From Chloroflexota bacterium (lineage in GTDB: Bacteria > Chloroflexota > Dehalococcoidia > Lucifugimonadales > Lucifugimonadaceae): a stretch of 34,978 nt of DNA. Of the stretch, positions 1 to 34,978 are shown piece after piece; position 1 is the stretch's first letter, and the number at the start of each line of letters is the position of its first letter. The notes beneath the pieces were generated by a model. The model saw only the letters and a list, made by a program, of their open reading frames with translations, was not told the DNA's origin and ran no database searches. The DNA lies in NCBI GenBank assembly GCA_002714425.1, contig PAXI01000012.1:1-34978 (forward strand). Direction: 5' to 3'. The position numbers and the translations under genes were made by a program.

Positions 1-88
1 GAGCTTCTTCTGCTTTAGGAGTTTCTTCTACTTTAGGAGTTTCTTCTACTTTAGGAGTTTCTTCTACTTTAGGAGCTTCTTCCTTATC
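1..88. repeat. 18-bp tandem repeat inside the L3 tail
   Basis: The plus strand shows the unit aggagtttcttctacttt repeated with an exact 18-base period (aggag at 17, 35, 53 and 71), with a diverged copy at each end. Read on the minus strand it encodes PKVEET copies in frame, with a variant PKAEEA at the left edge. Because the period is a multiple of three, copy number can change without breaking the reading frame. The array is cut by the window edge, so total copy number is unknown. Confidence 0.9.
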
Positions 89-739
89 ATAGTAAGCAAC
101 AACTGATCTAGTCTTCCCACTAGAATTTTTTTCAACCCTTATCAATGTATTTTCCGATCCCGGAACAGGGCCACTAACAAAGACAATATTATTGTCTTCA
201 TCTTTAGCTAAAATATTAATCCCTCTTATGGTAAAGCGCTCCCCACCATATCTTCCTGACATTCGGGTACCAGGCCACACACGCCCAGGAGATGAACCGG
301 CACCTATTGAACCAGGTGCCCTATGTCTGTCAGATTGACCATGAGTCTTAGGCCCCCCTCTAAAGTTATATCTCCTAACAACACCTGAGAACCCCCTGCC
401 CTTTGAGTCACCAATAACTTTTACAGGTTCCCCAATTTCAAATATACCCATATCTATTTTTTGCCCCACCTCAAATTCATCTAGATTATCTACAGAAAAT
501 TCCTGCAAAAATCTAAATTTACCACCAGATCTAGATTGATGACCTAAATCAGGCTTATTGAGATTTTTGGATTCTTCAAATCCAACCTGAACAGCATCGT
601 AGCCATCTCTTTTTAGAGTTTTTACCTGAGTAACTATACAAGGACCTAACTCAATAGCGGTAACAGCTTCTGATTTTCCATCTTTATGAAAGAAGGTAGT
701 CATTCCAATTTTTTTACCTATAAGTCCATTTATAATCAT
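1..739 (-). CDS. rplC: 50S ribosomal protein L3, 3' end cut by window edge
   Basis: Binds 23S rRNA near the peptidyl-transferase centre and is an early assembly protein of the large subunit. I translated the minus strand from the ATG at 739: it opens MIINGLIGKKIGMT, the usual L3 start, and stays open for 246 codons to the window edge. Family landmarks include the GRGFSGVVRRYNF stretch, GGPKTHGQSDRHRAPGSIG and PGRVWPGTRMSGRYGG. The normal L3 body ends near residue 216 (VVAYYDKE). After it comes a repetitive acidic tail built of the six-residue unit PKVEET, still open at the edge, so the full length is unknown. It follows rpsJ by 19 bases, as in the S10 operon. Identification is secure; only the tail is unusual. 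Confidence 0.96.
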   Translation of the reverse strand, partial: MIINGLIGKKIGMTTFFHKDGKSEAVTAIELGPCIVTQVKTLKRDGYDAVQVGFEESKNLNKPDLGHQSRSGGKFRFLQEFSVDNLDEFEVGQKIDMGIFEIGEPVKVIGDSKGRGFSGVVRRYNFRGGPKTHGQSDRHRAPGSIGAGSSPGRVWPGTRMSGRYGGERFTIRGINILAKDEDNNIVFVSGPVPGSENTLIRVEKNSSGKTRSVVAYYDKEEAPKVEETPKVEETPKVEETPKAEEA

Positions 740-758
740 TTTAAAATCAATATCCCTC

Positions 759-1067
759 TTATAACTTTATAGCTATATCTACGCCTGCAGGCATATTCAA
801 TCTTGTAAGTGAATCCATTGTTTTTGAACTCGGAGCTAGAATTTCTATTAATCTTTTATGAATTCTTAATTCAAAATACTCTCGACCGTCCTTATGAACA
901 TGAGGACCTTTTATCACAGTAAATTTTTTGTTTGATGTAGGCATTGGTATAGGCCCTGCAGTACGCGCCCCAGTTCTTTCTGCTGTCTCCATTATCTGCT
1001 GAGCAGATAAATCAAGAACTCTGTGATCGAACGCCTTTAAAACTATTCTTATCTTTTGGTCTGCCAT
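759..1067 (-). CDS. rpsJ: 30S ribosomal protein S10
   Basis: Small-subunit protein (102 aa), also the NusE partner of NusB in transcription antitermination. The sequence [19 protein letters not shown], the [19 protein letters not shown] loop and the C-terminal [13 protein letters not shown] are typical. The open frame extends 18 codons further upstream, but I place the start at the ATG at 1067: that is where the S10 family starts, and a strong GGAGG lies just before it inside the last codons of fusA. Only one base separates it from the fusA stop, so translation is probably coupled. The protein itself shows nothing odd. Confidence 0.97.
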
Positions 1068-1068
1068 T

Positions 1069-3144
1069 CTATCCTCCAGCTCCTGAAATTTTTTCTGTAA
1101 CACTCTTTGGTACTGCGGCATAATGATCTAATTGCATTGAGAAACTTGCCCTTCCGGTTGTCAACGATCTTACATGCGTAGCATATTGAAATGTTTCAGC
1201 AAGTGGTATAAATGCATTAACAACTTGAACTTCACCTCTTGCGTCCATATTTTGAACTTGAGAGCGCCTAGAATTAAGATCTCCAAGAACATCTCCTAAA
1301 AATTCTGAAGGAGTTACTACTTCTATTTTCATAATGGGTTCGAGTAATGAAGGCTTACCTTTTTGCATTGCTGCCTTGAATGCCATTGATGCAGCAACTT
1401 GAAAAGCCATTTCTGAAGAGTCAACATCATGATGTGAACCATCGATTAGGACTGCCTTTATATCAACTGAAGGATATCCGGCTATAACTCCGGACTTTGC
1501 AGCCTCCATAAATCCTTGTTCAATAGGCTTGAAATATTCCCTTGGCAAAGTAGAACCGGTGATTTCTGATTCAAATTGTAATCCATCTCCTGCTTTAAGT
1601 GGCTCTAGCCTGAGAGTACAGTCACCATACTGCCCTCTACCACCAGATTGCCTTACAAGTTTACCCTGAGCTGTAGCTTCTTTTGTTATGGTTTCCCGGT
1701 AGGCAACTCTTGGAGCACCAACAGTGGCATCAACACTAAATTCACGCCGCATCCTCTCAACTATAACATCAAGATGAAGTTCCCCCATTCCTGCTAAAAT
1801 AACTTGACCACTTTCCTCATCACTTTTTACTTCCAGAGTAGGATCTTCATCTGCTAATCTAACTAAAGCATTAGACATTTTTTCTTGATCTGATTTAGTT
1901 TTTGGTTCAACAGCAACTGATAAAACTGGATCAGGAAATGAAATTTGCTCAAGTGAAATTTGATGATCTTGTGGACACAACGTTTGACCAGTAACAGTAG
2001 ATTTTAGACCAATAGCAGCCACAATTTCACCAGGCCCCGCTGATTGCTTTTCTTCCCTAGAATCTGCATGCATAACCATCAATCTTCCAACTCTTTCCCT
2101 TGATCGAGTTGCAGAGTTATAAACAGTTGAGCCCGATTCAATTTGTCCAGAATAAACTCTTAAATATACTAAACGACCTACATGCTGGTCTGTAACAACC
2201 TTAAAGGCTAACGCGGTCATGGGATCGTCTACAGATGGTTTCCTTTGCAAACTCTTTGTTTCATCTGAAGGATCAACCCCTTCGATAGCAGGCACATCGG
2301 TAGGTGAGGGTAGGTATGCAATTATGGCGTCAAGTAAGGGATGAACACCTCTATGCCTTAAGGCCGAACCAACACACACAGGAAAAATTTTTAAATCAAT
2401 TGTTGCCTGCCTTAAGGATTTTTTTATCTCCTCAACTGATATTTCTTCCTCTTCTAAAAATTTCATCATTAGATCATCATCGGTTTCAGCAATTTTTTCT
2501 ATCAAATTATTTCTTGCAGTCTCAACCGATTCTTTGTATTCATCTGGAACTTCTACAATTTTATGTTCTATAGCCTCCGCAGACTCATAAATATATGCTT
2601 TCTCTTCAATCAAATCAACCAAACCATTAAATTCAGACTCTGCTCCAATTGGCAATTGTATTGGCACAGCATTTGCTCCCAATCGATCATGAACAGTTTG
2701 AACAGCGTAATCAAAATTCGCACCAAGTCTATCCATTTTATTGACAAAAATTAGCCTTGGGACTTTATAAGTATCGGCCTGTCTCCATACAGTTTCAGAT
2801 TGAGGCTGAACCCCTGACACTGATTCAAGAACTACAACTCCACCGTCCAAAACTCTTAGACTTCTTTCCACCTCGGCAGTGAAGTCAACGTGACCAGGAG
2901 TATCTATTATATTAACAATATGTCCGTCCCACTTAGCATTAGTTGCCGCAGAGCCAATAGTAATACCTCGCTCCCGTTCCAGGGACATAAAATCCATTAC
3001 AGTGGTACCTTCGTCTATGTTTCCGATTTTATATGTCTCTCCAGTAAAAAAAAGTACTCTTTCAGTTACAGTTGTTTTACCTGCGTCAATATGAGCTATA
3101 AAACCTATATTCCTTACTTTATTTAGATCAACTTTTTCAGACAT
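1069..3144 (-). CDS. fusA: Elongation factor G
   Basis: Ribosome-translocating GTPase, 691 aa, cytoplasmic. All G motifs are present: P-loop AHIDAGKT (residues 17-24), RGITI in switch I, DTPGH (switch II) and NKMD. The C-terminal domains are complete, including GQYGDC and the G-domain-facing loop SSEMAF. The reading frame could begin at 3171, but that would overlap rpsG; the ATG at 3144 gives the family-typical [20 protein letters not shown]. It sits between rpsG and rpsJ as in str operons, but no tuf gene follows it. It ends SGAGG and its last codons carry the ribosome binding site of rpsJ. Confidence 0.97.
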
Positions 3145-3151
3145 AAATTCT

Positions 3152-3622
3152 TTACCACCTGTAGTGAACAAATGCCCGATTAGCCTCGGCCATTCTGTGC
3201 AAATCTTCTCTTTTTCTGACAGCTGAGCCAGAATTATTATAAGCCTCTAATAGTTCATCATATAATCGATCTGATATAGTAGAACCTGATCTTGCTCTAG
3301 CCGCGGAAATAATCCATCTTTGAGCAAGAGCATTACGCCTTTCAGGTCTTACCTCAACCGGTACTTGATAAGTTGCGCCACCAACCCTTCGAGGCTTTAC
3401 CTCCAAGGCTGGCATTGCATTTTTTATAGCTTGATCAAAAATGTCTATTGCGGGCTTTCCAAGTTGCTTTTCAAGTCTAACTAACGAATCATACATTGCC
3501 TTTTGAGCAATAGATTTTTTACCACCAATCATCAACCTATTGATGAATCTAGATAAACTAATACTTCCATAAAGTGAATCTGGAAGTATTTCTCTTTTTT
3601 TTGCTTGTCTTCTTCTAGCCAT
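3152..3622 (-). CDS. rpsG: 30S ribosomal protein S7
   Basis: Nucleates assembly of the 30S head on 16S rRNA. 156 aa, normal for the family. It starts MARRRQAKKREILPDSLYGS and contains the KPRRVGGATYQVPVEVRPERR segment and the C-terminal HRMAEANRAFVHYRW. Start is the ATG at 3622, with a weak AGGA some 13 bases before it. It lies 52 bases downstream of rpsL and its stop is seven bases before the fusA start I chose. Confidence 0.97.
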   Translation of the reverse strand: MARRRQAKKREILPDSLYGSISLSRFINRLMIGGKKSIAQKAMYDSLVRLEKQLGKPAIDIFDQAIKNAMPALEVKPRRVGGATYQVPVEVRPERRNALAQRWIISAARARSGSTISDRLYDELLEAYNNSGSAVRKREDLHRMAEANRAFVHYRW

Positions 3623-3674
3623 TAATTCGCTTATCCTAAAAAATATTTATTGAAGTAAATTTCAAACATAATTA

Positions 3675-4094
3675 TTAACTCTTAGATTTACTGGTACCAT
3701 ATTTACTTCTGCCACGTTTTCTGTCTTCAACGCCAGAAGTGTCCAATGCTCCGCGTACAACATGGTATCTAACCCCTGGCAAATCAGGCACTTTTCCACC
3801 TCTAATCAAAACTACTGAGTGTTCCTGCAAGTTATGACCTTCTCCTGGTATGTATGCGGTAACTTCCATGCCATTACTTAGTCTAACTCTTGCGACTTTT
3901 CTTAGTGCAGAGTTAGGTTTTTTTGGAGTTACAGTCCTTACCTGCAAGCAAACACCTCTTTTTTGAGGACTTCCTTTTTTATTTTCTATTTGTTTACTCA
4001 AAAAAGAATTAAACACATAACGCATAGCAGGAGTTTTAGGTTTTCTCCTTTTCTGCTTTCTAGATTTTCTTACCAGTTGATTTACAGTAGGCAA
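3675..4094 (-). CDS. rpsL: 30S ribosomal protein S12
   Basis: Decoding-centre protein of the 30S subunit (139 aa). [11 protein letters not shown] is intact, so there is no obvious streptomycin-resistance substitution at the classic lysines; [17 protein letters not shown] and [15 protein letters not shown] are also present. Between KTPAM and SPQKRGVC it carries the roughly 14-residue insert ([15 protein letters not shown]) that also occurs in Bacillus S12 but not in E. coli S12. The start codon is TTG at 4094, preceded by GGAG at seven bases, with no better ATG. It is the first gene of the operon, downstream of a good promoter; rpoBC is not upstream. Confidence 0.97.
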
Positions 4095-4160
4095 AGTTGT
4101 ACTCCAAGTAAATTAAATTTAGGGTGGACATTGATGTTATAAATCAAGTCACAAAGAATA

Positions 4161-4190
4161 AGTATACGAATTGATAGGGTGGTAAGTCAA
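4161..4190 (-). promoter_or_regulatory. Predicted sigma-70-type promoter of the rpsL operon
   Basis: On the minus strand TTGACT (4190-4185) is followed after 18 bases by TATACT (4166-4161). Each hexamer is one mismatch from the consensus. Transcription would start near 4154, giving a leader of about 60 bases before the rpsL TTG. Inference from sequence only. Confidence 0.65.
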
Positions 4191-4226
4191 CGATATTTAG
4201 TGTTTTTTTTACAAAAAATATTAATC

Positions 4227-4253
4227 TTGCATAATTTAAAATTTGTATATAAT
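4227..4253 (+). promoter_or_regulatory. Possible promoter of the glnR-glnA-gltBD region
   Basis: A perfect TATAAT lies at 4248-4253 with TTGCAT at 4227-4232, a short 15-base spacer. It would give a leader of about 60 bases before the regulator ATG at 4318. The whole 4095-4317 divergent gap is very AT-rich and includes a T-run at 4202-4210; I recognise no operator in it. The -10 is good, the -35 weak. Confidence 0.4.
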
Positions 4254-4317
4254 AAATATTAAGTTTATTTATAAACCTTTTCCATAAAATAAATTAGAAA
4301 AATAAATTACTATAAAT

Positions 4318-4998
4318 ATGAAAACTAAAATAGGTATTTTGGGCTTCAAGGACTCTGAGTCGCAGAGGTTAGTATCTGAAATTATAAAAGATTTCCAAAA
4401 TTACAAGATAAATAATATAGAAAAGATTGATCATAGCAATTTAAATGACGATATGGATATCGCTATGGTTTGGAATCCAGGTATTGAGGTTGGGCATACT
4501 AGCGAAATAATAGAACAATTATCTAAAAATAACATACCTACTCTTATTATTTTTTCTTCAACAATGGTTGATGATGTAAATCTAAAATTACCTAATCTTG
4601 AGATATGTTTCATCCCTTTTAGTAAAGAAGAGATATATATCCGATTAGAAAAAATAATTCCAAAAATAGAGGATACAGATGAAAATAAAGATGAAGGTTT
4701 GATTGATTACAAAATAATGACAATAAATTCCCAAAGATATGAAGTTTATCTTTTGGATACAAAAATAGACCTCACCTATAAAGAATATGAATTACTCAAA
4801 TTTTTAGCATCAAATCCAAATAGAGTATACTCAAGGGACTCACTTTTGAAAAGTGTGTGGGATTATGACTATTTTGGCGGTACACGAACTGTTGATGTGC
4901 ACATAAGAAGGTTAAGAAGTAAAATAGATAACCCAACTCATAATTTTATTGAAACTCAATGGAACGTAGGGTATAAATTCGTACCCCCAGAAAATTAA
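4318..4998 (+). CDS. GlnR-like OmpR/PhoB-family regulator with degenerate receiver
   Basis: Probable DNA-binding transcription regulator of nitrogen assimilation (226 aa). The C-terminal half (about residues 130-224) is a clear winged helix of the OmpR/PhoB type: LTYKEYELLKFLASNPNRV, then WDYDYFGGTRTVDVHIRRLR, ending WNVGYKF. The WDYDYFGGTRTVDVH wording closely resembles actinobacterial GlnR. The N-terminal half (1-115) folds like a receiver by pattern but lacks its chemistry: the acceptor aspartate position is Trp52 (DIAMVW), the acidic pair near the first strand is absent, and the usual Lys-Pro-Phe is IPF (99-101). No histidine kinase is nearby. It lies 21 bases before glnA. The GlnR assignment rests on domain wording plus neighbourhood; PhoP-type orphan regulators are the alternative. 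Confidence 0.85.
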   Translation: MKTKIGILGFKDSESQRLVSEIIKDFQNYKINNIEKIDHSNLNDDMDIAMVWNPGIEVGHTSEIIEQLSKNNIPTLIIFSSTMVDDVNLKLPNLEICFIPFSKEEIYIRLEKIIPKIEDTDENKDEGLIDYKIMTINSQRYEVYLLDTKIDLTYKEYELLKFLASNPNRVYSRDSLLKSVWDYDYFGGTRTVDVHIRRLRSKIDNPTHNFIETQWNVGYKFVPPEN

Positions 4999-5019
4999 AT
5001 ACAAAAACTAGGAAAAAAT

Positions 5020-6357
5020 ATGAAAAATAACAACTTAGAAGCAATAAATTATGTATTAATGTCTGCAAGTGAAAATAATGTAAAATTTATAAGACTGTGG
5101 TTTTCGGATATTCTGGGCAATCTCAAGGGATTTGCTATAACAATAGATGAATTAGAAGAAGTAATGAATAATGGAGCTAGTTTCGATGGAAGCTCTATTC
5201 AAGCCTCTGTAAGAGATACCGAAACTGATAAAGTAGCAATGCCAGACCCATCAACCTTTGAAATATTACCATGGCGTACTAAAGCTACTGTTGCCAGAAT
5301 TTTTTGTAATATTTTAGATTCTAATGGAAACCCTTCTTACTCAGATGGAAGAAATATTCTCATTAAAAACTTGTCAGAAGCTAAGAAATTAGGTTTTACA
5401 TTCTACGTTTCACCTGAAATGGAATACTATTATGAAAGTGAAGATAACAACTTCACTAAAGCTAATGAACAATCAGAATATTTTGACCAAACATCAACGG
5501 ATCTCATAGAGTCTGATCTTAGAAGAGATACTGTTCTTACGCTTGAGCAGATGGGCATACCGGTCAAGCACAGCCATCATGAGGTCGGTAAAGGTCAACA
5601 TGAAATAGACCTGCGACACACAGATGCATTAACAATGGCTGATTCTATTATGACGTTCAAGGTTGTAGCCAAGGAACTTGCCACACTAAGTGGAGTAAAC
5701 GCAACCTTCATGCCAAGGCCTTATAATGACAGACATGGATCTGGAATGCACACTCATATGTCATTATTTGAAGGCAACAAAAATCTTTTCTTTGATGATA
5801 AATTAGAATACAAACTTTCAAAACTTGGAAGACAATTTATAGCTGGTTTGATATCACATGCATCAGAGATATGTATAGTTACTAATCAATGGGTCAATTC
5901 CTATAAAAGATTAGTTCCGGGACTTGAAGCTCCAACATATTCTTCATGGAGCACTAATAACTTTGGAGACTTAATTAGAGTCCCTGGCTTTAGAAATGGC
6001 AGAGAGGATAGCATAAGAGTTGAATACAGAGCACCTGACTCTTCTAGTAACCCTTATCTTCTTTTCTCTGTTTTATTAGCATCAGGTCTTGATGGAATAA
6101 AAAATAAAATGAAAATAGGAAAACCTATTGATATAGACATAACAAAATCGTCAAACAAAGAGCTAAAAAAATATGGTGTGATCAAACTACCTGAAACGTT
6201 AAAAGATGCAATCGATATAGCTGAAAACAGTAAATTATTACAAAATGCTCTTGGTATGGATGCCTTTGAAACGCTATTAAGTAATAAGCGTCAAGAGTGG
6301 AAAGATTTCTCTTCATTCGTTACTGACTACGAAATAAGCAAATATCAAAATCTTTAA
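5020..6357 (+). CDS. glnA: Glutamine synthetase, type I
   Basis: ATP-dependent amidation of glutamate to glutamine, cytoplasmic dodecamer. 445 aa, the size of the GSI-alpha group. Motifs seen: SFDGSSIQ, the metal/glutamate motif PEMEYY, EVGKGQHEIDL, GSGMHTHMSL, RLVPGLEAPTYSSWS and RVEYRAPD. The segment that would carry the adenylylated tyrosine in GSI-beta enzymes reads IKLPETLKDAI and has no NLYDLP motif, so GlnE-type control is unlikely. Start at ATG 5020 with AGGA eight bases before it. It lies directly behind the GlnR-like regulator and 48 bases before gltB, so control is probably transcriptional. Confidence 0.97.
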   Translation: MKNNNLEAINYVLMSASENNVKFIRLWFSDILGNLKGFAITIDELEEVMNNGASFDGSSIQASVRDTETDKVAMPDPSTFEILPWRTKATVARIFCNILDSNGNPSYSDGRNILIKNLSEAKKLGFTFYVSPEMEYYYESEDNNFTKANEQSEYFDQTSTDLIESDLRRDTVLTLEQMGIPVKHSHHEVGKGQHEIDLRHTDALTMADSIMTFKVVAKELATLSGVNATFMPRPYNDRHGSGMHTHMSLFEGNKNLFFDDKLEYKLSKLGRQFIAGLISHASEICIVTNQWVNSYKRLVPGLEAPTYSSWSTNNFGDLIRVPGFRNGREDSIRVEYRAPDSSSNPYLLFSVLLASGLDGIKNKMKIGKPIDIDITKSSNKELKKYGVIKLPETLKDAIDIAENSKLLQNALGMDAFETLLSNKRQEWKDFSSFVTDYEISKYQNL

Positions 6358-6405
6358 TTAGTTTTTTGTATTTAAAAATTTTTAATATGTATTAGAATTT
6401 AAAAT

Positions 6406-9400
6406 ATGATAGATTACGAAACCTTAAAAAATAGAAACTTTGAAAATAACAAAAAGTACGGACTTTACTCCGAGGAGTTTGAGCATGATGCTTGTGGAGT
6501 GGGTATGGTTGCAAATATCAAATCAAATTCTTCCCATCAAATTGTTCAGCAATCACTAGAAGTACTTGAACATTTAGGGCACAGAGGGGCTGCTGGATCC
6601 GATCCACTAACCGGAGATGGTGCTGGTATAACTGTTCAAATGCCACACGAATTCTTTGTGGAAGAGTCAAAAAAGCTAGGATTTAGTTTACCTGCTAAAG
6701 GTTTATATGCTGTAGCAATGTGCTTTCTACCAAACGATAAAAAACTTAAAAATGAAATTAAGAGAATCATTGAAGAAATTGTTAAAAAAAATAACCTAAA
6801 AGCAATTATTTGGAGAGATGTTCCTGTCAATTCAGATCAAATAGGAAGTTCAGCAAGATCACTAATGCCAAAGATAGAGCAACTAGTGGTTAAAACAACA
6901 CCAAAAATTGAAGATGATCAACTTGAAAGAAAACTATACCTAATTAGAAAAACTTGTGAAAAACAGATAGAATCATTGAAGTTATCAGAGGAGTTAAAAT
7001 CTACTATAAATCGAGAGTTTTACATCTGTTCTTGGTCATCAAGAACTTTGATCTATAAAGGCATGCTACTTGTTGATCAATTACGAAAATTTTATCCAGA
7101 CCTAAGCAATAAAAATTTCACTAGTGCCTTTGGTTTGGTGCACTCACGATTCTCAACGAATACATTAGGATCATGGAAATTAGCGCATCCATACAGAATG
7201 CTAGCTCACAATGGCGAAATAAATACCGTTCGTGGAAATAGAAATTGGATGCAGGCCAGAGAAAAAACCCTAAATTCTAATTTTTTTGCTGAAGATATAA
7301 ATAACCTTATACCTGTTTGTGAAAGTGATTCACCATCTGATACAGCTTCCCTTGATAACGTTTTTGAATTGTTGAGAATGTCAGGCCGATCAATAGAGCA
7401 TACAGCTGCAATGATGATACCTGCAGCATGGTTTGATAATAATTCAATGACAAAGGCAACTCAAGACTTTTACGAATACCACGGTAATCTCATGGAGCCA
7501 TGGGATGGGCCCGCGATGGTAATTTTTACGGACGGAACAGCTGTAGGAGCGGTTTTAGATAGAAATGGACTAAGACCTTTCAGATATTTTGTAACAAAAG
7601 ATGATTTGCTCGTTATGGGGTCTGAAACAGGAGTTATTGATGTTAATGAGGAAGATATTTTATATAAGTCTAGATTAGAACCTGGAAAAATGTTTTTGCT
7701 AGATTTTAAAGAAAAGAGAATAATTGAGCCAGAAGAATTGATGCATAATCTATCTTCTGCTAATCCTTATGGTGAATGGTTAGATTCAAACAGAGTTACA
7801 ATTCCACAATTAACAGACGTTGGTGAAACAAGTGAATTTGATGCAGAAACCTTGATTAACCGTCAGGTGGCTTTTGGATACACAAAAGAAGATTTAGACC
7901 TGATAATAAAACCTATGTCTATAACAGCGCATCAGCCACAAGGTTCTATGGGTAATGATGCACCATTAGCGGTGCTCTCTGATAAACCGCAAAACCTATT
8001 TGCATACTTCAAACAAGCTTTTGCTCAGGTATCTAACCCACCACTAGATGCGATTAGAGAAAAATTATTTACTCAGAGAGCTGTACCTGTTGGTAGGAGA
8101 CCAAATATTTTTGATACAACACCTGAACATTGTAAAACTATAAGAATTGATCATCCTGTTTTGCTTAACAAAGAACTAAAAAAAATTCAAGAAAATACTA
8201 AGTTTCCAGCAGTTAAGGCAAAAACAATTTCAACTTTGTTTAATATTAATGACAAGGGTAGTTTAGGTAAACGAATTGAAGAAATATGCCAAGAAGCTGA
8301 TAAAGCTATTTCTGAAGGATACACAATCATTGTCCTATCTGACCGAGGAGTTGACAAAAATCATAGTTATATTCCATCCTTGCTATCGGTTGGAGCTGTA
8401 CATCATTATCTTATTAGAAAAAGAATAAGGTCTCAGGCTGATATTATTGTTGAATCAGGAGAACCAAGAGAGGTTCATCATTTTGCAACACTCTTTGGAT
8501 ATGGAGCCTCTGCAATAAATCCATATTTAGCACTAGAAAGTATCGAAGGATTAAGATTAAATCCACTTACTGATGAAGACATTCCAGAAAAAAGCATTGC
8601 TGAAAACAATCTACGAGAAGCAGTTGAAGAAGGTGTGGTAAAAACAATGGCAAAAATGGGAATTTCTACATTACAAGGTTATATGGGAGCTCAAATATTT
8701 GAAGCTTTAGGATTATCTCAATCCTTTATAGATAAATACTTTACATGGACAACATCAAGGATTGGTGGTATTGGATTAACTGAAATCAAACAAGACCTTC
8801 TGGCAAATCATTTCAGAGCATATGCACCAGATAATATTCCTTCCAACCTAAAAATTGACCTCGGGGGGCTATATCTCTGGCGTTCGACTGGCGAAAGACA
8901 CATGTGGAACCCGGATACCATTGCATTATTACAGGATGCAGTAAAGAGAAATGATATTAGTACATTCAAAATGTTTGAGGAATCGTCAGATAATGAAATG
9001 GAAGAACATATTACTCTTAGAAATATGATTGAGCCTATATATGGAGATGAAATCTCTATTGACCAAGTTGAACCCGCTGAAAAAATAGTTGAAAGATTTG
9101 CAACAGGAGCAATATCTCTCGGCTCCATCAGTAAAGAAGCCCACGAAACTATGGCTATTGCAACAAATCGTATTAATGCAAGATCTAATACAGGAGAAGG
9201 CGGTGAAGACCCAAAAAGATTTGAACCGGACTCCAATGGTGACTCGCGGTCTAGTGCGGTAAAACAAGTTGCATCAGGAAGATTTGGTGTTACTACTAAT
9301 TACTTAGTAAATGCAAAAGATCTTCAAATCAAAATGGCTCAAGGTGCTAAACCAGGTGAAGGCGGAGAGTTACCAGGAAAAAAGATTTCTGAATATATTG

Positions 9401-10986
9401 GTTATATTCGAAAAACAACCCCTGGAGTTGAATTGATATCACCTCCTCCACACCATGATATTTACTCTATTGAAGATTTAGCTCAATTAATACATGACCT
9501 CAAAAATGTCAACCCTGAATCTAGGGTACACGTTAAGCTTGTATCTGTAGCAGGAGTTGGTGTAATAGCCGCAGGTGTGGCAAAAGGTAAAGGAGATGTG
9601 GTTCTCATTTCAGGCGATTCAGGAGGAACAGGAGCTTCTCCATTAAGTTCAATACGTCATGCTGGTGTTCCATGGGAACTGGGTTTAGCTGAAACTCAAC
9701 AAGTATTAGTAGCCAATGGGCTAAGAGATAGAATTGTAGTACAAACAGACGGACAAATGAAAACTTCAAAAGATGTTCTTATTGGAGCATTATTAGGTGC
9801 AGAAGAATGGGGTATAGCCACAGGAGCATTAATTTCAATGGGTTGCATAATGCTGAGAAAATGCCATCTTAATACATGCTCAGTAGGTGTTGCTACACAA
9901 GACCCTGAATTAAGAAAAAAATTTACAGGCACACCTGATGCCGTAATTAACTATTTTATGTTTCTTGCTGAAGAATTAAGAGTTCACATGTCAAAAATGG
10001 GATTCAAAACTGTTGATGAAATGGTTGGGAGAGTAGATAAATTAAAAATCAAAGATGGCATAACTCATTGGAAAGCAAAAAAACTTGATCTTTCGCCAAT
10101 ACTCCACAAACCTGAAGTACTACCTAATGATCATGCTTTTTGTTGCATAACTCAAGATCATGGCTTAAGAGAAGCTCTTGACAATCAATTAATTGAAATA
10201 TGCTTGCCTGTAATCAAAAATAATTCAAGTATAAATCACTCTCTAGAAATAAGTAACCTGAACAGAACAGTTGGGGCTACACTTAGCGGCAGAATAACTG
10301 AATTACTAGGAGATAAAACATTAAGTGAAAATACCTTAAACATTAATTTTACTGGTTCAGCTGGTCAAAGTTTCGGGGCATTCTTAGTCAAAGGTATAAA
10401 CTTTAAGCTTGAAGGGGATGCAAATGATTATGTTGGTAAAGGTTTATCGGGAGGAAGAATAATCATTAGGCCAAATAAAAAATCCACATTTTCATCTGAT
10501 AAAAATATTATAATTGGTAACGTTGCCTTGTATGGTGCAACAGGAGGTGAATTATACATTTCTGGACTCGCAGGAGAAAGATTTGCAGTGAGAAATTCAT
10601 CTGCTGTAGCAGTTGTAGAAGGTATAGGAGATCATGGGTGTGAATATATGACAGGTGGATGCGTTGTTGTAATTGGTAAAACGGGAAGAAACTTCGGGGC
10701 AGGTATGAGTGGGGGTGTAGCTTATGTATTAGATGAAGAAAATGCTTTCGAAGAAAACTTTGATACTACTTTTTCAGATATTTTTAGAGTTCAAGGAAAT
10801 GAAAAAGATGTTACAGTTCTTAAAAAATTAATCACAAAACATAAAAATTACACTGGAAGTAAATTGTCTGAAAAAATATTAAATAATTGGAAGTCATATG
10901 AATCAAAATTCTTAAAAATACTACCTAGAGAATTTGGAAAAATTATCAACAGAGATAATAGAGAGGAATTTATTTTAAGTGAGTAA
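6406..10986 (+). CDS. gltB: Glutamate synthase (NADPH-type), large subunit
   Basis: Transfers the glutamine amide to 2-oxoglutarate using electrons from GltD. 1526 aa, normal. Domain order: class II glutamine amidotransferase starting at Cys30 (HDACGVG), implying removal of a 29-residue propeptide; a central domain; the FMN domain with NTGEGGEDPKRF and SGDSGGTGASPLSS; and the C-terminal GXGXG beta-helix (GSAGQSFGAF, GATGGELYISG). The 3Fe-4S cysteines are Cys1147, Cys1153 and Cys1158 in a CX5CX4C pattern. The gene overlaps gltD by 8 bases. There is no Shine-Dalgarno motif before the ATG; a TAGAAT lies seven bases upstream (see findings). Confidence 0.98.
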   Translation: MIDYETLKNRNFENNKKYGLYSEEFEHDACGVGMVANIKSNSSHQIVQQSLEVLEHLGHRGAAGSDPLTGDGAGITVQMPHEFFVEESKKLGFSLPAKGLYAVAMCFLPNDKKLKNEIKRIIEEIVKKNNLKAIIWRDVPVNSDQIGSSARSLMPKIEQLVVKTTPKIEDDQLERKLYLIRKTCEKQIESLKLSEELKSTINREFYICSWSSRTLIYKGMLLVDQLRKFYPDLSNKNFTSAFGLVHSRFSTNTLGSWKLAHPYRMLAHNGEINTVRGNRNWMQAREKTLNSNFFAEDINNLIPVCESDSPSDTASLDNVFELLRMSGRSIEHTAAMMIPAAWFDNNSMTKATQDFYEYHGNLMEPWDGPAMVIFTDGTAVGAVLDRNGLRPFRYFVTKDDLLVMGSETGVIDVNEEDILYKSRLEPGKMFLLDFKEKRIIEPEELMHNLSSANPYGEWLDSNRVTIPQLTDVGETSEFDAETLINRQVAFGYTKEDLDLIIKPMSITAHQPQGSMGNDAPLAVLSDKPQNLFAYFKQAFAQVSNPPLDAIREKLFTQRAVPVGRRPNIFDTTPEHCKTIRIDHPVLLNKELKKIQENTKFPAVKAKTISTLFNINDKGSLGKRIEEICQEADKAISEGYTIIVLSDRGVDKNHSYIPSLLSVGAVHHYLIRKRIRSQADIIVESGEPREVHHFATLFGYGASAINPYLALESIEGLRLNPLTDEDIPEKSIAENNLREAVEEGVVKTMAKMGISTLQGYMGAQIFEALGLSQSFIDKYFTWTTSRIGGIGLTEIKQDLLANHFRAYAPDNIPSNLKIDLGGLYLWRSTGERHMWNPDTIALLQDAVKRNDISTFKMFEESSDNEMEEHITLRNMIEPIYGDEISIDQVEPAEKIVERFATGAISLGSISKEAHETMAIATNRINARSNTGEGGEDPKRFEPDSNGDSRSSAVKQVASGRFGVTTNYLVNAKDLQIKMAQGAKPGEGGELPGKKISEYIGYIRKTTPGVELISPPPHHDIYSIEDLAQLIHDLKNVNPESRVHVKLVSVAGVGVIAAGVAKGKGDVVLISGDSGGTGASPLSSIRHAGVPWELGLAETQQVLVANGLRDRIVVQTDGQMKTSKDVLIGALLGAEEWGIATGALISMGCIMLRKCHLNTCSVGVATQDPELRKKFTGTPDAVINYFMFLAEELRVHMSKMGFKTVDEMVGRVDKLKIKDGITHWKAKKLDLSPILHKPEVLPNDHAFCCITQDHGLREALDNQLIEICLPVIKNNSSINHSLEISNLNRTVGATLSGRITELLGDKTLSENTLNINFTGSAGQSFGAFLVKGINFKLEGDANDYVGKGLSGGRIIIRPNKKSTFSSDKNIIIGNVALYGATGGELYISGLAGERFAVRNSSAVAVVEGIGDHGCEYMTGGCVVVIGKTGRNFGAGMSGGVAYVLDEENAFEENFDTTFSDIFRVQGNEKDVTVLKKLITKHKNYTGSKLSEKILNNWKSYESKFLKILPREFGKIINRDNREEFILSE

Positions 10987-12460
10987 GATACAAGGATTTA
11001 TTAATCATAAAAGACAAACTCCAAATAGAAGGAATCCTGAAAAAAGAATTTCTGATTGGAAAGAAGTTTATACAGACTGGGATGATAAAAAATATCAAAC
11101 TCAAGCTAGTAGATGTATGGATTGCGGTGTTCCTTTTTGTAACAACGGTTGCCCGTTAGGTAACCTAATTCCAGAATTTAATAACCATGTATATAACCAA
11201 GATTGGGAAAGTGCTATTCATACACTACATGCCACTAATAACTTTCCAGAGTTTACAGGAAGAATATGTCCTGCGCCATGTGAAGCTTCGTGCACATTAT
11301 CCATAAATTCTGATCCTGTTACAATCGAGATGATTGAAAAAAATATTGCTGAAATAGCATGGGGATCCGGGTGGATAAAACCAGTAATAAATAAAAATAA
11401 AACCAATAAAAAGATTGCGATTGTTGGTTCCGGGCCAGCCGGTTTAGCAGCTGCTCAGCAACTTTGTAGAGCGGGACACTCCGTAACTGTTTTCGAAAGA
11501 AATGAGTATATTGGTGGATTATTATCTATTGGTATACCTGAGTTTAAACTTGAAAAACATATTGTGGACAGAAGAATAAATCAAATGAAGCAAGAAGGTG
11601 TTGAATTTAAAGCTAATACAAATGTAGGCACTGATATTACTTCAGATGAACTAATTAAAAATTATGATGCTATTTGCCTTTCTGGAGGATCAACTATTCC
11701 TCGTGATTTACCCATAGAAGGTAGAAATTTAAATGGTATACATTTTGCAATGGATTTTCTATCTCAACAAAATAAAAAATTAAAAGGCGAAACTTATATT
11801 GACTTAGAAAATATTGATGTAAAAGATAAAAATGTTGTTATTATAGGTGGCGGTGATACTGGTGCTGATTGTTTAGGCACTTCTCACAGACAGGGTGCTA
11901 AAAACATTATACAGATGGAAATTATGCCTAGACCACCATTAGAAAGAAACGAAAATAATCCATGGCCAAATTGGCCAACGACATTTAGAACATCAAGTGC
12001 ACACGAAGAAGGTGGTGAGAGAGATTATAACGTTTTGACAAAAAAATTCATAGGTGATAGAAATAATAATCTTAAATCTATAGAATGCGTTCGCGTCGAA
12101 TGGAAAAAAAACAAAGATTCAGGTCAAATATCTATGCATGAAGTACCTAATACTAATTTTTATATAGAAGCTGAGAAAGTTTTTTTAGCTATGGGATTTT
12201 TACACCCTCAGCATGAAGGTTTACTAGACTCACTAAATGTTGATTATGATGCAAGAGGGAACGTTTCAACCAATAGTAAGATGATGACAAGTAAAAACAA
12301 AATATTTTCATGTGGAGATATGCAGAGAGGTCAATCATTAGTTGTTCATGCAATTGCTAGCGGTAGAAAATGCGCTAGAAGCATAGATTTATTTCTTATG
12401 GGGAAATCAGATTTGCCATCTGTAGGCAAGTATGTGCGACCTTCTGTTAGTTACTCATAA
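10979..12460 (+). CDS. gltD: Glutamate synthase, small subunit
   Basis: FAD- and 4Fe-4S-containing electron-input subunit that oxidises NAD(P)H for GltB. 493 aa. The N-terminal cysteine-rich region has Cys46, 49, 54 and 58 (CMDCGVPFCNNGC) and Cys97, 101 and 105. The FAD dinucleotide fold is IAIVGSGPAGLAAA (about 146-159) and the NAD(P)H fold is VVIIGGGDTGADC (about 286-298). The start is GTG, overlapping the last 8 bases of gltB, which suggests coupled translation and a fixed subunit ratio. It is complete; the stop is four bases before the nadE start. Confidence 0.97.
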   Translation: MSKIQGFINHKRQTPNRRNPEKRISDWKEVYTDWDDKKYQTQASRCMDCGVPFCNNGCPLGNLIPEFNNHVYNQDWESAIHTLHATNNFPEFTGRICPAPCEASCTLSINSDPVTIEMIEKNIAEIAWGSGWIKPVINKNKTNKKIAIVGSGPAGLAAAQQLCRAGHSVTVFERNEYIGGLLSIGIPEFKLEKHIVDRRINQMKQEGVEFKANTNVGTDITSDELIKNYDAICLSGGSTIPRDLPIEGRNLNGIHFAMDFLSQQNKKLKGETYIDLENIDVKDKNVVIIGGGDTGADCLGTSHRQGAKNIIQMEIMPRPPLERNENNPWPNWPTTFRTSSAHEEGGERDYNVLTKKFIGDRNNNLKSIECVRVEWKKNKDSGQISMHEVPNTNFYIEAEKVFLAMGFLHPQHEGLLDSLNVDYDARGNVSTNSKMMTSKNKIFSCGDMQRGQSLVVHAIASGRKCARSIDLFLMGKSDLPSVGKYVRPSVSYS

Positions 12461-12464
12461 TTTT

Positions 12465-14180
12465 ATGGCAAAACTAACACTAGCATCCGCACAAATCAAT
12501 ACTACTGTGGGTGATATCGATTCTAATGCAAAAAAAATTATAAATTTTATAAAAAAAACTGAGAAAAAAAAAGTTGACATTTTAACTTTTCCAGAATTAA
12601 CGATCACTGGCTATCCACCTGAAGATTTAGTTCATTATGACCATTTTGTTAATTCAAATATTAAAAAATTAAAAGAAATAGCAAGATCAGTAAAAAATAC
12701 CACTGTTATTATTGGTTTTGTTAACAAAATAAAAAACAGGCTTTATAATTCAGCTGCCATAATACAAAATAAAAAAATCAAGTATATTTATAATAAAATT
12801 CATCTACCTAATTACGGAGTTTTTGATGAAAAAAGATATTTTTATTCAGGAGACGAAATACCCATATTAGAGATAAATAATGTAAAAATTGGAATAAGTA
12901 TTTGTGAAGATATTTGGGAAAAAGACTCTCCTGTATCAATTCAAGCGAAGCAAGGTGCTCAAATAATAATAAATATTAATTCATCTCCTTTTGAGCACGA
13001 TAAGCATAAAAAAAGAATAAACTTAATCAAAAAAATTTCTAAAGAAAATAATGTTTATGTCTTGTATACTAATCAGGTAGGTGGTCAAGATGAGCTGGTA
13101 TTTGATGGTGGGAGCTTATTAACTAATAATGTTGGTGAGATTATTTCATCTAGCAAAAGATTTGATGAAAATCTAATGATTGTAACTTTTAACACTGAAA
13201 ATGACTCAATTAAACCAAAAAATCAAAAAGAAAATTTTCTCATAAAAAAAATAAAACTTAATAATTATGAAAACCCCAATCAAGAGACCTTAAATGTTGC
13301 ACCTAATTATTCGCAAATAGATAGTATATATAGAGCTTTGGTTCTTGGCACAAAAGACTATATCAGAAAAAATAATTTTTCTCGTGTTTTAGTTGCAATA
13401 TCTGGAGGAATCGATTCAGCCTTGGTTGCAGCTATTGCAGCTAATGCTATAGGTCCAAAAAATGTTATGGGTGTTTCACTTCCTTCAAAATACTCCTCAG
13501 AGAACAGTTATAATGATGCAAAAGTTTTATGTGAAAATTTGGGAATGGAATTAATCAAGATTCCAATTAATAATATTCATAGTTCTTTTGAAAAATCTCT
13601 TGAAAAATTGTTCAATAAATCAGAACCTGGTTTGGCAGAAGAAAATATACAATCTAGAATCAGGGGCAATATTATGATGGCCCTTGCAAATAAATTTAAC
13701 TTTTTACTACTTGCAACCGGAAATAAATCTGAGATGGCTACTGGATACGGAACATTATACGGAGATATGGCGGGAGCTTTTAGTTGCATAAAGGATGTTT
13801 CTAAGACTATGGTATATGAAATATGCCACCATATTAATAGAACTAATTTATCAGAGATAATACCCAATAATATAATGATTAAACCACCTACTGCTGAACT
13901 TAGGCCCAATCAGTTAGACTCGGATAGTTTGCCGCCTTACGAACAACTTGATCTAATAATCAAACTTTATATAGAAAAAAAATTTTCTCCAGATAAAATT
14001 TCGAAAGAATTTAAGAAAAAATTTGGTTCGTTTAATAAAAAACTAATTATGGAAAATATAAACTTAATTGATAGAAACGAGTACAAAAGACGACAAAGCC
14101 CCCCAGGAGTTAAAATCTCAAATTTGGCTCTAGGCAAAGATAGGCGATTACCAATCTCATCGGGTTGGAAAAATTTATAA
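12465..14180 (+). CDS. nadE: Glutamine-dependent NAD+ synthetase
   Basis: Final step of NAD synthesis: amidates nicotinate adenine dinucleotide with ammonia channelled from glutamine. 571 aa, two-domain form. The N-terminal nitrilase-like glutaminase has the triad Glu44 (FPELTITGYPP), Lys111 (NKIHLPNYG) and Cys147 (SICEDIW). The C-terminal synthetase has the PP-loop SGGIDS at 313-318 and LATGNKSE. The frame could start at 12432 inside gltD, but MAKLTLASAQ at 12465 is the conserved start. Four bases after gltD, it is probably in the same transcript, so glutamine supply and a glutamine-consuming step are linked. Lysine/asparagine-rich, in keeping with the base composition. Confidence 0.96.
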   Translation: MAKLTLASAQINTTVGDIDSNAKKIINFIKKTEKKKVDILTFPELTITGYPPEDLVHYDHFVNSNIKKLKEIARSVKNTTVIIGFVNKIKNRLYNSAAIIQNKKIKYIYNKIHLPNYGVFDEKRYFYSGDEIPILEINNVKIGISICEDIWEKDSPVSIQAKQGAQIIININSSPFEHDKHKKRINLIKKISKENNVYVLYTNQVGGQDELVFDGGSLLTNNVGEIISSSKRFDENLMIVTFNTENDSIKPKNQKENFLIKKIKLNNYENPNQETLNVAPNYSQIDSIYRALVLGTKDYIRKNNFSRVLVAISGGIDSALVAAIAANAIGPKNVMGVSLPSKYSSENSYNDAKVLCENLGMELIKIPINNIHSSFEKSLEKLFNKSEPGLAEENIQSRIRGNIMMALANKFNFLLLATGNKSEMATGYGTLYGDMAGAFSCIKDVSKTMVYEICHHINRTNLSEIIPNNIMIKPPTAELRPNQLDSDSLPPYEQLDLIIKLYIEKKFSPDKISKEFKKKFGSFNKKLIMENINLIDRNEYKRRQSPPGVKISNLALGKDRRLPISSGWKNL

Positions 14181-14212
14181 AATTTCTTAACATTTTAAAT
14201 CAAATCTTAATT

Positions 14213-14218
14213 TATAAT
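14213..14218 (+). promoter_or_regulatory. Perfect -10 hexamer six bases before the htrA start
   Basis: TATAAT at 14213-14218 is followed by taaagt and then the ATG at 14225, so transcription from this box would start at or next to the start codon. No Shine-Dalgarno motif is present in the 44-base gap after nadE and no convincing -35 box is visible. This suggests a leaderless mRNA but could be chance in AT-rich DNA. Confidence 0.35.
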
Positions 14219-14224
14219 TAAAGT

Positions 14225-15325
14225 ATGAGAAATAAAAAATATTCAATATTAATTTCATTATTACTTATAAGCCTTGTTTTATTAGTATCGTGCTCATCTG
14301 ATGAAAATGAATTAGAATCGAAAGAAATTATACAAGAAGAAGTTTTACTAAATACTGATGATTCTGTTTATCAAATATCAGAAGAAAATTTTTCAAAAAT
14401 TTTTCAAGACACAATTAATTCTGTTGTATACATAAAAACAGATAGCCAAATGAGATCTGGAAGTGGATCAGGATTTGTGTGGGATGATTCGGGGCTAATA
14501 ATCACGAATTTTCATGTTATAAATAATGCGGAAAAAATTATTATAAAATTTTTTAATGGGATGGAATATGAAGCAACTGTACTAGGTTCAGATCCTCCTT
14601 CTGATATAGCTGTATTAAAAATTGAGGATCTAGAACACACAGTAGAACCTCTAAATTTTGGTAAATCTTATCTAGTAACACCTGGTGAAACCGCAATAGC
14701 ATTAGGTAATCCTTTTGGAGAACAATTTACAATCACCACAGGGATAATAAGCGGAGTAGGTAGAACAAAATTAAGCGGATTTTCAACATATAGCATTCCT
14801 GCTGTATTGCAAACAGACGCAGCAATTAACCCTGGCAATTCAGGCGGACCATTACTAAATAGTTCAGGCGATGTAATTGGAATGAATACACAAATAATCA
14901 GTGAATCCGGTTCTTTTTCAGGTGTCGGATTTGCTGTACCAAGTGATTTGATTGAAAAAGTTGTATTAGCAATTGTAAATAACGGAAAGCACGAGTATCC
15001 ATTGCTAGGAATTTCTGGAACAGATCTAAATATGGATATCAGGCAAGGAACAGGAGTAGATAGGGGTATTACTGGAGCATATGTTACCGGTGTCGAACCT
15101 GGGGGACCTAGCGATGAAGCAGGATTACTATATGACACAGGTAATTATAATAATGAAAGCTGGGACGGGGATATAATAACATCAGTAAATGGAGAAAAAA
15201 TCAAATCTATGGATGATTTAGTTGGATACTTAGCGCTATACACTTTTCCAGAAGAAAAAATTAAACTAGGAATAATAAGAGAAGCCAAAAATATTACATT
15301 AGATGTAGTATTAGGAACAAGATAA
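14225..15325 (+). CDS. HtrA/DegP-like serine protease, predicted lipoprotein
   Basis: Envelope quality-control protease, 366 aa. The N-terminus MRNKKYSILISLLLISLVLLVSC has a lipobox ending at Cys23, so the protein is predicted to be lipid-anchored on the outer face of the membrane, followed by an acidic linker. The trypsin-like domain has His97 (TNFHVI), Asp127 (SDIAVLKI) and Ser206 (NPGNSGGPLL), the complete triad. One C-terminal PDZ domain spans about residues 255-363 (LLGISGTDL, VEPGGPSDEAGL, DIITSVNG). Most HtrA proteins use a transmembrane anchor or a cleaved signal; the lipoprotein form is less common. It lies between nadE and recA with its own possible promoter. Confidence 0.92.
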   Translation: MRNKKYSILISLLLISLVLLVSCSSDENELESKEIIQEEVLLNTDDSVYQISEENFSKIFQDTINSVVYIKTDSQMRSGSGSGFVWDDSGLIITNFHVINNAEKIIIKFFNGMEYEATVLGSDPPSDIAVLKIEDLEHTVEPLNFGKSYLVTPGETAIALGNPFGEQFTITTGIISGVGRTKLSGFSTYSIPAVLQTDAAINPGNSGGPLLNSSGDVIGMNTQIISESGSFSGVGFAVPSDLIEKVVLAIVNNGKHEYPLLGISGTDLNMDIRQGTGVDRGITGAYVTGVEPGGPSDEAGLLYDTGNYNNESWDGDIITSVNGEKIKSMDDLVGYLALYTFPEEKIKLGIIREAKNITLDVVLGTR

Positions 15326-15354
15326 AATTATAAAATAAACTGATATAAATCCGT

Positions 15355-15397
15355 TTGACATACGCATTTTGTAATATTAGAACAAATGTGCTAATAT
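15355..15397 (+). promoter_or_regulatory. recA promoter region with LexA-like operator
   Basis: TTGACA at 15355-15360 is a perfect -35 box, followed after 17 bases by TAGAAC (15378-15383). An alternative pair is TTGTAA (15369-15374) and TAATAT (15392-15397), also 17 bases apart. Position 15379-15392 reads AGAACAAATGTGCT, matching 11 of 14 positions of the Gram-positive SOS box CGAACRNRYGTTYG and lying across the promoter elements. A good ribosome binding site (AGGAAG) precedes the ATG. The operator is an inference; no lexA gene is in the window. Confidence 0.5.
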
Positions 15398-15433
15398 ATA
15401 AAAATAAGAATTTTATTTACAAAAGGAAGTCAA

Positions 15434-16468
15434 ATGGCCACAAAAAAAATAGATATTATAAAACCAATGAATGACAAAGAAAAAGATAATACATTAGAAA
15501 TAGCACTCGCTCAAATTGAAAAATCTTTCGGGAAAGGCGCAGTAATGCGTTTAGGGGAACAAGGTAACTCAGAGCAAATACAATCAATACCTACAGGATC
15601 ACTAACACTAGATACTGCATTAGGTATAGGCGGGCTACCCAGAGGAAGAATAATAGAAATATTCGGAGCAGAGTCCGCTGGAAAGTCAACATTAGCTATG
15701 TCCGTTGTGGCAGAAGCACAGCAAATGGGTGGGCAAGCAGCATTTATAGATATAGAACATGCAATGGATCCTAATTATGCAAAAAAAATCGGAGTAGATA
15801 CTGATAAATTACTAATATCACAACCAGACTCTGCAGAGCAAGCTTTAGAAATAACAGAATACCTAATTAGAAGTGGCGCCCTAGATATTATTGTTATTGA
15901 TAGTGTGGCTGCTCTTGTACCAACAGCCGAAATTGAAGGAAACATGGGAGATATGCAAGTAGGATTACAGGCAAGGTTAATGTCAAAAGCTCTGAGAAAA
16001 TTAACTTCAATAATACACAAAACAGATACTGTATGTATATTTATTAATCAGCTCAGAGAAAAAGTAGGGGTGATATTTGGAAATCCAGAAACAACTCCTG
16101 GAGGAAGAGCATTAAAATTTTATAGTTCCGTAAGAATTGATCTGAGAAAAACTGAAGCCATAAAAGTAGGAACTGAAATAATCGGCAATAGAGTAAGAGC
16201 ACGAGTAGTAAAAAATAAAGTTGCAGCACCATTTAAAAAAGCAGAAATGGAAATTCTTTATGATTCTGGCATTAGTAAAGAAGGAGGTATATTAGATATA
16301 GGAACAGAAAAAGATATCATAAAGAAGAGCGGGGCTTTTTACTCATATAAAGATACAAGATTGGGCCAAGGTAGAGAGGCAGCCAGAATTTTTCTTAGAG
16401 ATAACATAGAAATAAGAAAAGAAATTGAAGACACAATTCGAAATTCTGAGGAAGCTGAAAAAATATAG
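15434..16468 (+). CDS. recA: Recombinase RecA
   Basis: ATP-dependent strand-exchange protein and SOS co-protease, 344 aa. Walker A is GAESAGKST (78-86) where most RecA proteins read GPESSGKTT. The catalytic Glu lies in [10 protein letters not shown] (Glu108) instead of the usual DAEHALDP. Loop L1 reads [11 protein letters not shown] (168-178) and loop L2 [10 protein letters not shown] (215-224). The C-terminal domain is complete and ends in a charged EEAEKI. Strong AGGAAG ribosome binding site; start at ATG 15434. The identity is not in doubt, and the substitutions at normally near-invariant sites look conservative, so the protein should be active. Confidence 0.98.
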
Positions 16469-16537
16469 ATAAAGTAATGAAATTAATTGTAGAATAAAAT
16501 AATCATAATTTATGTAATATTAATTCTTGGTGAATAA

Positions 16538-17830
16538 TTGACCATATCAATAATAATTATTTTGACTGGGCTTATTGGTAGCGCTTTTATAAGTGCTACT
16601 GAAGCAGCAATTTTAGACTCAAATAGATATAAAATAGAAAATCTTCTTGAAGAAGGAGATTCTAGAGCTAAATCTGTAATAAAAATACTAAATAACTACG
16701 AACAGTTTTTTGGGACAATTTTATTACTTGGAAATATGTTTAACGTAGTAGTAGCATCTGTTGGTACTACTCTTGCAATATCAACAATTGGTGGGGGAAA
16801 CCCTTCTATAACTTCGACTATAGTAGCAACTGTTATAAGCACAATTCTTATTGTTATAGTAGGTGAGTTAACACCTAAAACATTAGCGGTATTATCATCT
16901 GAGTCAATAGCACTTAGAAATGCTAGGATTGTAAACATATTAATAAAGTTGACATGGCCTTTGGTATTTATATTTACACTTTTTCCAAAAATTATAATTA
17001 AGCTACTTGGTGGTAAAGAGACCCTCACAAAACCCATAGTCACCGAATCTGAGCTTAGAACTCTAATTGACCTAGGAGAAGCTGAAGGTACTGTTGAAGA
17101 ATCTAAAGGTGAAATGCTAGATAATATATTCAAGTTTAGTGAAATGGAAGTTAGGGACTTAATGACTCCTAGAACAGAAATAATATGGATAAAAACAAAT
17201 ACGAATTTTAGTGAGTTTATGAATATTTATAATAGTAACCCTCATACAAGATTTCCGGTATTTGAGGATGATCAAGATAACGTTGTAGGAATATTATCGG
17301 TTAAAGATATCATAGGGAAAATACCTAGCAGTTCCTCTCCAGCAGAACAAATTGTAACGAAGTTAATGAGAAAACCTTTTTTTATACCTGAAACTAAGCA
17401 GTTAGACGATCTATTCGAAGAAATGCAAAAGTTTGGTCACAAAATAGCATTAGTCATAGATGAATTTGGCGGTATTTCAGGTTTAATTACCCAAAGCAGA
17501 TTAGTAGAAAAAATTGTTGGAAAATCTAGCGAAGAAGGCGAAAGAATAGAGAAAGATTATATTTCAATAAACGAAAATACATTTGTTGTTGATGGAAGCA
17601 TAAATATTGATGATATTAATGATGAGTTAGAAATAGAAATACCTGAAGGCGACTATGAAACATTAGCTGGATTTTTTCTTGAAAATGCTCAAATAATCCC
17701 AAAACTTGGCGCAAAAATAAGCTTTAATAATCTTAGAATGGAAATCAATGAAATGGATGACTCAAAGATTACAAGCATAAGAATCACCAAAATTTCAGAA
17801 GCAACTGTAAACTCACCAAAAATTAACTAA
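16538..17830 (+). CDS. CNNM/CBS-domain membrane protein (CorC/HlyC-type, UPF0053)
   Basis: Predicted membrane transporter or regulator, often annotated hemolysin-like and tied in other bacteria to magnesium/divalent-cation export. 430 aa. Residues 1-190 are the DUF21/CNNM membrane domain (opening TISIIIILTGLIGSAFISATEAAILD). A CBS pair follows (about 195-325; LMTPRTEIIWI, FPVFEDDQDNVVGILSVKDI, LVIDEFGGISGLIT), then a CorC_HlyC C-terminal domain (FVVDGSINIDDINDELE). The start is TTG at 16538 with GGTGA upstream; no nearby ATG gives a better N-terminus. tilS begins two bases after the stop. The substrate cannot be read from the sequence. Confidence 0.9.
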   Translation: MTISIIIILTGLIGSAFISATEAAILDSNRYKIENLLEEGDSRAKSVIKILNNYEQFFGTILLLGNMFNVVVASVGTTLAISTIGGGNPSITSTIVATVISTILIVIVGELTPKTLAVLSSESIALRNARIVNILIKLTWPLVFIFTLFPKIIIKLLGGKETLTKPIVTESELRTLIDLGEAEGTVEESKGEMLDNIFKFSEMEVRDLMTPRTEIIWIKTNTNFSEFMNIYNSNPHTRFPVFEDDQDNVVGILSVKDIIGKIPSSSSPAEQIVTKLMRKPFFIPETKQLDDLFEEMQKFGHKIALVIDEFGGISGLITQSRLVEKIVGKSSEEGERIEKDYISINENTFVVDGSINIDDINDELEIEIPEGDYETLAGFFLENAQIIPKLGAKISFNNLRMEINEMDDSKITSIRITKISEATVNSPKIN

Positions 17831-17832
17831 AT

Positions 17833-19257
17833 ATGAATGCTAATTCAAATTTCTTTAATATATTTTCAAAAATTCTTGAAAATTATATTGATAACATTGG
17901 TGGAAATGTTTTAGTAGGTTTTTCCGGAGGGCCAGACTCAACTGCATTATTATTGGGTCTGAAATTTTTTTTTAAAAATAAATCTAAAAGAATAATTGCT
18001 TTACACCTTAATCATTTAATAGAAAAAAATTCTGATTTTTACGAAGAAGAATCTAGAAAAATATGCAAAGATCTTTCTGTGGATTTTTTCTCTCATAAAA
18101 TTGATATTCCCAAAATAGCAAAGAAAGAAAAGATTTCAATAGAGTTAGCAGGGAGGAATGCTAGATATGATTTTTTTCAATCAATGGCAAAAAAATACCA
18201 TACAGATATTATACTTTTAGGACATACTATGGATGATCAAGCTGAAACAGTTATTCATAACTCAATAAGAGGGTCAGGTTTAGCTGGAATATCGGGGATG
18301 AAAATTTTATCAAAAAATCGTTTTCTAAAAGTCTTAAGACCCATGTTAGATATTAGAAAATTTGAATGCATAAAATATTGTGAAACAAACAATGTAAAAC
18401 CTTTAATTGATCTTTCAAATCAGAAAAAAATATATACTCGTAATAAGATTAGATTAGGTATTATGCCAGAAATAAATAAAGTCTCGAGTAGAAGCATTGA
18501 AAACATTTCTAAACTCTCAAAAAATTTAAGTTCAGAAATCAAAATTTTAGATTGGATCACTGAAAAATATTATAAAAAAATTATCACTGATAAAAAAAAT
18601 ACCTACAAGAGAGATGTTCTTAATAAATTACCTATAGAACTTACTGCAAAAATTATGATGAAAATTTGGGCAACAAACTATAGCCACAAGGGAAGTTTAG
18701 ACAAAAAACATATATTAAAGATTTCTAACCTGATATACAAAAACAGCGGGAAAAAAGTATACCTCCCAGGAAAAATCATTTTATATTTTGACAAAAAAAC
18801 TTTTACATTTTTAGAGAATGGAAACAACTCAAAAATAAAAAAAATAATTACTAAAAAATATACAAAACTTAATTACCTTAAATCAGAAGAAACTATCACT
18901 ACCAGTTTACCCAACACAAAATATTCCATAAGTGCTAAATTAGAAAAATGCCCAAGTAATTTCCCCCCCAGCAATAAACTAGTAATATATATTTCTACAA
19001 ATGTATCATTAGATTCAATTAAACTACGAACTATCACAAGAAAAGATGTATTTAGACCTTTGGGAATGAAAGAAGAAATCAACGCATATAATTTCCTTAA
19101 AAAACAAAACATACCCGATAGACACAGAGAAGAAATTTTGGTGCTAGAAAATGAAAAAGGGATAATATGGATAGTAGGATTAAGGGTTGCAGAATGGGCA
19201 AAAGTAAAAAAATTTGATTCTAATGCAACAAAACTTAGTTTGAATTATTTAAAATAG
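17833..19257 (+). CDS. tilS: tRNA(Ile)-lysidine synthase
   Basis: Modifies the anticodon C34 of tRNA-Ile(CAU) to lysidine so that it reads AUA. 474 aa. The N-terminal PP-loop is SGGPDS (31-36), followed by GHTMDDQAETVIHNSIRGSG and RPMLDIRKFEC, which are TilS signatures. The C-terminal substrate-binding region includes RKDVFRPLGM. AUA codons are frequent throughout these AT-rich genes (for example in recA and nadE), so this enzyme should be in heavy use. It sits two bases after the CNNM gene without its own ribosome binding site, and its last 9 bases overlap the convergent nicotinate phosphoribosyltransferase gene. Confidence 0.94.
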   Translation: MNANSNFFNIFSKILENYIDNIGGNVLVGFSGGPDSTALLLGLKFFFKNKSKRIIALHLNHLIEKNSDFYEEESRKICKDLSVDFFSHKIDIPKIAKKEKISIELAGRNARYDFFQSMAKKYHTDIILLGHTMDDQAETVIHNSIRGSGLAGISGMKILSKNRFLKVLRPMLDIRKFECIKYCETNNVKPLIDLSNQKKIYTRNKIRLGIMPEINKVSSRSIENISKLSKNLSSEIKILDWITEKYYKKIITDKKNTYKRDVLNKLPIELTAKIMMKIWATNYSHKGSLDKKHILKISNLIYKNSGKKVYLPGKIILYFDKKTFTFLENGNNSKIKKIITKKYTKLNYLKSEETITTSLPNTKYSISAKLEKCPSNFPPSNKLVIYISTNVSLDSIKLRTITRKDVFRPLGMKEEINAYNFLKKQNIPDRHREEILVLENEKGIIWIVGLRVAEWAKVKKFDSNATKLSLNYLK

Positions 19258-20340
19258 TCTAATTAGTTTATTATTATCTGTTATTCCAGGTAGTCTACCT
19301 CGTTTTGAAATAGCTATAAAATTTTCCATTAACTGATCTACATCATCAATATTACTGTTATCAAATTTCACCTTATCTGATTGAATAGCCTTTAAATCTG
19401 CTGTAAAAGACAAAGGACTAGCTGCAGATATATAATTACCAACGCCAAAACCAATAACAGGAGCCCCACTATCAACAAATTCCTTTATTCTTTCAGGATT
19501 TAATCCGCCGCTGACATATATATCAACATTATCATATCCTTCATTTCTTAATCTTGACTGAATTTCAAAAACCATACTCGGAGTAACACCGCCTCTCTCT
19601 TTAGGGGTGTCAAGCCTAATTCCTCTTAATTTTCTCTTTAAAGACCTAGCTATTTCAACTGATTCTTGAGCTTCATCTCTGAATGTATCCACAAGCGCAA
19701 CTCTAGGAACATCAGCAGCCATATGCTTATCAAAAGCTAATACTGCTCTCAATGTATCGCCAAATAACAGTATCATTGAATGCGGCATAGTTCCAGATGG
19801 GGTACCACCGTGTAAATCTGACCCAATAGCAGTAGATGTTGCAGCGCAACCACCTATCCTAGCTGAATAATCCATTATTCCAACAACTTGGGGATGTATA
19901 TTTCTAGCACCCATACAGACAATAGGAATATCATTTGCAGCCTTCACACATTCTTTCGCTGCAGTGGCCCATCCAGAGGATGATGACAAAGAACCTAATA
20001 TTGCAGTCTCATATAGGCCAAAAGATGCATACGGTCCAACGATTCTTACTACAACTTCTCCCTTATCAATATCGCTACCTTCTTGAACTGACCAAAGACC
20101 TCTAGAATTTTTTGGCAAAGAAAATAACCAATCTCTTAGCCACGTTTGAATCTCTGTAACTCCACACAAAACTCCATTAGATTCAGATGTAATTTCCATA
20201 ACAACTAAAGGATTTATTCCCTCGTTTCTCAATATTGTCATTGATCTAGTTAATTCATTATCTGCTGTTGCACCCGTAACAACTGAATTATATGTTACAA
20301 AAGGAGATTGAAATTTATCTTGGTCATTTAATGATGTCAT
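19249..20340 (-). CDS. pncB: Nicotinate phosphoribosyltransferase family protein
   Basis: Salvages nicotinate with PRPP to nicotinate mononucleotide, feeding the NAD pathway completed by nadE. 363 aa, the short form also seen in archaea and several bacteria, shorter than enteric PncB. Motifs: ESNGVLCGVTEIQTWL, FGLYETAILGSLSSSSGWAT, GARNIHPQV, GTMPHSMILLFGDTLRAVLAF, and the phosphate-binding end DIYVSGGLNPERI plus VIGFGVGNYI. Start ATG 20340. It is last in the purF-purM-purH-glycosyltransferase run. Related short enzymes can be hard to tell from other type II phosphoribosyltransferases, so the substrate is probable, not proven. Confidence 0.88.
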   Translation of the reverse strand: MTSLNDQDKFQSPFVTYNSVVTGATADNELTRSMTILRNEGINPLVVMEITSESNGVLCGVTEIQTWLRDWLFSLPKNSRGLWSVQEGSDIDKGEVVVRIVGPYASFGLYETAILGSLSSSSGWATAAKECVKAANDIPIVCMGARNIHPQVVGIMDYSARIGGCAATSTAIGSDLHGGTPSGTMPHSMILLFGDTLRAVLAFDKHMAADVPRVALVDTFRDEAQESVEIARSLKRKLRGIRLDTPKERGGVTPSMVFEIQSRLRNEGYDNVDIYVSGGLNPERIKEFVDSGAPVIGFGVGNYISAASPLSFTADLKAIQSDKVKFDNSNIDDVDQLMENFIAISKRGRLPGITDNNKLIRLF

Positions 20341-20379
20341 AATTATATTTTAAATTATAAAACGTTACCTATGATTTAT

Positions 20380-21093
20380 CTAAAATTTAAGTCTCACTCT
20401 CAAAAGGCCCTTAATATCTTTTATGGCCGTAGAGATTACTTTTACTCTAGTATCTGGATCATCTTTCCAAATCACAGGTATTTCTGAAATTCTATACCCA
20501 TATTTTTTTGATAACAATAATAATTCTGTATCAAAAAACCATTCATTATCTTTTATTTTATGTAATAGATTCTTTCTTATATTCTTAGAAATAGCCTTGA
20601 ATCCACACTGGGCATCCTTAAATCCTGGAAAAGGAAAAATCATATGAATTAAGAGATTATAAGCTCTAGAAGTAAATTCTCTTACTAAAGTTCTATCATA
20701 TACTTTTGATTTTCTATGCAATCTTGAGCCTATAGCTACATCATAATTATTTTTAATTATTTCATCTACCAATAAAGTAGTAAATTTCAAATCAGTAGAT
20801 AAATCTACATCCATATACATGCTTACATCCGAGTGTGACGACAACCAAGCTTTTTTAAGAGCTCTACCTCTTCCTCTTTTAGATAAAGTAACAAGAGAAA
20901 TATTCTTATATTGTTCTGCATATGAACTAGCGATTAAGTTTGTAGAATCCGTAGAGCCATTATCAGCAATAATAATATACCATTTATACTGTTTATTATC
21001 TTTTATAAAAAATAATATTTTTTCTAAACAAATTGGTAAAGACTTCTCTTCATTTAAAACAGGTATAACTATGTCGATACTTTTTTTACTCAT
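20380..21093 (-). CDS. Family 2 glycosyltransferase (dolichyl/polyprenyl-phosphate sugar transferase type)
   Basis: Predicted to transfer a sugar from a nucleotide sugar to a polyprenyl phosphate at the membrane. 237 aa. GT-A fold markers: IDIVIPVLNEEKSLP at the start, IIADNGSTDST, RGRGRALKKAW, and the metal-binding DVD at 95-97 (YMDVDLSTD). The C-terminal DAQCGFKAISKN and ETELLLLSKKYGY-like region (DTELLLLSKKYGYRISEIPV) is typical of the Alg5/DPG-synthase group. It has no clear transmembrane helix. Start ATG 21093, chosen because the duplicate ATG 16 bases upstream (21109) is out of frame. It follows purH by 24 bases; the link to purine genes is probably only co-transcription. Confidence 0.87.
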   Translation of the reverse strand: MSKKSIDIVIPVLNEEKSLPICLEKILFFIKDNKQYKWYIIIADNGSTDSTNLIASSYAEQYKNISLVTLSKRGRGRALKKAWLSSHSDVSMYMDVDLSTDLKFTTLLVDEIIKNNYDVAIGSRLHRKSKVYDRTLVREFTSRAYNLLIHMIFPFPGFKDAQCGFKAISKNIRKNLLHKIKDNEWFFDTELLLLSKKYGYRISEIPVIWKDDPDTRVKVISTAIKDIKGLLRVRLKF

Positions 21094-21112
21094 ATATTTT
21101 TTTACTCATATA
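21081..21112. repeat. Perfect 16-bp tandem duplication over the glycosyltransferase start
   Basis: The plus strand has two identical adjacent copies of tttttttactcatata (21081-21096 and 21097-21112). On the minus strand each copy carries TATATGAGTAAAAAAA, so the start region ATGAGTAAAAAAA appears twice. The upstream copy opens a seven-codon ORF (MSKKIYE, 21109-21086) whose TAA stop lies just inside the start of the real gene. Confidence 0.9.
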
Positions 21113-21117
21113 TAAAA

Positions 21118-22635
21118 TTAATGTAGAAAATGTCTTGTATTCGTAAACATCATAATTATTCCAAGGTTATCAGCACATTCTATAACTTTTTCATCATTAA
21201 TAGAACCTCCGGGCTGAATAATTATAGATGCACCATATTTATGAGCTAATTCTATGCCATCTGGAAAAGGGAAAAAAGCATCACTAGCCATAACAAAATT
21301 TTTGTTTTCTTTGTGGATCAAATTTTTTCCTGCAAGATAAACACTAATGGCTCTATTTGGTTGTCCCGCTCCCATTCCTTTGATCATTTGATCTCTTGCA
21401 AAGACAATTGCATTCGAATGAATATACTTACAAGCTTTCCAAGCAAACTCCATATCAAGGATATCTTTTTTAGAAGGCTTTTCTTTTGTCACACATTCCC
21501 ATTTATTATAATTATCAAACTTATTGTCTTTTTCTTGAATAAGAACACCTCCTGATACATTCCTTATTTGTAAAGATTTGTTTACTGTTTTGGAGGCTTG
21601 TAAAACTCTTGTGCGTTTTCTTTGTTTCAATAATTCCAATGCAGGTTTTTCGTAGTCAGGAGCTACAATTACATCATATAGTATACCCTTCATTTCCAAA
21701 GCAGTTTCATATGTAACTGTTGAATTAAATCCTACAATTCCACCAAAAGCTGATATTGTGTCGCCAGAAAAAGCGTTTTTATAAGCTTTTGCTTGGTTTC
21801 TATTAGTAGATAAACCACATGGGTTTGCATGTTTTATTATAGCAACGCAATGTTCTGAGAATTCATTCACAATATCCCATGCAGCGTCTGCATCAAAATA
21901 ATTTAGATAAGACATATCTAATCCATGAATAAGTTTTGAATTAACTATTCCATTTGTCTCATTTATATTTGAGTAGACTGCCGATTTTTGATGAGGGTTT
22001 TCACCGTATCTCGTTTCTGATATTTTTTTCCATGTCATAGATAATTCGTTTGAGTAAATTAATTTTTCACCTGAAAGAAAACTTGCAATATTAGCATCAT
22101 AAGCAGCTGTATGTTGAAATGCTTTTGATGCAAGATATTTTCTATAATCTAAAGTAATATTTTCTTCTCTTATTTGCTCAATAAAATTTTTATAATCTTT
22201 TGGATCGACTACAACAAGAACGTCTTCAAAATTTTTTGCCGCAGCTCTTGTCATAGCCGGGCCACCGATATCTATATTTTCTAAGGCTTCATTAATACTT
22301 ACATTTTTTTTTGAAATAGTTTTATTAAATGGATATAAATTATTTATTACAATATCAATTTTTTTTATAGAATACTCTTCGATTTGAGTGATGTGCTTTG
22401 GGTCTGAATTTTTAGCTAAAAGTCCTCCATGTATAAAAGGATTTAAGGTTTTAACTCTTCCATCTAATATTTCTGGAAACCCTGTAACTGTACTTACATC
22501 TACAACGCTTATACCTAATTCTCTTAGATAGTCTGCGGTACCTCCGGTACTAATTATTTCAATATCTAGATCAATAAATTCTTTAGCCAAAAATTCAAGA
22601 TTAGATTTATCAGAAACAGAAATTAAAGCTCTCAT
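21118..22635 (-). CDS. purH: Bifunctional AICAR transformylase / IMP cyclohydrolase
   Basis: Catalyses the last two steps of IMP synthesis. 505 aa. The N-terminal MGS-like cyclohydrolase domain opens MRALISVSDKSNLEFLAKEF and has GGTADYLRELG, GRVKTLNPFIHGGLLA and DIGGPAMTRAAAKN. The C-terminal transformylase has RYGENPHQKSA, the catalytic Lys-His in IKHANPCGL, AFGGIVGFN and ending IIQPGGSINDEKVIE, MMFTNTRHFLH. Strong ribosome binding site AAGGAG before the ATG at 22635. It lies 19 bases after purM. Complete and ordinary. Confidence 0.97.
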   Translation of the reverse strand: MRALISVSDKSNLEFLAKEFIDLDIEIISTGGTADYLRELGISVVDVSTVTGFPEILDGRVKTLNPFIHGGLLAKNSDPKHITQIEEYSIKKIDIVINNLYPFNKTISKKNVSINEALENIDIGGPAMTRAAAKNFEDVLVVVDPKDYKNFIEQIREENITLDYRKYLASKAFQHTAAYDANIASFLSGEKLIYSNELSMTWKKISETRYGENPHQKSAVYSNINETNGIVNSKLIHGLDMSYLNYFDADAAWDIVNEFSEHCVAIIKHANPCGLSTNRNQAKAYKNAFSGDTISAFGGIVGFNSTVTYETALEMKGILYDVIVAPDYEKPALELLKQRKRTRVLQASKTVNKSLQIRNVSGGVLIQEKDNKFDNYNKWECVTKEKPSKKDILDMEFAWKACKYIHSNAIVFARDQMIKGMGAGQPNRAISVYLAGKNLIHKENKNFVMASDAFFPFPDGIELAHKYGASIIIQPGGSINDEKVIECADNLGIIMMFTNTRHFLH

Positions 22636-22654
22636 TCACTCTCCTTATATAAGC

Positions 22655-23689
22655 CTACAAGCCTATTAATTTTACGTTATTTTTTTCATTTGAATTTTCT
22701 ACTAATTTACCGATTAGAATTGAATTAGGCAGTTGTTTTTTTATCTCATCGTATTTATTTGGATCAATGATTACTGCCATACCTATCCCCATATTGAATA
22801 CTCTAAACATTTCTTCTAAGTCGACATTACCTTCTTTCCTAATAAATTCATAAATTTCCGGAATTCTCCAGCTATTGATTTGAATTTCTGCTGATAGATT
22901 TTCATCAATTGATCTTGGGATATTTTTGTAAAAACCACCCCCAGTTATATGAGATAGCCCATTGATGTTATTTAATATTGAGGATAATTCATCAAGATAA
23001 CTTTTGTGAGGTAATAATAGTATTTCTCCCAACTTTTTATTAGTTTTCGGTACTATCTCTTCCAATATGCTTGGGTTATTCTCAGTATCAAATATATTTC
23101 TTACTAATGAGTAACCATTAGTATGCAGACCATTAGATGGTAGCCCTAATATTAAGTCACCTATATTTGTTTTAGAAGGTGATAAATAATCTACTTTTTT
23201 TACTTTTCCTACAATAAATCCTACAAGATCATAATCTTCATCATTGTATGTATCAGGCATTGATGCTGTTTCTCCGCCTAGGAGAACACATTTAGACTGC
23301 TTGCAAGCATATGAAATACCTTGAACTATCTCTGTAACTTTTTTAGTATCAAATCCGTTTGCCCCTATATAATCTAAAAAAAATAAGGGTTTTGCTCCTG
23401 ATGGTAAAATATCATTTATACAATGATTTACTATGCTCTCTCCAACTGTGAAATGATTGTTAAGTATATTTGCAATTCTTAATTTAGTTCCGACTCCGTC
23501 TGTACTTGAAACCAAGTAGTCTTCCCCTGAATCAGCAAGATTGAATACTCCTCCAAAGGCTCCAGGCCCCGAAATTACATTTTTATTGTAAGAAGATTCA
23601 GCAATGTCGCTAATTGATTCCTTTAGAATTTTAGCTTTAGTTAAATCTACACCTGATTCCAAATATGTTTTGGACTTTTTATTTTTCAT
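22655..23689 (-). CDS. purM: Phosphoribosylformylglycinamidine cyclo-ligase (AIR synthetase)
   Basis: ATP-dependent ring closure of FGAM to AIR in purine synthesis. 344 aa, normal length. Motifs: SGVDLTKAK near the N-terminus, GPGAFGGVFNL, the STDGVGTKLRIA metal/ATP segment, GESIVNHCINDILPSGAKPLFFLDYI, LLGGETASMPD and HITGGGFYKNIPR. Its ATG at 23689 overlaps the purF stop in an ATGA arrangement (4 bases), so translation is coupled. Confidence 0.96.
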   Translation of the reverse strand: MKNKKSKTYLESGVDLTKAKILKESISDIAESSYNKNVISGPGAFGGVFNLADSGEDYLVSSTDGVGTKLRIANILNNHFTVGESIVNHCINDILPSGAKPLFFLDYIGANGFDTKKVTEIVQGISYACKQSKCVLLGGETASMPDTYNDEDYDLVGFIVGKVKKVDYLSPSKTNIGDLILGLPSNGLHTNGYSLVRNIFDTENNPSILEEIVPKTNKKLGEILLLPHKSYLDELSSILNNINGLSHITGGGFYKNIPRSIDENLSAEIQINSWRIPEIYEFIRKEGNVDLEEMFRVFNMGIGMAVIIDPNKYDEIKKQLPNSILIGKLVENSNEKNNVKLIGL

Positions 23690-25122
23690 GTTTTCATTTC
23701 TTTTTCTAAAGTTAATTTATCCATTTCTAATTGGACTGGTATAGGGTATTTACCTGTAAAGCATCCTTTACAATACTCAGATTTTTTGGATTTCGTAGCT
23801 TTTTGTAATCCCTCAACTGACAAATAAGCTAAACTATCGGCATTAATCATGTCTCTTATCTCGTCATTAGTTTTATTCGCAGCAATCAGTTGACTTAAGG
23901 TAGCCATATCAACCCCAAAGTGGCAGGTAGATTTTATAGGAGGAGATGCAACTCTGACATGAATTTCTTTTGCACCAGCTTTTCTTAACATTGATATTAC
24001 TTTTTTTATGGTTGTACTCCTAACTATCGAATCATCAACAACAATCAATCGTTTACCATTTATAATTTCTTTCATTGGATTAAACTTATTAGCAACATTT
24101 GTATCTCTAGAACTTTGATCAGGATTTATAAATGTTCTACCAACATACCTATTTCTAATAATTGCATCAGAATAAGGTATTTTAGATGCAGCGGCTAAGC
24201 CTGCGGCATGAGGAGTTGAGGAATCTGGAATTCCCACAACAATATCCGCTTTTACAGGATGTTCTTTGAATAATTCAGATCCAAGCCTAAATCTAGTCTC
24301 ATATGCCAATTCCCCATTCAAAATTGAATCGGGCCTAGCAAAATAAATGTGCTCAAATATACACATTTTATGGTTCTTACTAGAACCATTCCATATCTTA
24401 GATTTTACTCCTTCAGAATTTATAACTAAGGTCTCACCATTTTCTATCTCTCTTATGAACTGCGCTCCCAAATTATCAAGAGCTGAACTCTCTGATGCAA
24501 CTACCCATCCATCATCAAGTTTTCCTAAGCATAATGGCCTAATCCCAAGTGGGTCTCTAACTGCAATTAATTCATCGTCATTCATAATTACTAAAGAATA
24601 AGCACCTTTTAGCCTTCTCATAACATATGAAGATATTTCAAACCAATTTTTTCCAGGGGCATTTGCAAACATCTCTAATATAACTTCAGTATCGGAAGAT
24701 CTTTCAAACTTTGAACCAAATTCTATAGATAATTCTTCTCTTAATTCAGAAGCATTTATAACATTACCGTTATGCCCTATAGCAATTTCCCCCCTTATAC
24801 CCGAAGCAATCAATGGTTGTGCATTATTTTTTTTACTCCCACCCATAGTTGAATACCTAGTATGACCAATACCAACACCTCCAGATAACTTAGATATATT
24901 TTCCTCATTAAATACTTGAGAAACTAAACCCATATTTGCTTGTAAGTTGATACCAAAGCCTGATGAAGTGGCTATTCCTGCACTCTCTTGACCTCTATGT
25001 TGTAATGAAAACAAACCAAAAAACAAATCTTTTGCTACATTTTTTTTTGGATTATATATTCCAACAATACCACATTCTTCATGAGGTTTATCTTGTCTAT
25101 TAAAATAATTTAATTTAGTCAA
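23686..25122 (-). CDS. purF: Amidophosphoribosyltransferase, iron-sulfur type
   Basis: Committed step of purine synthesis: PRPP plus glutamine to phosphoribosylamine. 478 aa. The N-terminal Ntn glutaminase has its nucleophile at Cys17 (HEECGIVGIY), preceded by a 16-residue propeptide, then LQHRGQESAGIA and GHTRYSTMGG. The phosphoribosyltransferase domain has the PRPP loop VVDDSIVRST (361-370). Cys254, Cys400, Cys451 and Cys454 match the four 4Fe-4S ligands of Bacillus PurF, so this is the oxygen-sensitive type. The start is TTG at 25122 without a visible ribosome binding site; no in-frame ATG lies before the nucleophile. Confidence 0.96.
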   Translation of the reverse strand: MTKLNYFNRQDKPHEECGIVGIYNPKKNVAKDLFFGLFSLQHRGQESAGIATSSGFGINLQANMGLVSQVFNEENISKLSGGVGIGHTRYSTMGGSKKNNAQPLIASGIRGEIAIGHNGNVINASELREELSIEFGSKFERSSDTEVILEMFANAPGKNWFEISSYVMRRLKGAYSLVIMNDDELIAVRDPLGIRPLCLGKLDDGWVVASESSALDNLGAQFIREIENGETLVINSEGVKSKIWNGSSKNHKMCIFEHIYFARPDSILNGELAYETRFRLGSELFKEHPVKADIVVGIPDSSTPHAAGLAAASKIPYSDAIIRNRYVGRTFINPDQSSRDTNVANKFNPMKEIINGKRLIVVDDSIVRSTTIKKVISMLRKAGAKEIHVRVASPPIKSTCHFGVDMATLSQLIAANKTNDEIRDMINADSLAYLSVEGLQKATKSKKSEYCKGCFTGKYPIPVQLEMDKLTLEKEMKT

Positions 25123-25162
25123 TTTGAATAATAATTAAAGAAAAAATTTTATGCACACTGTC

Positions 25163-25191
25163 ACTCTAACTTTGAAATGAATTTTGGTCAA
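25163..25191 (-). promoter_or_regulatory. Possible purF operon promoter
   Basis: On the minus strand TTGACC (25191-25186), 17 bases, TAGAGT (25168-25163), about 35 bases before the predicted purF transcript start region and its TTG. The -35 resembles those before rpsL, recA and rpmH; the -10 is weak. I see no purine riboswitch core in the 100-base gap between tlyA and purF. Confidence 0.35.
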
Positions 25192-25222
25192 GAAAATATA
25201 GTAAGAATTATCAAAATTATTA

Positions 25223-25960
25223 CTAATATTTTTTTAAATAAATCAAAAATTCGGTATTGATATTTTTTTTATCATGATTATATTTTGAAATATTTAATAT
25301 CCTAAGTTTATTTTTTACCGCCCAATTTATAAATTTACCGATAACTGAAGAATAAACTGAAATATCCTCTATTATTCCTCCCCTTGGAACAAGCTTTTTA
25401 TGAGTCTCAAATTGAGGTTTTAACAATACTAACAAACCAGCATTATTTTTTAGTAAGCTCAAATTTTTTTGAAGGACTATACTTAGCGAAGTAAATGAAA
25501 CATCTGCTACTAAAAATTCAATTACATCCGGTATATTCAATCCAAAGGCTGCATTAGTTCTTTCTAAACTTATTACTTTTTTATTATTTCTTAAGTTATT
25601 GTGTAATTGTCCTCTGCCGACATCAACAGAATAAACTTTTTTAGCACCTTTTTTAATCAAACAATCTGTAAATCCACCGGTTGAAGATCCGATATCTAAG
25701 CATGTAAAATTCTCAACATATATTCTAAATTTTTCTAAGGCAAATTTCAACTTATGCCCCCCTTTAGATACAAAATTAGGTGAATCTAAAATTTTCATAT
25801 GAATATTTTTGTCAACTAATAAGCCAGGAGTAGGATAAGTTTTACCATAATTTAATATCACCTTGCCAGACAAAATTAATGCCTCAGCATGCCTTAAGTC
25901 TTTCGCTATATTTTTCTCTTGTAAAAGAGCATTAAGTTTAATTTTTTCTTTTTTAAACAT
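25223..25960 (-). CDS. tlyA: TlyA-family rRNA 2'-O-methyltransferase
   Basis: Predicted cytidine 2'-O-methyltransferase of ribosomal RNA; in mycobacteria the family acts on 16S and 23S rRNA. 245 aa. An S4 RNA-binding domain occupies residues 6-60 (LNALLQEKNIAKDLRHAEALILSGKV). The RrmJ/FtsJ-like methyltransferase has the SAM loop DIGSSTGGF (89-97). The expected K-D-K-E tetrad is visible as Lys66 (SKGGHK), Asp153 (DVSF), Lys181 (LLKPQFE) and Glu237 (NTEFLIYL). Divergent from the UbiA-like gene over a 59-base gap and 100 bases before purF on the same strand. The hemolysin name often given to this family is historical. Confidence 0.92.
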   Translation of the reverse strand: MFKKEKIKLNALLQEKNIAKDLRHAEALILSGKVILNYGKTYPTPGLLVDKNIHMKILDSPNFVSKGGHKLKFALEKFRIYVENFTCLDIGSSTGGFTDCLIKKGAKKVYSVDVGRGQLHNNLRNNKKVISLERTNAAFGLNIPDVIEFLVADVSFTSLSIVLQKNLSLLKNNAGLLVLLKPQFETHKKLVPRGGIIEDISVYSSVIGKFINWAVKNKLRILNISKYNHDKKNINTEFLIYLKKY

Positions 25961-26019
25961 TGTTATTAGAAAACATTTTATATCATAACCTGATTATATT
26001 ATTGTAAACTTTATAAGTT

Positions 26020-26976
26020 ATGAAAAAATTAAAACAAATAATAGTTACCTCTAGACCGCAACAAATAACAAAAAACTTTCTTGTTTTAATTCCTCTTTTT
26101 TTCACTATTAATATTTGGTTTAATCAGGAAGATATTTCAGGAGTAATTTCAATAATTTTGAAGTCATTATTAGCATTTGGAATAGCAATACTAATTACTT
26201 CGGCTGTCTACTATCTGAATGATCTCTTAGATATCAACCAAGATAAAAACCATCCTTCAAAAAAAAATAGACCAATTGCCAAAGGAGATATTTCTGTTAA
26301 GCTCGCTATAATAATTACAATAATATTGATTACATCCAGTCTTACTCTTTCATACACAATCTCTTACCAAATGTTCTTGGCAACATTTACTTATTTAATA
26401 ATTAATGTATTTTATAGTTTATATCTAAAAAATATAGTAATAATAGATATTTTGTGTATATCCGCAAGTTTTGTTATTAGAGCAATTATGGGTTCAATTG
26501 CAATCGATTATTCTATAATAACAATTGATGAAAATCAGATAGAATTAGACCTTACTATTTCACCTTGGCTTTATGTCGTCACTGGACTTGGTTCATTAAT
26601 GTTAGCTATCGGCAAACGTAGATCAGAAATAAAAAATTTGAATCCATCAAGTAATTACAATCAAAGAATTGTACTTAGTAAGTACTCTGTACCCTTTCTT
26701 GATAGTATTTTAAATATTGTTTCTTCAGCAACTCTTATATGCTACACTCTTTACACTTTTAACTCAGAATCTAACTCTAATGTGCCAGAAAATAATTCTA
26801 TGATGATAACAATACCTTTTGTCGCGTTTGGTATTATTCGGTATACATACTTACTTTATCATGATAATAAAGGAGAAACTCCAGAAAAAATTTTACTTTC
26901 TGATTTTCCAATAATAATTAATATAATTTTGTGGGTAATTGCTGGTTCTACTATACTCATGCTTGGAAAAATTTAG
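26020..26976 (+). CDS. UbiA-family prenyltransferase, decaprenyl-phosphate phosphoribosyltransferase-like
   Basis: Integral membrane protein, 318 aa with about eight or nine hydrophobic helices. The first catalytic motif NDLLDINQDKNHPSKKNRPIA (starting at Asn67) closely follows the NDxxDxxxDxxHPxKxxRPIA form of the phosphoribosyl-transfer subgroup, which makes polyprenyl-phospho-ribose for arabinan synthesis in mycobacteria. The second motif region is GLGSLMLAIGKRRSEI. The N-terminus SRPQQITKNFLVLIPLFF is also typical of that subgroup. Few windows separate this from quinone or heme prenyltransferases, so the exact substrate is inferred. It is three bases before a thioredoxin-like gene. Confidence 0.84.
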   Translation: MKKLKQIIVTSRPQQITKNFLVLIPLFFTINIWFNQEDISGVISIILKSLLAFGIAILITSAVYYLNDLLDINQDKNHPSKKNRPIAKGDISVKLAIIITIILITSSLTLSYTISYQMFLATFTYLIINVFYSLYLKNIVIIDILCISASFVIRAIMGSIAIDYSIITIDENQIELDLTISPWLYVVTGLGSLMLAIGKRRSEIKNLNPSSNYNQRIVLSKYSVPFLDSILNIVSSATLICYTLYTFNSESNSNVPENNSMMITIPFVAFGIIRYTYLLYHDNKGETPEKILLSDFPIIINIILWVIAGSTILMLGKI

Positions 26977-26979
26977 TTA

Positions 26980-27492
26980 ATGAATAATTTTATCAACCAT
27001 TATTCATTAATAATCTTTATCCCTATTTTGGTAGTTATTTTATTATTTATAATTTTTAAAATAACAAAAAACAAATTTTTATCATTATTTTTATTTTCTC
27101 TAAGTATTTTTGTAATTTTTATAATAATTAATTCACTCACACCAAAAGAATTAGATCAAAAAGTTGACTCATCTGACGTACTAAATTACGATAAAATTAA
27201 ATTTATTCAAATATACTCAAAAACTTGTATAGGTTGCATAATCAATGAACCATTTATCAGAGAGCTTGAGCTTGAGCTAGTTAATAAATTTAGTTTAGAT
27301 GTTATATTTTTAAAATTAGATGTAAGTAATAAAAATAACTTTGGGATAATAAAAGATTTAAATGCTTTTACTACCCCAAGTTACCTAATATTGTCTAATG
27401 AAAATAAAATACTATGGAAACAGTCAGGTGGGCTAATTAACAAAAAAGAAGTAACTAATCAAATTGATAATTATATGGTATCAATCAACTGA
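26980..27492 (+). CDS. Membrane-anchored thioredoxin-fold protein
   Basis: 170 aa. Two N-terminal hydrophobic helices (about residues 9-26 and 32-52) precede a thioredoxin-like domain with the redox motif CIGC (Cys83, Cys86) and the cis-proline motif FTTPSYLIL. The CXXC domain probably faces outside, though topology with two helices needs checking. A role in extracytoplasmic thiol exchange or cytochrome/disulfide maturation is possible; no partner such as CcdA or DsbB is nearby. Starts three bases after the UbiA-like gene, so probably co-transcribed. Its last 22 bases overlap the convergent PfkB gene. Confidence 0.8.
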   Translation: MNNFINHYSLIIFIPILVVILLFIIFKITKNKFLSLFLFSLSIFVIFIIINSLTPKELDQKVDSSDVLNYDKIKFIQIYSKTCIGCIINEPFIRELELELVNKFSLDVIFLKLDVSNKNNFGIIKDLNAFTTPSYLILSNENKILWKQSGGLINKKEVTNQIDNYMVSIN

Positions 27493-28322
27493 TGAATTTC
27501 TCTATCAATCAATCTAAATTCTAATCCTTTATACTTAATAGATATTGCCGAGCATGCATTAGCAAATTGAGCTGATTCAATATGATTTTTGCCTTGAGAA
27601 ATTGCTATGGTAAAGGAAGTAGCCCAGACATCTCCAGCACCATTAAGATCCTTATGTTTAACTTCAAATGCCGGCACTAAAATACTTTCATTATTTGTAA
27701 AAATTTCAACTCCTCGATTACCTTTTGTTACACAAAGATATTTAGAAATTTTACTTAGATCTGACAAACTAATGTTAGCAGATATTAATTCATCATTTGA
27801 AACAACTACTATATCCCACTTTCCTTTATGAATTTTTGAAATATTATTTTTTAGAAAAACACTTGAATTATTACGCTTTTCTCTTAACCAACCAGATGGA
27901 ACTAAACACGAAATTTCATTGTTAAACCAATCATAGCAATCAGGAGAAATTTCATCAAATAAAGGTGCTACAAAAAGAATTTTTGTAGAAAGATTTTTTG
28001 GTAAATTGTTAGCAGTAATATGGGTAGAAAAATCAAATAATTTTTGCACTCGAGTTTGGCCAGAAAAATAGTTATAAAATACTGGAATCTTTGCTTTATT
28101 TTTTCTTATAAGATCTACTTGTTTTAAATATTTTTTTAGGGGATAATCATCACTGATTGAGGTAACCATACCTGTTCTTAGCCCTAAGTCCATAGAAGTT
28201 TTAGCTGAGTAGGCCGCTGCTCCACCAGCAACAGGACTATGATTGATAACATCGTCATATTTATTTCTGTCATATGAAAGGCTACCTACAGAAATAAAAT
28301 CATACAAAAATTTATTTTTCAT
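27471..28322 (-). CDS. PfkB-family carbohydrate kinase
   Basis: Predicted ATP-dependent sugar or nucleoside kinase, 283 aa, a little short for the family. The substrate-side glycine motif is GGAAAYSAKTSMDLGL (from about residue 33). The ATP/anion-hole signature is DLNGAGDVWATSF near residue 228, containing the catalytic Asp of GAGD. The middle (KILFVAPLFDEI, LVPSGWLREK) looks like the subgroup often annotated simply as PfkB family. The substrate cannot be told. It starts nine bases after jag, so it appears to be the last gene of the rpmH-yidC run, an unusual place for such a kinase. Confidence 0.85.
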   Translation of the reverse strand: MKNKFLYDFISVGSLSYDRNKYDDVINHSPVAGGAAAYSAKTSMDLGLRTGMVTSISDDYPLKKYLKQVDLIRKNKAKIPVFYNYFSGQTRVQKLFDFSTHITANNLPKNLSTKILFVAPLFDEISPDCYDWFNNEISCLVPSGWLREKRNNSSVFLKNNISKIHKGKWDIVVVSNDELISANISLSDLSKISKYLCVTKGNRGVEIFTNNESILVPAFEVKHKDLNGAGDVWATSFTIAISQGKNHIESAQFANACSAISIKYKGLEFRLIDREIHQLIDTI

Positions 28323-28331
28323 AAATAAAAA

Positions 28332-29099
28332 TTATTTTGGTTTTACGACAACAAATCTGTCTCTACCTTTACCTTCTGACTCTGTAACTATTTTAGAATT
28401 TTTAGAAAGAGCAACATGTATTATTCTTCTATCTACGGGTGACATAGGCTCCAATGTTCTCTCTTCGCCTGATTCAATGACTTCTTTTGCTAAATTTCTT
28501 GCAATATTCCTGAGCGTCCTAACTCTTCTTCTTCTATAATCTTCAATGTCAATCTGTATATTTGATTTTCTACCTAATTGTTTACTAGTAATCATTCTAA
28601 CTAAAAATTGTATTGACTGAAGTGTTTCTCCTCTTTTTCCGATAAGCAACGCTGAATCTTCGCCTTCTATTTCAAATGACACCCTTGAACTATTTGAATC
28701 TTCACGAATATACGTATCTGCCACTACTCCGATTGAACTTAAAAAATAATCTAAAAGTTCTGAAGACAATTGTTCAACTTCTTGGATGTTTTCAGAAGAT
28801 TCACTTTTAGTGGATTCATCGTCCTTAGGAGTAAAATTTTTACTTTCTTTAGGTTTCACATCAGATTTTTTTTCTTTTTTATTTTTAGCCACTGATTTCT
28901 TTTGAGTTTTCGTAGTTTTTTTTGATTGCAAAAGCGTGACTGTAATTTCCGCTGGCTCACCTCCAAAGCCCATAATTCCAGATCTACCGGGATTATCTAC
29001 CTTTATGTCTATTTCTTCTAGCTCGACGCCCATCTCTTTTAGCGCGATTTCGGTTGCTTCGTCTACTGTTTTTCCCGAGAATTTCTTCATCTTCGTCAT
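28332..29099 (-). CDS. jag: RNA-binding protein Jag (KhpB)
   Basis: KH/R3H RNA-binding protein linked to cell-division and envelope control in Gram-positive bacteria. 255 aa. Jag-N domain (1-55; FSGKTVDEATEIALKEMG, GRSGIMGFGG), a Lys/Ser/Glu-rich linker (57-107), a KH-like domain with the GKRG loop (154-157) and an R3H domain with Arg224 and His228 (SPVDRRIIHVALS). Start ATG 29099: GGAGG lies nine bases upstream. The first 107 bases overlap the 3' end of yidC in another frame. Confidence 0.94.
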   Translation of the reverse strand: MTKMKKFSGKTVDEATEIALKEMGVELEEIDIKVDNPGRSGIMGFGGEPAEITVTLLQSKKTTKTQKKSVAKNKKEKKSDVKPKESKNFTPKDDESTKSESSENIQEVEQLSSELLDYFLSSIGVVADTYIREDSNSSRVSFEIEGEDSALLIGKRGETLQSIQFLVRMITSKQLGRKSNIQIDIEDYRRRRVRTLRNIARNLAKEVIESGEERTLEPMSPVDRRIIHVALSKNSKIVTESEGKGRDRFVVVKPK

Positions 29100-29961
29100 T
29101 GCTACTTTCCTCCTTGTTATTGTTTTTTGTATTTGGATTAGATTCCATTTCTAAAAGTTGCTTTCTTTCCAAACGAGTTTGCTCTGTCCCAAGATATAAA
29201 TTACCGAAAAGTTCTATCGGTTGTTTCCCACTTGCATAATATTGTATGATCACACCAACAATGTTTGAAAATAATATATATAGACCTAAACCTGCTGGAA
29301 ATTGCCATGTAAAAAATCCAAACATTATTGGCATCATCCAAAGCATCATTTGATTAGTTTGTCTTTGCCTAGGGTCAGACGTAGGATTTGTTGTCATTTT
29401 TTGCTGTACAAACATTGATACCCCTACTAAAACAGGTAATAAATAATTCCATGGAAAATATGCGCTAGAAACTAAGTCAACTAGCAAAATACCAAGAAAC
29501 TCGCTATCAAAAGGAACTACTGAAATAGCAGGATTCCATGAGTAAAATAGAGTTGATAATTTCGCCATTCCCTCTGGAGTTGAAGGCATTGTTTGAACAA
29601 TTGCACGATATAAACCTATCCATAGTGGCATCTGAATTATCATTGGACCTAGACATCCTATAGGACTTACTCCAGCTTCTCTGTAAAGGCCCATTGTTTC
29701 AGATGACATTTTTCTTCTCGCATCGCCTGATTTACCTTTATATTTTTCCTGAATAGCCTTCATTTTAGGTTGTATAGATTGTAATTTTTTCATCTGACTA
29801 GTCTGCCTGATAGTAAGCGGGATCATTAATATTCGAATAAATATTGTAAAAACAATTATACTTAGTCCAAAATTAGAAAATAATATATAGTAAAGTATAG
29901 CCAAACTATTAATCATTGGCCTCATTATTATTTCTAACCACAAAGTTCCTAAAAATTCCAT
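28993..29961 (-). CDS. yidC: Membrane protein insertase YidC
   Basis: Inserts proteins into the cytoplasmic membrane with or without Sec. 322 aa, the short Gram-positive/Oxa1-like form without the large periplasmic domain. The key hydrophilic-groove arginine is Arg43 (IFIRILMIPLT). Other landmarks: GVSPIGCLGPMIIQMPLWIGLYRAI and the late helices MMPIMFGFFTWQFPAGLGLYI. The C-terminus (about 285-322) is acidic and then strongly basic (RRSNRNRAKRDGRRARRNRHKGR region), which in this family helps bind ribosomes. That basic tail is encoded inside the jag gene in a different frame. Start ATG 29961, 18 bases after the lipoprotein gene. Confidence 0.95.
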   Translation of the reverse strand: MEFLGTLWLEIIMRPMINSLAILYYILFSNFGLSIIVFTIFIRILMIPLTIRQTSQMKKLQSIQPKMKAIQEKYKGKSGDARRKMSSETMGLYREAGVSPIGCLGPMIIQMPLWIGLYRAIVQTMPSTPEGMAKLSTLFYSWNPAISVVPFDSEFLGILLVDLVSSAYFPWNYLLPVLVGVSMFVQQKMTTNPTSDPRQRQTNQMMLWMMPIMFGFFTWQFPAGLGLYILFSNIVGVIIQYYASGKQPIELFGNLYLGTEQTRLERKQLLEMESNPNTKNNNKEESSNDEDEEILGKNSRRSNRNRAKRDGRRARRNRHKGR

Positions 29962-29979
29962 CTTGATACCCCAAATATC

Positions 29980-31206
29980 CTAACCATCACAGAAACCTCC
30001 TGAATCTAAATCAAAGCAACCTTCAAGATTAGTTGAAATGGTCGAAAACCACCTAAACTCATTATTGGTTTGTAGATAAATTCTTTCATCATGAAATATA
30101 GGACTTGAAACAACTGAGTCTTCAGTAATGAACATTCCAAGTTCCCTTCCATCTAATACAGAAATTATATAAACATTTTTCTCAGAAGAAGGAATAGCTA
30201 GAGATCGTTCTGTAATAGTTCCTCTGCTACGATTAAATAAAACAGGACTAGAAACTATTTGACCTTCTGGAATTTTCGTTTTCCAAATCGTTTCACCAGT
30301 ATCATCTTTGAGAGAATAAATTTCTCCAGCCAATGAAAATACGAATAAATTATCATCTTCAATGATTGCTGGAGTACCTATCCAAGAATCTAATTTTTTA
30401 CTCCATTCGCCTAATTTGGAATCTAATTGAGTAATATTATTTTTTTTATCACTAGAAATATTTATTTTGTAAAGTGTATTAGAGAAATCTCCAAAATATA
30501 TGAAATCGCCGTTTATGTAAAGAGAACTATAAATTGCGCCTTTTGATTGAAAAGTCCAAAGAATTCTATCACTAGGATTCATGTAATTTTCATCCGACGA
30601 CAAATCTATTGCGTACAACACTCCAGACATTGTTGGTACATATGCGATGGAATTATTTATGAGTACACCTCCCCAAGAGGCTCCAGATAAAGGTAATCTC
30701 CAAGATTCATATAAGTAATTATCATCTAAAATAAACTCAAAAAAATAGCCTGGATCAGAATTACTTGTATCAGATATTGATGAAGTAGAAACATATATCT
30801 TTTCATCAAGTTTAGCTATAGGACCAATTAATTTTGTCTTTAATTGATATCCATCTTCTCCCCATAATAATAGACCCGAATTTTTATTAATTTTATAAAT
30901 CTGGCCTTCACAATCATCACCTCTACATGAATATGCTGTTCCAATAAAGTCATTGCCAACAGATATCGGACTTGAATATGTAGAACCTACACTAACATTA
31001 TTTTTATAACCCCAGTTCCTATCAACCGTATTAGAGTTTAAATCGAACTGAACGAACTCACCTTTTTTCGTTGGGACAATAATTTTTTCATCATATATTA
31101 GAGGGTCCGCCCAGCCTCCTTGTGGAGAAAGATCATTCATACAGCCAGAGAAAAATATCGTAACTAGTATAAACAAAAAAATTGATAATTTACTTTTCTG
31201 AATCAC
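29980..31206 (-). CDS. PQQ-like beta-propeller lipoprotein
   Basis: 408 aa. The N-terminus MIQKSKLSIFLFILVTIFFSGC is a lipoprotein signal with the lipid-accepting Cys22. The rest is a series of beta-propeller blades with PQQ/BamB-like wording: SGVLYAIDLSS, NTLYKINISSD, GEIYSLKDDTGETIWKTKI, KNVYIISVLDGRE. The likely location is the outer face of the membrane. The start is GTG at 31206 with AGGAG ten bases before it; one base separates it from the yidD stop. No catalytic residue is recognisable, so a scaffold role is more likely than an enzyme. It sits between yidD and yidC, where no such gene normally is. BamB is the nearest analogue, but outer-membrane assembly is not expected in a monoderm. 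Confidence 0.85.
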   Translation of the reverse strand: MIQKSKLSIFLFILVTIFFSGCMNDLSPQGGWADPLIYDEKIIVPTKKGEFVQFDLNSNTVDRNWGYKNNVSVGSTYSSPISVGNDFIGTAYSCRGDDCEGQIYKINKNSGLLLWGEDGYQLKTKLIGPIAKLDEKIYVSTSSISDTSNSDPGYFFEFILDDNYLYESWRLPLSGASWGGVLINNSIAYVPTMSGVLYAIDLSSDENYMNPSDRILWTFQSKGAIYSSLYINGDFIYFGDFSNTLYKINISSDKKNNITQLDSKLGEWSKKLDSWIGTPAIIEDDNLFVFSLAGEIYSLKDDTGETIWKTKIPEGQIVSSPVLFNRSRGTITERSLAIPSSEKNVYIISVLDGRELGMFITEDSVVSSPIFHDERIYLQTNNEFRWFSTISTNLEGCFDLDSGGFCDG

Positions 31207-31207
31207 T

Positions 31208-31435
31208 TTAATTTTTCTCCTGAATCTTTACAGGATCATATATAACTTTATTTGATGGACGACATTTAAGGATTCTAACTAAACTCATATACATCCCCTT
31301 GATTATGCCAAATTCACAAAAGGCCTCGTATGAATATTCGGAGCAAGTAGGATAATACCTACATTGACTAGGTAAGTATGGAGAGATTGAAAGTTTATAA
31401 AACTTCCATACTAATTTTACTATTCTATTTTTCAT
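31208..31435 (-). CDS. yidD: Membrane protein insertion efficiency factor YidD
   Basis: 75 aa, peripheral membrane helper of YidC. The family core is clear: KFYKLSISPYLPSQCRYYPTCSEYSYEAF with its conserved cysteines, then RILKCRPSN. Start ATG 31435 overlaps the end of rnpA by 11 bases, as is usual in the rpmH-rnpA-yidD-yidC cluster. Confidence 0.95.
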   Translation of the reverse strand: MKNRIVKLVWKFYKLSISPYLPSQCRYYPTCSEYSYEAFCEFGIIKGMYMSLVRILKCRPSNKVIYDPVKIQEKN

Positions 31436-31799
31436 TTAAATTTTCGGAATTTGTAGTAGTTATTGGAATAACAGATAAGTATTGCAAAGAACTTATAAAA
31501 GTTTTTCTAAATAATTTAAAGTCTGTTTCTAGCGATTCTTTCTTTGGTATAACTACTATGTCCCAACCCTTTTGTATATTGTGTGTACTAATAAATAAAC
31601 TTCTTAATCTTCTCTTAATTAAATTTCTTTTGTGTGCACTGCCAACCGATTTAGAAACAGATAGTCCCAATCTAGTAATGCCTAATGTATTAGATTTAAC
31701 TGATACATCTATAAGTGGACTATTAAACCATTTTCCCAAATTATAAACTTCTGCAAATTCTTTAGTTTTAGTAATACGATATTTCCGAGAAAAGTCCAA
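31425..31799 (-). CDS. rnpA: Ribonuclease P protein component
   Basis: Protein subunit that helps RNase P RNA bind pre-tRNA. 124 aa. The RNR-type motif is present as KRNLIKRRLR (57-66), with RLGLSVSKSVGSAHKR before it and GWDIVVIPK after it. The N-terminus FSRKYRITKTKEFAEVY matches the family. The start is TTG at 31799, five bases after the rpmH stop with no ribosome binding site, so it is probably translated by coupling. Only the start codon is uncertain. Confidence 0.94.
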   Translation of the reverse strand: MDFSRKYRITKTKEFAEVYNLGKWFNSPLIDVSVKSNTLGITRLGLSVSKSVGSAHKRNLIKRRLRSLFISTHNIQKGWDIVVIPKKESLETDFKLFRKTFISSLQYLSVIPITTTNSENLNEK

Positions 31800-31804
31800 G
31801 TTAA

Positions 31805-31942
31805 CTATACTGTTAAGTGCAATCTGCCCTTGCTTCTACGTCTAGCCAATACGGAACGACCATTCTTGGAACTCATTCTTGAGCGAAATCCATGAACTCG
31901 CATTCTTCTTCTGTTTTTAGGCTGATAAGTACGTTTAGGCAT
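31805..31942 (-). CDS. rpmH: 50S ribosomal protein L34
   Basis: Found by reading the minus strand directly: ATG at 31942, 45 codons, stop TAG at 31805-31807. The protein [20 protein letters not shown], then [20 protein letters not shown] and LHLTV, is a standard L34 of normal length. First gene of the rpmH-rnpA-yidD-yidC-jag run. dnaA is not next to it. Confidence 0.97.
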
Positions 31943-31977
31943 AATTTCAAAAAAGTTATTTATTTTACTTATTAAGT

Positions 31978-32004
31978 TTAATAGCCTAAATAACGGAATG
32001 TCAA
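31978..32004 (-). promoter_or_regulatory. Predicted rpmH operon promoter
   Basis: Minus strand TTGACA (32004-31999), a perfect -35 box, then TATTAA (31983-31978) after 15 bases or TTAAAC (31981-31976) after 17. Transcription would begin about 35 bases before rpmH. The 155-base divergent gap (31943-32097) also holds TTGATT at 32021-32026, which could be the -35 for the GreA-like gene, but no clear -10 follows. No DnaA boxes are visible. Confidence 0.5.
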
Positions 32005-32097
32005 TGGAAAAAATAACTAGTTGATTTGTCTTAATGAAGTTTCAGAATTATCATTAAAGGTGGTTTATGTTTAAATATCAAGTGGGAAAAATTAATT

Positions 32098-32931
32098 ATG
32101 AGTGAAGAAATCACAAAAAACGGCGAATCTAAAGAAGAAATTTCAATAACTATCAATGATGCATTTCAAGAATATGTCCAGCAACTCCCCAAAAAAAATA
32201 AAAGAAACTCACAATCCGACGTTGCAAAATTTGTTAGATGGATTGGGGGAGAAAGATTCACATCTTCTATAGCACCATCAGAAATTGGTGAATATAATGA
32301 AAATTTTGGGCCAAAAAATACCTCTAGAGATCTTACCGATAGAATTACATCTACTAAAGAATTTTTGATCTTTATGAAAAAGAAAGAATATGTGAAGTTA
32401 AATCTAGCGACACACTTAAGGTTGCGCAAATCTAAAGTTTCTTCCAAAGGTAAATCTATGATTTCTAGTCCCACTATTAGACTAACGCAAAGTGGTTATA
32501 ATGAGATGACTAAGCAGCTTGCATCCCTTCAAAAAGAACGAATTAAATTGACTGCTGAAATACAAAGAGCTGCAGCAGATGGTGATGTTAGAGAGAATGC
32601 CCCGCTTGAAGCAGCAAGGGAAAGTCAAGGGATGACGCTAGGAAAGATTAGAGAAATTGAAGCTACACTAAAGGCAGCAGTAGTTATAGATGGCTCAAAG
32701 AGTAATTCTAAAATTGTTCAAATAGGCTCTAAACTTGAATTAACAGATAAAACCTCAAAAACTTCAGGGAAGTATCAACTAGTTGAGGCTAATGAAGCAA
32801 ATCCTTTAGATGGAAAAATCTCAACAGTTTCTCCACTTGGATCTGCAGTTCTTGGACAAAATGTTGGAGAAGAGGTAAATGTTAATACACCAAGAGGAAA
32901 TCAAGTATATATAATAAGTAAAATATTATAA
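32098..32931 (+). CDS. GreA-type transcript cleavage factor with N-terminal SAM-like domain
   Basis: 277 aa, against about 158 for normal GreA. Residues 125-277 are GreA-like: IRLTQSGYNEMTKQLASLQKE opens the coiled coil, the tip GDVREN keeps the two acidic residues Asp163 and Glu166 used for RNA cleavage by RNA polymerase, and the C-terminal domain has ISTVSPLGSAVLGQNVGEEV and TPRG. Residues 20-111 are extra and read like the core-binding (SAM-like) domain of XerC/XerD-type recombinases: a four-helix pattern ending KEFLIFMKKKEYVKLNLATHLRLRK. No recombinase catalytic domain is present. The usual AEYHAA after the tip is APLEAA. Function is probably RNA polymerase rescue plus an added DNA- or protein-binding module; whether another plain greA exists is unknown. 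Confidence 0.85.
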   Translation: MSEEITKNGESKEEISITINDAFQEYVQQLPKKNKRNSQSDVAKFVRWIGGERFTSSIAPSEIGEYNENFGPKNTSRDLTDRITSTKEFLIFMKKKEYVKLNLATHLRLRKSKVSSKGKSMISSPTIRLTQSGYNEMTKQLASLQKERIKLTAEIQRAAADGDVRENAPLEAARESQGMTLGKIREIEATLKAAVVIDGSKSNSKIVQIGSKLELTDKTSKTSGKYQLVEANEANPLDGKISTVSPLGSAVLGQNVGEEVNVNTPRGNQVYIISKIL

Positions 32932-32967
32932 TTTTTTTAAGCTAAAAATAGGATTTCGGAAAATATA

Positions 32968-33909
32968 TTGGTAACTTTTTCACACTGGATAATTTTTAAT
33001 ATAGTTCTTGTCATTGCATTAATCATTGATCTATATGTTTCTCGTCAAACAAAAGAAGTATCAATGAAAGAGGCTGCTTACAGAACACTTTTTTGGACAG
33101 GAGTTGCTGCAGCAATTGGTGCATGGATCTTCATAGAGATCGGTTCAACAAAATTAGGGATAGAGTATACTACAGCATATGTGGCGGAAAGAGCCTTAAG
33201 CCTTGATAACTTATTTGTCTTTATTGTTATATTCAAATATTTTAAACTTCCTAAAAAATACGAAGCAAAAGGTCTCTTATACGGGATTCTTGGAGCTCTT
33301 ATTTTTAGAGCATTATTTATAACAATTGGTGTTGCAGCTATAAATACCTTTTCATGGTTTTTACTTATATTAGGTGGATTCCTAATATACACAGCCTATA
33401 AATTAGCTTTTGCAGGTGATCATGAAGTTGACCCATCAAATAACCTTGCAGTGAAAGCTTTTAAAAAAATTATGCCTGTAACTAAAGAATATCATGGAAC
33501 CAAATTTTTCACTAAAATAAAAAATGTCCGATATGCTACACCTTTCTTGATGGTAGTAATAGTACTCGAAACATCAGACATAATTTTTGCAATTGATTCA
33601 ATCCCTACGGTTTTTGGAATTACTGATGACCCATTTATAGTATGGAGTTCTAACACTATGGCTATACTTGGCATGAGGCCATTATACTTCCTACTTGCTG
33701 GCATGGTAAACATCTTTAGATATCTCCAGTATGGATTGGCTTTAATTCTAGGCTTTATAGGCTTAAAAATGATAGTGGAATATTTATTTCATGGTTTTCA
33801 TATAATTAGCGAATTAGGAGATGTATACCTTTCCTTAGCAATAATAATTTCTATTATAATGGGTAGTATAATATTTTCATTTGTTAAACCAGAAAAAACT
33901 CATAAATGA
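32968..33909 (+). CDS. TerC-family integral membrane protein
   Basis: 313 aa with about eight or nine transmembrane helices. The family's acidic membrane motifs are present: AERALSLDNLFVF (Glu74, Asp80) and ETSDIIFAIDS (Glu201, Asp204, Asp210). Relatives include Alx and TerC, linked to manganese export or metal loading of secreted proteins; the tellurite-resistance name is historical. The start is TTG at 32968 with a weak CGGA upstream; no closer ATG fits. It follows the GreA-like gene by 36 bases and ends ten bases before the oxidase. Confidence 0.92.
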   Translation: MVTFSHWIIFNIVLVIALIIDLYVSRQTKEVSMKEAAYRTLFWTGVAAAIGAWIFIEIGSTKLGIEYTTAYVAERALSLDNLFVFIVIFKYFKLPKKYEAKGLLYGILGALIFRALFITIGVAAINTFSWFLLILGGFLIYTAYKLAFAGDHEVDPSNNLAVKAFKKIMPVTKEYHGTKFFTKIKNVRYATPFLMVVIVLETSDIIFAIDSIPTVFGITDDPFIVWSSNTMAILGMRPLYFLLAGMVNIFRYLQYGLALILGFIGLKMIVEYLFHGFHIISELGDVYLSLAIIISIIMGSIIFSFVKPEKTHK

Positions 33910-33919
33910 TTGAATAATA

Positions 33920-34978
33920 ATGGTAAGTACATTAAATAGAAAAATCAACTCCTCTTATACAGATCTAGAAAATGAACTGAAAAAAAATATTTCTGGTGAA
34001 GTTAGGTTTGATGAGATAACAAAACAAATGTACTCTACCGATGCTTCTATATACTCAATGGAGCCAATTGGAGTTGTATTACCGCGCACTAATGAAGATG
34101 TTTCAAACATAATTAAGATCGCATATAAAAATAATGTCAGTATTCTTCCAAGAGGTGGAGGAACCGGGCTTTCAGGTCAAACTGTAAATCACTCTATAGT
34201 TATAGATTTTTCAAAGTATATGCATAGAATAATCGATATAAACCCTGAAGAAAAATGGGTAAAAACCCAGCCTGGTATAACTATCGACCAACTGAACACT
34301 AACTTGAAAAAATATAACCTTTTTTTCACTCCTGACCCAAGTACAACATCACGAGCTAACGTTGGAGGAGCCCTCGGAAATAATTCATGCGGAGCTCATT
34401 CGGTAGTATATGGAAAAACTGTTGACCAAATAATTGATATGGAAGTGATCTTATCCGATGGATCTCTTGCTGATTTCAGAGAATTAGACTTTGAAGAAGT
34501 AATAATCAAATCTAAATCTAACTCTTTTGAAGGTAATATTTATAAAGATTTAATTAATATTGCAAAAAATTCATCTACTGAAGTCGAAAAAAGGTTTTCA
34601 AAAGTTCTTAGAAGAGTGGGTGGATATAATTTAGATCTCATACAAGGAACTAATAAATTAAATTTATCTAATATCATGGTGGGCTCAGAAGGCACACTAG
34701 CAGCAATAACAAAAGCTAAGGTAAAAATTGAAGAGATTCCTAAATTTAAGGCTCTTTCAGTATTACATTTCAATGATATAAATTCAGCCATGGAAGCCAC
34801 AGTTGCAACTCTTGAAGAAAACCCTGCAGCAGTAGAGCATATTGGGGAAATGATTATACGCCAGGCTAGAGAATCTTTAGGATTTTCTAGAAACTTAACC
34901 TTTCTTAATGGTGAGCCAACAGACATATTAGTTGTTGAGATGACTGGAGATTCTGAAAAAGAGGTACAAAATAAACTT
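33920..34978 (+). CDS. FAD-linked oxidase (GlcD/D-2-hydroxyacid dehydrogenase type), cut by window edge
   Basis: Read directly from ATG 33920, open for 353 codons to the window end, so only the N-terminal part is seen. It opens MVSTLNRKINSSYTDLENEL. The FAD-binding (PCMH) fold is shown by PRGGGTGLSGQTV (from residue 77), NPEEKWVKTQPGI, FTPDPSTTSRANVGG and GNNSCGAHSVVYGKT near 152-166, and later IMVGSEGTLAAITKAKV, the switch to the substrate-side domain. The NNSCGAHS wording resembles large YdiJ-like proteins that also carry a C-terminal Fe-S oxidoreductase half, which would lie outside. Substrate unknown; D-lactate, glycolate and D-2-hydroxyglutarate are candidates. No ribosome binding site is seen. 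Confidence 0.9.
   Translation, partial: MVSTLNRKINSSYTDLENELKKNISGEVRFDEITKQMYSTDASIYSMEPIGVVLPRTNEDVSNIIKIAYKNNVSILPRGGGTGLSGQTVNHSIVIDFSKYMHRIIDINPEEKWVKTQPGITIDQLNTNLKKYNLFFTPDPSTTSRANVGGALGNNSCGAHSVVYGKTVDQIIDMEVILSDGSLADFRELDFEEVIIKSKSNSFEGNIYKDLINIAKNSSTEVEKRFSKVLRRVGGYNLDLIQGTNKLNLSNIMVGSEGTLAAITKAKVKIEEIPKFKALSVLHFNDINSAMEATVATLEENPAAVEHIGEMIIRQARESLGFSRNLTFLNGEPTDILVVEMTGDSEKEVQNKL

Follow-up and report, generated by a model that had tools for sequence, protein, structure and literature searches.

A GreA-family protein carrying a tyrosine-recombinase core-binding domain is widespread in Dehalococcoidia

We found that one gene in the window, the 34,978-nucleotide stretch of DNA analysed here, encodes a complete GreA (residues 126–276) preceded by a tyrosine-recombinase core-binding (CB) domain, with a basic linker between the two, and we regard this architecture as close to certain. 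The open reading frame at 32098–32931 on the forward strand begins with ATG, has no internal stops and encodes 277 amino acids. Taken as a whole, the protein is probably best explained as a transcript-cleavage factor that has gained a nucleic-acid-gripping domain acting as a tether. The features of the gene are as follows, all on the forward strand.

32098–32931, forward strand: CB-GreA fusion gene, 277 aa, the sole GreA_GreB match of its genome
32098–32145, forward strand: residues 1–16, poorly conserved tail, predicted to be disordered (pLDDT below 50 at residues 1–13; dN/dS)
32146–32433, forward strand: residues 17–112, tyrosine-recombinase core-binding (CB, SAM-like) domain without a catalytic half (fold, profiles, alignment)
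32434–32472, forward strand: residues 113–125, basic flexible linker (pLDDT below 50 at 112–123)
32473–32694, forward strand: residues 126–199, Gre coiled coil (PF03449 at 128–196)
32584–32595, forward strand: acidic tip D163..E166, equivalent to E. coli D41/E44 (alignment)
32707–32925, forward strand: residues 204–276, Gre C-terminal FKBP-like domain (PF01272)
32458–32460, forward strand: internal ATG (M121), a possible second start that would give a 157-aa bare GreA; AAAGGT ends 6 bases upstream

The C-terminal half contains both Pfam Gre domains, GreA_GreB_N (PF03449; residues 128–196, 59.3 bits against a cut-off of 24.5) and GreA_GreB (PF01272; residues 204–276, 66.5 bits against a cut-off of 26.9). 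The GreA part of the full-length model superimposes on E. coli GreA (1grj) with a Z score of 17.2 and 1.7 Å over 147 residues. An earlier note on this DNA had read residues 125–277 as a GreA with an intact acidic tip, Asp163 and Glu166, and this reading holds: both residues are invariant in all 43 rows of the family alignment. The same D/E tip is present in 83 of 83 further fusions, bringing the count to 126 of 126 together with the family rows. The NCBIfam greA model TIGR01462 gives 127.6 bits, which is under its whole-protein cut-off of 139, a naming threshold; the protein is therefore filed as a Gre family member whose architecture is new, rather than as an equivalog of bare GreA. The earlier note had also proposed a check for a second, normal greA, and there is none, as the whole genome has a single PF01272 match and the fusion is its only Gre factor. 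The antipause activity of E. coli GreA depends on D41 and E44, and the overexpressed D41A E44Y variant is still toxic (PMC7527559). The intact D/E tip favours a cleavage factor over a Gfh1-like inhibitor, and we infer that the fusion is very likely a transcript-cleavage factor.

The N-terminal domain is confirmed as a tyrosine-recombinase core-binding domain by fold, profile–profile, own-genome and NCBIfam evidence, all of which agree. In the AlphaFold2 model of the full-length protein, built on the 43-row family alignment (A1; mean pLDDT 78.2, pTM 0.45), the N-terminal part forms helices at residues 19–29, 32–49, 60–69 and 77–95, and the GreA fold follows a linker whose residues 112–123 fall below pLDDT 50. 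Given the pTM of 0.45, the placing of the two halves relative to each other in this model is not to be trusted. Modelled alone, on an alignment of 46 of the 63 N-domain sequences from which near-duplicates had been dropped (A2), the CB domain reaches a mean pLDDT of 87.1 and a pTM of 0.80. In a Foldseek search with this domain model, rows 1–26 are tyrosine-recombinase CB domains, with a best E of 0.052 that is weak as E-values go. VIA-align with the domain only returned tyrosine recombinases or their derivative MrpR in rows 1–23 of 50; 2khv, among the top rows in both the search and the re-alignment, has no family name in its title. The superpositions include 3nrw (Z 12.5, 2.6 Å, 94 residues), lambda Int 1z19 (Z 11.3, 2.5 Å, 95 residues), XerD 1a0p (Z 9.7, 2.5 Å, 83 residues) and XerA 5hxy (Z 9.1, 2.7 Å, 81 residues), and the best unrelated chain among the 50 rows listed has a Z score of 5.5, a comparison that covers the families within those rows. 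Re-alignment of the full-length model gave the same tyrosine-recombinase picture for this domain.

Profile comparisons lead to the same assignment. The comparison set consisted of 30 recombinase N-halves from 21 genomes, picked solely by their PF00589 catalytic domain, and hhalign of the domain against all 30 gave a probability of 95.8% and a score of 50.1, whereas none of 50 column shuffles scored above 21.05 and the reversed profile scored 12.29. Comparing the domain again, with 18 of the 30 N-halves (alignment A3), gave 95.3%. The A2 profile matches three places in the window's own genome: besides the fusion gene, these are the N-halves, at E 5.1e-7 and 7.6e-4, of its only two PF00589 proteins. 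The NCBIfam XerC and XerD models match 15 and 10 of the 43 family members, respectively (best 1.8e-4 and 1.5e-4), with the window's own fusion protein unmatched by either, and Phage_int_SAM_4 and Phage_int_SAM_1 match two and one of the 43 weakly. The Pfam scan of the window's protein has no match before residue 126 and no integrase model over its cut-off, and a PDB sequence search with the domain profile gave 3nrw as its best match at a weak E of 0.21. PF00589 is absent from the fusion protein at E up to 10, and the protein ends with the Gre domain.

These results sustain what had been proposed from the sequence: that about 110 residues precede the GreA (we find 110–120, present in all 69 family genomes having the gene), that they resemble the SAM-like domain of XerC/XerD (supported by the fold, by hhalign, by the recombinases of the same genome and by NCBIfam XerC/XerD), and that the catalytic half is missing. 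The structure prediction and Xer comparison that had been suggested gave a CB fold for the N-terminal domain, neither an unrelated fold nor disorder.

Purifying selection acts on the CB half, where dN/dS is about 0.08. In Nei–Gojobori comparisons of the window gene with three members of its genus, dN/dS over residues 17–112 is 0.083, 0.089 and 0.076, and that of the Gre part is 0.032, 0.027 and 0.061; residues 1–16 give 0.40 and 0.51 in two pairs and 0.07 in the third. Basic residues are kept across the 46 rows of the domain alignment at R82 and K87 (46 each), R108 and K111 (45 each), K44 (42) and R47 (39), in window positions. The net charge of the domain is +7 here, with a median of +4 over 63 fusions and of +5 over the 30 recombinase N-halves. 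The recombinase-invariant T16, Y20 and R67 (numbered in alignment A3) are lost in the fusions, where they are commonly E/Q/A, A/S and E/K/D, respectively. This loss makes a recombinase-like reading of sites doubtful and a protein target possible. In every fusion that we read, the CB domain is joined to GreA as a conserved unit.

The fusion is widespread in the class, is old and reaches other classes, and is confirmed not to be a local oddity. It is present in 69 of the 76 genomes of the window's family and in all 26 of the good ones; the seven family genomes without a match are 58–85% complete, and in all 69 genomes having the gene the match starts at residue 18 or earlier. A local gene fusion or an assembly artefact is rejected on this recurrence of the same architecture, and an artefact is further countered by three more Dehalococcoidia/Chloroflexi MAG records and by single-contig genomes that carry the fusion. 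The named records with the fusion are Dehalococcoidia/Chloroflexi MAGs, with isolate names that look marine. Across the class, the full-length profile matches 281 of 294 genomes, a figure that counts matches and not fusions, and the N-domain profile alone matches 52 of the 54 class genomes of the phylum sample (best E 2.4e-9 or better; hand count). Beyond the class, 33 of 346 genomes have an N-domain match at E 1e-10 or better (hand count). Nineteen of these 33 were searched with the full profile and all 19 have the whole fusion; three more of the 33 were read as fusions (G523, G544 and G558). By profile searches, the fusion is absent from 12 genomes without a strong N-domain match and from 37 without any. 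The search for this layout across Chloroflexota, which had been suggested at the outset, thus revealed a clade-wide gene that reaches other classes, a spread missed when the window was first read.

One of the families of the class with the fusion, f23, has 19–38 reductive-dehalogenase matches in each of the six genomes tested, and we therefore call it Dehalococcoides-like. All 11 of its genomes have a single Gre match among the matches listed, and the seven that were read are fusions. A phage or plasmid origin of the gene was considered and rejected: a viral scan of 13 candidate stretches gave no confirmed relative, and of the 70 plasmid records that gave a match, none reaches 80% query coverage.

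A tree of 86 Gre domains (44 fusions and 42 free-standing copies), computed with the tip columns removed, places all 44 fusions on one side of a branch and the 42 free-standing copies on the other, with support of 94/74, which is not starred; without the long-branch fusion L235, the split is supported at 97/91 and is starred. A single early fusion is the simplest reading of this one-sided placing, and the fusion would thus have arisen once, early, in one part of Chloroflexota. The most divergent fusion is that of family f105 (L235 and L237), which lies on a long branch nearer to the free-standing copies and has the tip DGDLRENAAYD; a second, independent fusion event is possible for this family. 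In the out-of-class genome G558 there are two strong N-domain matches (C16:6466 and C31:307604; locus L109), with frames of 294 and 341 aa, which are possibly two fusion paralogues.

We examined the tips of the free-standing GreA proteins of these genomes and found that the fusion keeps its tip while the co-resident free-standing GreA of the class has nearly always lost D/E. Among 38 class genomes counted as fusion-bearing, a number that includes G155 (gene from model position 111) and G204 (a fragment with a stop) despite their partial or absent fusion, the free-standing copy has D/E in one and has lost it in 37. Both tip positions are acidic in five of these 38 copies (D/E in one, D/D in two and E/E in two), and at the position of D163 most copies have G, S, T, N or A. 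The free-standing class copies L199–L218 and L269–L288 have varied tips, for the most part without acids (G/S/T/N at D41 and N/D/T/A at E44), with the remaining Gre fold kept, and so can be read as a family of tip-defective secondary-channel proteins. In the fusion-bearing genomes beyond the class, the free-standing tip is D/E in one of 20 proteins, on a doubtful alignment, and D/D in 15 of 20. In out-of-class genomes without the fusion it is D/E in 7 of 11 and in 23 of 30, the latter being the genomes that returned a locus out of 37 searched, with one protein each, and both positions are acidic in 41 of 41. The odd tip alignments of G460 and G094 are counted as aligned. The sets of 38 and 20 leave aside, for example, the free-standing copies of G099, G200, G213 and G537, the second copies of G082 and the partial matches of G109 and G124, and G081, a class genome without the fusion that has three GreA proteins with tips D/D, D/D and G/E, is counted apart.

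The tip pattern suggests that the fusion, and not the bare copy, is the working cleavage factor. The pattern is tied to lineage: the association between tip and fusion comprises only three phylogenetically independent contrasts on supported branches, none of them contrary for E166, and these are too few for significance. The decay of the free-standing tips adds to the earlier note, which had missed the tip-defective copies. The fusion may have taken over the cleavage job as the tip of the free-standing GreA decayed; in the window's family and in the Dehalococcoides-like bacteria this free-standing copy would have gone altogether. The bare copy in fusion genomes may be inert, or may be an antagonist in the manner of Gfh1. 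A fuller division of labour can be imagined, in which the DNA-anchored, tip-competent CB-GreA rescues polymerase at DNA sites or structures that its recombinase-derived domain selects, the tip-dead free-standing GreA occupies and blocks the same channel, and lineages such as Dehalococcoides and the window's family, having lost this antagonist, depend on the anchored factor alone; we consider this elaborate version rather unlikely.

In known structures of Gre factors with RNA polymerase, the N-terminus of GreA lies outside the secondary channel. With a linker of about 12 residues, the CB domain would therefore be located near the channel mouth, within reach of downstream DNA, extruded RNA or the polymerase surface. 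We propose that the globular Gre domain binds at the entrance of the secondary channel and that the coiled coil brings D163 and E166 to the active site, where they would assist RNA polymerase in cutting the 3′ end of the backtracked RNA. The 96-residue N-terminal domain, presumably taken without its catalytic half from a Xer-like tyrosine recombinase, would remain outside the channel on the flexible basic linker. Most likely it tethers the factor to duplex DNA, or else to extruded RNA, in the vicinity of the polymerase, with contacts that may involve the conserved basic residues of helices 2 and 4 and the C-terminal tail. Such a tether could concentrate the factor around stalled complexes or steer it towards particular sites. 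The CB domains of XerH (PMC5241119) and of Tn1549 Int (PMC5871717) insert into the DNA major groove.

The chances that the CB domain is a nucleic-acid tether of this kind are, in our judgement, slightly better than even, and nucleic-acid binding without recombinase-type site reading appears to us more probable than a protein target. Under the latter alternative the CB domain no longer binds nucleic acid and serves as a protein-interaction module outside the channel, holding the factor on RNA polymerase or on a ribosome-coupling or repair partner. The three lost recombinase-invariant positions, one of which (R67 of A3) is mostly replaced by E/K/D, agree with such a role, as do the constant joining of the domain to GreA in the fusions read, expected of a fixed partner surface, and the CB–CB contacts predicted for Tn1549 Int (PMC5871717). 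However, a generic protein contact would require neither the basic positions of helices 2 and 4 and of the tail, which are among the most conserved, nor the positive net charge that the domain has in common with recombinase N-halves; we consider a protein module possible, at clearly lower probability than the tether. It could also be argued that the domain is a passenger, left over from an accidental gene fusion and tolerated for doing no harm to GreA, since elsewhere in the phylum Gre functions without any partner domain: the 41 free-standing out-of-class copies from genomes without the fusion all have acidic tips. This explanation is very improbable, as dN/dS over the domain stays at 0.076–0.089 in all three pairs and the domain is conserved over the class and beyond, with no copy of the gene lacking it among the 69 family genomes.

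The internal ATG at 32458 raises a different arrangement, with two products: the full fusion, which would be regulatory, and a bare GreA that does the cleavage. AAAGGT ends 6 bases before this in-frame ATG, which lies at the domain border, and both M121 and the AAGG-like stretch are kept in four of four genus members read. Furthermore, the GreA of D. mccartyi (cbdbA743) is acetylated at K17, more so in stationary phase (PMC7918482), and this numbering fits a count from the internal Met (M116 there), with K132 as the corresponding residue of the full frame. Against two products, other genera of the family have no Met at this place (for example L055 and L026), the Dehalococcoides-like ATG (M116) has no such upstream motif, and the K17 numbering possibly comes only from a shortened gene annotation. 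We consider the arrangement improbable. Acetyl-K17 as a site in the CB domain is rejected, as it fits the numbering from the internal Met instead; in the three genomes read, the full frame has N or S at position 17. The fit to a start at Met116 of the frame read in a related genome suggests that the CB domain is missing from the annotated D. mccartyi protein through truncation.

In the textbook picture, Gre factors are small, soluble, unattached proteins that reach stalled polymerases by diffusion. The fusion resembles E. coli GreA in having both Gre domains, the D/E tip and the fold, but differs from a bare GreA, which would start at about residue 126, in its extra 110–125 N-terminal residues with the CB domain and the basic linker. 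With XerC, XerD, XerA and XerH it shares the CB fold, and the profile similarity extends into the NPA..L..PK stretch that precedes the catalytic half; unlike these recombinases it has no PF00589 and has not kept the invariant T, Y and first R of their CB domain. MrpR (8a0a), the SPbeta prophage repressor, is likewise recombinase-derived with a role in transcription (PMC10516654), and its CB domain matches with a Z score of 6.8; however, MrpR retains an inactive catalytic domain and acts as a site-specific repressor, whereas the CB domain of the fusion sits on a polymerase factor. For the tip-defective GreAs, a model is provided by the Gre paralogues Gfh1 of Thermus and Rv3788 of M. tuberculosis, reported to inhibit via the secondary channel (PMC4598747), although these have tip acids and the free-standing copies of fusion-bearing class genomes mostly do not.

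Other Gre fusions also have the Gre part at the C-terminus, as in PRK06330 ('transcript cleavage factor/unknown domain fusion', 718 positions) and PRK14720 (GreA, 906 positions), but only that part matches (556–703 and 738–900, respectively) and their extensions are far longer. In predicted conflict proteins with TPR, GreA/B C-terminal and PIN domains, the GreA/B C-terminal domain is described as a polymerase hook (PMC8195603). Those proteins have a predicted defence role and variable N-terminal effectors (PMC8195603), whereas the fusion is a conserved gene with a whole Gre unit, and the Pfam scan found no TPR or PIN domain in it. Recombinase-derived transcription proteins and other Gre fusions, known or predicted, are thus already on record; our literature search found no description of a GreA with a recombinase domain and none on GreA in SAR202. 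A whole clade of poorly studied bacteria, among them Dehalococcoides-like organohalide respirers, seems to rely on a Gre factor with a domain of DNA-binding type, the conventional copy having either a decayed catalytic tip or disappeared. If the domain binds DNA, rescue of RNA polymerase would be targeted to places on the chromosome, and the recruitment of a cleavage factor becomes directly testable. Our results also suggest that a conserved second domain has gone unnoticed through annotation based solely on the Gre half.

A role named by its neighbours was rejected for the fusion, as ten neighbours scanned over seven loci show no conserved neighbourhood. The fusion is followed by a TerC gene both in the window and in a second family genome, M50 proteases adjoin it in two Dehalococcoides-like loci, and the remaining loci differ. 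In the window, the fusion diverges from two reverse-strand genes that we take from their sequences to be rpmH-like (31805–31942, 45 aa) and rnpA-like (31425–31799), the latter followed by what are presumably yidD-, yidC- and jag-like genes. The fusion occupies the place beside rpmH where dnaA often lies. Between the presumed yidD-like and yidC-like genes lies a reverse-strand gene (29980–31206) for a PQQ_2/BamB-like beta-propeller lipoprotein.
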